From assembly GCF_000374445.1 (NCBI RefSeq), contig NZ_KB894403.1, forward strand, positions 582,435-646,434: a stretch of DNA of 64,000 nucleotides. The letters are read 5' to 3'. The position numbers were made by a program, and so were the translations under genes. The stretch comes from Actinokineospora enzanensis DSM 44649 (GTDB taxonomy: Bacteria; Actinomycetota; Actinomycetes; Mycobacteriales; Pseudonocardiaceae). A model generated the notes under the pieces. The model was not told where the DNA came from, made no database searches, and saw only the letters and a program-made list of their open reading frames with translations. Positions 1-64,000 of this stretch are shown one piece after another (the stretch's first letter is position 1; every line of letters begins with the position of its first letter).

Positions 1-90
1 GCCGCGCCAGGACGCTTCCATACCGTGCAGCAGCACAGCCGATCGCGCACCCTCGGCAGCCGACAAAGTGTGCATCCGAAACAGACTCAT
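1..90 (-). CDS. 5' end of an unidentified gene, cut by window edge
   Basis: An ATG at 90 reads leftward off the window and gives about 30 residues beginning MSLFRMHTLSAAEGA. The ATG overlaps the stop codon of the upstream KS-like gene (ATGA), so it is most likely the next cistron of the same biosynthetic operon. Too little is present to assign a family. Confidence 0.55.
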   Translation of the reverse strand, partial: MSLFRMHTLSAAEGARSAVLLHGMEASWRG

Positions 91-866
91 CGCCCACCCG
101 CCCGGAAGACCGTGATCGACCGCCGACCGTCGGCGTCGTCGCCACCGACGATCTCGACCCGGTCGGCATCCGGTTCGGACACCGCCATCGCCACCCGGAT
201 CACACTGTCGGCGCCGTAGAACTCGTCCGGTTCGGACAAACCTTCGACGGATCGGACGAGACCGAGGTCGGCGAGGGCACCGGGCGCGCCCGCCGGTTCC
301 AGCAGCAGGCAACCGGCGCCCTGCCGCAGTTGTCGGGGCTTGCCCGACCGGCCTGCGTGCACCTCGCGGGCGACCGGGTCCTCCGGCTCGGCCCCGACCA
401 CGACCACCCGGCGCGCCCGGCCCGAGCGGATCAGCAGGCCACCAGCGGCGATGGCGTCCATACCGGCCAGGGCGCCGGAGCAGAACAGCAGGTTGGGTCC
501 ACCGAACCGGTACCAGATGGCCACCGTGCTGGCGATGACGTTCGCCGAGGCGTTGGGCGCGGCCAGTGGCGACACCGACCGCCAGCCCTCCGCCCGCGCC
601 GTCCGCACAGTGTCCACAATGGACGAAACACTGCCCAGGTTGCTCGCGGCCACCACGGCCGTGTGCGGGTCGACCTCGCCGGGCTCCACCCAGACGCCGT
701 CCTCCCCACCCAGAGCCCGGTGCACGGCGCAGAGCGCAAGGCGGGTGGCGGGTTCCTTGTAGAGCAGGCCCTTGCGACCGAGGACCTGCTTGGCCTTCTC
801 CGGTCCGGGCGCGCCCAGGTCCGGCACATAGACACTGCATCCCGTGACCGACACCCGCGCGCTCAT
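87..866 (-). CDS. Half-length ketosynthase / chain-length-factor-like protein
   Basis: A 259-residue protein resembling only the N-terminal half of a beta-ketoacyl synthase. Residues near 120-150 (LLFCSGALAGMDAI) align with the nucleophile elbow of KS enzymes and keep a Cys. The C-terminal half that carries the two catalytic His residues is absent, and the frame closes normally at 87 with no sign of a frameshift. The start overlaps the stop of the complete KS gene (ATGA at 863-866). By analogy with KS-CLF pairs of type II polyketide synthases it probably acts as a non-catalytic partner of that KS. The half-length form is unusual for a CLF, so it could instead have a separate role. Confidence 0.7.
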   Translation of the reverse strand: MSARVSVTGCSVYVPDLGAPGPEKAKQVLGRKGLLYKEPATRLALCAVHRALGGEDGVWVEPGEVDPHTAVVAASNLGSVSSIVDTVRTARAEGWRSVSPLAAPNASANVIASTVAIWYRFGGPNLLFCSGALAGMDAIAAGGLLIRSGRARRVVVVGAEPEDPVAREVHAGRSGKPRQLRQGAGCLLLEPAGAPGALADLGLVRSVEGLSEPDEFYGADSVIRVAMAVSEPDADRVEIVGGDDADGRRSITVFRAGGR

Positions 867-1951
867 CGGACCGCCTCCACCACTGTCACGGCGTTCACCC
901 CGCCGAATCCGAACGCGTCCACCACGGCCGTGCGCAGCGCGGCCGCCGTCCGCTCGCCTGCCAGCCGCAGACCAGCCGCTTCGGGGAGCGGCGTCCGCAG
1001 CCCCACGATCGGCGGGCACACCCCGGCGCGCAGAGCCCGGACGGCGACGTCCAGGCTGTGCAGGGCGGAGGCCCCCGAGGTGTGGCCGATCGCCCCCTTC
1101 AGCCCGCTGACCAGCGGCTTGTCCCCATACACCGCGCCGAGCACGCCCGCCTCGACCGGATCGTTGAGCGCCGTGCCGGTCCCGTGCGCCAGCACCAGAT
1201 CGACGTCCTCGGGCGCACGCCCCGACCGTTCCAGGGCGTCGTCCACCGCGCGGCGGATGCCCGTCGGGTCCGGGGCGGTCTCGTGGTGGGCGTCGCACGA
1301 GAGTCCGGTGGCCAGCACGCGGGCCAGCGGGGCCGGGGCCGAGCGCACGAGTACGAACGCGGCGGCGCCCTCCCCGAGCAGCACGCCCGGCCGGTCGACG
1401 TCGAAGGGGCGGACCCGGTCGGCGGGCTCGTCGGCGACCCGGCCGATCATGGCCAGCATCGACTCCGTCACCGAGTCCGTCGCCGCGACCACCACCACGT
1501 CCGCGTCGCCCAGTTCCAGCATGTCCTGGGCCAACGCCAGCACATGCCCGCCTGCACCGCACGCGTTCGACACCGTGCGCACCTCGGCCGCCGGGCAGGC
1601 CGCGCGCACCGCGTCGGCGAAGTGCAGGCGCTCGGCGGCCACGGGCACGTCGTCCACGAACGCCCGCTCCACCGCCCGCAGCTCCCCCAGGCCGGTCCCC
1701 ACCAACGCGACGACCCGACCCGCGAGCCGGACGGACCCGACCGCCTCCGCCACGCAGGCCGTCAGCAGCCTGCTCGCCCGGAGTGGGTCCTCGGCCGACG
1801 GACCGGCGATCGGGTAGCCCCGGCGGACGTGCACGGCGTCCGGGCTGATGTAGGGCAGGTCGGCGACCCCGCACCGGCCCGCCACCACGGCGTCGAAGGT
1901 CTCCGCGCCGTCGCCCAGGCAGGTCCGCACCGCGCTCGCGACGATGTCCAC
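863..1951 (-). CDS. Beta-ketoacyl-[ACP] synthase (type II KS)
   Basis: A 362-residue condensing enzyme with the full Cys-His-His set: Cys in SNACGAGGHVLAL (about 130), His in AHGTGTALNDPVEAG (about 255) and His in KGAIGHTSGASALHS (about 290). It would catalyse decarboxylative Claisen condensation of malonyl-ACP with an acyl-ACP. It is somewhat shorter than FabF (about 410 residues). The start is a GTG at 1951, 3 bp after the upstream dehydratase-like gene. Followed by a half-length KS-like gene and preceded by two hotdog-fold dehydratase-like genes, it fits a highly reducing type II PKS or specialised FAS making a short unsaturated or acyl unit. The ketoreductase and ACP expected for a complete pathway are not in the window. 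Confidence 0.85.
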   Translation of the reverse strand: MDIVASAVRTCLGDGAETFDAVVAGRCGVADLPYISPDAVHVRRGYPIAGPSAEDPLRASRLLTACVAEAVGSVRLAGRVVALVGTGLGELRAVERAFVDDVPVAAERLHFADAVRAACPAAEVRTVSNACGAGGHVLALAQDMLELGDADVVVVAATDSVTESMLAMIGRVADEPADRVRPFDVDRPGVLLGEGAAAFVLVRSAPAPLARVLATGLSCDAHHETAPDPTGIRRAVDDALERSGRAPEDVDLVLAHGTGTALNDPVEAGVLGAVYGDKPLVSGLKGAIGHTSGASALHSLDVAVRALRAGVCPPIVGLRTPLPEAAGLRLAGERTAAALRTAVVDAFGFGGVNAVTVVEAVR

Positions 1952-1954
1952 GGC

Positions 1955-2461
1955 TCACCCGGCCAGTTCGGCGCCGGGCCGGGTGACCGCGATCAGCGAG
2001 CCGAACCGCGCGATCACCCGGTCGCCCACCAGGACCTCGCCGGACGCGAACGCGGCCCCGTCGCTGACGTGTTCCAGCCGGACCTCGTTGCGCAGCACGT
2101 CCCCCGGGTAGGCGGCGCCCTCGAACGAGACGTCCCGCAGCCCGGCGAACAACGGCAGCAGGTTCCCGCCGGTCAGCCGCTCACGCTGGTCGGCGGGACC
2201 GACCAGCAGCCACGCCAACGCCGCCGACTGCCCGAACGACTCGACCAGCAACGCCTCCGGGTACGCCCAGCTCTCCGTCGGCGCGGCCGCCGGGATGGCG
2301 CGGTAGCAGGGCTCGGTCGCGCTCACGGCCTTGACCGAGGTCAACCCGTCCGCGCGCACCTGGACCACCCGGTCGACGAGCAGCATCGGATAACGCTGCG
2401 GCAGCAGGTCGCGGATCGCCGCGTGGTCGACCACACGCTCCACAGTGGACATACCAGTCAC
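1955..2461 (-). CDS. FabZ-like hotdog dehydratase subunit lacking the catalytic His
   Basis: A 168-residue hotdog-fold protein of the 3-hydroxyacyl-ACP dehydratase family. The N-terminal motif LLPQRYPMLLVDRV matches FabZ (LPHRYPFLLVDRV) with Gln for His. The helix carrying the catalytic acid is kept (ALLVESFGQSAAL, Glu), but the GHFPxxP loop that supplies the catalytic His is replaced by an ESWAYPE sequence. Alone it should therefore be inactive. The neighbour at 2458-2826 has the opposite pattern, suggesting an obligate heterodimer. The GTG start overlaps the neighbour's stop by 4 bp; an in-frame ATG at 2452 is an alternative. Confidence 0.8.
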   Translation of the reverse strand: MTGMSTVERVVDHAAIRDLLPQRYPMLLVDRVVQVRADGLTSVKAVSATEPCYRAIPAAAPTESWAYPEALLVESFGQSAALAWLLVGPADQRERLTGGNLLPLFAGLRDVSFEGAAYPGDVLRNEVRLEHVSDGAAFASGEVLVGDRVIARFGSLIAVTRPGAELAG

Positions 2462-2826
2462 CTCCGCTCGAACTCGGCGTGCAGCCGGGTGGTCAGCTCG
2501 CCGTCCGAGCGGCGGCGACAGTCGGCCCGCGCGGTCAGCACGCCGTCCGCTTCGGTCACCTCCGCGTCCACCTCGAACCCGTCCCCGGCCACCACCGGCG
2601 CGACGAACCGCACCGACCGCAGGGCCACCAGGCGGACGTCCCCGAACCCGGCCGCCACGGCCTGCTGCAGCGTGTCGATGAACAGCACGCCGGGGAACAC
2701 CACGAGTCCGGGAAAGTGCCCGGCCAGGTAGACCTCGTCCGGGTCGACGACGGTGTGCGCGCGCACCCGGCTCCCCTCGACCGCCACCGAGGCGGCGGCC
2801 ACCAGCTCAGATCGCGCGGAGGGCAC
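2458..2826 (-). CDS. FabZ-like hotdog dehydratase subunit carrying the catalytic His
   Basis: A 122-residue hotdog protein containing the FabZ loop and helix AGHFPGLVVFPGVLFIDTLQ. The catalytic His is present, but the catalytic Glu of the following helix is Asp (FIDTLQQ instead of xIEAxAQ). FabZ active sites form at the dimer interface with His from one chain and Glu from the other, so this chain plus the 1955-2461 product could make one composite site. The GTG at 2826 lies inside the end of the CoA-transferase gene (20-bp overlap) with GAGG about 6 nt upstream, indicating translational coupling. Confidence 0.8.
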   Translation of the reverse strand: MPSARSELVAAASVAVEGSRVRAHTVVDPDEVYLAGHFPGLVVFPGVLFIDTLQQAVAAGFGDVRLVALRSVRFVAPVVAGDGFEVDAEVTEADGVLTARADCRRRSDGELTTRLHAEFERR

Positions 2827-4027
2827 GGAGTTCCTCGATTCGGTCGGTGTCGAGACCCGCCGCGCGCAGCACGTCGTCGGTGTCCGCGCCGGGCTCGGGG
2901 GCGCCGGTGCGGACGCGGGTGGGGGTGCGGGAGAACTTGATGGACGGTCCGGTCAGCGGTGCCGTGGTGCCGTTGCACAGCACGGTCTCCTGCACCATGT
3001 CCCGCTCGATGACGTGCGGGTCGGCCGCCGCGTCCGCGAACCGCCGCACCGGCGCCGCCGCCAGCCCCTCCCCGGCGAGCGCGGCCACCGCGTCGGCCAC
3101 CGGCCGGGTCGCGCACCAGGCGGCGACGACGTCGTTCACCGCGGTCCGGTTGGCCCGTCTGGCCTCGTTGGTGGCGAAGCCGTCGGCGCGGGCGAGGTCG
3201 GGGCGTCCGATCAGGTCGGCCAGCACCCGCCAGTGCTTGTCCAGGGCGATGGCGAGGTAGAGGTGCCCGTCTGCGCAGGCGTAGGTGCCCGCGGGGACGA
3301 CGAACTCGGCCTCCGCGCCCCAGCGCCGGATCGGGGTGTCGGTGGCGCCGAGGGTGAGGTAGCCGCCGCTGTTGTAGAGCAGGGAGTCCAACAGGGACAC
3401 GTCCACGTGCTGGCCCTCGCCGGTCACGTCCCGGTGCCGCAACGCCGCCAGTGTCCCGATCGCCGCATGCAGCCCGGCCAGGTCGTCGGCGAGGAACGTC
3501 GGCGCCTTCACCGGCGGGCCGTCCGCGGAACCGTTGAGCGCCATCCACCCGGACACCGCCTGCGCGATCGGGTCGTACCCGGGCGCGTCCGCCATCGGCC
3601 CGAACTGGCCCCAGCCCGAGATCGACACGAACACGATCCCCGGCCGCCGGGCCGCGCAGGCCGCGTACCCGATGCCCCACCGGTCGAGCGTGCCCGGCTT
3701 GTAGTTCTCCAGCACCACGTCCACACCGGCGACGAGGTCGAGGAACACCGCGGCGGACTCGGGCTTGCGCAGGTCCAGGGACACGCTGCGCTTGTTGCGG
3801 TGCACGGACTCGCGGAACCAGGACCGCCCGGTCCCGGGGATCTCCGGCGGCATCCGGCCCTCGCGGTTGCCGGGCATCTCCACGCGGACGACATCGGCGC
3901 CGAGATCGGCGAGCAGGCAGCCTGCCATCGGACCGGACCAGACCTTGCTCAGCTCCAGGACCCGCACCCCGTCCAGCGGACCTGCCCGATCACCGCGCGC
4001 GTCCCGGTAGAACTCCCGCTTGTCCAC
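2807..4027 (-). CDS. CaiB/BaiF family (class III) CoA-transferase
   Basis: A 406-residue protein with the family's N-terminal signature (LDGVRVLELSKVWSGPMAG, LGADVVRVEMPG) and the central stretch LADDLAGLHAAIGTLAAL, which contains the Asp expected to carry the acyl anhydride intermediate. Class III enzymes move CoA between carboxylic acids, so this could activate a starter or release a product as a free acid. The GTG at 4027 is preferred because GGGGAGA lies just upstream and the length then matches the family; a longer frame to 4246 adds a low-complexity leader. It is the first gene of the leftward operon and its promoter should lie in the 4028-5192 divergent region. Confidence 0.85.
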   Translation of the reverse strand: MDKREFYRDARGDRAGPLDGVRVLELSKVWSGPMAGCLLADLGADVVRVEMPGNREGRMPPEIPGTGRSWFRESVHRNKRSVSLDLRKPESAAVFLDLVAGVDVVLENYKPGTLDRWGIGYAACAARRPGIVFVSISGWGQFGPMADAPGYDPIAQAVSGWMALNGSADGPPVKAPTFLADDLAGLHAAIGTLAALRHRDVTGEGQHVDVSLLDSLLYNSGGYLTLGATDTPIRRWGAEAEFVVPAGTYACADGHLYLAIALDKHWRVLADLIGRPDLARADGFATNEARRANRTAVNDVVAAWCATRPVADAVAALAGEGLAAAPVRRFADAAADPHVIERDMVQETVLCNGTTAPLTGPSIKFSRTPTRVRTGAPEPGADTDDVLRAAGLDTDRIEELRALRAI

Positions 4028-5192
4028 GTGTCTCCCCTCGCCTCGGACAGGCGCCATCATCGAACGGGGTCCACGTTGTACAACAGTGTTCGATTTCCTC
4101 CCGCCACCCGCCCCCTCATCCCCGCCCGGCACCGTCCCCGGCCTGACCGGGACACCCTGCCGGTGGCCGGATTCGGCACCACGAAACCAAAGCGGTCGCA
4201 CCGGCGAGTGGGCATCGGCACGCGACACACCGGACAACAAGGACACCCGGACGGCGGCGGGCTTCAGGACGCCCCACGCAATCGGCGTGTTATCACCGAT
4301 TCGCTCTCCGTCGACTCGCCACGGTCAAGGACGGGAATGTCCTCAGTTCCACCGTCCCACGCAGGATCTTCCTTTTCGTATCGTCACCTACCATGTTCAC
4401 CATGGACGCGCCGTTTGAACTCCTCGGCGGCGTCGACCTACCACCACATGAGGTGGGTGTCGTTCAGCTGTTCGAGATAGGCGCTCGCCGCCGCATTGTC
4501 GCTCACCTCGCGCACCGCCGCCGGAAATCACCGGACCTGCCGAACGCCGCCCCCGCGTGATCGCGGTCGCACTCCCGCGGTTTCCACCGACGGGACGCGA
4601 CCGCCCGGATCGCCGGATTCCGAACCGGCCGCAGGCATTTGTCCCGATGATCCCTCGATCGACGAACAAAACGTCCGCCGCCACATTTCCGACCTTCGTA
4701 TGGTCTCGGCCCCCGAACGCCGGGAATGTCCCCCGAACGACCGTCATCCCCGATGACCCCGGCGAGCGCGGACCGGTGTCCGGTTCGTCGAATTGGCTTC
4801 ACATTCAACAGTTGCCGAACAAGGCGCCGTCACCCGTTCGACCCACGTCGATCGGAGTTCGTCGAACCGCTTTCCTGGAACGTTCCCAGAACTCCCGCCG
4901 AATTCCCATTCGACAGCGGACGAAATGGGCCATCCCGGCACACAGACGGGGGCATCCGGGAATATTATAGAAACCGACTATGTCCCGCCATCGGTCCATC
5001 GCGCACGCGCCGGATGGCGGTATCAAGACAATCATCGCCTGGTTATTTTTGGCTCGTTCCACGGCGATCGCGAACAGATCCCCGCGCAGTAGGCCGCTGC
5101 CCTCGTCCGACCGGCGCGCGGTATTTCGAGCGCCGTGCCGACGTGACCCGGGCAGCCCGGCCCACCCAATCTCGTTCACCAAGGGACGGAAT
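4028..5192. other. 1.17-kb divergent intergenic region between the CoA-transferase operon and the Pls-type NRPS
   Basis: No credible coding sequence was found; the small frames here overlap each other on both strands and lack family features. The region is less GC-rich than the flanking genes, especially from about 4800 to 5190. It must carry both divergent promoters. On the + side an AT-rich -10-like TATTAT (4963-4968) would leave a leader of roughly 215 nt before the NRPS start. Short repeats of GGAATGTCC- and GGAACGTTCC-like sequence (about 4336, 4723, 4878) could be regulator sites. The length is generous for a simple promoter region. Confidence 0.6.
4940..4970 (+). promoter_or_regulatory. 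Candidate promoter for the Pls-type NRPS operon
   Basis: AATATTATAG at 4961-4970 is an isolated AT-rich block containing a TATTAT -10 hexamer in a GC-rich setting, upstream of the NRPS start at 5193. No convincing -35 was seen, so the assignment rests on composition and position only. Confidence 0.35.
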
Positions 5193-8100
5193 ATGGCGCG
5201 AACATCGGATTCCCCGGCACGCACTTCCACGGCGGTGGTGACCGCCGTACGGGCCCGTGCCCTACCGGAGTGCTTCGAGCTGAGCTGTGACCACGCGCCG
5301 GACGCGGTGGCCGTGGTCTGCGAGGGCGAGCAGCTCGACTACCGCGGCCTGGACGAGCGGGCCAACCGGCTGGCCCGGCTGCTGCGCGCCCGCGGCGTGG
5401 CGACCGGCGACAACGTGGGCATCCTGCTGCCCCGCTGCCTGGACACCTACGTCGCCATCCTGGGCGTGATGAAGGCGGGCGCGGCCTACGTGCCGATCGA
5501 CACCTCGTTCCCGGCCGACCGGGTCGGGTTCATGGCCGAGGACGCCGCCCTCACCCACCTGGTGACCTGGTCCGGCGGCCGCGACCGCACCGCCGACCTC
5601 GGCTGTCCGGTGCTGGAGCTGGACGAGGAGCGCGCCGCCCAGGCCGAACAGGCGAGCGACCGGCTCGACCTCGACGTGGACCCGGAGCTGCCCGCCTACG
5701 TCATCTACACCTCCGGCTCGACCGGCAAGCCCAAGGGCGTGGCGATCTCGCACGCCAACATCGTCAACTTCCTGGACGTGGCCACCCCGATCTACGGCGT
5801 GACCGCCACCGACCGCGTCTACCAGGGCATGTCGATCAGCTTCGACTTCCACCTTGAGGAGATGTGGCCCGCCTGGGTGGGCGGCGCCGCCCTGGTGGCC
5901 GGGCCGAACGACGCGCGCCGGTTCGGGCAGGGGCTCACCGAGTTCATCGCCGAGCAGGGCATCACCGTGCTGTGCAGCGTGCCGACGCTGCTCACCACCG
6001 TGGAGAACGTGCCGCCGTCGGTGCGCTGCCTGCTGGTCAGCGGCGAGGCGATGCCCGCCGACCTGGTGCGCAAGTGGTCGGCCCCGGGCAGGCGCATCCT
6101 CAACTGCTACGGCCCCACCGAGACCACCGTCTCCTCAAGCTGCGCCGAGCTGGTCGCCGACGAGCCGGTGACGCTCGGCAAGCCGTTCCCCACCTACCGC
6201 TTCTACGTGCTCGACGAGCGGCTGCGCGAGGTGCCCGACGGCGAGACCGGCGAGATCTGCATCGGCGGCCCCAGCGTCGGCATCGGCTACCTCAACCGCC
6301 CCGACCTCAACGCCGAGCGGTTCATCGTCAACCCGGTCGAGCGCGACCGGGCCGAGGCGCCGCGCGTCTACCGCACCGGCGACCTGGGGCGGCGGACCCC
6401 GGCGGGCGAGTACGAGTTCTTCGGCCGGATGGACACCCAGGTCAAGATCCGCGGCTACCGGGTGGAGCTGGGCGAGATCGAGCAGGTGCTGCGCGAGGAC
6501 CACGAGGTGGAGAACGCCGTGGTCACGACCCTGGACCGGGACGGCGTGCCGCACCTGGTCGCGTACCTGACGCTGATCCCGCAGCCGCCGGGCCTGTTCG
6601 ACGACGGCGCGGACCAGGCCGACGGGGAGCTTCGCGACCGGCTGCACTCGACCCTGCGCCGCCGCCTCGCCCCGTACATGGTCCCCAACTACATCGAGGT
6701 GCTGGAGAGCTTCCCGCTGCTGGCCGCGGACAAGGTGAACCGCAAGGCCCTGCCCGCCCCGGTCTCCCCGCCGCTGGGCGCGAGCTCCGGCCCGCACGTG
6801 CCGCCCCGGGGCGCGCTGGAGACCAGCGTGGCCGAGGTGTGGGCGCGGGTGCTGGAGATGGACAAGGTCTCGGTCGAGGCGGACTTCTTCTGCGACCTGG
6901 GCGGCCACTCGCTCAGCGCCGCGCGGGTGATCTCCAAGCTGCGCGAGGTCCCCGAGCTGCGCGGCCTGGCCATGGGCGACATCTACGGCAACCCCACCAT
7001 CCGCACCCTCGCCGCCTACGTCGAGACCACCGCGGCGGCGGCGCCCGATCCAGCCGACTCGGTGGCCGCGATCGAAAGACCCGCTCCGCTGCGTCATTCC
7101 GGCTTCCGGGTGTGGCGGTGCGGCCTCGCCCAGCTGGTACTGCTCTACGGGTGGATGCTGCTGCTCGCGACCCCGACGCTCGCGCTGACCTACATCGTGA
7201 CGGCCAAGGTGGGCTCGCAGGCCATCGGCACCTCCTTGCTGGGCTCGTCGGCGAACCTGGGCGTGCTCATCCCCATTTGGCTCGTCTGGTTCGTCATCAC
7301 GACCTTCGGCCTGCCCATCATCGGCGGCAGGCTGGTGCTGCTGGGCGTGCGACCGGGCTTCCACCCGCTGTGGGGATCGACCTACCTGCGGTTCTGGTTC
7401 TACGAGCGGGTCGCCGCGCTCGCGCCGCTGCGGCTGCTGGCGGGTACCCCGCTGCTGCCGATGTACCTGCGGCTGATGGGCGCCACGGTCGGCCGCGACT
7501 GCCAGCTGTCGTCCGCGCAGGTCAACCTGCCCCGGTTCGTGACGATCGGCTCCGGCGTGAGCATGGGCGACAACTCCCGCATCGAGCCCTTCACCGTCGA
7601 GGAGGGGTGGCTGCGGATCGCGCCGGTGCACGTCGGCGACGGGGCGTTCATCGGTGCCAGCTCCGGTGTCCTGGCGGGCGCCGAGGTGGGCGCGAACGCC
7701 TCGATCGGCGACCAGTCCCTGGTGCACACCGACATGCGGGTTCCAGCCGGTGAGCACTGGCTCGGCTCGCCGCTGCGGCGTCAGGCCAAGGCGCCCCAGC
7801 TGCTGGCCACCATGGCCGAGGGCGCGGAGGACGGCCGCTGGCGGCTGTCGGTGCTGCTGGGCTACCTCGGCGGCCTCGTCCTGCTCATGCTGCTGCCCAC
7901 GATCCTGCTGGTGCCCAGCGGCGCCCTGATGGTCTACGCGTTCGCCCAGGGCGGTCTTGTCTGGGCGGTGGGCAGCATGGTGGCGTCGGGCCCGGTCTTC
8001 GTGGTGTTCACGTGCCTGGTGCTGGTCGTGTTCAAGCGGCTCGTGCTGTTCCGGGCCAGGCCGGGCATCCACTCCGACCGCGGGTTCTTCGGGGTGCGGC

Positions 8101-9227
8101 TGTGGGTGTCCAACCGGCTGCTGGAGATGTCGGTCGCCCAGGTCCGGACGATCTACTGCACGCTCTACGCGATCCCGTTCCTGCGCGGCCTCGGCCTGCG
8201 GGTGGGCAAGTGGTGCGAGATCGCCGTGCCGACGCTGCTCGACGTCGACATGACCACCATGGGCGACCAGTGCTTCCTGGCGGGCGGCATCATCGTCTCC
8301 CCGCCGGTGCACCACCGCGGCCGGGTCGCGCTGCGCATGGCCGAGCTGTCCGACCGCAGCTTCATCGGCAACGTCGCGCTGGTCCCCGGCGGCACCCGGA
8401 TGGGCAGCAACAGCCTGCTCGGCGTGATGTCCGTGCCGCCCGCGGACCGGCCGATGGACCCGGAGACCACCTGGCTCGGCTCGCCGTCGTTCTTCCTGCC
8501 GCGCCGGGAGACCAGCCAGAACTTCCCGGAGAAGATGACCTACCTGCCGACCAGGGGCATGGTGGCGGGCCGGTTGTTCGTGGAGCTGTTCCGGGTGTTC
8601 CTGCCCGCCATGCTGATCACCGCGGGCACCTTCCTGAGCTTCTACGCCATGGTCGGCCTGCTCGCCCGGTTCACGCTGCCGGTGGTGGCGGTGCTGCTGC
8701 CCGCGCTGACGCTGGCCATCGGGTTCGCGCAGACGCTGGTGGTCGTGCTGCTCAAGTGGCTGATCATGGGCCGGTACCGGCCGCGCACCGAGCCGTACTG
8801 GAGCACCTGGGTACGCGGCACCGAGCTGATCACCGGCCTGTACGAGGCGGTCGTGGTGCCCACCTTCGTCGGCAACCTCGTCGGCACACCGTGGATCGCG
8901 CCGGTCATGCGGCTGCTCGGCCTGCGCATCGGCCGCCGGGTCTGGCTCAACACCGTCTCCTTCACCGAGTTCGACCTGTCCCGCATCGGCGACGACGCCA
9001 TGGTTGGCCAGGAGGCCGACCTGCAGACCCACCTGTTCGAGGACCGGGTGATGAAGATGTCGTACTCCACCGCGTCGGCACGCTCCACGATCGGCAGCCA
9101 CGCGGTCGTCCTCTACGACGCCGAGGTGTCCGCGGACACCTTCCTGGACGCCGACTCGCTGGCGATGAAGGGCGAGGTACTGCCCGACTCCACCGGCTGG
9201 CGCGGCATCCCGGCCCGGCCACTGTGA
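5193..9227 (+). CDS. Pls/PosA-type non-ribosomal peptide synthetase (poly-basic-amino-acid synthetase type)
   Basis: A 1344-residue membrane NRPS. Adenylation domain: YTSGSTGKPKGVAISH (about 172), NCYGPTETTV (about 304), YRTGDLGRR (about 394), KIRGYRVELGEIE (about 418), ADKVNRKALP (about 517). Carrier domain: DLGGHSLSA (about 568). From about 645 onward come hydrophobic segments alternating with three regions of left-handed-helix (hexapeptide) repeats. This A-T-membrane-tandem-C-like layout and length are those of epsilon-poly-L-lysine synthetase. Hand alignment of the pocket gives D-F-E-C-L-S-C-V-S-K; Glu at the third position is also seen in lysine-activating domains. AGGGACGGA precedes the ATG at 5193; the longer frame from 4980 is unlikely. 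The downstream epimerase gene is coupled. Expected product: an isopeptide-linked homopolymer of a diamino acid; the exact monomer is not determined. Confidence 0.9.
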   Translation: MARTSDSPARTSTAVVTAVRARALPECFELSCDHAPDAVAVVCEGEQLDYRGLDERANRLARLLRARGVATGDNVGILLPRCLDTYVAILGVMKAGAAYVPIDTSFPADRVGFMAEDAALTHLVTWSGGRDRTADLGCPVLELDEERAAQAEQASDRLDLDVDPELPAYVIYTSGSTGKPKGVAISHANIVNFLDVATPIYGVTATDRVYQGMSISFDFHLEEMWPAWVGGAALVAGPNDARRFGQGLTEFIAEQGITVLCSVPTLLTTVENVPPSVRCLLVSGEAMPADLVRKWSAPGRRILNCYGPTETTVSSSCAELVADEPVTLGKPFPTYRFYVLDERLREVPDGETGEICIGGPSVGIGYLNRPDLNAERFIVNPVERDRAEAPRVYRTGDLGRRTPAGEYEFFGRMDTQVKIRGYRVELGEIEQVLREDHEVENAVVTTLDRDGVPHLVAYLTLIPQPPGLFDDGADQADGELRDRLHSTLRRRLAPYMVPNYIEVLESFPLLAADKVNRKALPAPVSPPLGASSGPHVPPRGALETSVAEVWARVLEMDKVSVEADFFCDLGGHSLSAARVISKLREVPELRGLAMGDIYGNPTIRTLAAYVETTAAAAPDPADSVAAIERPAPLRHSGFRVWRCGLAQLVLLYGWMLLLATPTLALTYIVTAKVGSQAIGTSLLGSSANLGVLIPIWLVWFVITTFGLPIIGGRLVLLGVRPGFHPLWGSTYLRFWFYERVAALAPLRLLAGTPLLPMYLRLMGATVGRDCQLSSAQVNLPRFVTIGSGVSMGDNSRIEPFTVEEGWLRIAPVHVGDGAFIGASSGVLAGAEVGANASIGDQSLVHTDMRVPAGEHWLGSPLRRQAKAPQLLATMAEGAEDGRWRLSVLLGYLGGLVLLMLLPTILLVPSGALMVYAFAQGGLVWAVGSMVASGPVFVVFTCLVLVVFKRLVLFRARPGIHSDRGFFGVRLWVSNRLLEMSVAQVRTIYCTLYAIPFLRGLGLRVGKWCEIAVPTLLDVDMTTMGDQCFLAGGIIVSPPVHHRGRVALRMAELSDRSFIGNVALVPGGTRMGSNSLLGVMSVPPADRPMDPETTWLGSPSFFLPRRETSQNFPEKMTYLPTRGMVAGRLFVELFRVFLPAMLITAGTFLSFYAMVGLLARFTLPVVAVLLPALTLAIGFAQTLVVVLLKWLIMGRYRPRTEPYWSTWVRGTELITGLYEAVVVPTFVGNLVGTPWIAPVMRLLGLRIGRRVWLNTVSFTEFDLSRIGDDAMVGQEADLQTHLFEDRVMKMSYSTASARSTIGSHAVVLYDAEVSADTFLDADSLAMKGEVLPDSTGWRGIPARPL

Positions 9228-9247
9228 ACGACGAAAGGGAGTCCGTG

Positions 9248-10117
9248 GTGGACATCGACCCGCGCGCGCTCGAACTCGACCGCGAACGCCTGCACGGCCG
9301 AATGGCCCAGGGCGTCGACCTGGGCAGGCTGACGTACGCCCTCATGCACGGCAACGGCAACGTGATCCTGGTCGTCGACGCGGACCGCAGCGACCTTTCT
9401 CCGTCCGATGTGGACGGAGCATTGGCGCGGGAGATCTGTCGGACCTTCACGGCCATCCGGGTCGACGGCATCGCGTTCCTGTCCGGTGTGGACGATTTCC
9501 TGCGGATGACCTACTTCGAGGGCGACGGCATGCACTCGCAGATGTGCGGCAACGCGTTGCGGTGCGTGACACGGTATTGCACCGAACGCGGGTACCTGTC
9601 GCCGGACGAGGACTTCGTGTCCACCGACGACGGTCTCAAGTGGGTATCGGCCGCGGGCGGCCAGGTCCGGGTGGCCCTGGGCGAGGCCCGGGAGTTCCGC
9701 CAGGTCGACACGGACCGGTGGTTCGTGTTCAGCGCCCTGCCGCACCTGGTCGTGCAGGTCGACGACCTGGACGCGGTGGACGTGAAGACCGAGGGCGCCC
9801 GACTCCGGTTCGACACGCTGCTGTGCCGGGCACTCGACCACCCGGAGGGCATCCACGTCGACTTCGTCCAACGCGACGGCGACGTGGTGCGCATCCGCAC
9901 CTACGAGCCGGGCACCGAGGACGAGACCCTCGCCTGCGGCACCGGCGTCGGCGGCACCGCCTACGTCGCCAACCGCGTATGGGGCATGCCGTTCCCGATC
10001 CGCGTGATCCCGCGCGGCGGCGAGATGGCGGTCGACCTGTCCGAACACGGACTGCTCATCAGCGGCACGATCGGCTATCTGCTCACCATGGACGCCCCGG
10101 TGAGCGCGACACCCTGA
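9248..10117 (+). CDS. DapF-like amino acid epimerase with altered substrate pocket
   Basis: A 289-residue relative of diaminopimelate epimerase. Both catalytic Cys are present (QMCGNALRC and TLACGTGVGG), as is the N-terminal GNGNVILVVD segment, so PLP-independent two-base epimerisation is likely. The residues that hold the distal carboxylate of diaminopimelate are all changed by hand alignment: Asn64 to Glu (YFEGDG), Asn157 to Leu (ALPH), Asn190 to His (IHVDF) and Arg209 to Pro (YEPG). This suits a side chain with a free amine instead of a carboxylate. GTG 9248 follows AAAGGGA with 7-nt spacing; GTG 9224 overlapping the NRPS stop is an alternative. Context implies that it inverts the monomer used by the NRPS; housekeeping DapF is less likely. 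Confidence 0.85.
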   Translation: MDIDPRALELDRERLHGRMAQGVDLGRLTYALMHGNGNVILVVDADRSDLSPSDVDGALAREICRTFTAIRVDGIAFLSGVDDFLRMTYFEGDGMHSQMCGNALRCVTRYCTERGYLSPDEDFVSTDDGLKWVSAAGGQVRVALGEAREFRQVDTDRWFVFSALPHLVVQVDDLDAVDVKTEGARLRFDTLLCRALDHPEGIHVDFVQRDGDVVRIRTYEPGTEDETLACGTGVGGTAYVANRVWGMPFPIRVIPRGGEMAVDLSEHGLLISGTIGYLLTMDAPVSATP

Positions 10118-10130
10118 CCGCCCCCTGACC

Positions 10131-10168
10131 GTGTCCGGGCGGGACGCCGTTCCGTCCCGCCCGGACAC
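10131..10168 (+). terminator. Strong hairpin terminator after the Pls/epimerase operon
   Basis: A perfect 16-bp stem (10131-10146 with 10153-10168) closes a 6-nt loop, 13 bp past the epimerase stop. There is no T-run, as is common in actinobacteria. Confidence 0.85.
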
Positions 10169-10181
10169 GACCCGCCGAGCC

Positions 10182-10313
10182 GATGACCCGGTGTCCACGG
10201 TCGACCAGCCACCGCGCGTACCGACCGGTGCCGCAGGCGGCGTCCAGCGCGACGCCCGGCGGCAGAGTGTCCAGGATGCGCCGCACCACCGGGCCGTCGA
10301 TATCCGAGCGGCC
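10182..10313 (-). pseudogene. Remnant of a class I SAM-dependent methyltransferase
   Basis: Leftward frame encoding a fragment with the SAM-binding motif I (ALDAACGTGRYARWLVDRG) preceded by PVVRRILDTLPPG, as in intact methyltransferases. An in-frame stop at 10314-10316 lies just upstream. Similarity fades at about 10182, so both ends of the gene are missing. It lies between the terminator at 10131 and the nuclease-helicase gene and is best explained as a decayed neighbour. Confidence 0.65.
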
Positions 10314-10364
10314 TCACGGAACCACTCCACACCTGGCTCGGCACACCGGCAGGCTGAGCCCGCA

Positions 10365-13300
10365 CTACGACGTCGGCCACGGCGTGGCGTCGTTCATCAG
10401 GCCGATCATGCCGGAGACCAGGCGCATCTGGTCGATGGTGCGGATATCGGCCTCGACCAGGCGCGGCGAGCACAGCAGGACGGCCAGGGTCTGGGCGCGG
10501 GACAGGGCCACGTTGAGGCGGTTGCGGGAGAGCAGGAAGTCGAGCCCGCGCGGGAGGTCCGCGGCCGAGGACGCGGTCATGGTGGCGAGGACGACCGGGG
10601 CCTCCTGCCCCTGGAACCGGTCCACCGTCCCCACCCGGACCCCCGGGTGACCGGCCTGCTCCAACGCCCGGGTGACCACGCGCGCCTGCAGGTTGTACGG
10701 CGCGACGACCAGGATGTCCTCGTCGGCCAGCGGCCGGGTCTCGCCGCGGTCGTGCCAGGCGCGGCCGTGCAGGGACCGCACGATCTCCACGAGCGCGGCG
10801 GCTTCCTCGGTGGACCGCGTGGTGTTGCCGTCGTGGTCGATCTCGGCGAGGTAGAGGCCCGGCCGGACGCCGTCGAGCGCACGGTCGGCGGCGGTCGGGT
10901 GCGCGTGCAGCCTGCCCGCATAGGACAGGCGGGAGACCGGGGCGCAGACGTCCGGGTGCATGCGGCGGGTCTGGTCGAGGAAGAAACCCAACTCCGGGGG
11001 CACGATGTCGTTCTCGCCCAACAGGTGCCCCAATGCCGACGCCTCCGCGCCCGGCGGGTGGGTGCCCTGCACGACCTGCGGGAGCTGGCGGGGGTCGCCG
11101 AGCAGCACGAGGTTGCGGGCGCAGGTGGACACCGCGAGCGCGTCGGCGAGGGCGAACTGGCCCGCCTCGTCCACGATCAGCACGTCGAACGGTTCCGCGC
11201 GCAGGGCCTTGTTGGCGAAGTTCCACGCGGTGCCACCGACGAGGTGCCCCATGTCGTGCTCGGCGCGCCACCGGGCCAGCGACGGCAGGTCCTTCGGCTG
11301 CTCCCACGGCGCGGCCGGGTCCGGGGTCTTGCCGCGCGGCCGCTTCGCGCAGGGCAGGTCGGGCGCGGTGGCGAGGGCGGCGGACAGCACGTTCTCCACC
11401 GCCTTGTGGCTGGTCGAGGTCACGCCGACGGTGCGGCCGGACTTCACCAGGTGCGCGATCAACCGGCCCGCCAGGTAGGTCTTGCCCGCGCCCGGCGGCC
11501 CCTGCACGGCCAGCGTCGACCCGTCCAGCCGGTCCACGGTCTCGATCACCGTGCGCACCAGGTCCGTGCCGGGATCGGGCAACGCGCCGCCACCACGCAG
11601 CCGGGGCGGTGTGCGGCGCAGCAGGTCGATGCCCGGCGACGCGGGGAGCATCGGAAGGCCGTCCGCCACCGCGCGGGCGAGCAGCTCCACGGCCTCGTCC
11701 TTGGGCGCGGGCCGGATCGGCGCGCCGGGCAGCACGGCCTGCGGCAGCCCGTCGGAGACCTCGTCCGTGCCGCGACTCTCCTCCACGACCAGGTGACTCG
11801 CCGACGCCTCGATCACCCGACCGTCCCCGCTGCCGGTCCCGTAGCGCAGTCGGATGTCGTCGCCGAACGCGAACGGGTGCGGCCGATCCGGGTCGCAGCT
11901 CATCCGCACAGTCCGCTTCGCCTTGCCATTGCGGCGTTTCGGCGGCACCCACTCCCCCGCCTCGACCCGCACCGGCACCGCGCACGACGTGTCGGCCTCC
12001 AGGTCCCCCATCGGCGCGGCGAGCTGCCGGAAGTACTCCCACCAGGCCGGATTCGTCTCGCGCCGGTAGTAGCCGACCGACGCGGCGAGCAACGCGCGGG
12101 CCCGCTCCTCCGGCGTGAAGTCCGCCGGGTCCTCGGGCAACCCCTCGATCAGGTGTCCGACCAATTCGGCCAGTTCCGCCGCTTTGCGCGCCCGTTCCTC
12201 GTCCTGCACCTCGCGCAGCGCCGAGTCCAATTCGGACTCCTCGGCGGGCGGCGCGAGCGCGATGCCTTCCTGCTCGCGAACCCGGTGCAGGAACTCGAAA
12301 AGCTTCTGCGTGGACACGCAGTCGTACTCGTTGTAGTCGGCGATACCTTGGAGCACCTCGCAGGCACGCCCCGTCTCACCCGCGCCGGTCAGCGTCAGGT
12401 ACTCCTCGTACGCCTCGATACTCGACGCCGCCGTCTTGACCTCGCCCTCGCGCGCGCTGGGCATGTAGAGAGGTTCGAGGGCCTTGATGGAGTACGACCG
12501 CTGCGAGACCCGCAACGCCTTGCGCACCACGGCATACAGGTCGACCAACGCACCGTTCCGCAGGAGTGTGTCGACCTCCTGCTCACGCGTCCCGTGCAGC
12601 GCTGCCAGGCGTTTGAGCGCGGACGACTCGTACGGGGCGTAGTGGTAGACGCGCGCGCCCGGGTGCGCGGTCAGCCGCTCGACCGCGAAATCGACGAACC
12701 CCTCGAACGCGGTCCGCTCAGCGGCGCGGGTGTGTGCCCAGAAGGGGATGAACCGACTGTCCGCGACCGCGCCGAACAGGTACTCCAGCCCCGTACCGCC
12801 GATCGCGTACGGGTCGCCCTCCATGTCGAAGAACACGTCACCGGGACTGGGCGCGGGCAGGTCGGCCAGCGCGGCCGGGTCGACGATCTCGTAGGCGACC
12901 TCGCCGGTCGCGTCCTGTCGCACCTGGATCGCGGCCTGCGCGCGCAACGCGGTGAACGACGAGACCGACATCGTGCCGGGCCGCTCGGTCGGCGCGGCGG
13001 CGGCAAGCGCGTCGATGGTGCCGAACCCGGCGTCGAGCAGCTTGCGCCGCTGATCGGCCCGGATTCCCGCGACCAGCGCGAGATCCCGATCCGCTTCGCG
13101 TCCGGCTGCACAATGCTCCGCGAACGAACACCCGGTGCAGGCCGGACGCTCCGCTCCCCACGCGCGGTCGGGCAACCCTGCCGCTCGACCCACGAGCCGT
13201 TCACGGAGGCGGTGCAGCAGCGGCAGAAAGTCGTCGACCCGGAACGTGGCGCGACTGCCGTCACCGAGGAGCAGGTGCATGTCCGGGCCGACAGGCCAAC

Positions 13301-13790
13301 CTGCCCGCTGTAGCGCGTCGGCGTAGGCCGTCAGCTGGATCACGGCGGAGGGGCGTGCGTGGCGAGCTAGCTTGGTGTCGTAGACCTCGTAGCGACCGTC
13401 GGCGTCACGCTGCAGGAAGTCGGCTCGACCGCTCATCCCGGCGTCGCCCAGCTCGTCCTCGTGGAACACCGCCTGATAGACCACGGGCGCCCCGGACCGC
13501 AGAGCGTCGGCTGTCTCGGCCGCGCCGGTCACCGGGTCCCGGGTGTCGATCTCCACCACGGCGTCGACCTGGCCTCGCATCTTCCCGAGCGTGGACAGCT
13601 CGTGCTCGCGCCCGTACTTGACGGTCAGCCGGTCCGGCCCCGGACCGGGCCTGGGCGCCCCCGGCAGTCCGACGGCATGCGCCTGCGCGAGGACGCTGCG
13701 ATGCTCGCAGTCCAGCAGATCAGCCAGGTCCGACGGGGTATACATCGTCGGAGACTGTTCCACCGGCGGCGCCCGGTCCCAAGCGGACAC
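10365..13790 (-). CDS. TM0106-type RecB-like nuclease fused to a Dna2/SF1 helicase
   Basis: A 1141-residue protein. The N-terminal half has the TM0106/RecB-like nuclease layout: YTPSDLADLLDCEHRS near the start, YEVYDTKLARHA (nuclease Asp/Lys motif, about 130) and the cluster CTGCSFAEHCAAG (Fe-S-type Cys with the N-terminal Cys), then an RNase H-like section (FFDMEGDPY, HYAPYESSALKRL, YNEYDCVST). The C-terminal half is an SF1 helicase: Walker A GPPGAGKTYLAG, DVLIVDEAGQFALADAL, LLGDPRQLPQVVQG and VGTVDRFQGQEAPVV plus SRNRLNVALSRA. Likely a cytosolic DNA-processing enzyme in repair or foreign-DNA handling. Translation may begin at Met16 (13745). It stands alone between a remnant and a repeat region. 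Confidence 0.9.
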   Translation of the reverse strand: MSAWDRAPPVEQSPTMYTPSDLADLLDCEHRSVLAQAHAVGLPGAPRPGPGPDRLTVKYGREHELSTLGKMRGQVDAVVEIDTRDPVTGAAETADALRSGAPVVYQAVFHEDELGDAGMSGRADFLQRDADGRYEVYDTKLARHARPSAVIQLTAYADALQRAGWPVGPDMHLLLGDGSRATFRVDDFLPLLHRLRERLVGRAAGLPDRAWGAERPACTGCSFAEHCAAGREADRDLALVAGIRADQRRKLLDAGFGTIDALAAAAPTERPGTMSVSSFTALRAQAAIQVRQDATGEVAYEIVDPAALADLPAPSPGDVFFDMEGDPYAIGGTGLEYLFGAVADSRFIPFWAHTRAAERTAFEGFVDFAVERLTAHPGARVYHYAPYESSALKRLAALHGTREQEVDTLLRNGALVDLYAVVRKALRVSQRSYSIKALEPLYMPSAREGEVKTAASSIEAYEEYLTLTGAGETGRACEVLQGIADYNEYDCVSTQKLFEFLHRVREQEGIALAPPAEESELDSALREVQDEERARKAAELAELVGHLIEGLPEDPADFTPEERARALLAASVGYYRRETNPAWWEYFRQLAAPMGDLEADTSCAVPVRVEAGEWVPPKRRNGKAKRTVRMSCDPDRPHPFAFGDDIRLRYGTGSGDGRVIEASASHLVVEESRGTDEVSDGLPQAVLPGAPIRPAPKDEAVELLARAVADGLPMLPASPGIDLLRRTPPRLRGGGALPDPGTDLVRTVIETVDRLDGSTLAVQGPPGAGKTYLAGRLIAHLVKSGRTVGVTSTSHKAVENVLSAALATAPDLPCAKRPRGKTPDPAAPWEQPKDLPSLARWRAEHDMGHLVGGTAWNFANKALRAEPFDVLIVDEAGQFALADALAVSTCARNLVLLGDPRQLPQVVQGTHPPGAEASALGHLLGENDIVPPELGFFLDQTRRMHPDVCAPVSRLSYAGRLHAHPTAADRALDGVRPGLYLAEIDHDGNTTRSTEEAAALVEIVRSLHGRAWHDRGETRPLADEDILVVAPYNLQARVVTRALEQAGHPGVRVGTVDRFQGQEAPVVLATMTASSAADLPRGLDFLLSRNRLNVALSRAQTLAVLLCSPRLVEADIRTIDQMRLVSGMIGLMNDATPWPTS

Positions 13791-13909
13791 GCCGTGGACC
13801 TCCCCACAGGTGTCCTTCTACGCGACGACAGAACGCCACCAAGCCCACGCGGAGAGCCCTCGTCCTCGCTCCCGCCCTGGCCCCTTGATCGCCTCCGACA
13901 CCGGCCGAC

Positions 13910-13918
13910 TTATCCACA
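13910..13918 (+). promoter_or_regulatory. DnaA-box-like nonamer (TTATCCACA)
   Basis: Exact match to the bacterial DnaA box consensus, in the first unit of the tandem repeat. Confidence 0.5.
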
Positions 13919-13989
13919 GGCACCCGCCGCCACGGCTTCCACCTGTGCATTCGCCCCCGGTAGAATAGAAATCGGGGGTCCCCAGCGAG

Positions 13990-13998
13990 TTGTCCACA
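13990..13998 (+). promoter_or_regulatory. DnaA-box-like nonamer (TTGTCCACA)
   Basis: Matches the high-GC actinobacterial DnaA box form, directly downstream of a GGGGGTCCCC palindrome in repeat unit 2. The same nonamer occurs elsewhere in the window, so it is not specific by itself. Confidence 0.45.
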
Positions 13999-14128
13999 GC
14001 CTTGCTGCACGATCCCCAACCCCACACCGCCACTTGACGAGCCTGCACGCCACCGGCTCCTGTGGACAGCTTCGCGCGCAGCGTCGCTTATCAGCGGTAA
14101 CGTAGAAATCCGGGGATCCCCCAGCCGG

Positions 14129-14137
14129 TTGTCCACA
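14129..14137 (+). promoter_or_regulatory. DnaA-box-like nonamer (TTGTCCACA)
   Basis: Same nonamer and same placement after a GGGGATCCCC palindrome in repeat unit 3. Confidence 0.45.
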
Positions 14138-14271
14138 TCCCGGCGATACATCCCCAACCCGCCCCGCACCCTTGACCGGGCCTACCCGCGGAGTCCATCC
14201 ACAGCCAAGATCGCCACTCACCCGTGCATCCGGTCCATGCCCCGGGCTGGAGTTCGGGGGTCCCCATCAGG

Positions 14272-14280
14272 TTGTCCACA
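14272..14280 (+). promoter_or_regulatory. DnaA-box-like nonamer (TTGTCCACA)
   Basis: Same nonamer after the GGGGGTCCCC palindrome of the last repeat unit. Confidence 0.45.
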
Positions 14281-14339
14281 TCCCCACGGGCGCGTCCACA
14301 CCCGCAGCGCGGGCCTTGACGGGAAGTCCGCGACGGGGA

Positions 14340-14726
14340 TCAGGAGCGCGGGTTGGGCTTCTCCACCTTGAACCGCTCGGCCTCCTTGCGGACCTCGACC
14401 TGGGTCGCGCGCTCGCGCTGCAGCCAGTCCGGGTTCTCCGACTTCAGTGCCTCGATCTGCTCGGTGGTGAGCGGCTCGGTGAGGCCCGCGCGGGTGAGGC
14501 CGCCGATGGAGATGCGCAGCTTGGCGGCCACGACGGGGCGCGGGTGCGGGCCGTTGCGGCGCAGGTCGCGCAGCCAGTCCGGCGGGTCGGCCTGGAGGGC
14601 GTTCAGTTCCTCGCGGGAGACGACGCCCTGTTGGAACTCGTCCGGGGTGGCCTGCAGGTAGACGCCCAGTTTCTTCGCCGCGGTGGCGGGTTTCATCGAT
14701 TGGGAGGACTTGCGCGGCGAACTCAT
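14340..14726 (-). CDS. DUF5997 family protein
   Basis: A 128-residue cytosolic protein starting MSSPRKSSQSMKPATAAKK. It is basic at the N-terminus and contains two similar segments that each end in a DPPDWL- or NPDWL-type motif (about 48-53 and 100-105), which suggests an internal duplication. I recognise it as the small conserved actinobacterial family commonly found beside a LysR-substrate-domain protein, as here. No catalytic motif is visible and the function is unknown. The ATG at 14726 and the neighbour's start at 14784 are divergent, 57 bp apart. Confidence 0.75.
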   Translation of the reverse strand: MSSPRKSSQSMKPATAAKKLGVYLQATPDEFQQGVVSREELNALQADPPDWLRDLRRNGPHPRPVVAAKLRISIGGLTRAGLTEPLTTEQIEALKSENPDWLQRERATQVEVRKEAERFKVEKPNPRS

Positions 14727-14783
14727 GCGTGCAGGGTACCGGGCGCCTGCCGCGGGGCCGGTCACGCCCGGTAATCTGGGCGC

Positions 14784-15467
14784 GTGACCAGCCCGGATGT
14801 CCCGTCCCCGTTCCGGCTCGGCTATGTGCCGGGGGTGACGCCGGGCAAGTGGGTGCGGCTGTGGGAGGAGCGCTCGCCGGGCCATCCGCTGGAGCTGGTG
14901 CCGGTGTCCGCCGCCGAGGCGGCCGACCTGGTACGCGACGGCGGCGTGGACGCGGTGCTGCTGCGGCTGCCGACAGACCGAACGGGGCTGCACGCGATCC
15001 CGCTCTACACCGAGGTGAGTGTGGTGGTCGTCCCGAAGGACCATCTGGTCGCGGCGGCGGACGAGGTGGCGCCCGCGGACATCGCGGACGAGCTGGTGCT
15101 GCATCCCGTGGACGACACACTGAGCTGGGAGGTACCGCCGGGGCTGCGTGCCGTGGAACGCCCTGCGACTACGGGGGACGCGATCGAGTTGGTCGCGGCC
15201 GGGGTGGGGCTGTTGGTGGTGCCGCAGTCGTTGGCGCGGTTGCATCATCGGCGGGACCTGACGTACCGGACTATCTCGGACGTGCCGCAGTCACAGGTTG
15301 CGCTGTCGTGGTTGGAGGAGGAGACCACGGATGCGATCGAGGAGTTCATCGGGATCGTCCGGGGGCGGACCGTGAACAGCACGCGGGGGCGTCAACCGGC
15401 TCCCGCGCAGCCCAAGCAGCCCGAGAAGCGGCGTGTGCCGCAGCGGGGGAAGCCTCGCCGCCGTTAG
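14784..15467 (+). CDS. LysR-type substrate-binding domain protein without a DNA-binding domain
   Basis: A 227-residue protein matching the periplasmic-binding-like effector domain of LysR regulators (FRLGYVPGVTPGKWVRLWEE, VDAVLLRLPTDRTGLHAIPL, ELVAAGVGLLVVPQSLARL). No N-terminal helix-turn-helix is present or missing through truncation: the protein begins directly with the domain, and there is no signal peptide, so it is probably a cytosolic ligand sensor. The C-terminus is a basic Pro/Arg/Lys tail. GTG 14784 is only a few bases after a TAATCT -10-like sequence, so the transcript may be leaderless. The gene is divergent from the DUF5997 gene, a recurrent pairing, and may work with it. Confidence 0.8.
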   Translation: MTSPDVPSPFRLGYVPGVTPGKWVRLWEERSPGHPLELVPVSAAEAADLVRDGGVDAVLLRLPTDRTGLHAIPLYTEVSVVVVPKDHLVAAADEVAPADIADELVLHPVDDTLSWEVPPGLRAVERPATTGDAIELVAAGVGLLVVPQSLARLHHRRDLTYRTISDVPQSQVALSWLEEETTDAIEEFIGIVRGRTVNSTRGRQPAPAQPKQPEKRRVPQRGKPRRR

Positions 15468-15501
15468 CGTTGTCCATGCACCTCGCGGCCGACGTATTGG
15501 G

Positions 15502-17181
15502 TCATGGGGTAAGCCAGCTGCGGCGGATGGTCGCGCGGGTGAACTCGCGGGCGTGCACGGCGGCGGTCAACCAGGCAAGCGGGAAGGCGTCGGTCTCGTC
15601 GGCGATCACCCTGCCGAACACATCGCGTTCCCGGTCGCGGGCCTGTTCGGCCAGGTCGTCGAGGATGTCGGCGGTGGCGGTCAGGCCGATCCTGGACAGC
15701 GTCCGGACGTCGCGCGCCGTGGACGGCAGGGCGGCGACGGCTCGACCGCCGAGGACCACGCGGTGTACGACGGTGGTGAGCAGGCCGGTCGGGGACGGCT
15801 CGGGCGTGTGCTCGGTCAGGATGGCTGTGGGGGTGCGTCCGCGCAGGTGTGAACGTTGCAGTTGGTCGATGGTGAGGTCGACATGGCGGGAGACGGCGAG
15901 GTCTCCGGCGACGGCCAGCGCGACGGCGGTCGTGGGCTGGTCGGGGACGAGGCGGGCGATCACCCGTAACGACAGGTCGGGGGCCTCGGCGAGGAGTCTG
16001 AGGTTGTCGCGGGCCGTGGCGGTGGTGCCGGTGAGGTCGACGTCGGTTCCGGTGTCCAGTCGGAGGCGTAGCGCGGTCCGGGTGGGGCCGATGATCGTGC
16101 CGGTGAGGAAGAGAAGGTCGTCCGGGGACGTGTGGGCGCGCGCCAGTTGATCCGGGAGGGGCTGGTCCCAGAGGCTCGTCAACGGGTCCTCGTGCCAGGT
16201 GACGGTCGTGGCCGAGACCGCGCGGACTTGTCGTCCGGCGCCCAATCGGTTGTCCGGGGAGCGGGTTGCTCCGGAAACCACGAGGCCTGACCGTCCGAGT
16301 TCTCGGTGCGTGAGGCCGGATTCTCCGAGGGCCACCGGTCCGTCGGCGGTCAGGATGGCGCGTTCGAGGCCACCCGGGCGGACCGCCTGAACTGTCCACA
16401 GTGTTCCGTCCGAGTCGGCGAGGTGGGTGACGACGCCCGCGTGACCCGAGGTGGTCACGATTGCCTCGGTGCACAGGCCGTGCAATCGGAGCGCGCCGAT
16501 CGGGCGGTATTCGCGCCGCGCGGTGCCACGGTCGGTGTCGCCCGTGCCCCTGCGGAGGTCGTGACAGAGGAGCATGACCTCGACGAGATCAGTCGCCAGG
16601 GTCTCGCGATCGAAAGCCGATGACCCGGCCTTGGCCTCGGCCAGGCCCGTGGCCACGCGAATACCGGCCGCCGCGGCTCGGTGCAAACCCACGACTCGCG
16701 CGGAGTGCACAGCTCGGAGCAATTCGCCCCGGACGACGGCACCGCTCGCGGTCACGCCCACTCGGAGGATCTCGGCGCAAGCGCGCCACAACGCGGTGGC
16801 AGCGACGCGTTCGCGTTCTTGCACCGGCTCCGGACGCAGGATCGCTTCGACCTCGGAGACCGGCTGCGATTCCTCCGGCTGCGGGGCATGATCCGGCTCG
16901 GCGATCGGAGCGCCTGCGGCCGCAAGGGCGCGATGGAGGCACTTGGGGGCCAGGAGGCAGGTGCAGGCCAGGTCCCCGGCGGCCGTCAACACTCCATTGT
17001 GGAGTGTCCAGGTGAGCACGGTGTCGTCGGCGAGGGCCGCGCGGGCACTTTCGTTCGCGACCTCGATCGTCCACTCGTGCACGCGATCGAGCGCAGCATC
17101 GACCCGTTTGCGCAGGCGAGGCGGCAGGGTGTCGAGGACATCCGGGACGACACCGGGGAGTGCCGGTGGAAGTGTGGTCAT
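15502..17181 (-). CDS. SWIM zinc-finger protein of the MoxR/VWA operon
   Basis: A 559-residue protein with a SWIM zinc-binding motif, Cys73-x-Cys75-x5-Cys81-x-His83 (ACTCLLAPKCLHRAL). SWIM domains bind DNA or protein partners. The rest is predicted soluble, with beta-rich stretches and no recognised enzymatic motif. ATG 17181 overlaps the stop of the DUF5682-VWA gene (ATGA). It is the last gene of a five-cistron operon whose order matches E. coli yehI-yehL-yehM-yehP-yehQ, where YehQ is the SWIM member. The function of the system is not established. Confidence 0.85.
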   Translation of the reverse strand: MTTLPPALPGVVPDVLDTLPPRLRKRVDAALDRVHEWTIEVANESARAALADDTVLTWTLHNGVLTAAGDLACTCLLAPKCLHRALAAAGAPIAEPDHAPQPEESQPVSEVEAILRPEPVQERERVAATALWRACAEILRVGVTASGAVVRGELLRAVHSARVVGLHRAAAAGIRVATGLAEAKAGSSAFDRETLATDLVEVMLLCHDLRRGTGDTDRGTARREYRPIGALRLHGLCTEAIVTTSGHAGVVTHLADSDGTLWTVQAVRPGGLERAILTADGPVALGESGLTHRELGRSGLVVSGATRSPDNRLGAGRQVRAVSATTVTWHEDPLTSLWDQPLPDQLARAHTSPDDLLFLTGTIIGPTRTALRLRLDTGTDVDLTGTTATARDNLRLLAEAPDLSLRVIARLVPDQPTTAVALAVAGDLAVSRHVDLTIDQLQRSHLRGRTPTAILTEHTPEPSPTGLLTTVVHRVVLGGRAVAALPSTARDVRTLSRIGLTATADILDDLAEQARDRERDVFGRVIADETDAFPLAWLTAAVHAREFTRATIRRSWLTP

Positions 17182-20100
17182 CCGCGCACCTTCTCCCCCA
17201 CCCACCTGGCCAGCTCCAACGGACTCAGCGCCGCGACCGGCATACCCGCCGCGGCCAGCCCACCCGCGACGGAGGTGCTGTAGCGGGCCGTGCCGGTGTC
17301 GTCGAGGCTCGCGCACCCGAGGAGGGTGACGCCTGCGGCGACGAGATCCCGGACCTGGGCGAGCAGCGGGCCGACAGGGCCGCCTTCCTCGAAGTCGCTG
17401 ACCACGACCATGAGCGTGCGCTCCGGCACCGTGACCATTGAGCGGGCGTGCTGCAACGCGCCCGTGATGTCGGTGCCGCCGCCGACGCGAACCTCCAGCA
17501 GCAGTGACAAGGGGTCTGCGACGTGGTCGGTGAGGTCGATGATCTCGGTGGAGAAGGCGAGGAAGTGCGTGGTCAACGCGGGCACCCCGGCGAACACGGC
17601 GGCCGTGAGCGCGGCCCACACCGTCGAGGCCTCCATGGACCCGGACACGTCGACCACGAGCACCAGTCGCCAGTCATTGCTCCGAGTCGCCCTGGTCCGA
17701 AAAATCGGACGGTCCGGCACCACAATGAGCCGACCGTCCGCACCCCGACGCGCGGTGGCGAGATTGGCCCGCACCGTCCGTCGGAGATCCAACCCACCTC
17801 CCGGCCGCCGACTGGGCCTGGGCAACCGAATCCCGGTCAACGCAGGCGTGAGCCGAACCGCGAGTTGCGCGGCCAACTCACGCACGAGCCTCGCCACCAA
17901 CGGCCTCAACCGCGCGAGCGTGTCCTCTGCCAGTCCGCCCGCGAGAGATAGCACTGTCCGCAATAGATCGACGGACGGCCGGACCGTGTCGGCATCGAGG
18001 TGCAACGCCGCGTCGGCCCGTCCGCCCTCGACAGCCGCAGCCAGAACCTCTTCGCGGACACGGTCTCCGAACAACAACCGCAGCTCCTCGGCCCACTCGC
18101 GCGTGTCCGGGAACGGTGTCCCTCGGCCTACCCCGATCCCGTGTCGGTCGGCTCCCTCGCCCCGATCCATCCCGTACAATTCGTCCAGCACAGCCGAATA
18201 CCGTGCGTGCCGGCGATCGCCCCGCTGGTCCTCGATCCCCAACACCAATCGCCATCGCATCCCGGCCTCGACCCCGCCGCCGACACCCAGCGCGACATCC
18301 GCTTCACCGGATCGAGAGCCGTCGACCGGGAATGCCCCTCGGCGTGTCATTTGTTGCGTGATAAGGAGGTGCGCGCGGCCAGCCGGATCCACCGCATCGC
18401 GAGTCGCCGACTCGGGAGCGTCCTGCCCGGCACCCGGCCGGGCAGTACGGAGGGCCCGGATGGTCAGAACGTCGAGAGCGTCCTGCTCGGCCATCAGCCA
18501 TCCGGCGACCACCTGCGGATCGCCGGAGACAGCGATGTCGACGCGCGTCCCGGTGTACTGCCCGACGATGTCGGCCAGCCGCCGACGCGGCGTCGGCCCG
18601 ACCGTGGCGAAGGCGGCGCGAAGAGCCGGGAGGCGGTCGAGGAAGTCGCGGTCGGGCAGCTCGGTGACCCGGTCCACCAAGGGGAGGAATGCCTCGGGAG
18701 CTTCCAGCAGGGGCTCGGCGGCGGCCAGGGCGCCGGTCAGGAACGCCCGGAGGGTGTCGCGGCCATCGGGAGTGGTGGCGTTGTCCACAAGGGACGCTGC
18801 CCGGTCACCGAGGTCGGCGGGGTCGAGCAGGCCCAGGAGGACGCGGGTGGCGCAGGCGGCCCCGGCGATCATCGGGGCCCCGCGGTCGGTGAGTGCGCGT
18901 AGAGCGGAGGCCAGGCGGAGGCCGGTGCCGTGTTGATCGTGGCGTCTGCCGAGTTCGACCAGGGAGCGGGCGTCGGCGGCGCTGTCGGAACCGGCCAGGC
19001 CGTCGACCTGGGTGACGGCGGCCGTCTCCAGTTCTCGGACCAGATCGGCTACACGATGGGGCAGATCGTTGTGGGCGGGCGACTCGGTACGTCCGGGGGT
19101 CGATGCCGCGTTCTGGCGCGACTTGGTGGGGTCGGTGGCGCGAGGTGAAAAGTCTTGGTGTGGGGGGATGGCGCCTGGGGTGCTGGCCGTATCGGGTTTC
19201 GAGGTGTCGGGTGGGGTGGCGTTGGTGGGCGAATGGTTGGTGGGGTGGGGTGTGAGTGGGGGGATGCCGGGGAAGTGGCCTGCGCGGAGGCGGTCGAGGA
19301 GGTCGAGGGTGGTGAGGATGTCGGGGAGGGTTGCCGCGGCGGGGAGGGTCGTGGCGGCGGTGTCGAGGAGGGTCGGTAAGAGGTTGGGGAAGGCGCAGTG
19401 GGCGGCGTTGGTCAGGTCGGTGATCACGTCGGTCGGGGTGTGGTCGTCGCGGTCGGTGTGTCGGGAGTGGAGGTGGCCTGCGGCGGCCAAAGCGAGAGTG
19501 GGGCCCCATAGGCCTGCGACGGGGAGAGTGGCGGCGGTGGCCGGGGTCCAGGCGACGGTCCAGCGAGTGGTGAGGGCGTCGGCGCCGCCGGTTCCGGTGG
19601 TCGCGGTCGGGGTGGCGTAGGGGACGCCGAGGAGGGCGAGTCGGCGGAGGGTGATCTCGCGGCGGGCGTCGAGGTCGGAGCGGAGGGGGTCGAGGCGCAG
19701 GTCGACCGGGTCGCGGGTGTCCGGGCCGGGGAGGCGGAGGTCGGCGAGCAGGGTTTCGACCGAGGGGGCCAGGCCGGAGCGCGGAGTGCCGGGGGCCAGG
19801 CCGCCGGTGCGGCGACCGACGAGGACGTCCCCGGCGGCGCGGGCCACGACCCGGCCACGGCCGAGGGGATCGGCGTGGGTGAGGACGGTCTGGATCGCCT
19901 CGACCACCTCGCCGCGGCCCGGGGCGGGCAGGCCGCGCAGACGGGCGAGATCGACGGCGAGGCGGAGGGTTTCGCGAGCTTCGCCTGGGCCTGCCGGATG
20001 CCCCAGTTCGCGGACGCGGGCGCAGATCTCGACGATCACCCGCGCGGCGGCGGCCGCCACCGCCTCCGGGTCACCCGCGGCGTCGAGGATCGCCTGTTGC

Positions 20101-21002
20101 CACTCCGGGTCGCGGATGCCTGCCGGGTAGCCGGAACGTTCGTCGAGCATGGCGAAGGTGTAGGGGACGAGGGCGGTGACGATCTCGCTCGGGCTGGTAC
20201 TTGATGAGTCCGTCTTGTCACGAATCGCTGTAGGAGGCACGTGGTCGGAGTTGGCCGGCTTGATCGCGGCATCCGGCAAGTCGGGGCGAGCCGAGGCAAC
20301 AGTCCTGATGTTGTATGGGCCACCGCTTCCGTCCGGTGTGGCCGGTTGGTCGGGCAGCAAGGCCGTGGCGTGGAAGGAGCCGATGACGGCGGCGCATCGT
20401 CGGTCGCCCAGGTCCGCGATGGTGTGGCGCATCCAGGCTTCGCGGTGGAGGTCGGCGGTGGTCGGTGGGGTGTCGGTGCGGAGGGCCCAGCCGACGTAGA
20501 GGGCGGCGTGGCGGATGGACTCCGGGGATTGGGTGAGGGCGGTTGCCTCGACGAGGCGGTCCCATAGGTCGTCGTCGGGGCGGCCGGTGATCTTGCGGCG
20601 GAGGGCGTCCGACAGCGGCGTCGGGGCGGACACCGGAGGCTCGTCGTCGCGGGGGCGGTGGGAGAGGGGGAGGTCGCAGGTTCGGACTTCGACGCCGGTG
20701 GCGTGGGCCCAGCGGATGGCGGCGAGTTCCGGGGAGAAGTCGGCGAAGGGGTAGAAGGCCAGGGAGCCGCCGTCCTTTCGGGCAGCCGACAGGGCTACCG
20801 GGGTCTTCAGCCGGGGGTCCGCCAGGTGTGCGAGCCACTCCCCCAGTTCCTCGGGCAGTTCGATGAGGACGACGTCGGGTGCGGCGGCCGTCAGCAGGGC
20901 GGGGATGACGGCGGCGAGGGCGGGCGAGTGGTGGCGGACGCCGATCAGGTAGGGGTGGCGGTGGGCCGCCAGGGCGGCGAGGGTGTCAGGTGTCGAGGAC
21001 AT
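17178..21002 (-). CDS. DUF5682 - VWA fusion protein
   Basis: A 1274-residue protein. The N-terminus carries the DUF5682 signature (LIGVRHHSPALAAVIP, PDVVLIELPEELGEWL, AAVIGSFHATALL). A low-complexity, Pro/Thr-rich linker spans roughly 620-670. The C-terminal 200 residues form a von Willebrand A domain with a complete MIDAS: DVSGSM, Thr in GGGTDIT and Asp in VVSDFEEGG, so it should bind a divalent metal and a partner, usually the MoxR ATPase. In E. coli the two parts are separate genes (yehM, yehP); here they are fused. The ATG at 21002 overlaps the MoxR stop by 17 bp, which implies fixed stoichiometry. Confidence 0.88.
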   Translation of the reverse strand: MSSTPDTLAALAAHRHPYLIGVRHHSPALAAVIPALLTAAAPDVVLIELPEELGEWLAHLADPRLKTPVALSAARKDGGSLAFYPFADFSPELAAIRWAHATGVEVRTCDLPLSHRPRDDEPPVSAPTPLSDALRRKITGRPDDDLWDRLVEATALTQSPESIRHAALYVGWALRTDTPPTTADLHREAWMRHTIADLGDRRCAAVIGSFHATALLPDQPATPDGSGGPYNIRTVASARPDLPDAAIKPANSDHVPPTAIRDKTDSSSTSPSEIVTALVPYTFAMLDERSGYPAGIRDPEWQQAILDAAGDPEAVAAAAARVIVEICARVRELGHPAGPGEARETLRLAVDLARLRGLPAPGRGEVVEAIQTVLTHADPLGRGRVVARAAGDVLVGRRTGGLAPGTPRSGLAPSVETLLADLRLPGPDTRDPVDLRLDPLRSDLDARREITLRRLALLGVPYATPTATTGTGGADALTTRWTVAWTPATAATLPVAGLWGPTLALAAAGHLHSRHTDRDDHTPTDVITDLTNAAHCAFPNLLPTLLDTAATTLPAAATLPDILTTLDLLDRLRAGHFPGIPPLTPHPTNHSPTNATPPDTSKPDTASTPGAIPPHQDFSPRATDPTKSRQNAASTPGRTESPAHNDLPHRVADLVRELETAAVTQVDGLAGSDSAADARSLVELGRRHDQHGTGLRLASALRALTDRGAPMIAGAACATRVLLGLLDPADLGDRAASLVDNATTPDGRDTLRAFLTGALAAAEPLLEAPEAFLPLVDRVTELPDRDFLDRLPALRAAFATVGPTPRRRLADIVGQYTGTRVDIAVSGDPQVVAGWLMAEQDALDVLTIRALRTARPGAGQDAPESATRDAVDPAGRAHLLITQQMTRRGAFPVDGSRSGEADVALGVGGGVEAGMRWRLVLGIEDQRGDRRHARYSAVLDELYGMDRGEGADRHGIGVGRGTPFPDTREWAEELRLLFGDRVREEVLAAAVEGGRADAALHLDADTVRPSVDLLRTVLSLAGGLAEDTLARLRPLVARLVRELAAQLAVRLTPALTGIRLPRPSRRPGGGLDLRRTVRANLATARRGADGRLIVVPDRPIFRTRATRSNDWRLVLVVDVSGSMEASTVWAALTAAVFAGVPALTTHFLAFSTEIIDLTDHVADPLSLLLEVRVGGGTDITGALQHARSMVTVPERTLMVVVSDFEEGGPVGPLLAQVRDLVAAGVTLLGCASLDDTGTARYSTSVAGGLAAAGMPVAALSPLELARWVGEKVRG

Positions 21003-22155
21003 CGCGGAGGTCCCAGAGGCGGCGCCAGGTGTGTGTGCCGGACTCGGCGCGACGGCGGACCGCTCCATCCCAGTAGGACAGGAGGCGGGCGGCGTCGGTG
21101 GGGTCGTCCTTGCGTACGACGCCGAGCAGGTGGCCGGGGAGCAGGGCGAGCGGGTCGCGGTCGCCGGTGAAGTAGGCCTGGGACAGGCCGAGTGAGGTGG
21201 CCACCGAGACGGCCTCGGCGGTGCTCATGACCGTGGTGGGGCGTTCGACCGCCCAGCCCTCGACCGAGATGCCCGCGCGCAGGTCGCGGAAGGCGGTGAC
21301 CAGGGCCTCCAGCACGATGTCGTCGATGGCGAACGGGGCTCGGACCCGCTCCAGCGCGGCGGTGGCCTGCCTGCGTACCAGGGCGATCTCGGCGGTGAGG
21401 TCGCCGATGGGGCCGACCGCCTCGAAGTTGAAGCGACGTTTGAGGGCGGCGGACATCTCCGAGACGCCGCGGTCGCGCAGGTTCGCGGTGGCGATCACGG
21501 TGAAGCCGGGGGCCGCGTGCACGGTGGCGGCGGCGGTGCCGGACAGTTCGGGCACGGCGACGCGGCGGTCGGACAGGATCGACACCAGCGCGTCCTGCAC
21601 CTCCGGCAGGCACCGGGTCACCTCCTCGACCCGTACCACGCCGCCGGTGCGCATGGCGGTCAGCACCGGCGAGGGCACCAGGGCGCGCAGGCTCGGTCCC
21701 TCGGCGAGCAGCAGCGCGTAGTTCCAGCCGTATCGCAGCTGGTCCTCGGTGGTGCCCGCGGTGCCCTGCACCACGAGCTGGCTGGTGCCGGACACCGCGG
21801 CGGCCAGCAGCTCCGACAGCATCGACTTGGCCGTGCCCGGTTCGCCGACCAGCAGCAGTCCGCGCTCCCCGGCCAGGGTGACCACCGCCCGCTCCACCAG
21901 TGCCCGGTCCCCCACGAACTTGGGCGTGATCGCCAGTCGCGCGGGCAGGCCGTCCACCGGTCGGGGCAGGGCCAACGGCGCCCCACCCGGGTCGGTGCCC
22001 ATGACGAAGGTGACGACCGCCCATGGCGTGAGCCGCCATCCCGGCGGCCGTGGCCCGTCGTCGTATGCGGCGAGGAACGCCAGTTCCGCGCGGTGGGCGT
22101 CCTCGGCCGGGTCGACCTGGCGCGCGGCGGGCGTGGACACGTCGGTCGCGGTCAT
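20986..22155 (-). CDS. MoxR-family AAA+ ATPase
   Basis: A 389-residue AAA+ protein: Walker A GEPGTAKSMLSELL (about 97), Walker B-like VVRVEEVTRCLPEVQDAL, where the usual Asp-Glu is Glu-Glu, and a sensor-1 region with FTVIATANLRDRG. MoxR ATPases remodel partner complexes together with VWA proteins, and the VWA partner is the next gene. ATG 22155 is preferred over GTG 22164 because AAGGGG then sits 8 nt upstream. The Asp-to-Glu change in Walker B should be checked for its effect on hydrolysis. Confidence 0.88.
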   Translation of the reverse strand: MTATDVSTPAARQVDPAEDAHRAELAFLAAYDDGPRPPGWRLTPWAVVTFVMGTDPGGAPLALPRPVDGLPARLAITPKFVGDRALVERAVVTLAGERGLLLVGEPGTAKSMLSELLAAAVSGTSQLVVQGTAGTTEDQLRYGWNYALLLAEGPSLRALVPSPVLTAMRTGGVVRVEEVTRCLPEVQDALVSILSDRRVAVPELSGTAAATVHAAPGFTVIATANLRDRGVSEMSAALKRRFNFEAVGPIGDLTAEIALVRRQATAALERVRAPFAIDDIVLEALVTAFRDLRAGISVEGWAVERPTTVMSTAEAVSVATSLGLSQAYFTGDRDPLALLPGHLLGVVRKDDPTDAARLLSYWDGAVRRRAESGTHTWRRLWDLRDVLDT

Positions 22156-22204
22156 GAGCGGCACCCCTTCGTGCGTGAAAAGTCCGACCGGGCAGGGAAA
22201 GTGT

Positions 22205-25200
22205 TCATCGGCGGCGGCCCGTCTCCAGTCGTTCGTAGGCGGGCGCGTCCCCCGCCAGGACCCGTTTCCAGGCCCGGGTGAAGAGATCGGCGACGGGTTC
22301 GTGGGGCGCGATCACGATCCAGGGGTGGTCGGTGAACCCGTACATCCGGGTCTTCCACGCCTCCAGCGGCAGGTACGGGTTGGCCAGTGCCAGCCACTCG
22401 CCGGGCAGGAACAGCGACCGGCCCGCACGGGCCCGTTTCGCGCTGAGGACCAGTTCGGTCTCGGCGAGCGCGGCGCGGGCGGCGCGCAGCCGGGCGGGTT
22501 TCCAGCCGGTCCAGCGGGCCACGTTGGCGTCGGTGGGGTCGGGTAACGCCAGCAGTTGCAGGTAGAGCGCGGCCGCGTCCTGGTCGAGCCGGTGGTGCGC
22601 GGCGACCTCCGCGACCAGGTGCGGCACGGACAGCGTCGGGTCCTGGAAGTACGCGGCCGGGTCTACCTCGGGCAGCGGCGGGACGGCGCAGGCGGCGGTC
22701 AGGCCGTCGGCGGCGAGCAGGTCGAGCGCGTCCAGGATGTTGGCTGAGCCGGTGATCTCCATGGCCGCGACCAGCAGGTCCCGGTCGTGCGGGCCGACCC
22801 GACCAGGCCACACGAACAGCGAGTAGTGGTGGCCGTCGTAGGTGGCGTCCAGCCAGTCCCGCACGCGGACGACGCCCGGCTCGGTCAGCGGCTGGATGCC
22901 GAGCAGCGGGATGGCCTCCTCGTCGTCGAGGTAGCCGCCGATGGACAGGCAGAAGTCCGGGTGCGCGACGCGCTGTCGGGCCGCCGCCAAGGCCTCGGGC
23001 AGGGCGGCGCGGTGCGGGGATCCGGCGGGCAGCCGCTGGGCCAGCCAGAGCAGCACCCGGGGGACCGCGTAGAGGTCGGACTCGCCGAACCCGTCCTTCT
23101 CCCGCTCGACCAGGTCCCGTTCCTCGATCCGCATCCGGGCGTCGGTGGTGAGCCACCGGGCGGCCTTGGGGTTGAGCACGCCGGTGACGTATTCGGTGGT
23201 GCGCCGCAGGGGCAGCCGTTTCGCCGCGTCGACCAGTACGTCGTCGTCGACCGGCGTCAACATGCCGAACCGGGCGGTCCACACCTCGGCGACGGCCGCC
23301 ACGTCGGGCCCGTCGGTCCAGAGCCGCTCGGGCTCGGCCGGGACCGCGGCGGCCAGCAGCCGCAGGCGCAGCGGCTCGCTCAGTCCACGCATGCGTTCCT
23401 TGGCGGCCTTGGCCCCGGGGATGGACAGGCCGAGCGCGGCGCGGTCGCCGGTGCTGATGAACGACGCGCCCCAGCGATCCACGCCGGGCAGGCCGCCGAG
23501 CAGGTAGGCGGCCTCGGCGGTGCCCAGGCCGGTGCGCCGGACCAGGTCGGCGGCGGCCTCCTGCCGCCACCCGGCCGGGCCGCGCTCGGCCAGGACATCC
23601 AGGAACCGGGTGATCCAGGCCGCGCCGGTGGTGGCCGGGATGTCCTCCTCGCCCACCAGCGACCAGCCCTCCGGCAGCGCGAAGGTGCCCGGGGTGCGGG
23701 TGAACTGCAGGCCGGTGGCGGACGCGCCCGCGCCGTACCAGCTGGTGGAGATCACCGCGATGAAGCCGTCGCGCACCGGGATCGTCCGGTAGCGGTGGAC
23801 GGCCTGGTCCTTGGGTGGCTGGACGGTGACCCGGCGCCAGTGGCCGGGGTCGTCGAGGATGCCGCTGTCGGCGGTCCACCGCAGTACCCGGACCAGTGCC
23901 GCGCGTTCGGCCTCGGCGGTGATCGGCGAGGCGGCGCGGAGCGCGACCGCGCCGATGTGCGGGAGCGTGTCGACCCAGGCCGAGCACACGCCTTCCGGCA
24001 GGCTCTGCGGCGCGTCGCCGTCCTCGGCCACGATCTCGCGCAGGGCGGTGATCAGCGTGGGCAGGGTGGTCTGTGCCGGACCGATGTCGCTGCGGCGATG
24101 GCCGCCGAACCAGTCGAGCGCGGCGGTGATCTCGCCCTCGGTCACGCCGGGCGTCGCCGTGGCGGGCGCGGCGGGCAGCTGTCCGACCGTCGCGGCGATC
24201 TCGGCGAACTCCGCGCAGGCGGCCCGCACCGAGGCGGCGCGACGGACCACGGCCGCCACCCCGGCCAGCAGTGCCGGGTGGCTCACCTCGGGCAGCGCGG
24301 CGCGCACGGCGGCGACGACGGGGTCGTGGTCCCCGCGCACCACGGCGGCGTGGCGGTCGCGGTTGGCGTCGGAGTCCTCGCCCTCGGCGTCCCAGTCGAA
24401 CGCGCCTTCGGTGGCGGGGCGCGCGGCGACGGCGGCGGCCAGCATGGCCTCGGCCGCCTCGGTGGTGACCGCGCGCAGCGCGGCCGATCCGGCCTCGTCG
24501 CGCGGGCGCAGCAGGTGCCACCAGTCCATCGGCACGACCAGCGGCGTGCCCGCGGCGAAGTCGGGGTGCCGGGCGCCGAAGGTCGTCGAGCCGACCGGGG
24601 CGCCGTCGGGGTCGAGCAGGGTGACGGTGGTCCCGTGCAGGGCGACCGTGAGCCTGCTGCCGGGCAGGTCGAGCAGGCCCGCCACGGGCACCGCGGCCCG
24701 CACGCCGCGGCCGTCGACGCCCTCGCCGGTCCAGCCGCCGTCGGCCTCCTGGCGCAGCCGCCAGCCGTGCAGGCCGTGCGCGGTGCCCAGCGGGCTGTCG
24801 CCGGTGCCCGGCGCGGCGGGCCGCAGGTGGCTGTGGACGAGGTCGAGGGTGGTGCCCGCGGCGGCGAACTCGTCGAGGAACGCGGGCAGCGCGGTGCGGC
24901 CCTTGGCACCGGTGACCGGGTCGACCTGGTGCCAGACCCACTTCCCCGGGCCGCCGGTCTCCTGGTACTCGGCGGACCACAGGGTGACGCCGTCGCCGTG
25001 GGTGGTGCGCGGGAACGGGACCCGGGTGTCGCCGCGGTGCACGGCGCGTCCGCCGGTGAACCGGCCGCCGTCCGGAAGCGGGATGGAGGCGGCGGCGGTG
25101 TCGGGCAGGACCCAGGCGTCGGTGCCGCCGGGGGCGAAGGGGCGTTGGGCGTCGTCGCTCCAGTAGCCGAGCCTGCCCGAGGGGCCGGACCAGCACACCA

Positions 25201-27076
25201 GCAGGGCGCCGTCGAACCAGTGCGCGACGGTGTGGGTGTTCCACTTGTGGCGTTGGTCGTCGGCGACGCGGGCGACGTGTTCGGCGAGCACGCCGTCCGG
25301 TCCGGCGACCACGAACGACTGGTCGACGCCCAGGACCAACGCGGGCCAGCCCTCGCCGCGGAGGCCGAACGACTGCGCGGCGGCCGCGGGGAACCGGCTC
25401 GCGGCCTCTTCGAGCGCGGGCCAGCCCAGTTCGTCCATCAGGCCCGCGCGCAGCGTCCGGCGCAGCGCGGCGGCGATGTCGACGCCCGCCACCGCGGCGG
25501 CGGCCTCGGGCGCGTCGGTGAACGCCTCGGCCACCCGCAGGGTCGCCATCTCGCGCACCTTGTCGGCGACCTCGGCGATGGTCCGGCCGAACCCGGTGGC
25601 GTGTTCGGTGATCCAGTCGCGCAGGGCACTGCGCAGGCCGGGCACCTCCAGTACCTCGCGCACCGACTCCACCCTGGCGATGTTGCTCCGCCCGGACCGG
25701 CTGTACAGGTAGCCGACGACGCCCTCGCCGAGCGGTTCGCCGCGCTCGCTGGCGGCCAGCGCGACGAGGTCGCGGCGGCCGGGAGTGCTGTCGCCGAACC
25801 AGTCGTCGATGTCCACGTGCAGCGGCCAGGATTCCGGTCGCGCCAGTGGCACACCGCCCGCGACCAGCAGGTCGGCGAGGTCCAGTTCGGACTCGCGCCA
25901 GCGGCCCGCGATGTCGACCGGCAGCCCGTCGGCGACCAGCCTGTCGATCATCGACGCGGCCAGGGCGAGCAGCTCGGGCGACCGCGGCACGTCCCGCCAG
26001 CCCGCGGTGCGGGTGGCGACCACCGCGGACAGCCAGCCCGCCGGGGTCGTGCTCGCCCCGGGCCGCGCGGGCCCGGTGAGGTCGGCGGTGGCGCCGCAGG
26101 CGGCCAGGATCTCCAGCCAGGTGGGCAGGGCGGTGGTCTGCTGCGGCACGAACTCCAGCAGCCGCGCCCGGACCGCGTCGTCGCGGGTGGCCAGCCCGAC
26201 CACCGCGTCCCGGTAGGACTTCCAGAACCCGGCGGCGGCCCGGCCGATGGGCGCGGCGTCGAGCACCGCGCGCAGCACCAGCTCGTCCTCGGCGGCCGCG
26301 TCGCGCTTGGCGGCCTTGGCCATCCGCCGCAGGTCCTCCGGCATGCCCGCGTGCGGCGGTAGGCCGCCCCGGACCCGTTCCACGCACAGCGTGCGGAACT
26401 GCTCGTAGGCCTGCTCCGCCGGGTAGCGGCGGGTGAGCTCCCTGGCGTGCGCGGACAGTGCCTTGGCCGAGAGGGCACCGGCGAACGCGAACTCCAGGAA
26501 CACCGCGCGCACCCGCTCGGGGTCGACGGTCAGCCGGTGGGCGGCCTCGGCCTCGCGGGCCTTGCCGAACATGGTGGCCGCGTAGGCGGTGTTGCCGTGC
26601 CGGAGGAAGACGCGGCCCGCCTCCTCGTAGAAGGTGGGCAGGAAGTGCGGGGCGGCGCGGCCGAGCAGGGCGGCCAGTTCGGTGAAGCCGTCCTTGGCCG
26701 CGCCCGCCCGGGACTTGGCCACCCGGTCGAGCCGTTCGATCTCCTTGACCAGGGCGAGCGCGTGGTGGCCGTTGGCCGGGTCGTTGATCAGCGCCCAGGC
26801 CGGGAAGCCGAGCGCCTCGCGCCGGGCGGTGCCGACCGGCTCGACCCGCGCGGGCGCGGCGAAGCCCAGGTACTCGCAGCTGAGGTCCTCGGCCTCGCCG
26901 AGCACCGCGGGCACCAGCCGCACCACGACGCGGTCATCCAGCGCCGGGTGTGTGTAGTGCCGGGCGACCAGGGTGTCGCGGTCGTCGCCCGGGGCTTGGG
27001 CGCCGGGGAGCACCGCGCCCGCGGCCAGCAGGGCGGAGTCGGTGGTGGCGGTGTTGGCGGTGTTGACCATGCTCAC
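22205..27076 (-). CDS. Giant (1623-residue) protein of the MoxR/VWA operon, YehI/DUF4132-associated
   Basis: One uninterrupted 1623-residue frame rich in Ala, Arg and Trp, with no signal peptide or membrane segments. It is largely helical N- and C-terminal to a central beta-rich part (about 560-720, with repeated WxxG and GxxL-type turns) that looks like a small propeller or beta-sandwich. I do not recognise a catalytic motif. By position it corresponds to the large YehI/MolR-type component of this operon, which in E. coli has WGR and DUF4132 regions; a WGR motif is not evident here. GTG 27076 (SD GAGGAGG) overlaps the upstream stop (GTGA). It may be a scaffold or a target-recognition subunit. 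Confidence 0.7.
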   Translation of the reverse strand: MSMVNTANTATTDSALLAAGAVLPGAQAPGDDRDTLVARHYTHPALDDRVVVRLVPAVLGEAEDLSCEYLGFAAPARVEPVGTARREALGFPAWALINDPANGHHALALVKEIERLDRVAKSRAGAAKDGFTELAALLGRAAPHFLPTFYEEAGRVFLRHGNTAYAATMFGKAREAEAAHRLTVDPERVRAVFLEFAFAGALSAKALSAHARELTRRYPAEQAYEQFRTLCVERVRGGLPPHAGMPEDLRRMAKAAKRDAAAEDELVLRAVLDAAPIGRAAAGFWKSYRDAVVGLATRDDAVRARLLEFVPQQTTALPTWLEILAACGATADLTGPARPGASTTPAGWLSAVVATRTAGWRDVPRSPELLALAASMIDRLVADGLPVDIAGRWRESELDLADLLVAGGVPLARPESWPLHVDIDDWFGDSTPGRRDLVALAASERGEPLGEGVVGYLYSRSGRSNIARVESVREVLEVPGLRSALRDWITEHATGFGRTIAEVADKVREMATLRVAEAFTDAPEAAAAVAGVDIAAALRRTLRAGLMDELGWPALEEAASRFPAAAAQSFGLRGEGWPALVLGVDQSFVVAGPDGVLAEHVARVADDQRHKWNTHTVAHWFDGALLVCWSGPSGRLGYWSDDAQRPFAPGGTDAWVLPDTAAASIPLPDGGRFTGGRAVHRGDTRVPFPRTTHGDGVTLWSAEYQETGGPGKWVWHQVDPVTGAKGRTALPAFLDEFAAAGTTLDLVHSHLRPAAPGTGDSPLGTAHGLHGWRLRQEADGGWTGEGVDGRGVRAAVPVAGLLDLPGSRLTVALHGTTVTLLDPDGAPVGSTTFGARHPDFAAGTPLVVPMDWWHLLRPRDEAGSAALRAVTTEAAEAMLAAAVAARPATEGAFDWDAEGEDSDANRDRHAAVVRGDHDPVVAAVRAALPEVSHPALLAGVAAVVRRAASVRAACAEFAEIAATVGQLPAAPATATPGVTEGEITAALDWFGGHRRSDIGPAQTTLPTLITALREIVAEDGDAPQSLPEGVCSAWVDTLPHIGAVALRAASPITAEAERAALVRVLRWTADSGILDDPGHWRRVTVQPPKDQAVHRYRTIPVRDGFIAVISTSWYGAGASATGLQFTRTPGTFALPEGWSLVGEEDIPATTGAAWITRFLDVLAERGPAGWRQEAAADLVRRTGLGTAEAAYLLGGLPGVDRWGASFISTGDRAALGLSIPGAKAAKERMRGLSEPLRLRLLAAAVPAEPERLWTDGPDVAAVAEVWTARFGMLTPVDDDVLVDAAKRLPLRRTTEYVTGVLNPKAARWLTTDARMRIEERDLVEREKDGFGESDLYAVPRVLLWLAQRLPAGSPHRAALPEALAAARQRVAHPDFCLSIGGYLDDEEAIPLLGIQPLTEPGVVRVRDWLDATYDGHHYSLFVWPGRVGPHDRDLLVAAMEITGSANILDALDLLAADGLTAACAVPPLPEVDPAAYFQDPTLSVPHLVAEVAAHHRLDQDAAALYLQLLALPDPTDANVARWTGWKPARLRAARAALAETELVLSAKRARAGRSLFLPGEWLALANPYLPLEAWKTRMYGFTDHPWIVIAPHEPVADLFTRAWKRVLAGDAPAYERLETGRRR

Positions 27077-27921
27077 TGGGAGACCTCCTCGACGACACGG
27101 CCCGCGTGGATGGCGGCGGCCATGCGCATGCCCTCGGACCAGGCGACCGGGCCGACCGCGGCGAGCGGGACGCCGGTGCCGTCGGGCCGGGCCCAGCGCA
27201 GGTCGCCGGTCCACGCCTCGTACTCGGGGTAGTCGACGCCGAGCCAGAACCGGGCCTGCACGACCTGGCCGTCCTCGAACGCCGAGTAGACGGCGTCGCC
27301 GCCGCCGACCCGGTAACCGAGGGTGCGGCAGCGGGCGAGGGCGTGGTTGCCCTCCTCGAACCGGCCGCCCGAGTAGTCGCTCACGTGGTCGCGGTCGGCG
27401 GGCAGGTCGGCGGGTTTGCCGAAGGTCTGCCGGAAGAGCTGTTGGGCCTGCTGGTCGACGCCCAGCTCGGCGGCGAACTCGCGCAGGTCGTCGAGGTCGT
27501 CGAGCAGGACCGGGTGCGGGACCGTGATCACCTCGGGGTGCCGCCGGACGGTCTCACCGTCCAGGTCGACCAGGCCGACGCCGCGGTCGGCGTCGGCCTC
27601 GCGCAGGAAGCCGGTGACGCCGTCGGCGACCACCACCAGGTCGCGCAGCACCTCGGCCCAGTCCGGGTCCCGCCACACCTCGGCGACCAGCGCGACCGGC
27701 ACCGGCAGCGACCGGACCAGCCAGGTGTCCACTGTGGACGTGCAGTCCGCGCGGTGCCTGCCGAGCCACTCGACCAGCTGACGCAGCCGCACGACCTCCG
27801 GGTCCTCCTTCAGCGCGGCGGGGACGGCGGCGAGCACCTTCCCCTTGGCGTTGCGGCACTGGACCCGCCCGTTCTCCCCCACGCGCACCTGATACCCGGC
27901 CGCGGCATCGAGCCAGCCCAC
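27073..27921 (-). CDS. DUF4132-like protein, first gene of the MoxR/VWA operon
   Basis: A 282-residue soluble protein. Its second half resembles the C-terminal part of DUF4132 (DLREFAAELGVDQQAQQLFRQ, about 145-165; SGGRFEEGNHALARCRTLGYR). The beginning, a short beta-rich stretch (GYQVRVGENGRVQCRNAKGK), may replace the WGR-like DNA-binding part seen in E. coli YehI. The GTG at 27921 is chosen because GGGGGAGG lies 5 nt upstream; the frame is open to 28014. The coding sequence overlaps the next gene by 4 bp. With that next gene it may represent a split YehI. Confidence 0.7.
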   Translation of the reverse strand: MGWLDAAAGYQVRVGENGRVQCRNAKGKVLAAVPAALKEDPEVVRLRQLVEWLGRHRADCTSTVDTWLVRSLPVPVALVAEVWRDPDWAEVLRDLVVVADGVTGFLREADADRGVGLVDLDGETVRRHPEVITVPHPVLLDDLDDLREFAAELGVDQQAQQLFRQTFGKPADLPADRDHVSDYSGGRFEEGNHALARCRTLGYRVGGGDAVYSAFEDGQVVQARFWLGVDYPEYEAWTGDLRWARPDGTGVPLAAVGPVAWSEGMRMAAAIHAGRVVEEVSQ

Positions 27922-28303
27922 GGTGACCTCCCCCTGCCTTTCCGATACAGCGAGCCGACCAGAACCGGTCGGCGGAACCCGAAATCCAACGGCCGCAACG
28001 CTAGCGGCACCCACCGACAGTCCGCACCGAGTTGTCCACAGGCGGTCGCGACCTCGGCCTACCCGACCGATCGGTCCACTGTGGAGTTCTCATCGGGCGC
28101 GCCGGGCCACCGCCCCGCCCGAGACCGGCCGACACCGGGCCGGTGCGCGGACACCCCGTTCGCCGGGTCGGCCGCGGCCGACCGGTGCCATCCGGGGGCG
28201 GCTCCCGCCCACCTCTCGGTAACGAACACACGGCGCCGATCGTAGGGCCCGGCGCGCGCGGCCCGACCGAGACCGTCCACTACGGAGGTAGTGCCGTGAA
28301 CGC
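27922..28303. other. Intergenic region upstream of the MoxR/VWA operon
   Basis: No gene supported. It should contain the leftward operon promoter. It holds one TTGTCCACA nonamer (28032-28040) and a GTCCACTGTGGA palindrome (about 28076-28087). A rightward GGAGGTAGTGCCGTG at about 28285 looks like a ribosome site, but the frame after it only shadows the hydrolase gene. Confidence 0.5.
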
Positions 28304-28346
28304 CGCCGCGCCCGGCCCCCGATCCATCCGGGTGCCGGGCGCGGCG
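28304..28346 (-). terminator. Hairpin terminator of the serine hydrolase gene
   Basis: A 13-bp GC-only stem (28304-28316 with 28334-28346) lies about 20 bp past the hydrolase stop on its coding strand. Confidence 0.7.
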
Positions 28347-28367
28347 AGGTTGTCTATCGAGTGGGGA

Positions 28368-29561
28368 TCACGCGCTGTCGCCGCACAGGCCCGCCACGAT
28401 GAGGTCGCGCGCCGCAGCCGAGGCCTTGGGCAGGGACTGCGTGTCGCGCGGGTCGAGCGCGCCCACGGTCACCGACAGCTCCACCTGCCTGCGGCCGTCG
28501 GCGGTGGCGAACATGACCGAGGTGTAGCCCTGGATGCTGCCGGTGTGCCCGACGACGTCGCAGCCCGGGGCGAGCCGGTCGGCCTCCAGCCCGAGTCCGT
28601 ACGCGGACACCGGGCCGGTCGGCAGTGCGGTGCGCATCTCGGCCACCAGCGCGGGCGGCAGGATTTTGCCGCCCAGCAGCGCGGACAGGAACGTGTCCAG
28701 GTCGCGGGTGGTCGTGACCAGCTCCCCGGCGGAACCGGCGGCGGACGGGTTGAGCCGGGTCACGTCCACGGTCACCGGCTTGTCGTCGCGCAGGTAGTTG
28801 TAGTAGCCGTGCGCGTGCGGGCCGCGGATGTCCGGGTCGGTGCCGGGCAGCGTGGTGTCGCGCAGGCCGAGCGGCCGCAGCACGCGCCGCTCGACCTGGG
28901 TGGCGTACGAGGTCCCGGTGACCCGCTCGATCAGCTGACCGGCCAGGATGTAGTTGGTGTTGGAGTAGGACCAGCGCGTGCCCGGCTCGAAGTTGGCGGG
29001 CTTGGACAGCGCGAGCCGGATCAGGTCCGCGGGTCGGTAGGTGTGGAAGCGGGTGTCGACCCAGGTCTGGCCCTCCATCGGGATGCCGGGGTCGAGGGTG
29101 CCGTCCGGCCGGTTCTCGCCGGTGTAGTTGAAGATGCCGCTGGTGTGCTGCAGCATCATCCGGACCGTGATCCGGCCGTCCAGGCCGTAGTCCGGCAGGT
29201 AGTCGCGCAGCGGGTCGTCCAGCTTGACCCGCCCCTCGGCCACCAGCTGCAGGACCACGGTCGAGATGAACGTCTTGGTTATGCTCCCGGCCCGGAACCT
29301 GCCGTCGGTGGCAGGCTTGCCCGGCCTGCCCAGCTCGCGCACGCCCGCGCTGTCGGCCCAGACCCCCCGCTCGTCGTGGAACCGCACCTGGATGCCCGCG
29401 ATGCCGATCATGCCACCGATGTCCACCACCGCCTTGTGCAGGGCTTCCCGATCGTGGCCGCCCCCGCCGGTGGTCTCGGCCCCCGCAGGCGCCCCGATCA
29501 GGCCGGTGCCCAGCACGGCGGCCATCCCCACGGCACAACAGCGCCGCATCCTCGTATTCAT
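28368..29561 (-). CDS. Secreted serine hydrolase, class C beta-lactamase / D-Ala-D-Ala carboxypeptidase family
   Basis: A 397-residue protein with a signal peptide (MNTRMRRC then hydrophobic, AGA cleavage near 28). It has the penicillin-recognising triad of motifs: SITK (SxxK, about 95), YSNTNY (YxN, about 197) and HTGS (KTG-type, about 340). It probably acts outside the membrane as a DD-peptidase or esterase on peptidoglycan or related substrates; beta-lactam hydrolysis cannot be judged from sequence. ATG 29561 has GGAGGGGG upstream. It is a single-gene unit with its own terminator. Confidence 0.9.
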   Translation of the reverse strand: MNTRMRRCCAVGMAAVLGTGLIGAPAGAETTGGGGHDREALHKAVVDIGGMIGIAGIQVRFHDERGVWADSAGVRELGRPGKPATDGRFRAGSITKTFISTVVLQLVAEGRVKLDDPLRDYLPDYGLDGRITVRMMLQHTSGIFNYTGENRPDGTLDPGIPMEGQTWVDTRFHTYRPADLIRLALSKPANFEPGTRWSYSNTNYILAGQLIERVTGTSYATQVERRVLRPLGLRDTTLPGTDPDIRGPHAHGYYNYLRDDKPVTVDVTRLNPSAAGSAGELVTTTRDLDTFLSALLGGKILPPALVAEMRTALPTGPVSAYGLGLEADRLAPGCDVVGHTGSIQGYTSVMFATADGRRQVELSVTVGALDPRDTQSLPKASAAARDLIVAGLCGDSA

Positions 29562-29655
29562 CGCTACCCCCTCCGATAGTGGCTTCCCACGCCCCCTGTG
29601 GACAACTTCGGGAAGCCGTACATCGTGCGGCCTTACCGTGCCGCACATGGAAACC

Positions 29656-32214
29656 TCAATCACGGACCCCGATCGCCTCGATGGGGCGCGCCCGCAGGCT
29701 CAGCCGGGTGGGCACGGCCACCGCGAGCAGGCCGAGCGCCGCCGCGCCCGCGACGATGCCCAGGTAGACCGCGATCGGTCCGCTGGGCACCGGGTCGCCC
29801 GCGAGGCCGATGCCCAGCATGACCAATGGGGGCACCGGGATCAGCGAGCCGACGACGACCGCGATGCCGGACAGCACCATGGCCTCCACCCGGGTCATCC
29901 GCCGGACCTGGCGCCGGGTCGCGCCCACCAGGCGCAGCAGGGCGAACTCGCGGGCCCGCTGCGCGGTGGTCATCGCCAGCGTGTTGGCCACGGCGATCAC
30001 GACGTAGCCGAGGATCACCCCGATCGCCACCAGGTTCACCCAGAACTGCTGGCGCTGCACCGTGTTGTCCGCGGCGGCCATGGCCGAGCGGTCGCCGACG
30101 ACCACGCCGGGGAACCTGTCCGCCAGCTCGCGCAGCGCGGGTCCGGCCGTGCCGTCCATGCCGGGGGCGAGCCGCACCAGGACCGAGCTGTCGACCTGGT
30201 CGGTGGCGTGCGCGCGGGCCAGGTCCGCGGGCAGCAGGAAGTCGCCGAACGCCAGGTCGTGGGTGAAGGTGGCGGCCACCCGCAGCCGCGCGGTGCTGCC
30301 GTCGCCGAGGTGCAGGTCGACCTCGTCGCCGATGCCCTTGCCCAGCCAGCTCGACTCGCCCTCGCTGAGCGCGACCGTGTTCCCGGTCAGGCCGGACAGG
30401 TCGCCGGTGACCTCGCCGAGGTCGAGGGTGTCGCGCACCCGGGCGCCGTCCACGCCGAGCGCGGACTCCGTCCGTACCTCGACCGTCTCCCCCGTGCTTG
30501 TCGCCGTCACGACGTGGGTGCGCACCAGCGGGACCGCCGCGGCGACCCCGGGGACCCGGCGGATCTCGTCGGCCACCTGGGGAGAGAGCCCGCCCGCGGT
30601 ACTGGTGACGACATAGTCGGCGGTGGTCGACGTCCGGGTCTGGTCCTGGACGGCCGCCGACATGATCGACTGGCTGAAGAAGTTGGTGATGGCGAAGCCG
30701 ACCGCCAGCATCAGCGGGGTCACCGCGGCGGCCAGCCGCCGGGTGTTCGCCACGCCGTTGGCGGCGGCCAGGTAGCCGCCGACGCGGGAGATCCGGCCGA
30801 GCGGACCGGCGATCCGGCGCAGGATCACGCCGACCACCAGCGGGCCGAGCAGCCCCAGCCCGATCACGATCAGCAGCGCCGACACCCCGGACAGGCCCGC
30901 GGCGAGCGCTCCCGACAGGAACAGCGGCAGCGTCGACGAGCCGACGCCGAGCCCGAGGAACAGGACGCCCAGGGCGGTCCGCGTCCGGCCGAGGCCGGGC
31001 TTCTCCACGGCGGCCTCGCCCAGGGCCTCGACCGGCGAGATCCGGGCCGGGCCGCGGGCGGCCGCCCAGGCGGCCAGCCGGGCCGCGCCGACGCCGAGCA
31101 GCAGTGCGCCCACGACCGGCAGCGGGCTCATGGCCAGCTGGAAGTCCTGGGGGATCACGCCGATCGTGGCGAAGGCGTCGCGCAGCCCGCCCGCCACGGC
31201 CAGGCCCGCGACGCCGCCGAGCACCGCCGCGACCGAGGCCACCAGCATGGTCTCGCCGCCGACGAGGGCGCGGATCTGGCGCGGGGTGGCCGCGATGGCG
31301 CGCAGCAGCGCGAACTCGCGGCGCCGCTGGGCGACCGAGAGCGACAGCGTGCCGCTCACCACGAAGATCATCACCAGCAGGGCCACGCCGCTGAACGAAC
31401 CCGCGATCGCCATCAGGATCGCGCGGGACTGTCCGACATCCACGAACTCGATCATGCCCCGATCCGGGCCCGTCGTCACGGAAAGACCCTGGTCCGCTAC
31501 GGCGTGCTCGATCCGCTCGGCCAATACGGCCTCGTCGACGCCCGGGTCGGCGAGCACACCGACGGCGTGCACGCGGCCGGGACGGGCGAACAACGCGTCC
31601 GCTCGCGCGGGCGAGAAGTAGAGCGCCGACTGGCGCGAGAGGTCCGGTGCCGACGCGAGGCCGATCACCAGGTAGTCGCCCGCGCCGGTCGGGGTGTCGA
31701 CGCGCACCTTGTCGCCGATGGACACGCCTGCCCGCCGCGCCAGCTCGCCGTCCAGCACCACCTGGTCGGCCCCGGTGGGCCGGGCGCCCTCGGTGAGGGT
31801 GAACGGCGCCAACGCCGAGGCGTCCCAGTTGTGGCCGCGCGAGGGCGCGCCGCCGGGGCCGGTGAGCAGCAGGCCGTCGGGGGTCACCACGTTGGCGGGA
31901 AAGTCCACTTCGGCCACCGCGGACCGCACGCCCGGCACGGCGGCGACGCGGCCGACCAGGTCGGCCGGGACGGTCGGCTGTTCGGCGACGTGCTGCCCGG
32001 ACAATGCGTCCGCGCCCTCCGGCCGCACGGTCTGCTTGCCCGCGACCACGACGGCCGCGGCGGCGTAACGCTGGGTGGGCACGCCAGAGCGGATACCCGA
32101 CTCGATCAGCACCCCGCAGGCGGCGACCAGCGCCGTCCCGCAGAGCACCGCGAGGAACGCGCCCACGAACCCGCTCTTGCGGGCCTTGAGCGTCTGCCAG
32201 GCCAGTCCGAGCAC
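29656..32214 (-). CDS. FtsX/MacB-type ABC transporter permease
   Basis: An 852-residue membrane protein with two FtsX/MacB-core-like halves: an N-terminal TM, a large extracytoplasmic domain (about 40-250), three TMs (about 265-380), a central membrane pair (about 420-480), a second extracytoplasmic domain and three final TMs (about 720-845). Repeated motifs such as RRREFALLRAIAATPRQIR and RAREFALLRLVGATRRQVR mark the duplicated permease cores. The GTG at 32214 starts 3 bp after the ATPase stop. With the ATPase and the divergent two-component system it fits a peptide-antibiotic or envelope-stress efflux module. No substrate is indicated. Confidence 0.9.
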   Translation of the reverse strand: MLGLAWQTLKARKSGFVGAFLAVLCGTALVAACGVLIESGIRSGVPTQRYAAAAVVVAGKQTVRPEGADALSGQHVAEQPTVPADLVGRVAAVPGVRSAVAEVDFPANVVTPDGLLLTGPGGAPSRGHNWDASALAPFTLTEGARPTGADQVVLDGELARRAGVSIGDKVRVDTPTGAGDYLVIGLASAPDLSRQSALYFSPARADALFARPGRVHAVGVLADPGVDEAVLAERIEHAVADQGLSVTTGPDRGMIEFVDVGQSRAILMAIAGSFSGVALLVMIFVVSGTLSLSVAQRRREFALLRAIAATPRQIRALVGGETMLVASVAAVLGGVAGLAVAGGLRDAFATIGVIPQDFQLAMSPLPVVGALLLGVGAARLAAWAAARGPARISPVEALGEAAVEKPGLGRTRTALGVLFLGLGVGSSTLPLFLSGALAAGLSGVSALLIVIGLGLLGPLVVGVILRRIAGPLGRISRVGGYLAAANGVANTRRLAAAVTPLMLAVGFAITNFFSQSIMSAAVQDQTRTSTTADYVVTSTAGGLSPQVADEIRRVPGVAAAVPLVRTHVVTATSTGETVEVRTESALGVDGARVRDTLDLGEVTGDLSGLTGNTVALSEGESSWLGKGIGDEVDLHLGDGSTARLRVAATFTHDLAFGDFLLPADLARAHATDQVDSSVLVRLAPGMDGTAGPALRELADRFPGVVVGDRSAMAAADNTVQRQQFWVNLVAIGVILGYVVIAVANTLAMTTAQRAREFALLRLVGATRRQVRRMTRVEAMVLSGIAVVVGSLIPVPPLVMLGIGLAGDPVPSGPIAVYLGIVAGAAALGLLAVAVPTRLSLRARPIEAIGVRD

Positions 32215-32217
32215 GGC

Positions 32218-32943
32218 TCACCACTCCCCGAGGTGCGTCATGCGCTCGGCCACCGCGTCCGGCGTCGGCTGTTCCAGCGCGCCCGCCAGGCGACCGTCCG
32301 CGAGGAACAGGACGCGGTGCGCGTAGGAGGCGGCGACCGGGTCGTGGGTGACCATCAGCACGGTCTGGCCCAGCGTGTCGACCAGCTCGCGCAGCAGCTC
32401 CAGCACCTGCCTGCCGGTGCGCGAGTCCAGCGCGCCGGTCGGCTCGTCGGCCAGCACGACCTCCGGCCGGGTGACCAGCGCGCGGGCGATGGCCACCCGC
32501 TGCTGCTGGCCGCCGGACAGCTCGGCGGGGCGGTGGTGCAGCCGGTCGGCGATGCCCACCCGCTGGGCCACCTCGCGCAGCCACGTGTGGTCGACCCGGC
32601 TGCCCGCGAGCCGCAACGGCAACGTGATGTTCTGCGCCACGTCGAGTGCAGGCAGCAGATTGTATGCCTGGAAGATGAACCCGATCCGGCCGCGCCGCAG
32701 CTGGGTGAGGGCGGTCTCACCCAGACCGGCCAGGTCGGTGTCGCCGAGCAGCACGCGCCCGTCGGTCGGTCGGTCCAGCCCGGCGGCACAATGCAGGAAG
32801 GTGCTCTTGCCCGAACCGGACGGGCCCATCACCGCGGTGAAGCTGCCTTTCGCCAGGGCCACGCTCACCCCGTCGAGCGCGGTCACCGCTCCCCCGCCCC
32901 TGCCGTACACCTTCCGCACCGCTTCCAATGTCAATGCCCGCAT
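32218..32943 (-). CDS. ABC transporter ATP-binding protein (LolD/MacB type)
   Basis: A 241-residue ATPase with Walker A GPSGSGKSTF (about 42), Q-loop FIFQAYNLLP, signature LSGGQQQRVAIARAL, Walker B VVLADEPTGALDS and H-loop MVTHDP. ATG 32943 is preferred because AGAGGGA lies 6 nt upstream. It drives the FtsX-type permease encoded next. It is divergent from the kinase/regulator pair at 33085-34985, which probably controls it. Confidence 0.92.
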   Translation of the reverse strand: MRALTLEAVRKVYGRGGGAVTALDGVSVALAKGSFTAVMGPSGSGKSTFLHCAAGLDRPTDGRVLLGDTDLAGLGETALTQLRRGRIGFIFQAYNLLPALDVAQNITLPLRLAGSRVDHTWLREVAQRVGIADRLHHRPAELSGGQQQRVAIARALVTRPEVVLADEPTGALDSRTGRQVLELLRELVDTLGQTVLMVTHDPVAASYAHRVLFLADGRLAGALEQPTPDAVAERMTHLGEW

Positions 32944-33084
32944 CGCGATTCCCTCTGCCGCTCGTCCGTCGGAGACCACGGTAGGTCCCGGGGCGGGGTC
33001 GGCTCGATCCCACCGACGGGCGGAACCGGGGTAGCGCCAGCACTACCACCGACACCCCGGCGGGCCATGCCGCACAATCGCGGC

Positions 33085-34341
33085 ATGAGCAGCACCAGCC
33101 GCGCGCCGAACGCGGTCGTCCGGGCCTTCGCCGAGTGTTGGCGGGCCATCCGCTACCTGGTCATCGGGGGCGGTACTGCTTTGTTGGCCATGATCGGGAT
33201 CATCGGTGTCGTGTCCATGGTGGCGTTCTCGGCGATCGGGGTCGGCCTGCCCGCCGTGCCCGAGGCGGCCCGCCTGCTGCACCGGCTGACCAACCTCGAC
33301 CGCCGCCGCGCGGCCGAGCTCACCGGCACGCCGATCCCCGAGCCGCACCACCCGCTGACCGGCTCCCTGGGCGAGCGGATACGCACGGTGGTCACGGACC
33401 CGGCCACCCGCCGCGACGTGGTCTGGCTGCTGCTGCACGGACCGCTGGGCCTGATCCTGCTCGCGCTGGCGATCGGCCTGCCGCTGGGCGGGCTCAACCA
33501 GCTGGCGATCCCGGCCTACTGGCGGCTGGTGCCCGGCGGCGTGCCGGGGGCGCTCGACTTCCAGGTGGACTCGTGGGCGAAGGCGTGGGCCAGCGTCCTG
33601 ATCGGACTGACCTACCTCGGCATGACCCTGCTGCTGCCCGCCGCCGCCCGCGGCCACGCCCGGCTGGCGCGGAAACTGCTGCGCCCGGCGACCGGCGTGC
33701 GGCTGTCCGACCGGGTCGCCGAGCTGACCGCGTCCCGGGCCGCCGCACTCGACGCGCACGGCGCCGAGCTGCGCCGGATCGAGCGCGACCTGCACGACGG
33801 CACCCAGGCCAGGATCGCCGCGGTGATCATGCAGCTGGGCATCGCCGAACAGCTGCGCGGGCGCGACCCGGACGCGGCCTTCGGGCTCGTGCGCAAGGCC
33901 CAGGACACCGCGATGGACGCGCTGGCGGAGCTGCGCGACGTGGTGCGCGGCATCTACCCGCCGATCCTGTCCGACCGCGGGCTGGACGGGGCGGTGACCG
34001 CGCTGGCCGCCCGGTCCCCGATCCCGTGCCTGCTGGCGCTGGGTAAGGTCGGCCGCAGACCGGCGGCGGTCGAGGCGGCGGCGTACTTCATCATCGCCGA
34101 GGCCCTGGCCAACGCCACCAAGCACTCCGGCGCCGAGCAGGTCACGGTGGGCCTGGACGCGACGGGAGACACGCTGGTGATCACGGTGGGCGACGACGGT
34201 CGTGGCGGCGCCGACGAGGCGCTGGGCAGCGGGTTGGCGGGCATCCGCCGCCGGGTCGACGCCTTCGACGGCCGCACCGAGCTGACCAGCCCGGTGGGCG
34301 GGCCGACCCGACTGCGGGTGGAGCTGCCATGCGGGTCGTGA
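33085..34341 (+). CDS. NarL-type sensor histidine kinase
   Basis: A 418-residue kinase. The N-terminal half has about four hydrophobic segments with a short extracellular loop (about 25-55 and 110-190), resembling actinobacterial sensor domains. The phosphoacceptor region is HisKA_3-type (RIERDLHDGTQARIAAVIM, His about 238), followed by an HATPase domain (EALANATKHSG, GDDGRGGADEALGSGLAGI). ATG 33085 is chosen; ATG 33067 in frame is possible. It overlaps the regulator gene by 13 bp and is divergent from the FtsX-type ABC transporter, which it probably senses for. Confidence 0.9.
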   Translation: MSSTSRAPNAVVRAFAECWRAIRYLVIGGGTALLAMIGIIGVVSMVAFSAIGVGLPAVPEAARLLHRLTNLDRRRAAELTGTPIPEPHHPLTGSLGERIRTVVTDPATRRDVVWLLLHGPLGLILLALAIGLPLGGLNQLAIPAYWRLVPGGVPGALDFQVDSWAKAWASVLIGLTYLGMTLLLPAAARGHARLARKLLRPATGVRLSDRVAELTASRAAALDAHGAELRRIERDLHDGTQARIAAVIMQLGIAEQLRGRDPDAAFGLVRKAQDTAMDALAELRDVVRGIYPPILSDRGLDGAVTALAARSPIPCLLALGKVGRRPAAVEAAAYFIIAEALANATKHSGAEQVTVGLDATGDTLVITVGDDGRGGADEALGSGLAGIRRRVDAFDGRTELTSPVGGPTRLRVELPCGS

Positions 34342-34985
34342 TCGCCGAGGACGACGCGCTGCTGCGCGAGGGCCTGGTGCTGCTGCTCAACACCGCGGGC
34401 ATCGAGGTGACGGCGGCGGTCGACAACGCCACCGACTTCCGCGCCGCCGTCGCCGCCGAGCGGCCGGACGCGGTCGTGGTCGACGTGCGGCTGCCGCCGA
34501 CCTTCACCGACGACGGCCTGCGCGCGGCGGTCGAGGCACGCCGCCTGTACCCGGGGCTGCCGGTGCTGGTGCTGTCGGCGTTCGTGGAGAACAGCTACGC
34601 GGCCGAGCTGCTCGCCGATGGCGCGGGCGGGGTGGGGTACCTGCTCAAGGAACGGGTCGGGCGGGTGGAGCACTTCCTGGACTCGCTGCGGCGGGTCGCG
34701 GACGGGGGAACCGCGATGGATCCGGAGGTGATCTCGCAGTTGTTGGTGCGGCGGCGGGCGGATGATCCGTTGTCGACGTTGACGGCGCGGGAGCGGGAGG
34801 TGCTGGGACTCATGGCCGAGGGGCATGACAACAGCGCGATCGCCGGGTTGCTTGTGGTGAGCGATGGGGCGGTGCACAAGCACATTCGGAACATTTTCAC
34901 GAAGTTGGCGTTGGTCGGGGACGAGGGTGGGCATCGGCGGGTGTTGGCGGTGCTCGCGTACCTCAATGCTGCCCAGGGCTCGTGA
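34329..34985 (+). CDS. NarL/LuxR-type response regulator
   Basis: A 218-residue regulator: receiver domain with acidic pair EDD (8-10), phosphoacceptor Asp in VVVDVRLPP (about 52), conserved Ser/Lys (LSAFVE, LLKERVG), then a LuxR HTH (LTAREREVLGLMAEGHDNSAIA, about 150-210). Its 3' end overlaps by 23 bp the end of the convergent gene at 34963, so the two transcripts are antisense there. Likely activates or represses the adjacent ABC transporter. Confidence 0.92.
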   Translation: MRVVIAEDDALLREGLVLLLNTAGIEVTAAVDNATDFRAAVAAERPDAVVVDVRLPPTFTDDGLRAAVEARRLYPGLPVLVLSAFVENSYAAELLADGAGGVGYLLKERVGRVEHFLDSLRRVADGGTAMDPEVISQLLVRRRADDPLSTLTAREREVLGLMAEGHDNSAIAGLLVVSDGAVHKHIRNIFTKLALVGDEGGHRRVLAVLAYLNAAQGS

Positions 34986-35799
34986 CTGCGCCCGGCTGGA
35001 GAGACAGTGCCTGCTCGGCCTCGTCGGGGTCCTCGGTCCGGGTGGCACGGCGGCGTCGGACTACCACCATCGTCACTGCGGCGATCACGATCACACCGCC
35101 TGCGACCGCCACCACGATGACCACAGTGGACGGGCCGTGGGCGATGGCGTCGTTCGGGTCCTGGACGGTGAAGCCGATGCCCTGGTTCTTCTCGTAGTCG
35201 GAACCGGGAAGCTTGTCCCCGTAACGGGACTTGACCTGCTTCTGGTAGTCCGCCAGCGGCACCAGCGCACCCACCGGCGACTGCGGCAGTGACGCGCGCA
35301 GCAGCTTGACGCCGTCCGGGGTCCACTCGTACCAGCCGTTGATCTGCGGCTCGTTCATCAGTACCGCGCCGGGCGGCAGGTGGGTGCTCAGGTCTTCCTC
35401 GTCGTTGCCGGAGAAGACGCTGCCCACGCTCCACTGGCCGGTCGGTTCCGGCATGGCGCGCAGGGTGGCGCTCTCGCCCTTCTCGTCGGTGGCCGTGACC
35501 GCGATGTACTGCAGCACGCCCGCGGGCGCGCCGGGGACGCCGCGGACGAAGTCGGGATTCAGCACATAGGTGGCGACCCCGCGCTCGGACAGGGTCAGGG
35601 TGGTCGGGTCGGTGCCGTGGACCTGCCGGAAATTGGTCTTGGCGAAGCTGATCGCCTCCGGTTGGCGCGCTGCGGCGAGGGCGGCGGCGTAGTCCGCCGG
35701 TGAGGGCGGTGCCACCTCCCCCTCCGCCGACGCGGTGGAGCTGAACAGCACCATGATGAGGGCCACCACGGTGCACACGAACGATTTCCGGCAGGCCAC
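34963..35799 (-). CDS. Membrane-anchored extracellular protein paired with a papain-like protease
   Basis: A 278-residue protein with a signal peptide (cleavage near TASA, about 25), an extracytoplasmic region of about 190 residues without recognised motif, one TM helix (about 226-247) and a short, basic then acidic cytoplasmic tail. GTG 35799 is preferred because AAAGGGG then lies 8 nt upstream; GTG 35805 is too close. It starts 14 bp after the secreted cysteine protease gene. The pairing suggests a substrate, anchor or inhibitor of that protease. Function unknown. Confidence 0.75.
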   Translation of the reverse strand: MACRKSFVCTVVALIMVLFSSTASAEGEVAPPSPADYAAALAAARQPEAISFAKTNFRQVHGTDPTTLTLSERGVATYVLNPDFVRGVPGAPAGVLQYIAVTATDEKGESATLRAMPEPTGQWSVGSVFSGNDEEDLSTHLPPGAVLMNEPQINGWYEWTPDGVKLLRASLPQSPVGALVPLADYQKQVKSRYGDKLPGSDYEKNQGIGFTVQDPNDAIAHGPSTVVIVVAVAGGVIVIAAVTMVVVRRRRATRTEDPDEAEQALSLQPGAVTSPGQH

Positions 35800-35812
35800 G
35801 ACCACTACCCCT

Positions 35813-36481
35813 TTAGCGCTTCCGGATGTTGACGATGGTGTCGTTCCACCGGAACTGGCTGTTCGACCGGTACTGGGTCAGGTTCCAGGTCTGGTAGCGC
35901 TGGTAGGACGGCCACGGGTCGCCGATGTAGATGGTCTGGTTCGACGAGTCGTAGCCGTAGATCACCTCGGCGTGGCCGCCGCCCGAGGTCCAGTAGATGC
36001 CGGTCAGCTGCGGCGAGCCCGCGTCGATCTGCTTGGTGATCGTCGCGAAGCTGACCGGGCCGCCCGCGTCCTGGGCGTTGAAGCCGGTGCCCTGGAAGCC
36101 GCGCACGATCTCGCTGATCTGCGCGCCCTGGTTGACGCACCGACCCTTGCCCGCCGCGCAGAACTGCTGCTGCGAGGCGGTGCCGCCCAGGGAACGCTCG
36201 ATGCTGGAGCCGTCGGCCGCCCAGCACCACTGGTCCTGGGTCTGCACCTGCTGGGTGTAGGTCAGCTTCTTCGCCGCCAAGGGCGCCGCGTCGAGCGAGG
36301 CGCGCCAAGGGGCGATCTCCTTGACCTCGGTGTGCTCGGCGGTCTTGATCAGGCCGTTGGGTCGGGCCTGCGCACCGGACGCGGCCGACGCCGAGCCCGT
36401 CGACGGCAGTACGACCGCGGTGATGGCGGCCGCCGCGGCGATGACCGCAGGCAAGCCTCGTCGGATGGTTGTCCGATCCAC
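35813..36481 (-). CDS. Secreted papain-like cysteine protease (C39/AvrRpt2-like)
   Basis: A 222-residue protein with a signal peptide (to about residue 34, SASA) and a mature papain-like domain. Catalytic features: QTQDQWCWAADGSSIE (Gln and Cys, about 80-90), His in GGGHAEVIYGYD (about 170) and Asp in IYIGDPWPS. The QWCWAA motif is typical of the AvrRpt2/C39-like group. GTG 36481 has GAGGAG 8 nt upstream. It should cleave extracellular or cell-wall-associated proteins. It is the first gene of a two-gene unit with the membrane-anchored protein. Confidence 0.85.
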   Translation of the reverse strand: MDRTTIRRGLPAVIAAAAAITAVVLPSTGSASAASGAQARPNGLIKTAEHTEVKEIAPWRASLDAAPLAAKKLTYTQQVQTQDQWCWAADGSSIERSLGGTASQQQFCAAGKGRCVNQGAQISEIVRGFQGTGFNAQDAGGPVSFATITKQIDAGSPQLTGIYWTSGGGHAEVIYGYDSSNQTIYIGDPWPSYQRYQTWNLTQYRSNSQFRWNDTIVNIRKR

Positions 36482-36971
36482 GAATGTTCTCCTCGCAGGG
36501 TAGGGAACCGTTTCTCCGCACCGGCCATGACCGGGGACAAAGGCCGGATGGAAATACCGTCGCGCGCCTTTTCAGCCGGAACAATGGCAGGCCATTCCCA
36601 ACCGGTGGGAGGTGATCGTTCACCGGCCACCCGGCACCGCGGCACCGGCTCCAGCAGCACCGCCACTCGCCGCGACCTCCGTGAACGGGCGGCGAGCAGG
36701 AACATTCATCGGACATTCACCTGTTGTGAATGACACGCCGCGGTAATGGTGATCGGACTCTTCGGACAAATCCGATGGGCCATCGCCCGCGTCTCGGCAA
36801 ACAGGCGTCCGCCCACGTAATCGCACCGCGCCGGTCGAGCGCTACCGGCGTCGAGCGAATTCCCCGCTGCGCGGGTGGACAAAAAGGAGCCACGCCTCCC
36901 GAGAACGTGGACACGTAGGCCGTACGGTACGGTCCCGCTCCCCACGCCCCGTCCACGGGAGGAGCCGCGCG
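36482..36971. other. 490-bp divergent intergenic region
   Basis: Contains the promoters of the protease unit (leftward) and the 36972 operon (rightward). It carries a palindrome at 36714-36732 and an ATCGGA/TCCGAT inverted pair near 36752-36776. TACGGTACGGT near 36923 is a possible -10 for the rightward operon. No gene supported. Confidence 0.5.
36714..36732. promoter_or_regulatory. Operator-like palindrome
   Basis: CATTCAC and GTGAATG form perfect 7-bp arms around a 5-nt spacer in the divergent region. The form suits a dimeric repressor, but no cognate regulator is evident. Confidence 0.45.
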
Positions 36972-37865
36972 ATGTCCACCTCCGCGCACGTGCAGCCGTC
37001 GGAAGACGACGACGGCGACGCCATCTACCTGGAGCAGACGCTCCGGCACGCACCCACCGACCTGCTGCTCGACGACTCGGCGGGCAAGGGGGTCGTGCGC
37101 GACACCTGGCGCCGGTCCGTCCGCCTGTCGATCACCCTGCTGGTCGTGTTCATTCTCTTCTGGCTGTTCAACGGAGGTCTGGCCGGGGCATCGTCCTCGC
37201 GCGGCAGCAGCAGCAGCAGTGGCGGAGGCTCGACACTGTTGGCGATCGGATTCATCCTGGCGATCCTCGCGTTCGTCGGCACGTGGGTGGTCTTCCTGTT
37301 CCGCGAGCAGCAGGAGGCGGTCAGCGAGTGGTGCACCGTGCTCGCGGGCAAGGCGTGGGCCGCGGAATCGGTGTACAGCCACATCGCGGGCAGGCTGCGT
37401 GACCGGCAGCTGCCCATGCAGTACAACGTCCACCGTCGCGCGACCTCCTTCGGCACGGCCAACCGGCTGGTGATGGTCGACGGCAACTACTGGGTCTTCG
37501 TGTCCGCGTTCCGCTACGGCACCGGTCTATACCTGGGCTGGACGATGTGGCGGATCCGCAAGGGCACCGTGCTGCTCGCCGACGTCAACCGCGCCAACCG
37601 CACCGATTTCGTCGGGAGCGTGATGAACGAGGAACGGTTGAAGGCGATGCGCGAGACCGTGCACGCGGTGTGCCGCGAGGCACTGCACACCGCCATCCGG
37701 AATGTCAACGTGGCCGAGAACTACGGCTTCCCCGGTGGCATGCCCGCCATCGAGGGCCTGCCCTACGCCGCCGCCGCGCCACAGCCGGGTCCCGCCCAGC
37801 CGGTTCACTCGCAGACGGGCCACCACCCCCAGCCGGGGCCGCCGCAGCCCAGGCAGGCGCGATGA
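36972..37865 (+). CDS. Membrane protein of unknown function (two-gene module, part 1)
   Basis: A 297-residue protein with an acidic cytoplasmic start, two TM helices (about 55-75 and 93-113) separated by a short Ser/Gly-rich loop, and a C-terminal cytoplasmic domain of about 150 residues followed by a Pro/Gln-rich tail. GGGAGGAG precedes the ATG. It is not a recognised family. The stop overlaps the next gene's start (ATGA), so the products probably interact, with this one anchoring the partner at the membrane. Confidence 0.75.
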   Translation: MSTSAHVQPSEDDDGDAIYLEQTLRHAPTDLLLDDSAGKGVVRDTWRRSVRLSITLLVVFILFWLFNGGLAGASSSRGSSSSSGGGSTLLAIGFILAILAFVGTWVVFLFREQQEAVSEWCTVLAGKAWAAESVYSHIAGRLRDRQLPMQYNVHRRATSFGTANRLVMVDGNYWVFVSAFRYGTGLYLGWTMWRIRKGTVLLADVNRANRTDFVGSVMNEERLKAMRETVHAVCREALHTAIRNVNVAENYGFPGGMPAIEGLPYAAAAPQPGPAQPVHSQTGHHPQPGPPQPRQAR

Positions 37866-39058
37866 CGCGGGCGGGGCTGGTCATCGCGGGCGACGCGAGC
37901 CGGTCGTGGGTCTGGGCGGCGAGCCGGATAGGCCCCGCGGCCACCGCCGTGGTCGGTTCCCCGACGCCGGAACCGCCGCCCGCGCCGCCCTTCGGGGTGC
38001 ACAACGTCCAATCCGGACCGGCGCGGTCGGTCGTGCAGACCGGACAGGTGTTCGGCGGCCTGCACATCCACGGCCACGAGACCGCCCAGGTGCCGGACGA
38101 CTCGGCGTGGCTGCGGTCTTGTTGGGAGCCGCTCGTCGACGCGAACGCGACCGTCGAGATCCGGTACCTGAACCGCCCCGGCGAGTCCTGTGTGGACGCC
38201 TACCTGCTGGTCCGCGCCGAGGGCCCGGAGCCGGACCGGACCGAACAGCTCGTGGCGGACCTGCGCGACCATCTCGCCGTGCTGCCCGCGCACGCCACCG
38301 CGACCCCGGTCACCGACGACGCCGAGACACTGCGGGTCCTCGACCCGTTCCGCCCCGACAGCGCGGGCATCCTGGAGATCCGCAAACGGCTGACCTCCCG
38401 ACCCACGCGCCGCGACGACGCTCACCATCCGTGGCTGACCGCGGTGACGCCGTTCGTGCGCCAACACAGGCCCTGGGAGCCGTTGTGGTCGGCGTTGGCC
38501 GGGCTGCCATTCCGCGCCATGTTGTCGATCGGACTGCGGCCCTACCGGGTCGGCCCGGGGTTGCGGGCCCATCTCGCGCAACGCGCCACCGACCTGTCCC
38601 GGCTCGCCCGGCCCGGACCGTCGACCACGGCGGTGTGGCGGGTGGCCCGACCGGCGGACGAGTTCGCGGCCGCCGCCTACCCGCTCGCCACCGACGCCCT
38701 GCACCGCTACACCGATCACGCGTTCCTGTTCCGCGCGTCGATCGCCGCCGAGCAACCGGTGCCGGGTCTGCTGGCGGAGCTGGCGGCCGACACCGTGTCG
38801 GCGCGCGCCGCCGACCGCGGGTTCGCGGGCGCGGGACCGGCGCTCGTGCGTCCGCACCCGGCCGAGTTCCCGACGGCGTGGCGCAACATCACCTCGCTCG
38901 ACTTCACGCCGCTGGCCGCCGAGGCCCAGGGGGCTCCGCCGGAGGCGGTCGACGAGGTGGCGCGGCACCTGCTGGCGATCGTGGACCTGGACGAGGCCGC
39001 CGCCGTGTTCCGGCTGCCCTACCGCGACGCCGGTCAGGCCTCCCCGTTCGGCGGGTGA
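37862..39058 (+). CDS. Cytosolic protein of unknown function (two-gene module, part 2)
   Basis: A 398-residue protein without signal peptide. Early on it carries ARSVVQTGQVFGGLHIHG (about 58-75), a short beta-strand motif like the VVQAGDIHGDVHFH element that recurs in actinobacterial conflict and effector-associated proteins. The rest is alpha/beta with an Ala-rich C-terminal half; no enzymatic motif is visible. Translationally coupled to the membrane protein upstream and followed by a terminator. Confidence 0.7.
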   Translation: MTRAGLVIAGDASRSWVWAASRIGPAATAVVGSPTPEPPPAPPFGVHNVQSGPARSVVQTGQVFGGLHIHGHETAQVPDDSAWLRSCWEPLVDANATVEIRYLNRPGESCVDAYLLVRAEGPEPDRTEQLVADLRDHLAVLPAHATATPVTDDAETLRVLDPFRPDSAGILEIRKRLTSRPTRRDDAHHPWLTAVTPFVRQHRPWEPLWSALAGLPFRAMLSIGLRPYRVGPGLRAHLAQRATDLSRLARPGPSTTAVWRVARPADEFAAAAYPLATDALHRYTDHAFLFRASIAAEQPVPGLLAELAADTVSARAADRGFAGAGPALVRPHPAEFPTAWRNITSLDFTPLAAEAQGAPPEAVDEVARHLLAIVDLDEAAAVFRLPYRDAGQASPFGG

Positions 39059-39060
39059 CC

Positions 39061-39090
39061 TCCGCGGTGCCCGGAGAGGGGCACCGCGGA
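39061..39090 (+). terminator. Hairpin terminator of the 36972-39058 operon
   Basis: An 11-bp stem (TCCGCGGTGCC with GGCACCGCGGA) and an 8-nt loop, 2 bp past the stop. Confidence 0.8.
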
Positions 39091-39110
39091 AGTCCGCACC
39101 GGTGCCGCGA

Positions 39111-39278
39111 CTAGTGGTGCGACCCAGAACGTCGACCATGTCTCGACCCGCCCACGACGTGCCTGACGGCACCGCCGGAAACGACCGAGTACATCCAGTA
39201 CGAGGCCGTCCCGGCGGCACCGCCAGCCACGCCATGGACCCGCCGATACACGGCCGACATTCTGGGTCGCACCACTAG
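39111..39278. mobile_element. 168-bp MITE-like element with 19-bp perfect terminal inverted repeats
   Basis: The ends are perfect 19-bp inverted repeats (39111-39129 and 39260-39278), each finishing in the palindrome CTAG, which may include a TA target duplication as in IS630/Tc1-type transposition. The interior has no gene but has a direct CGGCACCGCC pair. The right end overlaps the 3' end of the secreted-protein gene: its TAG stop (39275-39277) lies within the CTAG of the repeat. A mobile element moved by a transposase elsewhere is the best reading; a large RNA hairpin is the alternative. Confidence 0.7.
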
Positions 39279-40186
39279 ACCGTGACGCGCCAGTGGCTGT
39301 TCGCGGTCACGTTCTCGAACTTCAGCGTCGGGCAGTCATAGTCCGCGGGCCGCGGGGTCGCGGTGGGTCGCAGCGGCGAGTTCGACTGCGTTGCGGCGAC
39401 CCACTGGCCGCCGATCCGCAGCTTGATCGAGCTCGACTCGAACACCGTGCCGCGGGCGTCGTTGCAGTAGTACGCGCGGCCGGTGGAGTTGTTGTGCGTC
39501 GCGTAGATCTCGAAGATGTCCCAGCCCTCGTTGAGGGTGCTCTGGTCGGAGCCGCTCTGGGTGAACAGCGCGTCCCACGCCCCGGTCTTGACGTTCTGCA
39601 GCTGCGCGACCCAGGTGTTGCTGGAGGCGTTGGTGCGCACCTCCTGCACGGTGTATGCGGGGTGGCCGTTGACCGTGGTGGTGTAGTTCGACAGGAACGA
39701 GCTGTCGATCTGCACGACCTTCGCGGGCGAGACGGACTTGCACCAGTCCCACGCCCAGACCTGGGCGCCCTGGCCGAGCCCGTAGGCGGTGACGACCTCG
39801 ATGCACGAGTGCCCGGTGGGCTTCATGGTGGGCGCGTAGACGACGTCGGACCGGTTGGAGATGCGCAGGTTCGGGGTCACGCTCTGGGTCACCACGAACC
39901 CGTCGGCGTTGCTGTTGAGCTGCGGCTCCGGACCCCAGAACGTGTGCTTCTGCGCCGCTGCCCGCGGCGCGACCGCCTTGCCCGCCTGCTCGCGGCGCAG
40001 CTGCAGGAACCGGTCCGCCGACGGGCCCGCGGCGGCCTTGGCGGCGTCCCCGGTCAGTCCGGGCACCTCCCGCGCCAGGGCCGGGGCGGGGACCGCGGAA
40101 CCCGCCGCGGCGGCCGAGTGCGCGCCCACGGCGGCGGCCGCGATCAGTCCGGCGGAACAGGCCATGACCAACAATTTCCGCTTCAC
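39275..40186 (-). CDS. Secreted protein of unknown function
   Basis: A 303-residue exported protein with a signal peptide (KRKLLVMACSAGLIAAAAVG, Ala-rich cleavage near 28), a helical proregion to about 80, and a beta-rich Trp/Asn/Thr-rich mature domain containing four Cys likely to pair. The composition suggests a carbohydrate-binding or beta-sandwich domain, but no family is recognised. GTG 40186 has AAGGAAA upstream. The stop codon is provided by the CTAG terminus of the adjoining MITE-like element, so the original C-terminus may have been longer or different. Confidence 0.75.
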   Translation of the reverse strand: MKRKLLVMACSAGLIAAAAVGAHSAAAAGSAVPAPALAREVPGLTGDAAKAAAGPSADRFLQLRREQAGKAVAPRAAAQKHTFWGPEPQLNSNADGFVVTQSVTPNLRISNRSDVVYAPTMKPTGHSCIEVVTAYGLGQGAQVWAWDWCKSVSPAKVVQIDSSFLSNYTTTVNGHPAYTVQEVRTNASSNTWVAQLQNVKTGAWDALFTQSGSDQSTLNEGWDIFEIYATHNNSTGRAYYCNDARGTVFESSSIKLRIGGQWVAATQSNSPLRPTATPRPADYDCPTLKFENVTANSHWRVTV

Positions 40187-40555
40187 GGTATTTCCTTGTG
40201 TTCGCAGGGAAGGAATCGTGCGGGCGTCGGGACAACCGACCCGCGGTACTTAAATGCTATGTCCGGGATTCCTTCCGACCGCGGGGTTGCCATTCCCATT
40301 GAGACTGTTCACACAGGTCAGCGCGGTGATAGCACTTTTTCGAGCGCCAAGTTATACCGGCGTCAAGAACCGGCAACCCGACAATCCGGACGGCTTCGCC
40401 GGATTGTCGGAGCGCGCGGGAGCGGTTCGGGCGCGGCGTCGGCGAGCGGCGGACGGAGTGGTGGAAGTGGCCGAAAACCACCATCGGAGGGCCGAGCCCG
40501 GACTGTCGGTCCGGTGCCCTAACATGTCGCCGTCCGATCGACGTGGGGGTTGGGG
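40187..40555. other. 369-bp divergent intergenic region
   Basis: Holds promoters for the secreted protein (leftward) and the PLDc_N protein (rightward). A GTTATACC -10-like block at about 40361 is followed by a strong hairpin at 40378-40410. TAACAT at about 40520 may be the proximal -10 for the 40556 gene. No coding sequence supported. Confidence 0.5.
40378..40410. other. 12-bp perfect hairpin in a divergent promoter region
   Basis: CCGACAATCCGG (40378-40389) pairs with CCGGATTGTCGG (40399-40410) around a 9-nt loop. It could end a short transcript from the -10-like block at 40361, attenuate the downstream gene, or serve as an operator. Confidence 0.55.
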
Positions 40556-40918
40556 ATGTTGTATTTCGAAGGGTTGTTCGGGCTCGCCGTGATGGGCCTG
40601 TGGATCTTCTGCCTGGTCGACGTGATCACCACGCCGGACGGGCTGCCGCGGAACCTGCCCAAGTTCGGCTGGCTGATGGTCGTGCTGTTCCTGCCGCTCA
40701 TCGGTTCCCTGCTGTGGCTGGTAGCCGGGAAGCCGGAGCAGGCGGGCCGGTACCGGCCGGGGGCGTACGAGCGGAGCGCGCCGCGCTTCCCCGAGTACGA
40801 CCGGCCGGGTCGGTTCGCGGCCAACGACTCGGCGTCCGACGAGGAGTTCCTCCGACGCTGCCGGGAACGGGCCGAGGAGCAGCGGCGCAAGGCACGCGAC
40901 AACAAGCAGGAGTTCTGA
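40556..40918 (+). CDS. Small membrane protein with PLDc_N-type domain
   Basis: A 120-residue protein with two TM helices (about 4-24 and 39-58) and the Trp/Pro-rich spacing typical of the cardiolipin-synthase N-terminal (PLDc_N) domain (VVLFLPLIGSLLWLVAGKP). A charged cytoplasmic tail follows (RRCRERAEEQRRKARDNKQ). No phospholipase D catalytic domain is attached, as is usual for free-standing actinobacterial members. ATG 40556 has GGGGG 6 nt upstream; a TTG at 40550 is in frame. Confidence 0.8.
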   Translation: MLYFEGLFGLAVMGLWIFCLVDVITTPDGLPRNLPKFGWLMVVLFLPLIGSLLWLVAGKPEQAGRYRPGAYERSAPRFPEYDRPGRFAANDSASDEEFLRRCRERAEEQRRKARDNKQEF

Positions 40919-40995
40919 CCGGTTTGACCCAGGACGGCACTGCGCTGCTGGACAGCATGGTGTTGCTGAACTGCACGGTGTTCCCGGACGACATG

Positions 40996-41030
40996 GTGTC
41001 CGGCGCGACCCCCAGGTCCGCGCCGGACAC
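40996..41030 (-). terminator. Hairpin terminator between convergent genes
   Basis: A 12-bp perfect stem (40996-41007 with 41019-41030) lies 13 bp past the stop of the ABC-2 permease gene and can also serve the rightward 40556 gene. Confidence 0.75.
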
Positions 41031-41042
41031 CGCTCCCCCGGC

Positions 41043-41810
41043 TCAGGCGTCCCGCGAGCGCAGCACCAGGTAGCCGCCCGCGAGGGCCAGCGCGGTCCAT
41101 GCCGCCATCACCAGCAGGCCGGTCCACGGTCCGAGCACCGAGCCGGTCGGGTAGTGCCGGAAGATGATCTGGTTTCCCGCCTGGTCCGGCAGGAACTGCC
41201 CGACCACCCGGACCCCGGGTACGTGGCCGAGGATGTTCGACACCATGAAGAAGAACGGGATCAGCGTGCCGATGGCGACCGCCGGGCTGCGCAGCATCGC
41301 GGTCACGCCCATGGAGATCACCGCGATCATCGTCAGGTACAGACCGGTGCCGAACACCGCCCCGAACACACCGGGATCGGTGATCGCGCCGCCGTGCGAG
41401 CCCAATGCGGCCTGCGAGCCGAAATACATCACGAACACGGTCAGCTCGGATACCGCGAACGCGAGCGCGCCACCGACGAACATCTTGGCTCGATAGAACT
41501 CACTGCGACGAGGCACGGCCGCCAGCGCGGCTCGGATAGTGCCGCCGCGGTATTCCGAGCCCACCACCAGAACGCCGAACACCACGAGGACCAACTGGCC
41601 GTACTCGACCATGGACATCGCGAAGTCCGACGGGTCGAACGTGGCGCGGGACTCGGCGCCGAGCCGGTCGAATGTCGTGGACAGGTAGAACGACACGCCG
41701 ACACCGAAGGCCACGGTGATCACGAACGCGAGCACCAGCGTCCACGCCGTCGACCGGAGCGTGCGGATCTTGGTGAGCTCGGCCGCGGCGAGCCGGGGGA
41801 ACGTGGTCAC
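41043..41810 (-). CDS. ABC-2 type transporter permease
   Basis: A 255-residue membrane protein with about six TM helices (near 20, 67, 107, 145, 175 and 230), a cytoplasmic N-terminus (TTFPRLAAAELTKIRTLRS) and no large soluble domain. GTG 41810 overlaps the ATPase stop (GTGA). With the ATPase it forms a small export system of the BcrAB/drug-resistance class, divergent from a kinase/regulator pair. Confidence 0.9.
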   Translation of the reverse strand: MTTFPRLAAAELTKIRTLRSTAWTLVLAFVITVAFGVGVSFYLSTTFDRLGAESRATFDPSDFAMSMVEYGQLVLVVFGVLVVGSEYRGGTIRAALAAVPRRSEFYRAKMFVGGALAFAVSELTVFVMYFGSQAALGSHGGAITDPGVFGAVFGTGLYLTMIAVISMGVTAMLRSPAVAIGTLIPFFFMVSNILGHVPGVRVVGQFLPDQAGNQIIFRHYPTGSVLGPWTGLLVMAAWTALALAGGYLVLRSRDA

Positions 41811-42724
41811 CGGCCCGCCCCGTCCGCGGCGCGGAACTCGACCGAGTCGGCGGTCAGCCGCATGAACGCCTCCTCCAGCGAGGCGGTCCGCGGGCTGAGC
41901 TCGTCCACGGCGAGCCCGTCCGCCGCGGCCAGCGCGCCGATTCGGGCGGGCTCGACCTCGTCCACCTCCAGCGTGTCGTCCGGCCCGGCCACCGCCCCGA
42001 TGCCCGCCGCGGTGAGCAGGGCCAGCATCCGGGCCGGGTCCGGGGTGCGGACCAGGACGTGCGAGCGGGCGTTGCGGCGGATGAACCCGGCCATGTCGGT
42101 GTCGGCCAGCAGCCTGCCCCGGCCGATGACCACCAGGTGGTCGGCGGTGAGCGCCATCTCGCTCATCAGGTGGCTGGACACGAACACCGCGCGCCCCTCG
42201 GCGGCCAGGTCCCGCATCAGCGTGCGGATCCACCGGATGCCCTCCGGGTCCAGCCCGTTGACCGGCTCGTCGAGCAGCAGCACGGCCGGGTCGCCGAGCA
42301 GCGCGGCGGCGATGCCCAGCCGCTGGCCCATGCCCAGGGAGAACTCGCCCGCGCGCCGGTCCACCGCGCCGCCAAGGCCGACCAGGTCGATCACCTCGCG
42401 GACGCGGGCCCGGCCGATCCCGTTGGTCTGCGCCAGCCACAGCAGGTGGTTGCGGGCGGATCGGCCCGGGTGCACGGCCTTCGCCTCCAGCAGCGCGCCG
42501 ACGTGCCGCAACGGTTCGCGCAGCGCGTGGTAGGGCTTGCCGTCCACCAGGACGTCGCCCGCGGCGGGCACGTCGAGGCCGAGCATCATCCGCATGGTCG
42601 TGGACTTCCCGGCGCCGTTGGGGCCGAGAAACCCGGTGACCCGGCCGGGGGCCACGGTGAAGGTCAGGTCGTCCACGGCCAGGGTCGGTCCGTAGCGCTT
42701 GGTCAGGTTTCGCACCTCGATCAT
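41807..42724 (-). CDS. ABC-2 transporter ATP-binding protein (BcrA/DrrA type)
   Basis: A 305-residue ATPase: Walker A GPNGAGKSTTMRM (about 33), signature FSLGMGQRLGIAAAL, in which the family's usual LSGGM is LGMGQ-like, Walker B VLLLDEPVNGLDPEG and H-loop FVSSHLMSEM. The C-terminal 85 residues are the extension found in drug or bacteriocin-resistance exporters. Encoded with its permease; likely controlled by the divergent system at 42894-44779. Confidence 0.92.
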   Translation of the reverse strand: MIEVRNLTKRYGPTLAVDDLTFTVAPGRVTGFLGPNGAGKSTTMRMMLGLDVPAAGDVLVDGKPYHALREPLRHVGALLEAKAVHPGRSARNHLLWLAQTNGIGRARVREVIDLVGLGGAVDRRAGEFSLGMGQRLGIAAALLGDPAVLLLDEPVNGLDPEGIRWIRTLMRDLAAEGRAVFVSSHLMSEMALTADHLVVIGRGRLLADTDMAGFIRRNARSHVLVRTPDPARMLALLTAAGIGAVAGPDDTLEVDEVEPARIGALAAADGLAVDELSPRTASLEEAFMRLTADSVEFRAADGAGR

Positions 42725-42893
42725 GACCGGCACGCTCCCGCGCCGGGCCGGGTCGACACATCGGCCCGACACCCGAGTTCGCGCCTCCGCCCCACGGCGG
42801 AACGCGGGCACGTTCCGGCGGGCGGACTCATACCGTGGTCTGTCATCCCGTGGTCCGACGCGGTTTCCGGGGCGGGTGAATACAGTGGGACGG

Positions 42894-44114
42894 GTGCACG
42901 AGCCAGGCCCGCGTCCCGACTCAGCACGTCTCGTCTCAGCACGTCTCGTCTCTGCGCGTCCGGACTCCGTGCGGCGGTGGAGTCGCGGCGCGTTGGTCGC
43001 GGCCGACGGTGTCATCGCGTGCGTCTACGCGTTGGTGCTGCCGATGATGACCCGGGACGGCCCGACGCCCGGTCCGGCGCTGTGGTGGCAGGGCATGGTG
43101 GTGGCCGGGATCGCGCTGCCCTGCGCGGCGCGCCGGGTGTGGCCGGTCCCGGTGTTCTGGACCGTCCTGGCCGTCACGGTGTTCGGCTGGTCCACCGGGC
43201 ACCTGCGCGAGCCGTTCGCGGCGGCGGCGTTCGCGCTCTACCCGGTGGCGCTCGCGGACGCGCCGCGCCGGGGTCCGTCCACGCGGGTGATCGCGTCGGT
43301 CAGCCTGGGGCTGTTGGCGGTCGGCCTCGTCGCGGGCACCCCGGTGGCATGGCAGGGCGACCTGGTCCGGCTGCTGCCCCTCGGGCCGGTGATGCCGGGC
43401 GCGTCATGGGCGATCGGGCGGGCCCTGCGCGATCGGAGGGCCGCGGCCGCGCGGGTGACCGAGGAGCTGGCGGGGCGCGCGGTCGCCGAGGAACGGCTGC
43501 GGATCGCGCGCGAGCTGCACGACAGCGTGGCGCACAGCATGGGCGTGGTCGCGGCGAAGGCCGGTGTCACCCGGCTGCTCCTCCCGGCGGGCACCGACGC
43601 GTCCGTGCGCGCCGCCTTGCACACCATCGAGACCACGAGCCGGGAGGCGCTCACCGAGATGCGCCGCATGCTCGGCGTGTTGCGCACGGAGGTCGGGCCG
43701 GATGAGCTGGCGCCCGCGCCCGGTATCGCACAGCTGCCCGAGTTGGTGCGGCAGGCGGCGACTGTCGGGGTGCGGGCGGAGCTGGATGTGCGCGCGGCGG
43801 GGGATCTTCCGGACACCGTGCAGCTGACTGTCTACCGCATCGTGCAGGAGGCGTTGACGAACGTGGTCAAGCACGCGGGCCCGACCCGCTGCCGGGTCGT
43901 CGTGGCGGCGACCGGGCAGGAGGTCCGGATCGAGGTCGCCGACGACGGCGAGACGGACCTTGCCGACCCGGCGGCGGGCGCGGGCGGCCACGGCCTGGTG
44001 GGGATGCGCGAGCGGGTGGCCATGTACGGCGGCGAGTTCTCCGCAGGCAGGCGCGACATCCGCGGGTTCTACGTCAGCGCGAGCCTGCCCTACCGCGCGG
44101 GGGAACGCCGGTGA
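42894..44114 (+). CDS. NarL-type sensor histidine kinase
   Basis: A 406-residue kinase with about five hydrophobic segments (about 25-165), HisKA_3 motif RIARELHDSVAHSMGVVAAK (His about 211) and HATPase (EALTNVVKHAGP, VADDGETDLADPAAGAGGHGL). The GTG start at 42894 lies about 10 nt after a TACAGT -10-like sequence, so the mRNA leader is very short. The first 20 codons contain a small tandem repeat (CAGCACGTCTCGTCT) giving repeated SARLV. Paired with the regulator gene (GTGA overlap) and divergent from the ABC-2 exporter. Confidence 0.9.
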   Translation: MHEPGPRPDSARLVSARLVSARPDSVRRWSRGALVAADGVIACVYALVLPMMTRDGPTPGPALWWQGMVVAGIALPCAARRVWPVPVFWTVLAVTVFGWSTGHLREPFAAAAFALYPVALADAPRRGPSTRVIASVSLGLLAVGLVAGTPVAWQGDLVRLLPLGPVMPGASWAIGRALRDRRAAAARVTEELAGRAVAEERLRIARELHDSVAHSMGVVAAKAGVTRLLLPAGTDASVRAALHTIETTSREALTEMRRMLGVLRTEVGPDELAPAPGIAQLPELVRQAATVGVRAELDVRAAGDLPDTVQLTVYRIVQEALTNVVKHAGPTRCRVVVAATGQEVRIEVADDGETDLADPAAGAGGHGLVGMRERVAMYGGEFSAGRRDIRGFYVSASLPYRAGERR

Positions 44115-44779
44115 CGGAGCGGATCCGCGTGCTCGTCGCGGACGACCAGGCGTTGCTGCGCGGCACTTTCCGCCTCCTGGTGGACAGCGCGCCGGACCTC
44201 GTCGCGATCGGCGAGGCGCGCACCGGTGCGGAGGCGGTGGACGTGGCCCGGCGCGGCGATCCCGACGTGGTGCTGATGGACATCCGCATGCCCGAGCTCG
44301 ACGGCATCGAGGCGACCCGGCTGATCTGCGCGGCCTCGCCCGGCACGCGCGTGCTGATCCTGACCATGTTCGACCTCGACTCCTACGTGTTCGGCGCGTT
44401 GCGCGCGGGCGCCAGCGGCTTCCTGCTCAAGGACACGCCGCCGGAGGACCTGCTGTCCGGTATCCGGACCGTGGCCGCGGGCGAGGGGCTGCTGACACCG
44501 CGGATGACCGGCAGGCTGATCGCCGAGTTCGCCCGGCACGCGCACCCGACGGCCGCGGTACCGCGCACGCTCGACGGGCTGACCACGCGCGAACGGGAGG
44601 TATTGACGCTGGTCGCGCGCGGGTTGTCGAACGCGGAGATCGCCGGGCACCTGCACCTGAGCCCGGCGACGGTGAAGTCCCACGTCGGCCACCTGTTCAC
44701 CAAGCTGGCGGCGCGGGACCGGGCCCAGCTGGTGATCGCCGCCTACGAGTCCGGCCTGGTGGCGGCCGACCGCCGGTGA
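44111..44779 (+). CDS. NarL/LuxR-type response regulator
   Basis: A 222-residue regulator with receiver residues DD (11-12), Asp in VVLMDIRMPELDG (about 57), Thr and Lys (ILTMFD, LLKDTPPEDL), and a LuxR HTH (LTTREREVLTLVARGLSNAEIA, about 155-215). Translationally coupled to the kinase. Probable regulator of the adjacent ABC-2 exporter. Confidence 0.93.
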   Translation: MTERIRVLVADDQALLRGTFRLLVDSAPDLVAIGEARTGAEAVDVARRGDPDVVLMDIRMPELDGIEATRLICAASPGTRVLILTMFDLDSYVFGALRAGASGFLLKDTPPEDLLSGIRTVAAGEGLLTPRMTGRLIAEFARHAHPTAAVPRTLDGLTTREREVLTLVARGLSNAEIAGHLHLSPATVKSHVGHLFTKLAARDRAQLVIAAYESGLVAADRR

Positions 44780-44929
44780 CCGCCCGACCGAATCCGTTGC
44801 CGCATCGCAACAATCCCGGGCGGCCCTTCTCGTCCACAGTAGACCCGCCAGGATTGGACCAGGCCATCCACCGCGGGCGCCGCGGTGAGATGATCAGTGT
44901 CCGGGTGGCCCAGGACTGGAGGGCAATCG

Positions 44930-45715
44930 ATGACGGACGAACACCTCGCGCGGCTGCTGTTCGACGGTGCGGACGACCCGGCGGCCGAGACCGGGGACGA
45001 GGTGGTCGACTCGGTCGTCTACATCCACGACACCCACCACCGCCTGCTCAACGACGACACCGCGTGGGGCATCCTGCTGCACGCGCTCGCCCGGACGCCC
45101 GGCGCGCCGCTGCGCCGTTTCCTGGACGCGACCCGCACGACGCACGAGACGTTCGCGACCTACTCCAGCATCAGCATCGCCGCTGCCCACTACGGCGATT
45201 CCCCGCGCCTGTACCAGGTCTACCCGGCGTGCGCACCGCTGTTCGGGCGAATGCGGGAGGCGCTGACGGGCGTCGCGGGGACGAACCGGAAGCTGTCGAC
45301 GACCACCGCGCTGGCGTTGGTGTGCATGCAGTCCCCCGTGCTGGAGCTCGCGACCACGCGCGGCCCGGCCGCGTTGCACTTGGCGGACGTGCGGATCGAC
45401 GACCTGCCCGACCGCCGGTGGGCCCGGCTGCTCGCGGGCGGACCCGCGCTGCCGCACCGGGTCGCGGCGGCGGCCGACGCGGCGGTGGCGCCGGTGTTCG
45501 GCACGGCGGCGCTGGACGCCGACCTGGCGGGCGGCACGCTGGCCGACACGGCGGCGGTCGAGTTCGAGGAGCACTGGCGGGCGTGGGAGGTCGCGGCCTA
45601 CGCGGCGGCACGCGCGGAACTGCCCGGGATCGCGGTCCTCGACTACGCGGGCCACCGGGCCGCGGCGGGCCAATTGGCCCGGGTGACCGGGAACACACTC
45701 GACTTCCGAGGGTGA
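44930..45715 (+). CDS. Hypothetical protein
   Basis: A 261-residue soluble protein with an acidic N-terminus, no signal peptide and no TM segment. Helical with an Ala/Arg-rich second half. GGAGGG is 7 nt before the ATG. It is not recognised, and it stands alone between the response regulator and a small secreted protein gene. Confidence 0.7.
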   Translation: MTDEHLARLLFDGADDPAAETGDEVVDSVVYIHDTHHRLLNDDTAWGILLHALARTPGAPLRRFLDATRTTHETFATYSSISIAAAHYGDSPRLYQVYPACAPLFGRMREALTGVAGTNRKLSTTTALALVCMQSPVLELATTRGPAALHLADVRIDDLPDRRWARLLAGGPALPHRVAAAADAAVAPVFGTAALDADLAGGTLADTAAVEFEEHWRAWEVAAYAAARAELPGIAVLDYAGHRAAAGQLARVTGNTLDFRG

Positions 45716-45906
45716 TCATCGGCATCCGCCGTTCGTCCTACGGAGAACATCGCGGGCGGCGACGCAACGTGCCGCGATGAAACCGGACCGGATCGCGGTT
45801 TTCACCCTGAGTGGATATCGCCTACTGTCAAACAATCCATTTGGGTCTATGAGCCGCCGGTAGCGTCGGAAGTGGTTCGGAAATCGACCAGAATGGAGCC
45901 AGCACG

Positions 45907-46275
45907 ATGTCCGTCCGCATCCCCGCTGCCGCCGCCGTGATCGCCGCCGCGGGCGCGATCGCCCTCGCGGCACCGGCCCAGGCACAGTCCTCGGTGTACC
46001 TGTTCACCGTTCCCACCTCCGCGCAGTGCAGCAGCGCGGGCAACAACGGCGTCGCAGGCGGCGTGTTCGCCTCGTACCAGTGCCAGAACGGGGTCGCGGG
46101 CTACAGCCTGAGTGTCGACCCGACCGCCAACCACTTCGCAGGCGTCTACATCACCACGCTCTCGACCCAGTCGGACGCCAACAACGCGGGCTTCGCGGGC
46201 ATCAACGGCCACGTGTGGAACGCGTACTTCAGCCGCTCCGGCGTGGCAGGCTGGGACCTGCTCGTCACCCGCTGA
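45907..46275 (+). CDS. Small secreted protein
   Basis: A 122-residue protein with a clear signal peptide (MSVRIPAAAAVIAAAGAIAL, cleavage AQA-QS near 27) and a mature domain of about 95 residues, Asn/Ser/Gly-rich with two Cys that may form a disulfide. No family recognised. Followed by a strong terminator, so a single-gene unit. Confidence 0.75.
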   Translation: MSVRIPAAAAVIAAAGAIALAAPAQAQSSVYLFTVPTSAQCSSAGNNGVAGGVFASYQCQNGVAGYSLSVDPTANHFAGVYITTLSTQSDANNAGFAGINGHVWNAYFSRSGVAGWDLLVTR

Positions 46276-46281
46276 CGCGCG

Positions 46282-46316
46282 AGGATTCCGCCGCGCCGCC
46301 TGCGCGGCGGAATCCT
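46282..46316 (+). terminator. Hairpin terminator of the small secreted protein gene
   Basis: A 15-bp perfect stem (46282-46296 with 46302-46316) closes a 5-nt loop, 6 bp past the stop. Confidence 0.85.
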
Positions 46317-46533
46317 GCAGGCGAACGGTTGTCCACGCTGTCGCAAAAGGCCGGGTCCGCCATCCGGAATGGACAATCCCGCGTGACCGGTCACCGGCGA
46401 GAGAATGGGACGAGCCCGCTGGACGAATCGGACTCGGAAGACGTCCGGATACACAGCGCGGATTCACCCATCGGAGCTATGACTCACGCCACACCGAGGG
46501 TTGTTTGAGGTTTCAACGGGGCGGGGCGAAGCT

Positions 46534-46552
46534 GTAAGGGTCACCTAACCCA
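46534..46552 (+). promoter_or_regulatory. Possible IdeR/DtxR-like iron box
   Basis: TAAGGGTCACCTAACC just upstream of the DUF2218 gene matches one arm of the iron-box consensus (CTAACC) well and the other arm partly. DUF2218 genes are often linked to iron uptake, which supports but does not prove the assignment. Confidence 0.35.
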
Positions 46553-46563
46553 CGGGAGGACCT

Positions 46564-46866
46564 GTGCCGCTCTACACCTCGCGCGCCGACGTGCGGACCG
46601 ACAGCCCGGAGCGCTACGCCAAGCAGCTCGTCGCGCACCTGAGCCGGAAGATCGAGTTCAGCACCGAGGGCCCCACCTCCACCACCACCCTGGACACCAC
46701 CACCGGCGCCATCACCATCGGCGACGGCGTCCTCACGCTCACCGCCACCGGCACCGACCCCGAGGGCATCGCCCGGGTCGAACACGTGCTGGGCAGCCAC
46801 CTGGAGCGGTTCGGCCAGCGCAAGGAACTGGAAGTCACCTGGACCCGCACCACCGACGAGTCCTGA
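46564..46866 (+). CDS. DUF2218 family protein
   Basis: A 100-residue soluble protein with the family layout: N-terminal RYAKQLVAHLSRKIEF, a beta strand with GAITIGDGVLTLTATG, then a helix with VEHVLGSHLERFGQR. DUF2218 members occur near siderophore and iron transport genes and may bind a small ligand. GTG 46564 has GGAGGACCT upstream, and a possible iron-box precedes it. Its 3' terminator is shared with the convergent CheW gene. Confidence 0.85.
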   Translation: MPLYTSRADVRTDSPERYAKQLVAHLSRKIEFSTEGPTSTTTLDTTTGAITIGDGVLTLTATGTDPEGIARVEHVLGSHLERFGQRKELEVTWTRTTDES

Positions 46867-46869
46867 CCG

Positions 46870-46904
46870 CGGCACACCGCCGCAGGTCAGGCGGCGGTGT
46901 GCCG
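46870..46904. terminator. Bidirectional terminator between DUF2218 and CheW genes
   Basis: A 13-bp stem (46870-46882 with 46892-46904) and a 9-nt loop. The right arm encodes the last codons of the CheW-domain protein. Confidence 0.7.
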
Positions 46905-48338
46905 GGCGGCGGGTGCGTGGTGGCGACCGGCCAGTTCCAGCAGGTCGATCTCCGGCAGGGTCCGGGGGTGCCCGTCCCCCGTCACCCTGACCAGCGGGAA
47001 CGACCGCCTCGGCCCGTCCGGCAGGACCTCCTCCCAGATCGAGTCCTCGATCGCGTGCAGGGCCGACACCACGAAGCCGACGAGGTCCCCGCCGGTGCCG
47101 ACCAGCAGCACCTTGTCCGTCGCCCCGACCGGCGCGGGTCGTTCCAGCACGTCGGCGAGCCGGATCAGCGGGACCGCCACGCCGCGGTGGGTGAACAGGC
47201 CGTGGATCTCCGGGCTGTTGACCGCCAGCACGTCGGCCGGGTACTCGATCACCTCGCTGACCCGCAGCAGGTCCGTCGCCGCCTCGATGCCCGCCTGGAA
47301 GGTCAGCATCGGGCGGACGCGTTCGCGGATCTTACGGCCGCCGGACTGGTCGTCGCGGCCGCTGTCGGACAGTTCGCGGACCACCGGCGGTGCCGCGGCC
47401 GTGGTCATGGTGACGGCGCCCAGGCTGCGGACGTTCTCGTCGGCCACCACGGCCGCGTCGTCGATGACGAGCCGCTGTACGGCGCCGTCGGACAGGGTGC
47501 CCGCCAGCAGGGGCATGCTCGCGCGCACGGAGGCGGGCGCGGCCATGATGTCCTGCGCGGCCACCGACGCCACGTTCGTGACGTCCTCGACCGCGAGGAC
47601 CACCATGCCGCGCGGCAGCCGCAGGCACACGCCGCGCATCGACGTCGTCGCGCCGAGGCTGCCCAGGCCGAGCAGGGCCAGGGTGTCCACGACCGCGACG
47701 GTGTACTCCCCCACCTCGGCCACGCCGAGGCAGACGCCGCGGGCCACCGCGGACGGGGTCACCCGCAGGTCGGGCACGACCGAGTGGACGTGGTCGACGC
47801 CGACGCACAGCCGGGTCTCGCCGCCGCTCAACAGCAGCACCGTCCGCATGGTGCCGTCGATCGCCCGGCGGTGGGCGTTCACGTCGTCACGGCCGCGGTC
47901 GCGGACCGCGGGGACGTCCGGCAGCGTGGTCACCGCGTCGAAGTCCAGCACGCTCACCAGCGCGCCGTCCGCCTGCTCGAAACCGGTGGAGAACAGCACG
48001 TGCTCGCCCGCGGTGCGCATGTGGAACAGCGCGTCCGCCTCGACCGTCTCCACGCCCAGGATCTCGTCCGCGAGCAGGCCGATGACGTGCCCGTCGTGCG
48101 CGGCGACCACGATCACCTCGGGACCCGGGGCGGCCGCGCCGCCGAACAGGTCGCGCAGGCTCAGCACCGGGATCGCCAGGTGGCGCAGGTTGACCGCGCC
48201 GCGCACGGCGGGCTGCCTGGTCGGCATCGGGTCCAGCGCGGCGGGCGCCGGGATGACCTCGCGCAGCCGGGCCAGCGGCAGCGCGACCCGCTTGCCGTCC
48301 ACCGCGAAGACCCCGTACAGGGCGTCGATGTCGGTCAC
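46887..48338 (-). CDS. Chemotaxis coupling protein with three CheW domains
   Basis: A 483-residue soluble protein made of three CheW-like domains (about 5-145, 160-305, 335-475). Each has the family's beta-barrel pattern, for example [22 protein letters not shown]-like hydrophobic strands and ISVLDF-type motifs ([14 protein letters not shown]). CheW links chemoreceptors to CheA; multi-CheW chains are unusual. GTG 48338 overlaps the receptor gene stop (GTGA), so both are co-translated. No CheA or CheY gene is in the window, so the pair is an orphan input unit that probably acts on components elsewhere. Confidence 0.85.
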
Positions 48339-50755
48339 CGCTGCTCCCCGGTCAGCTCCTTGATGAGGGCGTTCACCTCCGTGGAGGTCTCCTGCTGGCG
48401 CTTGGTCGATGCCGCGATGGCCTGGATCGAGTCGGTGGTCTTGCGCACGCTCTGCAGGATCTCGCCGAACGCCGCCTGCGCCCGCTGGGACACCTTGGCG
48501 CCGTGCCCGACCCGCTCGGCCGAGTCCCGGATCAGCTCGGTGATCTCCCGGGCGGCCTCGGAGGACCGCTCGGCCAGCTTGCGCACCTCGGCGGCCACCA
48601 CGGAGAACCCGACGCCGTGCTCACCGGCGCGGGCGGCCTCGATGGAGGCGTTGAACGCCAACAGGTTGGTCTGGCTGGCGATCTCCGAGATCACCCCGAC
48701 GATCTGCGCGATCTTGTCCGAGGAACGCTCGATCAGCGAGATGGCCTCGATGGACTCGCGCAGCTCCTGGTGCCCGACCTCGGCGTTCTGCTGGGTGCGC
48801 CCGGCCAGCTCGCTGGCCTGCTCGCTGCTGCGCACGATGTCGCCGATGGCGTCGAACAGGCCCTGGATGGACTCGCTCATCTGCCCGGTCTTGCTGGTCA
48901 GCCGCTGCTCAAGGGCCACCTGGTCGGTGATGTCGTGCGCGTACTTGACGACCTTGAACGGCTCGCCGCGCAGGTTCAGGATCGGGTTGTAGCTGGCCTG
49001 GATCCACACGTCGCGGCCGAACTTGCCGACCCGGCGGAACCGGCCGGTGAGGAACTCGCCCTTGCGCAGCCGCAGCCAGAAGTCCCGGTACTCCGCGGAG
49101 GTCACGTAGTCCTGCGGGCAGAAGACGCTGTGGTGCTGGCCGACGATCTCGCGCAGCGAGTAGCCCAGGGTGCGCAGGAAGTTGTCGTTGGCGTCCAGCA
49201 CGTTGCCGTCCAGGTCGAACTCGATCACGGCCTGGGCCCGGCCGATCGCGTCGACCTTGCCCTTGAACTCCGAGTTGCGCAGCTTCGCCTCGGTGACGTC
49301 CATCGCATACTTGACGACCTTGTACGGGCGACCGTCCAGGTCGAAGATCGGGTTGTAGGTGGCCTGGATCCAGATCTCCGTGCCGTTGCGGCCGACCCGC
49401 TTGAACTCGCCCGCGTTGTGCTCGCCGCGCCCGAGCCGCTCCCAGAACACCTGGTAGTCCACGGTGGTGGCGTAGTCGCTCTCCACGAACATCCGGTGGT
49501 GCTGGCCGATCACCTGGCCGCGGGTGTAGCCCATCAGGTCAAGGAAGTTGTCGTTGGCCTCCAGGATCCGCCCCTCCAGGTCGAACTCGATGGCGGCCTG
49601 GGCGCGGTCGATCGCGGTGACCTTGCCCTCGAACTCGGCGTTGCGCAGCTTCACGCCGGTGACGTCCATCGCATACTTGACGACCTTGTACGGGCGACCG
49701 TCCAGGTCCAGGATCGGGTTGTAGGTGGCCTGGATCCAGACCTCCGCGCCGTCCTTGCCGATCCGCTTGTACTCGCCAGCCTCGTACTCGCCGCGCCGCA
49801 GCCGCCGCCAGAACGCCTCGTAGGCGGCGTTGGTGGTGGTCGCCGGGTCGACGAACATCCGGTGGTGCTGGCCCTCGACCTCGTCGCGGACGTAGCCGAC
49901 CAGCCGCAGGAAGTTGTCGTTGGCGCTGATGATGGTGCCGTCGAGGTCGAACTCGATCACCGACTGGGCCCGGCCGATGGCCTCCACCATGCCCTCGTAG
50001 CCCGCGTTGCGCAGCTTCACGTCGGTGACGTCCATGGCGTAGGTGACGACCTTGTACGGCACGCCGTCCGGGTCGAAGATCGGGTTGTAGGTGGCCCGCA
50101 GCCACACCTCGCGGCCGTCGCGGCCGATCCGCTTGTACTCGCCGGTGGCGTACTCGCCCGCGCCCAGCCGCTGCCAGAACGCGCGGTAGGCCTGGCCCTT
50201 GGACTCCTCGGGGTCGACGAACATCCGGTGGTGCTGGCCGAGCACCTCGTCCTCGGTGTAGGCCAGCAGGGACAGGAACGACTCGTTGGCGGCCAGTGCG
50301 ATGCCCGCCAGGTCGAACTCGACCACGGCCAGCGACTCGCCGACGGCGGCCTGCTTGGCCTCCAGCTCGTGCGCGTGCCGGTAGCTGTCGGTGAGATCGT
50401 CCGCGCACACCACCACGGCGCCGCCACCGGGCAGCGGGCTGCTGCTCAGCCGGGCCCAGCGGGTGCTGCCGGTGCCGTCGTGCACGGCCTCGTCCATGAT
50501 CACGGTGTGCCGGTTCTCGGTGGCCAGCAGGGCGGCGATCACCGTCGCAGGCAGCTTCCACACCTCGGCCAGGGTGGCCCCGACCAGCGCGTCCAACGAC
50601 CGACCGGTCAGCTCCAGCGCCCGCGCGTTGGCCCCGAGCACCCGGCCGTCGGCCACCGCCACCGTCATCAGGGCCCGGTTGGCGGTCACCAGCCGCAGGC
50701 ACGCGGCCTGGGTCGGACCGTCCATCTGCTCGTCAAGCAGGACGCTGTCAGTCAC
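48335..50755 (-). CDS. Cytosolic PAS-repeat methyl-accepting chemoreceptor
   Basis: An 806-residue protein with no TM helix. A first, divergent PAS (about 20-110) is followed by four tandem PAS units of about 122 residues, each containing NPI(F/L)(D/N)L-type motifs and [12 protein letters not shown]. The C-terminal 170 residues are an MCP signalling domain with the hairpin tip region [19 protein letters not shown] and [17 protein letters not shown]. The PAS copies are so similar that intragenic duplication is likely. GTG 50755 has AGGGAG upstream. It is coupled to the CheW gene. PAS domains could bind haem, flavin or a small ligand; none can be assigned. Confidence 0.9.
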
Positions 50756-50885
50756 CCGAGACTCCCTGTGGTTCGTGCTGTAGTTCGTGGCGGCCGGATT
50801 ACCCGCCGCTCGGGCCATCGGGATCGTCGGTGTCGAGCTGAGCGGATGTCCCCGACGTCACCGGACCGCGTGGTTGACTTGCCCG

Positions 50886-51542
50886 GTGCGTGACGTCACC
50901 CCGGACGGCAGTCCCGTGGAGGTCTACGCGGCACTGCCCGCGCTGGGCGAGCCGGAGATCATCGAGGCGGTGCTGTCGGGTCGCGGGGACGTGCTCGACC
51001 TGGGCTGCGGGACGGGCCGGATCGCGGACGTGCTGGCCCGGCGGGGGCACCGGGTGGTGGCGGTGGACGAGTCGGCGGCGATGCTCGAACGGGTGCGGGT
51101 GGCGGAGGTCGTGCGCGCGCGGATCGAGGAGCTGCGCCTCGAACGCCGGTTCGACGTGGTGGTGCTGGCCAGCCATCTGGTGAACACGCCGTCGCCTGCC
51201 GCGCGTCGGGGCCTGCTGCGGACCGTCGCCCACCACCTGCGCGCGGACGGCCACGCGGTGATCGAGTGGCACCCGCCCGCGTGGTTCGACGAGGTGCGCG
51301 AGTCCACGAGCGTGCTGGGCGAGGTCGGTGTCCGGCTGGGTGATCTCCGTCGGTCGGACGACCTGCTGACCGCCACGGTCGTGTACACGCTCGGCTCGGT
51401 GGCATGGCCGCAGACCTTCACCGCGCGTCGGTTATCCGAGGCCGAACTGTGCACCGACCTCTCCGAGGCGGGGCTGGTGTTCGACCAGTGGCTCACTCCG
51501 GACCGGACCTGGTTCAGTGCTCGGTGCGATGCGGCTGCCTGA
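50886..51542 (+). CDS. Class I SAM-dependent methyltransferase
   Basis: A 218-residue methyltransferase with motif I VLDLGCGTGRIADVLARRG (about 38-56), motif II acidic strand end VVAVDES, then FDVVVLASHLVN and a post-motif helix. The GTG at 50886 gives the full N-terminus, including a helix before motif I. The end overlaps the start of the caspase gene by 14 bp, implying translational coupling and a shared function, perhaps modification of the caspase or its target. The substrate is unknown. Confidence 0.85.
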   Translation: MRDVTPDGSPVEVYAALPALGEPEIIEAVLSGRGDVLDLGCGTGRIADVLARRGHRVVAVDESAAMLERVRVAEVVRARIEELRLERRFDVVVLASHLVNTPSPAARRGLLRTVAHHLRADGHAVIEWHPPAWFDEVRESTSVLGEVGVRLGDLRRSDDLLTATVVYTLGSVAWPQTFTARRLSEAELCTDLSEAGLVFDQWLTPDRTWFSARCDAAA

Positions 51543-53532
51543 CGGGCCGGGCTCGCGGGCGGTGCTGATCGGGGCGGGCCGGTACGAGGATCCGGATCTG
51601 CCCGACCTGCCCGCCGTGTCCGCGAACCTGGCCGCCTTGGCCGAGATCCTGGTGAGTCCGGCGGGGACCGGACTGCCCGCCGAGAACTGCTCGGTGTTCT
51701 CCGACCCGGACGACCTCACCAACCTGGGCGTGAGCATCGAGGCGATCGCCGAGCAGACCCGGGACACGCTGCTGGTCTACTACTCCGGGCACGGCGTGGT
51801 CGACGCCCAGGGGCGGTTGTGCCTGGCCATGCCGGGGACGATGCGCAACCGGCTGCGGTGGACGACGCTGGAGTTCACCCGGCTGCGGGACGTGCTGTTG
51901 GAAGCGCCTGCCGAGAACCGGGTGCTGATATTGGACTGCTGTTTCTCCGGGCGCGCGATCGAGGCAATGGCGTCGGCGGAGTCGGTGATGTCGGGGCAGA
52001 TCGAGATCGCCGGGACCTACACGCTGGCCTCCGCGCCCGCCAACGCCGCAGCCAACGCACCCATGGGTGAACCGCTCACTGCGTTCACCGGGGAGCTTGT
52101 CCGGGTCCTGCGGGACGGTCTGCCCGGCGGTCCACCGCTGCTGTCGTTCACCGCGCTCTACCCGCACCTGGTCCGCGCACTCGACGCGCGCGGACTCGCG
52201 CGCCCGGTCCAACGGGGTGTCCGCACGGCCGATCAACTCGCGCTGGCACCCAACCGCGCGCACGCGCAGAACAGACTGCTTACCCGGGACGCCTTCCTGC
52301 GGCAGGACGCGGACCTGGTGACCGGATCGGCGGCGGTGATCCGCGTCGAGCTCACCGGGCACCGCACGCACCAAGCGGTCCTCGGGTACGGCGAGTCGGA
52401 GCGGATGCTCACCGAGGCAGCCCACCGGCTCGTCGAGACCGTCGGCCCGGACGCGCCGGTCGCCCGGCTGGAAGGTCCGTCGTTCGCCGCGTTGTTGGTC
52501 GGCCCCGCGGCGCAGGAGGTCGACGCACTCGCCGAGCGGGTGCACACCGAACTCTCCCGGCCGTATACCGTCGCCGAACTGGCCGTGCACGTCGGCGTCC
52601 TGGTGGGGCATTCGGCAGGCGATCGCCCGGTCGAGACGCTGCTGCACCAGGCGGACCTCGCGCTGCAGGCCGCATGGGGGCCGCATCCCGTGCGCGACTA
52701 CCAGCCGACGATCGGCGACGTGTTCCTGCGCCGGTACCAGATCGCCAGCCGGTTCCGACGCGGCATCGCCACCGGCCAGGTCCACGTCCGCTACCAGCCC
52801 CGAATAGCGCCCGCGTCCCGACGACTGGTCGGCGTCGAGGCGCTGGTGCGGTGGCGACACCCCGAACTGGGCTCCCTCGACCCGAACGAGCTGGTACCCA
52901 CCGTCGAGTCGACCGGGCAGGCCGACGAGCTGACCGACTTCGTCCTGTACTCGGCGCTTGGCCGCGCGCGGGCGTGGTCGAACGACGGTCTGGACCTCTC
53001 GATGTCGGTGAACATCTCGCCGCGCAACCTCGACGACCAGGGCTTCCCCGATCGGGTGGCCGCGCTGCTGGCGGACCACGCCGTCCCGCCCGGATCGGTG
53101 ACGCTGGCGCTGACCGAGTCGGCGCTGGCCGTCGACCCCGAGCGCGCCATGTCGGCCCTGTGGCGGCTGCGCGAGACCGGGGTTCGCATCGCGCTGGACA
53201 ACTTCGGCAGCGCCCAATCGTCACTGTCCTATCTGCGACAGTCGCCGGTGGACGAGGTCACGATCGACCGCCAGTTCGTCGGGGACCTGCTCGACGACCG
53301 GAGCGACCGGACCGTGGTCCGGTCGCTGGTGGACATCGCGCACTCCCTCGGCCTGACCGCGTGCGCGATCGGAGTGGAGGAAGCCACCACCCTGAACGCG
53401 CTCACCGCCATGGGGTGCGACATCGTCCAGGGCTACCTGATCTCCGGCGCCCGGAGCGGGAAACGGCTCGCCGCGTGGATCGCGACGCACACGACCCGGT
53501 CGGCGGACTCCGCGTTCACCTGGCGGCCCTGA
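51529..53532 (+). CDS. Caspase-like peptidase fused to degenerate GGDEF and EAL domains
   Basis: A 667-residue soluble fusion. Residues 1-245: caspase/metacaspase fold with catalytic His88 ([10 protein letters not shown]) and Cys138 (ILDCCFSG), closest to the actinobacterial EACC1-associated caspases. Residues about 265-385: GGDEF-like domain with the signature lost ([12 protein letters not shown] where ARLGGDEF is expected). Residues about 400-655: EAL domain with E437-A-L (GVEALVRW), N495, E530, D557, E617 and Q634 (VQGY), but the second Asp of DDFG is Asn558 and the catalytic Lys is Thr578 (VTID). The EAL part is probably a ligand-binding or weakened phosphodiesterase module gating the protease. 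ATG 51529 overlaps the methyltransferase stop. The architecture is new to me. Confidence 0.9.
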
Positions 53533-53612
53533 CACTGCACATGCGACTCGTCGTGAGCGGTCATATCGTCTCCGTGTGCGGCCAGTCCAGTGTCCCAATG
53601 GAGGTGGCGCCG

Positions 53613-55643
53613 GTGAGCGCGAGCGTGGTCGAGCGGGCGGCGGGGGACGGGATCGGGTTGTCGCGGGCGCGGATGAACGTCGTGTTCGGCACCATCCTGC
53701 TGGGCATGCTGCTGTCCGCGTTGGACCAGACGATCGTGGCGACGGCGTTGCCGACGATCGTCGGGGACGTGGGCGGCGCCGGGCACATGAGCTGGGTGGT
53801 GACCTCCTACATCCTGGCCGAGACGATCGCCACCGTGCTGGCGGGCAAGTTCGGCGACCTGTTCGGCCGCAAGGCGATGTTCCAGGTCAGCGTGGCGGTG
53901 TTCATCGCGGGCTCGTTCTTCTGCGGGCTGGCCGACAATATGGGGCTGCTCATCGCGATGCGGGCCGTGCAGGGGATCGGCGGGGGCGGGATCGCGGTGA
54001 CGGCGACGGCGCTGATCGCGGATGTGATCCCGTTGCGGGAGCGCGGCAAGTACCAGGGTGCGCTGGGCGCGGTGTTCGGCGTGACCACGGTGATCGGCCC
54101 GTTGCTCGGCGGTCTGTTCACCGACCACCTGTCGTGGCGCTGGGCGTTCTACATCAACGTCCCGATCGCCATCGTGGTCATCGCACTGGCCGCGCGCACC
54201 ATTCCCGGCCGCGCGGACCGTGCCACGCCGCGCATCGACTACCTGGGCGTGCTGTTCGTCGCGCTCGGTGCCAGCGGCCTGACCCTGGCGACGACCTGGG
54301 GTGGCACGGAGTACCCCTGGGGTTCGGCCACGATCGTGGGACTGTTCGTCGGGTCGGTGCTCGCCCTGGGTGTCTTCGTGCTGGTCGAACTGCGCGCGGA
54401 GGAGCCGATCCTGCCGATGCGCCTGTTCCGCGGCCGGGTGTTCACGATCGCGTCGCTGCTGAGCTTCATCGTCGGCTTCGCCATGCTGGGCGCGTTGACG
54501 TTCCTGCCGTCGTACCTGCAGTTCGTGTCGGGCACGTCGGCCACCATGTCGGGCATCCGCACGCTGCCGATGATCCTCGGGCTGCTCATCACCGCGCTGG
54601 CCTCCGGACAGGTGATCGGCGCGACCGGCCGCTATCGCGCGTTCCCGATCGCGGGTACGGCCACGATCGCGGTCGGCCTGTTCCTGCTGTCCCGGATGGA
54701 CGAACACACGTCGGTGTTCGTGCAGTCCCTGGACATGTTCCTGCTGGGCGCGGGCATCGGTCTGGCCATGCAGGTGCTCACGATCGTCGTGCAGAACACC
54801 GCCGACTACCGCGATCTCGGCGCCGCCACCTCCGGCGTGACGTTCTTCCGCACGCTGGGCAGCTCCTTCGGCGCGTCGATCATGGGCACGGTCTACACCA
54901 ACCAACTCGGTGACGTCCTGCCCCGCGCCCTCGCCACCACCGGCGTCGCACCCGCCGCCGTGGCGGAGCCGTCACTCGTGCACGTGCTGCCCGACGCGGC
55001 TCGTGCACCGATCGTGCACGCGTATTCGGAGGCATTGCAGATCGTGTTCCTGGCGGGTGTCCCGGTGGCGGTTCTGGGATTCCTGGTGGCGTTGTTCCTG
55101 CCCCAGGTGAGCATTCGCGGCACCGCGCGTGACGCCGTTCGCGGTTCCGGCGAGGGTTTCGCCATGCCGTCCGATCCGCATTCGGATATGCAGCTGGAGA
55201 ACATGATCGGCCGCATTCTCCGGCACCACCCCGAGGCGTCGGCCGAGGTCCTGCGCCATTCCGGCCTGCCGCTGGACATCCCGACCGTCTGGGGACTGGT
55301 CGGTATCCACCTGCGGTCCGAGCTGCTCGGCGTCGGCACCCGTCCCGAGGACATCGAGGACCAGATCCGTGTCCCCCACGGGGTCCTGGAATCCTTCTAC
55401 GACGACATCGTCCGCGCCGGTTATCTGACCCGCTCCGATGACGGCTGTCTGAACCTCACCGCACGCGCCCAGGTCGCGGTGGAGACCCTCACCGACGCGT
55501 GGACCGTGTGGATGCTCGACCAGCTCTCGGACTGGGTGGGCGACCGCGACCCGGCGACTCTGGACGCCCAGGTCCGCGTGGCAGTGCACGGCGTCGCACG
55601 GAAGCTGATGCTGGAACAACAGCGGGAACTGCAACCCGTCTGA
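53613..55643 (+). CDS. DHA2-family (EmrB/QacA) MFS exporter with a C-terminal soluble domain
   Basis: A 676-residue, 14-TM drug:H+ antiporter with motif [15 protein letters not shown] (about 72), motif D1 [14 protein letters not shown] (about 32) and motif C-type [15 protein letters not shown]. After about residue 510 comes a 165-residue soluble tail ([35 protein letters not shown]) that looks like a winged-helix or MarR-like fold. GTG 53613 has GGAGGTG 8 nt upstream; ATG 53598 is possible. It ends 1 bp from the convergent TetR gene. Confidence 0.9.
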
Positions 55644-55644
55644 C

Positions 55645-56298
55645 TCATCCGCGAGGGTGCCGGGGCGCCAGCAACAGCCCGGTGGCGGCATCGGTGAGCG
55701 CGTGCCCGATCAATCCCCAATCGGCCGCCTCCCCGGTCTCCGCCGCCACCCGTTCCCTTTCCGCGCAGGTATGGATGATCGCCATCCGCACGGCCTGCTC
55801 GCGCAACGCGGCCTGTTCGATCGGCAAATCGGGCATACACGACCAGAGGACGTCCAATGCCTCTTTCCGGTCACCCAGCAGCCGCTCCCCCGACAACCCG
55901 GCCGCGAACGCCGGATCCGTACACACCTGCGCCGTGAACCGAGCGAACCAGCTGGGATTCCCCAACGACGCCAGATGGTCGATGTAGGGCAGCACGAGAC
56001 TGGCCACGTGCACCCGCGGATCGGCCACGCCGTGGGCGCGCTCCACCATGACCTGGGTCCGATCGGCGATATCGCCCCCGTGTGACCGCGCGATGGCATG
56101 GATCAGGTCCGTGCGAGTACCCACGTGGTAGGTCAGGGCCGAGTTGTTCGCCTGGCCCGCGGCCTCCACGATCTGCCGGTTCGAGACCTGCGCGAGCCCG
56201 CGCTCCGCGTAGAGCCGCTCCGCCGTCTGCAGCAGCAGCGCCCGGGTCGCCTCCGCCTGGGCGCGGCGGGGGGTCCGCGGCGGGGTGTCCGTGTTCAT
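55645..56298 (-). CDS. TetR/AcrR family regulator
   Basis: A 217-residue regulator with an N-terminal HTH (LLLQTAERLYAERGLAQVSN, then NSALTYHVGTRTDLIHAI, about 15-60) and a helical ligand-binding domain with Trp and His residues (about 120-190). ATG 56298 has GAGAGG upstream. It is divergent from a P450 and convergent with an MFS exporter; the palindrome at 56372-56383 is a likely operator. It probably responds to the P450 substrate or the exporter's drug. Confidence 0.9.
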   Translation of the reverse strand: MNTDTPPRTPRRAQAEATRALLLQTAERLYAERGLAQVSNRQIVEAAGQANNSALTYHVGTRTDLIHAIARSHGGDIADRTQVMVERAHGVADPRVHVASLVLPYIDHLASLGNPSWFARFTAQVCTDPAFAAGLSGERLLGDRKEALDVLWSCMPDLPIEQAALREQAVRMAIIHTCAERERVAAETGEAADWGLIGHALTDAATGLLLAPRHPRG

Positions 56299-56371
56299 GG
56301 CGTTGATCCTCTCTCTCGCGCGCCCCGATCGCCGTAAGACACGCATCTCAATTCGGTGCTACGGTGACTTA

Positions 56372-56383
56372 AGACGATCGTCT
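56372..56383. promoter_or_regulatory. TetR operator candidate (AGACGATCGTCT)
   Basis: A perfect 12-bp palindrome in the 113-bp divergent TetR/P450 intergenic region, 29 bp before the P450 start and near its likely -10 (TAGTGT, about 56391). Confidence 0.65.
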
Positions 56384-56411
56384 GACCACCTAGTGTCACG
56401 GGGGCACGGAC

Positions 56412-57617
56412 ATGACCACCACGGATCCCAGGCCGTATCCGTTCAGCGAGACCCGACACCTCGACATCGAGCCGCTGTTCGCCGCACTGCGCGCCGAGCA
56501 GCCGCTGATCCGGGTGCGGCTGCCGTTCGGCGAGCCCGCCTGGCTGGCGACCCGCTACGACGACGTGCGCACCGTCCTGGGCGACCCGCGGTTCAGCCGG
56601 GCCGCGGGTGACGGCCGCGACCAGCCGCGGCTGCGACCGTTCGTCCCGCCACCGGGCAACATCCTCAGCCTCGACCCGCCCGACCACAGCAGGCTGCGCA
56701 GGCTGGTGACCAAGGCGTTCACCGTCCGACGGGTCGAACGGCTGCGCCCGCACGTCCAGGGGATCGCCGACCGGCTGGTGGACGCGATGCTCGCGCACGG
56801 CTCGCCCGCCGACCTGGTCGACGAGTTCGCGCTGCCGCTGCCGATCACGGTGATCTGCGAGCTGCTCGGCGTCCCGTACGAGGACCGCGGCGACTTCCGC
56901 GTCTGGTCGGACGCGTTCCTGGCCACCACCAAGTACACACCCGCCGAGGTGGGCGAGTACACGAAACGGATGAACCGGTACCTGGCGGGCCTGGTCGCGC
57001 AGCGCCGGGAGACGCCGACCGACGACCTGATCGGCGGGCTGGTGGTGGCCCGGGACCAGGACGACCGGCTCTCCGAGGACGAGCTGATCTCGCTGATGAT
57101 GACGCTGCTGGTCGCCGGGCACGAGACGACCGCGACACAGATCCCGAACTTCGTGTACGTGCTGCTCACCCATCCCGAGCAGTTGGCGCAGCTGCGAGCG
57201 GATCCCGGGTTGGTGCCGCGCGCGGTGGAGGAGCTGATGCGGTTCGTGCCGTTCGGCACCGGGGCGGGCATTCCGCGATATGCGACGGAGGATGTCGAGC
57301 TTGGCGGGGTCGTGGTGAAGGCGGGGGAACCGGTGCTCGCGTCGATGTCTTCGGCGAACCGGGATGAGACGGTGTTTCCCGACGCGGAGCGGTTTGACCT
57401 GTCTCGTGAACCGGCGGGGCATGTGGGGTTCGGGCATGGGGTGCATCACTGTTTGGGGGCGCCGTTGGCTCGGATGGAGCTTCAGGTCGCGTTGGACACC
57501 TTGCTGCGTCGGTTGCCGGGGCTTCGGTTCGCGGGTGGAGTGGGGGATGTGGTGTGGAAGGTGGGGATGTCTACGCCGGGGCCTGCGCATTTGCCGGTTG
57601 CTTGGGATGTGGCGTGA
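56412..57617 (+). CDS. Cytochrome P450
   Basis: A 401-residue soluble bacterial CYP with I-helix AGHETTATQ (about 236), K-helix ExxR (EELMRF, about 276) and haem loop FGHGVHHCLGAPLARME (Cys about 345). The I-helix acid/alcohol pair is Glu-Thr, common in actinobacterial P450s. The length is normal for the class. No ferredoxin gene is adjacent, so redox partners come from elsewhere. Divergent from TetR, which probably controls it. Substrate unknown; a role in drug or secondary-metabolite oxidation is plausible. Confidence 0.93.
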   Translation: MTTTDPRPYPFSETRHLDIEPLFAALRAEQPLIRVRLPFGEPAWLATRYDDVRTVLGDPRFSRAAGDGRDQPRLRPFVPPPGNILSLDPPDHSRLRRLVTKAFTVRRVERLRPHVQGIADRLVDAMLAHGSPADLVDEFALPLPITVICELLGVPYEDRGDFRVWSDAFLATTKYTPAEVGEYTKRMNRYLAGLVAQRRETPTDDLIGGLVVARDQDDRLSEDELISLMMTLLVAGHETTATQIPNFVYVLLTHPEQLAQLRADPGLVPRAVEELMRFVPFGTGAGIPRYATEDVELGGVVVKAGEPVLASMSSANRDETVFPDAERFDLSREPAGHVGFGHGVHHCLGAPLARMELQVALDTLLRRLPGLRFAGGVGDVVWKVGMSTPGPAHLPVAWDVA

Positions 57618-57811
57618 GGGGTTGTCCGCAAACAGGGCTCGTGATTCATCCACTGGGCTCGATTGGGGGATATTGGCGGTGAGACGAGCTCTGGGGCGGG
57701 GTGCCGGAAGTGCGGTGTTCGGGAGCGCGTCGAAAGGCTGGGCTGTTCGGTGATGCGGGGGCGGGATATCGGCTTGACCCGGATGGGGTGTCGACTTCTA
57801 CCGTGGCCGCC

Positions 57812-58144
57812 ATGACCATCACGATTCGCCGTGCGGATGACGATGAGGTTCTCGGGCATCTGCGGCCCAGTGGGGACTTCTGGCAGCCCATGACCGTGTT
57901 CCACGCCGCCCTCGCCGCGCCGACGACATTGGATGTGGCGGAGGAGTTGGTGCGGCGGGACGGGTTGTCGTGTCTGGCGGAGGCGTGGTGGGTCGAGGAT
58001 GGGGGCGTCTGGCGGGAGGCTCGTATCCAGGAGGCTCGGCCGGATCGGCTGCGGGTGCGGTGGGCTGATCCGATGGTCGACCAGCCCGCGCACGGTGTCT
58101 GGATCGACCCGCGGGCCGTGCGGGTGCAGCGGCACCGGCCCTAG
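57812..58144 (+). CDS. Hypothetical protein
   Basis: A 110-residue soluble protein starting MTITIRRADDDEVLG, with alternating charged strands and a Trp-rich middle (LAEAWWVEDGGVWREARIQ). The frame is open upstream to 57701, but that part is poor in features, and the ATG at 57812 is preferred. No family recognised. It ends near a convergent terminator. Confidence 0.6.
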   Translation: MTITIRRADDDEVLGHLRPSGDFWQPMTVFHAALAAPTTLDVAEELVRRDGLSCLAEAWWVEDGGVWREARIQEARPDRLRVRWADPMVDQPAHGVWIDPRAVRVQRHRP

Positions 58145-58222
58145 GCGGTGGTTCGCTTCTCCCGTCATCGGGCGGCGGCGGCGATCGTGGAGTGGGCGAA
58201 AGCCTCCGGTCATGCGGGACGG

Positions 58223-58262
58223 CCGCCGTGATCGGTCTCCAGGTGGAGACGGATCACGGCGG
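58223..58262. terminator. Convergent hairpin terminator
   Basis: An 11-bp stem (CCGCCGTGATC, 58223-58233, with 58252-58262) containing an inner TCTCC/GGAGA hairpin, between the 57812 gene and the amidase. Two bp before the amidase stop on the opposite strand. Confidence 0.75.
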
Positions 58263-58264
58263 TT

Positions 58265-59578
58265 CTAGGCGTTCGGCCGGAGGGCGGTCTCGACGGATTC
58301 CGCGGTGCGGAGCAGGCGGGTGTCGGCGAAGGGGTGCGACTCCAGGGTGATGCCGACGGCAAGGCCCGTGGCGGTGGTGCCCGCGGGCAGGGTGAGCATG
58401 GGGAGACCTACGACGGTGCCGGGGGCCACGTTGCGGGTGACAGTGGGGAAAGTGGGGACGAGGCGACCATTGTGGGTGATCACGTCGTCCTCGCCGATGT
58501 GTGGCGGGAGGACCGGTGAGGTGGGGAACAGCAGCACGTCGACCCGGGTGAACAGGTCGAGGTAGGCGCGGCGGAGATGCAGGCGGGCGGCTCTGGCGGC
58601 AGCGTAGGCCGCGGAGGTGACCGGGGTGGTGTGCATGGACTCGATCAGGGCGCGGACGTCCGGGGAGGCGATCTTTCCCGGCCAGTCCGACGGGTCCGCG
58701 TGCACTCGCCGGGCGAGCAGGCGGGGGGCCTCGTGGAAGACGAGATCGAAGCCCGCGCCCTCGGCGGTCTCGATGTCGTTCGGCAGGTCGACCTCGATCA
58801 GTCGGGCGCCTGCCTGTTCCAGCGAGGACAACGTTTCTGCCGCGACGCGGGAGAGTTCCGGTTCCAGGTCGGCGTAGCGCCTGCCGACGATGCCGACGCG
58901 TAGGCCCGTGAGCGGGATAGGGGCGTGTGCGGGTTCGCCGGTGATCAGTTCGTCCAGGACGCGGGCGTCGTGGGCGGTGCGGGTGTGCAGGCCGATGGTG
59001 TCGCGGGTGGTGGACAGGTTGACCACGCCGTCGCCCGGGTAGCGGCCGGTGGTGGGGCGGAAGCCGACGATGCCGCAGTAGGACGACGGGACGGTGACCG
59101 AGCCGCCGGTGTCGGTGCCCAGGGCGAACGGGACGGTGCCCAGGGCCACGCAGGCCGCGCTGCCGCCGCTGGAGCCGCCTGCGGTGCGGGCGGGGTCGGC
59201 CGGGTTGCGGACGGGGCCGAACGCACGGTTGTTGCTGGTGATGCCGAAGGCGAGTTCGTGCAGGTTGGTCTTGCCGAGGACCACCCCGCCCAGTGCCTTC
59301 ACCGCGCTGACGACGGTGGCGTCGGCGCAGGCCGGGTCGGTGTCCAGGAGCGGGCTGCCCGCCGTCGTGGACAGGCCCTCGACGTCGATGTTGTCCTTCA
59401 CCGCGAACGGGATGCCCGCGAGCGGGCCCGGTTCGTGGGGTACCGGGTCGGCCAGGTGGAGCCAGTCGCCGTGGGTCGAGGTGGCCGCTCGGGAGGCCGC
59501 CTCGGCGCGGTGGTGGGCGCGGCGCGGGTGGGTGAGGGCGAGCCAGTCGGCGAGGGTGGTGGGGTCCTCGGGGGGCAT
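58265..59578 (-). CDS. Amidase signature family amidohydrolase
   Basis: A 437-residue enzyme of the Ser-cisSer-Lys class: Lys in IPFAVKDNIDVEG (about 68), cis-Ser in GGSSGGSAACVALG (about 140) and nucleophile Ser in GTDTGGSVTVPSSYCG (about 162). No signal peptide, so cytosolic. ATG 59578 has GGAGAGG upstream. GatA function is unlikely because gatB and gatC are absent; a free-standing amide hydrolase is more likely. The substrate cannot be predicted. Confidence 0.9.
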   Translation of the reverse strand: MPPEDPTTLADWLALTHPRRAHHRAEAASRAATSTHGDWLHLADPVPHEPGPLAGIPFAVKDNIDVEGLSTTAGSPLLDTDPACADATVVSAVKALGGVVLGKTNLHELAFGITSNNRAFGPVRNPADPARTAGGSSGGSAACVALGTVPFALGTDTGGSVTVPSSYCGIVGFRPTTGRYPGDGVVNLSTTRDTIGLHTRTAHDARVLDELITGEPAHAPIPLTGLRVGIVGRRYADLEPELSRVAAETLSSLEQAGARLIEVDLPNDIETAEGAGFDLVFHEAPRLLARRVHADPSDWPGKIASPDVRALIESMHTTPVTSAAYAAARAARLHLRRAYLDLFTRVDVLLFPTSPVLPPHIGEDDVITHNGRLVPTFPTVTRNVAPGTVVGLPMLTLPAGTTATGLAVGITLESHPFADTRLLRTAESVETALRPNA

Positions 59579-59705
59579 GCGGGCTCCTCTCCTGGCTCCT
59601 GAACCGGAAAGGGGGACGGTAGGAGGGGTGGCGGGGCCGGTCAATGGACCCCGACGACCCGTGGTGTGCTCTGCGTGCACGACAGGCGCGGCGGTCCTGT
59701 TCGGT

Positions 59706-61676
59706 CTACGCGGGTGGTGTCTCGTCCAGCAGGGCGTCGACCCGGTCGACGTCGGCGTGGTCGGCGGTGGACCGGTACAGGGCGCGGGCGCGCTGCCAGG
59801 CGTCGCGGGCCTCGGCGACGCGGTGCAGGTCACGGAGCACCAGGCCCAGGTTCGACCAGGCCGTGGCCTCGCCCGCGTAGTCCGGTTCGGACCGGGCGGC
59901 GTCGATGGCCAGGTGGCAGGTGCCGATCGCCTCGTCGTGGTGGCCCGCGTTCCACAGCGCGAGGGCGAGGTTGTTCCAGGCGAGCCCGCGGTTGTGGTCG
60001 TCGCCGGTGTCGTCGAACAGGGCGATCGCGCGGCGGGTGGCGGCGACGGACTCCTCGGCGCGGCCGGTGTGCCGCAGGGCGATGCCCAGGTTCATCCACG
60101 ACGTCGCCTCGGCGTGCCGGTCGGCGGCGGCGCGGTGCAGGTCCACGGCGTGCTGGTGGGCGTCGCGGGCCTCGTCGAAGCGGCCGAGGGCGCGCAGGGT
60201 GGTGCCCAGGTTGTCGGCGGCGGCCGCCTCGCCCGCGCGGTCGCCGAAGCGGTGGTAGCGGGCCACGGCGTCGCGGCAGGCGAGCAGGGCTTCGGCGAAC
60301 CGGTGCGACGCGCGCAGGGCGGCGCCGAGGTTGTCGGCGGCCTTGGCCTGGTCGCGGGGTCCGAAGTGGAGGGCGCTGCGGCGGGCGTGCCGGGCGACGA
60401 CGACCCAGTCGGTGAGGTGGTGGTTCCGGTCCAGGTGGTCGGCGAGGGCGGCGGCGAGACGGACGGCGTGGTCGTGGTGGCCGGTGAGGCTGGTCCAGAC
60501 GACCACCGCGACCAGGTTGACGCGTTCCGCGGCCAGCCAGTCGACGGCGTCCTTGAGGTGGTGGAAGCGTTCCACGGGTCCGTGAAGCCGTTGGCGGGCT
60601 TGCTCGGCGGTGAGCGTGTAGTGGTCGAACAGCCGGGCCAGGGCGGACTCGTTCTCGTCCTGGCCGGGTGGGATGTGCGAGCGGACCAGGTCGTGCAGAC
60701 CCCAGCGGCCCGGCGCGGTGGTGCGGACGAGCCGGGCGGCGCGCAGCGCGTGGAGATCGTTCTCGCCCCGGCCGGTCAGCACCGCAACGGCCTCTGTGGA
60801 CAGATCAGGTCCGGGTGCCAGGCACATCAGGCGCAGCATCTCCGCCCGCTGCGGGGCGGTGCGCGACAGGTGCCGCCAGGCAAAGTCCACAATGGAGTCC
60901 GTGGCAAGCCTGCCGGCGAGCACGTCCGGCGACAGCTCCTCCAGCAACGCGCCCGCGATGCGCAGGGACAACGGGAGACCGAGCGCCTGCAGGGCCGGGG
61001 CGTCGGTGAGGTCGTGGTCGCCGAGCAGGAGCCGGGCGGCGTCGGCGTCGAGCGGGCCGAGTGGCACGTGCTGGGCGGGAAGGTCGAGCGGCTCCCGGGA
61101 AGTGACCAGGACGACGTGGTCGCCGGAGTCCGGCAGCAGTGGGAGAACCTGGGCGGGCGTCGAGACGTTGTCCAGGATCAGCAGCGTCCGCTCGCGCCGG
61201 ATCCAGCCCCGGACGGTCTCCGCCGCGACCGGGTCCGGGGCGTGTCCGCGCATGTCGACCAGGAAGACACCGCCGGGGAAGTCCGCCGCGACCCGCCGGG
61301 CGTGGTGCCGGACGAACGTGGTCTTGCCGATGCCGCTCGGCCCGGTCACCATCGTCACGCCCGCGGGCTCCCAGGCGAGCTGCTCGTCGCGGCCCACGAA
61401 GACCTCGTCCACCGGCGAGTCCGGCCCGAGGGTCTCCACCCGCGCGGCGCCGCGGCTGTCGATGTCGGGCGGGCGGGCCGCCGGGGCGGGCCGCACCCGG
61501 ACCTGCCGGACGAACAGGGCGGCCGCGGGCAGCAGGGCGACCATCCAGATGACGACGGCGGGCGGCCGGTTCTCCTCGGCCAGGCTCGGCCAGCCGAACA
61601 GGAGCAGCTCCCACAGGCCCACGACCACGGCCATCACCGCGACCGCCACGAAGAGGGCCTGCCACCACCGCGCCAT
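59706..61676 (-). CDS. Membrane-anchored STAND NTPase with TPR repeats
   Basis: A 656-residue protein: two TM helices at the N-terminus (about 5-27 and 40-58), an NB-ARC-like ATPase (Walker A TGPSGIGKTTFVRHHA, about 110; Walker B RTLLILDNVS, about 170; VLVTSREP sensor, about 195), a winged-helix region (MLRLMCLAPGPDLS), and at least six TPRs from about 390 to 640 (ADNLGAALRASHRFAEAL and similar). This is the AfsR/AP-ATPase class without an N-terminal DNA-binding domain. ATG 61676 is preferred to GTG 61685 because GGGG would abut the latter. A palindrome GCATGATCATGC lies 28 bp upstream. Confidence 0.85.
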   Translation of the reverse strand: MARWWQALFVAVAVMAVVVGLWELLLFGWPSLAEENRPPAVVIWMVALLPAAALFVRQVRVRPAPAARPPDIDSRGAARVETLGPDSPVDEVFVGRDEQLAWEPAGVTMVTGPSGIGKTTFVRHHARRVAADFPGGVFLVDMRGHAPDPVAAETVRGWIRRERTLLILDNVSTPAQVLPLLPDSGDHVVLVTSREPLDLPAQHVPLGPLDADAARLLLGDHDLTDAPALQALGLPLSLRIAGALLEELSPDVLAGRLATDSIVDFAWRHLSRTAPQRAEMLRLMCLAPGPDLSTEAVAVLTGRGENDLHALRAARLVRTTAPGRWGLHDLVRSHIPPGQDENESALARLFDHYTLTAEQARQRLHGPVERFHHLKDAVDWLAAERVNLVAVVVWTSLTGHHDHAVRLAAALADHLDRNHHLTDWVVVARHARRSALHFGPRDQAKAADNLGAALRASHRFAEALLACRDAVARYHRFGDRAGEAAAADNLGTTLRALGRFDEARDAHQHAVDLHRAAADRHAEATSWMNLGIALRHTGRAEESVAATRRAIALFDDTGDDHNRGLAWNNLALALWNAGHHDEAIGTCHLAIDAARSEPDYAGEATAWSNLGLVLRDLHRVAEARDAWQRARALYRSTADHADVDRVDALLDETPPA

Positions 61677-61703
61677 CCGACTCACCCCCGGTACCGACTC
61701 CGA

Positions 61704-61715
61704 GCATGATCATGC
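61704..61715. promoter_or_regulatory. Operator-like palindrome GCATGATCATGC
   Basis: A perfect 12-bp palindrome upstream of the STAND gene, inside the 108-bp gap to the neighbouring membrane-protein gene. Confidence 0.4.
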
Positions 61716-61723
61716 CGCACCGG

Positions 61724-61748
61724 GCGGGCCGGAGCGGGTCCGGCCCGC
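61724..61748 (-). terminator. Hairpin terminator of the redox/surface operon
   Basis: A 10-bp GC-rich stem (61724-61733 with 61739-61748) and a 5-nt loop, 37 bp past the stop of the last gene. Confidence 0.6.
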
Positions 61749-61784
61749 GGGTGCCCACCCGGCCCCCTCGACCGGGCGGACGCG

Positions 61785-62195
61785 CTAGCGGTGCGCCCCC
61801 TGGAGCGCGGCATCCGCCACGGGTTGCCGAGACCTGCGCCGGTACAGCACGTCCGCGGCCAGCAGGACCAGGATGCCGAACTCGGCGACGATGCTCAGCA
61901 ACGCCTGCGGCGCCGGTTCCAGCCCCGCCTCCATGAACCCGAACAGCCCCACCGTCCGCGACATCAGGAACCCCGCCAGCGTCGTCACCGCCACGCCCGC
62001 GGCCAGCAGCCGCAGCATGAGCAGGGAGGTGAACGGCAGCAGGATCGCCAGCGCGAGGGCGCCGGAGGCCTGCAGCAGGAAGCTCGGGCCGATCACCGCG
62101 AGCACCCGGTACCCGTGGATGTAGAGGTCGGCGTGGATGAAGCTGGTGGCCGCCAGGCAAATGGCGGCACCGATGCGCAGGAACACAGACGTCAT
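61785..62195 (-). CDS. Small four-TM membrane protein
   Basis: A 136-residue protein with four TM helices (about 4-21, 35-55, 60-80, 100-118) and a His-containing first loop (SFIHADLYIHGY). Not recognised as a named family. ATG 62195 overlaps the phosphoesterase stop (ATGA), so it is the last gene of the leftward Rieske/cupredoxin operon; it may be a membrane partner in copper or electron handling. Confidence 0.75.
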   Translation of the reverse strand: MTSVFLRIGAAICLAATSFIHADLYIHGYRVLAVIGPSFLLQASGALALAILLPFTSLLMLRLLAAGVAVTTLAGFLMSRTVGLFGFMEAGLEPAPQALLSIVAEFGILVLLAADVLYRRRSRQPVADAALQGAHR

Positions 62196-63127
62196 GCCAG
62201 TTTCACGTCCTTCACCGCGAGCGAATGGGAGCCTTGCCGATATCCGACCTCCCGGATCCCCAACGCGTCGGCGAGCTGCCCGGCCGGGAGGGTGACCGGT
62301 GCGGGGGCCGGGGCGGTGCCGGGCCTGGGGAGCGGGTAGGCCGTGGTGGTGGCGCTGTGGAAGGTGACGTTGCCCTCGGTCTTGGTGAACAGCTGGTGCA
62401 CGTGGCCGTTGAGGCAGGTCACCGAGGCGAACCGGCGCAACAGGTTCAGCACCTGGGCGGCGTCGTCGGTGCCCCAGCCCCACTGCGGGTACATCGCGAA
62501 CAGCGGGATGTGGCTGAACACGACGATGGGCGTGTCCGCGGACAGGCCCGCGACGTCCTTGCGGACGAACTCGATCTGGTCGGTGCCCAGGTGCCCGAGC
62601 TTCTCCAGGCTGAGCGTGTTGACCAGGGCGATGAAGTGCACCCCCTTCAGGTCGAAGCTGTACCAGCCGTCGCCGACCGAGCCCTTGCCGAACGCCGCCC
62701 GGTACTTCTGCCCGGCGTCGTCGACCGAGTCGTGCTCGCCGGGGACGGTGAAGTGCCCGCCCGCGCGCATCGTGCCCATCATCTGCCGGACCTGGTCGAA
62801 CTGGGCCGGTGTGGACAGGTGCGTCAGGTCGCCGGTGTGGATGACGAAATCCGGCTGGTACGGCAGGGAGTTGATCTGGTTGACCGCACGGGTGAACGAG
62901 TCGGTGACGGCGGTGTTGGCCGGGCCGGTGAAACCGATGTGGCTGTCGCTGACCTGCACGAACCGCAACGCGTTCGGGTCGTCCACCACGGGTTCGGCCG
63001 CCGCGCCCGGGGTGTGGATGTGGCTGATCACCTCGCCGCTCGCGACCGTGAGCACGACGGCGGCGCCGAACCAGGCGGTGTGCCGCAGCAGCTGGCGGCG
63101 GGTCATGCCGTGCGGGTCCTCGCTCAC
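62192..63127 (-). CDS. Tat-exported metallophosphoesterase
   Basis: A 311-residue protein with a Tat-type signal (MTRRQLLRHTAWFGAAVVL; twin Arg about 10) and a calcineurin-like phosphoesterase fold: VSDSHIGF (about 58), IHTGDLTHL (about 96), PGEHDS (GNHD variant with Glu, about 128), FSHIPLF (about 198) and NGHVHQLF (about 240). The metal centre residues are all present. GTG 63127 overlaps the cupredoxin stop (GTGA). It acts outside the membrane; the substrate is unknown. Confidence 0.88.
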   Translation of the reverse strand: MSEDPHGMTRRQLLRHTAWFGAAVVLTVASGEVISHIHTPGAAAEPVVDDPNALRFVQVSDSHIGFTGPANTAVTDSFTRAVNQINSLPYQPDFVIHTGDLTHLSTPAQFDQVRQMMGTMRAGGHFTVPGEHDSVDDAGQKYRAAFGKGSVGDGWYSFDLKGVHFIALVNTLSLEKLGHLGTDQIEFVRKDVAGLSADTPIVVFSHIPLFAMYPQWGWGTDDAAQVLNLLRRFASVTCLNGHVHQLFTKTEGNVTFHSATTTAYPLPRPGTAPAPAPVTLPAGQLADALGIREVGYRQGSHSLAVKDVKLA

Positions 63128-63540
63128 GCGGTCACCTCGACCGCGGCGGTCATGAACGGGTGGATCGTGCACAGGTACTCGAACCGGCCGGGCACGGTGA
63201 AGGTGTACTTGTACGTCTCGCCGGTGTTCATGGTCGGCGACTTCAGCGGCCCGTTCCCGTTGCTGGTGACCGTGTGCGGCTCGGTGTCGCCGTTCGTCCA
63301 GGTGACCGTGGTACCGACCTTGACCCGCACCTGCGCGGGGGCGAACGCGAAGTCCTTGATGGACACCGTGTCCGCGGCGACCGGGGCGCCCGCCGGAGGC
63401 GCGGCCATGGACATGCCCGGCATGGCCGACATGTCCACAGTGGACGGTGCGGTGGCCGGGGTCCCGGAACCGCAGGCGGTCAGGGCCAGCCCGGCGGCGA
63501 GGACGGCCGACAACCGTTGTGCGACAACCAGTTTCTTCAT
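63124..63540 (-). CDS. Cupredoxin-domain lipoprotein
   Basis: A 138-residue exported protein with a lipobox (LTAC, Cys23), a Met-rich linker (MSAMPGMSM) and a plastocyanin/azurin-type domain with copper ligands His (EPHTVTS, about 89) and Cys-x2-His-x2-Met (CTIHPFM, about 124-130). Type I copper binding and extracellular electron transfer are expected. It lies between the Rieske protein and phosphoesterase genes in one operon. Confidence 0.92.
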   Translation of the reverse strand: MKKLVVAQRLSAVLAAGLALTACGSGTPATAPSTVDMSAMPGMSMAAPPAGAPVAADTVSIKDFAFAPAQVRVKVGTTVTWTNGDTEPHTVTSNGNGPLKSPTMNTGETYKYTFTVPGRFEYLCTIHPFMTAAVEVTA

Positions 63541-63583
63541 GCCAAGGGATACCGGACCGGGTTACGGCGGCCCGTGGTCACCG

Positions 63584-64000
63584 TCAGGTGGCCACGGTGG
63601 GCACGAACACCTCCACGTGACCGCCGGACTCGCGCACGAGCAACGTCGGCAGCGGTCGCAGCTGGATGGGCAGCTGGTGGCGCAGCACCCGGCCGTCGAC
63701 GGCGAACGCCGTGTGGTGGCACGGGCAGTCCAGCTCGCGCGCGGTCCGGTCCAGGCTCAGCTTGCACCCCAGGTGCGTGCACACCCCGGACACGCCGCGG
63801 ACCTGGCCGCCGACGCGCTCCACGAACCCGGTCAGCGTGCCGAGGTCGAACTGGTGCACGCCGCCCTCGGGCAGGTCGCGGCCCGCCACGACCGCCTGCC
63901 ACTCCCCCGCCTCCGGCATGATCACCGAGGGCGCGGTGTCGGGCAGCGCCACGGCCTCGACGACCAGCCGGTCCACCGCCACCCCGACCGCCGCCGACGC
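63584..64000 (-). CDS. Rieske [2Fe-2S] protein, 5' end outside the window
   Basis: The C-terminal 138 residues of an open frame that continues past 64000. Rieske ligands: CTHLGCKL and CPCHHTAF (Cys-x-His and Cys-x2-His). The part before residue 40 of the visible frame may be a membrane anchor cut off by the edge. With the cupredoxin it suggests an extracellular electron-transfer unit; whether it belongs to a bc1-type complex cannot be told. Confidence 0.88.
   Translation of the reverse strand, partial: ASAAVGVAVDRLVVEAVALPDTAPSVIMPEAGEWQAVVAGRDLPEGGVHQFDLGTLTGFVERVGGQVRGVSGVCTHLGCKLSLDRTARELDCPCHHTAFAVDGRVLRHQLPIQLRPLPTLLVRESGGHVEVFVPTVAT

Follow-up and report, generated by a model that had tools for sequence, protein, structure and literature searches.

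Control of a cysteine protease by an inactive GGDEF-EAL protein is exemplified by LapD, which acts on LapG via c-di-GMP. A table in PMC5301497 lists the EAL domains of both LapD and FimX as metal-free binders of c-di-GMP, and bacteria are reported to guard cyclic nucleotide pools against phage with the Panoptes system (PMC12657218). Caspases of bacterial conflict systems were described by Kaur et al. (2020), who reported that EACC1 adjoins caspases whose C-terminal modules number up to 50 and include signalling enzymes and EF-Tu, and proposed these C-terminal domains as effectors deployed by auto-proteolysis (PMC7159879). The same work proposes that inactive enzyme copies serve as decoys in such conflict systems in general (PMC7159879). 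Its main text names GGDEF for other systems only and does not mention EAL, and a GGDEF-EAL module may be contained in figure 7C or the source data. In cyanobacteria, two caspase homologues (orthocaspases) with an EAL domain and one with a GGDEF domain are counted in Table 1 of PMC8283722, and Asplund-Samuelsson (2012) names a metacaspase with a GGDEF domain in Nostoc punctiforme (PMC3501461). A functional link between a caspase and c-di-GMP was not found among the titles and abstract openings listed in searches of open-licence papers.

The window analyzed here, a stretch of 64,000 nucleotides from Actinokineospora enzanensis DSM 44649, contains a gene at 51529..53532 on the forward strand that fuses a caspase to a GGDEF domain without its signature and an EAL domain with a damaged site. 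The frame starts with ATG at 51529, runs through 667 codons without interruption and ends with a stop codon at 53532. Pfam matches were obtained for Peptidase_C14 at residues 10-196 (29.7 bits, cut-off 21.4), GGDEF at residues 235-382 (44.2 bits, cut-off 23.8) and EAL at residues 408-639 (213.2 bits, cut-off 31.3). Together with the NCBIfam match given below, this confirms the claim of an earlier note on this DNA that a single 667-residue frame joins a caspase, a GGDEF and an EAL domain. Chance domain matches were ruled out as the scores lie far above chance and over the cut-offs. The GC content at third codon positions is high in both halves of the gene (0.898 and 0.912), which disfavours a frame-shift artefact. 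For this reason, and because the frame is open, a sequencing or frame error behind the fusion, another concern of the note, was ruled out.

The N-terminal part matches the NCBIfam family NF047832 (caspase_w_EACC1) at residues 9-220 (51553..52188, forward strand) with 247.8 bits at a cut-off of 140, and is thus a caspase of the EACC1-associated type. The His88 (51790..51792) and Cys138 (51940..51942) dyad that the earlier note had recognized is intact, and the two columns are His and Cys, respectively, in all 39 related caspases used for comparison. These 39 were taken from 42 gathered relatives, leaving out L091, L093 and L135. The fusion keeps 12 of the 13 columns that are invariant among them, the exception being A224 in place of P. 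Against the anti-phage defence profiles of PADLOC, the caspase match is weak (16.1 bits, E 0.0012).

The GGDEF domain spans approximately residues 245-382 (52261..52674, forward strand), its start being set by eye after the end motif of the caspase. It reads EGPSF at the place of the GGDEF/GGEEF signature of active cyclases, in agreement with the earlier note. The motif is equally absent in all 41 related family proteins, which read E/D-G-x-x-F there. The degeneracy is therefore not particular to the fusion, and GGDEF loss as a mark of its specialization was ruled out.

From about residue 248 onwards, the tail matches family proteins of mostly around 900 residues, with 45-51% identity among the best matches listed. 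One of these relatives is encoded in the same genome (L146), has 927 AA and consists of N-terminal hydrophobic stretches (identified by eye) followed by GAF, GGDEF and EAL domains. The EAL site is whole in 41/41 of the membrane-GAF-GGDEF-EAL proteins compared, which are the best-matching ones with loci and include the genome's own copy. Since the GGDEF domain is degenerate and the EAL site whole in these relatives, the tail has lost its EAL site itself. Judged by their residues, the relatives with a whole site are predicted to be active phosphodiesterases.

The EAL domain of the fusion (residues 408-639; 52750..53445, forward strand) retains six of ten site positions, namely E437, N495, D557, D580, E617 and Q634. 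The other four are changed, so that the domain does not have the site of an active phosphodiesterase: E527A (53107..53109), D558N (53200..53202), K578T (53260..53262) and E614I (53368..53370), all on the forward strand. Position 578 is the place of a conserved Lys; this Lys, E617 and Q634 are counted as site positions by their roles. Ala527 stands at the place of a metal-1 carboxylate, where all 97 EAL domains compared have Glu. Asn558 replaces the second Asp of the DDFGTG motif (metal 2), and Ile614 replaces the Glu of AEGVE. A further change in the DDFGTG loop is Ala562. In PA3825, the metal-1 ligands are Glu39, Asn98, Asp130 and Asp160, and metal 2 is bound by Asp161 and Asp183, joined in the calcium form by Asp160 and Glu217 (Bellini et al., PMC5301497). 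By residue spacing, these ligands correspond to E437, N495, A527, D557, N558, D580 and I614 of the fusion; the placement of residue 527 opposite Asp130 and that of Ile614 opposite Glu217 follow from this spacing. The earlier note was right about Asn558 and Thr578 at two catalytic positions, but it underestimated the damage, as Ala527 and Ile614, as well as Ala562, are also changed.

Among 38 columns invariant in 97 other EAL domains, 32 are kept in the fusion, and the changes affect 4/10 site columns and 2/28 others (one-sided Fisher p 0.031). This value is optimistic because the list of ten site positions was completed after Ala527 had been seen, and at looser column thresholds of 0.98 and 0.95 it becomes 0.08. 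The 97 domains comprise the 41 family proteins and 56 domains from named genomes (56 of 57 loci), the latter drawn by exact words and mostly from clostridia, which inflates the conservation around AMGCDIVQ. Within the 41 family proteins alone, 47 of 142 invariant EAL columns are changed and the site (3/9 changed) shows no excess over this background (p 0.62); here, nine site positions were considered, with 530 standing in place of 527. We read the EAL domain as one that has probably lost catalysis and kept its fold while diverging fast; this does not prove that the pocket is preserved. In one multiple alignment, a further EAL domain encoded in the genome (L007, G000:C10:177553-178227) appears to be without nearly all site residues.

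The divergence of the tail is pronounced. It shares 46-48% identity with the 41 family proteins, which share 69-99% among themselves, and each of 11 outgroup sequences is closer even to the least similar family member than to the tail. In a first tree, the tail was nested inside the genus with support of 92/99. In a second tree restricted to loci, this nesting received 64/99 and the tail branch was very long, and in topology tests neither a placement outside the genus (p 0.582) nor one outside the family (p 0.583) was rejected. The term copy of a host protein therefore refers here to kinship with the family and not to a dated duplication. Between the tail and the genus proteins, dN is about 0.44 and dS about 0.70 (dN/dS roughly 0.6), compared to a dN of 0.065 and a dS of 0.375 (dN/dS 0.17) within the genus proteins. 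The contrast is smaller when the genus is compared with other genera of the family (dN 0.18, dS 0.50, dN/dS about 0.36), and all these ratios are rough because dS is near saturation.

Despite this divergence, the frame contains no stop and codon-position GC is retained. When neutral decay of the genome's own copy to 49% identity was simulated, 3.8 stops arose on average and only 4 of 200 runs were free of stops, in a simulation of substitutions only with base weights chosen by hand. When the structure model is divided into blocks of ten residues, 37 of the 42 blocks that start at residue 251 or later have a mean pLDDT of 70-97. Residues 1-248, the caspase half, remain below 50, which is due to the fact that the alignment contained no caspase rows. 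The first structural match of the tail model is the c-di-GMP complex of the MorA GGDEF-EAL pair, followed by the GGDEF-EAL structures of PA0575, DosP and PA0861. Several EAL domains alone superpose on the model at about 1.4-2.1 angstroms, whereas both domains together superpose only loosely on MorA (rmsd 13.5, with the EAL domain alone near 2). The model, the structural matches and the site loss describe a folded EAL domain without catalytic residues, as in receptors of the FimX/LapD type. These results fit, without proving, a gene on which selection may act for a function different from the hydrolysis of c-di-GMP.

A second caspase-GGDEF-EAL fusion did not appear among the matches listed in the family, class and phylum genomes. 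None was found at E 1e-115 among 16 genomes of the genus, including the source genome. In 390 family genomes (E 1e-106), the listed matches other than the fusion all begin at residue 211 or later, and in 396 phylum genomes the single further match listed at E 1e-85 was the relative from the same genome; this cut-off could hide a distant fusion if its domains scored apart. A query of the caspase and GGDEF domains (residues 1-391) was matched over its whole span only by the fusion itself, both among the 143 matches listed in 386 family genomes and among the 43 listed in 306 class genomes. Eight of the longer other matches, ending at residues 346, 320, 315, 313, 287, 283, 282 and 278, had no GGDEF-EAL tail in tblastn searches. 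Among 39 loci with a caspase match, four represent the fusion, and in the remaining 35 the tail was absent from the stretch examined. These wide searches scored the best three to six candidates per genome, ranked by E-value. In phages and plasmids, tblastn gave no record with one place covering 80% of the fusion protein, neither among 57 matching records nor, in another search, among the 5000 records to which its matches were limited, and viral contigs contained no relative. Of 57 loci matched in named bacterial genomes, none matched the caspase part at E 1e-5, in a scan that needs exact short words, would miss distant fusions and may leave out near kin of the source genome. The fusion thus occurs in one genome only among those searched, and its function cannot be argued from conservation across species.

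The gene is preceded on the same strand by a frame for a class I methyltransferase (50787..51542, Pfam). Since this frame ends 14 bases inside the fusion gene, the two likely form one operon, and the methyltransferase is possibly a partner of the fusion. It also matches a part of mad2 (45.7 bits, residues 34-139), which we read as a generic methyltransferase stretch. Near a relative with 54% identity in another genome (G003), no caspase was found within the 8.5 kb read. Further upstream, on the other strand, a chemoreceptor with several PAS domains (46887-50818) adjoins a protein with three CheW-like stretches; by eye, the chemoreceptor has no obvious membrane part. An MFS transporter follows downstream of the fusion. 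A chemoreceptor region with 79% identity is present elsewhere in a genome of the same genus (G009). There, this region and the transporter lie on separate contigs (C7 and C2), and the gene order of the window is therefore not common to that genome. About 6 kb from the fusion, the window also contains a frame on the reverse strand (59706-61685) with a STAND-like NTPase stretch, a weak match under the cut-off, and TPR repeats.

An EACC1 gene is absent 5' of the fusion. The genome has two PF19953 matches, one on contig C12 and one on C10, and both adjoin caspases other than the fusion, which lies on C1. Counting the place of the fusion, 18 of the 40 nearest caspase places have an EACC1 gene and 22 lack it; rows down to G181:C1:9108088 were used for this count, and no weaker row lies near the 40 places. 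As the 5' EACC1 gene is missing, the fusion is not filed as a two-gene EACC1 system.

The fusion has the N-terminal caspase and variable C-terminal module that characterize EACC1 caspases. Its nearest caspases (46-53% identical) carry DnaK (L116, L117, L119, L126), Sel1/TPR-like repeats (L118, L124), EF-Tu (L127) and other modules. Most of these labels were read from the sequence, while a check covered two EF-Tu tails and the DnaK tail of L161, which is the same place as L116. Two caspases are fused to a nearly full-length EF-Tu with damaged GTPase motifs (L170:1554-2792, reverse strand, and L127:2206-3420, forward strand). In L170, whose caspase is 42% identical, DAPGHADY is changed to VFRSHADY, NKAD to TFAD and GHVDHGKTT to GQTGHGKTT. 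The changes in L127 are milder, with TKCD for NKSD and GHVGHGKST for GHVDHGKTT. At least two module types therefore occur as damaged relatives of host proteins, and the EF-Tu tails are possibly further decoys. A third caspase (L161:3615-5417, reverse strand) is fused to DnaK over nearly its whole length, with ATPase motifs that appear intact by eye, and adjoins an EACC1 gene. Inactivity of the modules is therefore not general.

The best explanation, to which we give an even chance, is that of an EACC1-type caspase effector whose exchangeable C-terminal module is a dead relative of the host's own GGDEF-EAL protein; this module would hold or release the protease. As input, it could take c-di-GMP, bound but not hydrolysed in the manner of FimX or LapD, or a factor with which an invader acts on the host protein. 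A changed input would free the caspase, which would cleave itself or host proteins and thereby stop the cell. If the dead module gates the caspase, the fusion would connect a death protease, within one chain, to c-di-GMP or to a c-di-GMP enzyme.

Two versions of this explanation are close rivals. In the first, which is the model of the earlier note, binding of c-di-GMP by the dead EAL domain would be enough to switch the caspase on or off. Residues of the pocket region are kept (E437, L439, R441, N495, D557, D580, E617, Q634 and G635), and the eight EAL matches in the genome make c-di-GMP signalling likely in this organism. The precedents of LapD with LapG and of Panoptes render a dead trigger module plausible, but neither proves it for the fusion; the metal-free binding tabulated for FimX and LapD (PMC5301497) speaks for the ligand gate. 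Given an altered metal-1 carboxylate and DDFGTG loop and the many changes at family-invariant EAL columns, we regard this version as possible but on the doubtful side. In the second, the dead copy would serve as a mimic of the GGDEF-EAL protein of the host, an invader protein would hit it and the caspase would answer, so that nucleotide binding would be irrelevant. This version is tentative and about as likely as the ligand gate. An inactive version and a counterpart predicted to be active in one cell form the pattern for which decoys were proposed (PMC7159879), the divergence of the tail is accelerated, and two caspases of the same type carry a damaged EF-Tu. The apparently intact DnaK module speaks against it.

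A more far-reaching proposal is that of a bacterial integrated decoy. The caspase would contain a dead copy of the host's own c-di-GMP phosphodiesterase, an attack on the enzyme or on the messenger pool would trigger the protease, and the sister caspases with damaged EF-Tu modules would follow the same general design. We consider it unlikely in this full form. If the dead module gates the caspase, the decoy proposal for these conflict systems would also become directly testable, because all its parts can be named: the dead copy as bait, the genome's own site-whole copy as guarded protein and the caspase as effector.

Alternatively, the caspase might cut off the tail and the free tail might act, in line with the auto-proteolytic deployment of effectors that Kaur et al. 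suggest for EACC1 C-terminal domains (PMC7159879, section 33). With a damaged EAL site and no GGDEF motif, the only action left to a free tail would be to sequester c-di-GMP or a partner, and this alternative appears improbable. A chance fusion of a decaying duplicate without a role, which would agree with the single genome and the many changes at family-invariant columns, is no more probable, considering 667 codons without a stop where only 4/200 neutral-decay runs stayed open, the codon-position GC kept, and the retention of 32/38 invariant EAL and 12/13 caspase columns.

Compared to its nearest relative, the membrane-GAF-GGDEF-EAL family protein, the fusion shares the degenerate GGDEF motif and differs in its damaged EAL site, which is whole in the family, and in having a caspase where the genome's own copy has a GAF domain and a hydrophobic N-terminus. 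FimX and LapD likewise combine GGDEF and EAL domains without catalysis, and FimX was found among the sequence matches and LapD among the family-profile and structural matches. Unlike the fusion, they have no caspase in the chain, and c-di-GMP binding is established for them whereas for the fusion it is only proposed. Panoptes OptE (PMC12657218) and the SAVED protease CalpL (PMC11417357) resemble the proposed function as effectors controlled by cyclic nucleotides, CalpL being a protease as well, and work with different nucleotides and different sensor folds.

Cyanobacterial orthocaspases with EAL or GGDEF domains also combine a caspase homologue and a c-di-GMP domain in one protein; they belong to another phylum and are counted or named in the cited passages (PMC8283722, PMC3501461). 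Together with the caspase modules of EACC1 systems (PMC7159879), they show that the undescribed link claimed in the earlier note was too strong a statement for the architecture. The other part of its interpretation, a caspase fused to a non-catalytic and well-modelled GGDEF-EAL pair with six of ten site positions, stood. With the two-gene EACC1-caspase systems (System 4 in PMC7159879), the fusion shares the N-terminal caspase of EACC1 type, the variable C-terminal module and the actinobacterial origin, and the EF-Tu module listed for them recurs in its related caspases, whereas the 5' EACC1 gene is missing. The fusion is therefore a variant of the EACC1-type caspase with a swapped C-terminal module, in an architecture of caspase and EAL or GGDEF domains that has already been counted in cyanobacteria.
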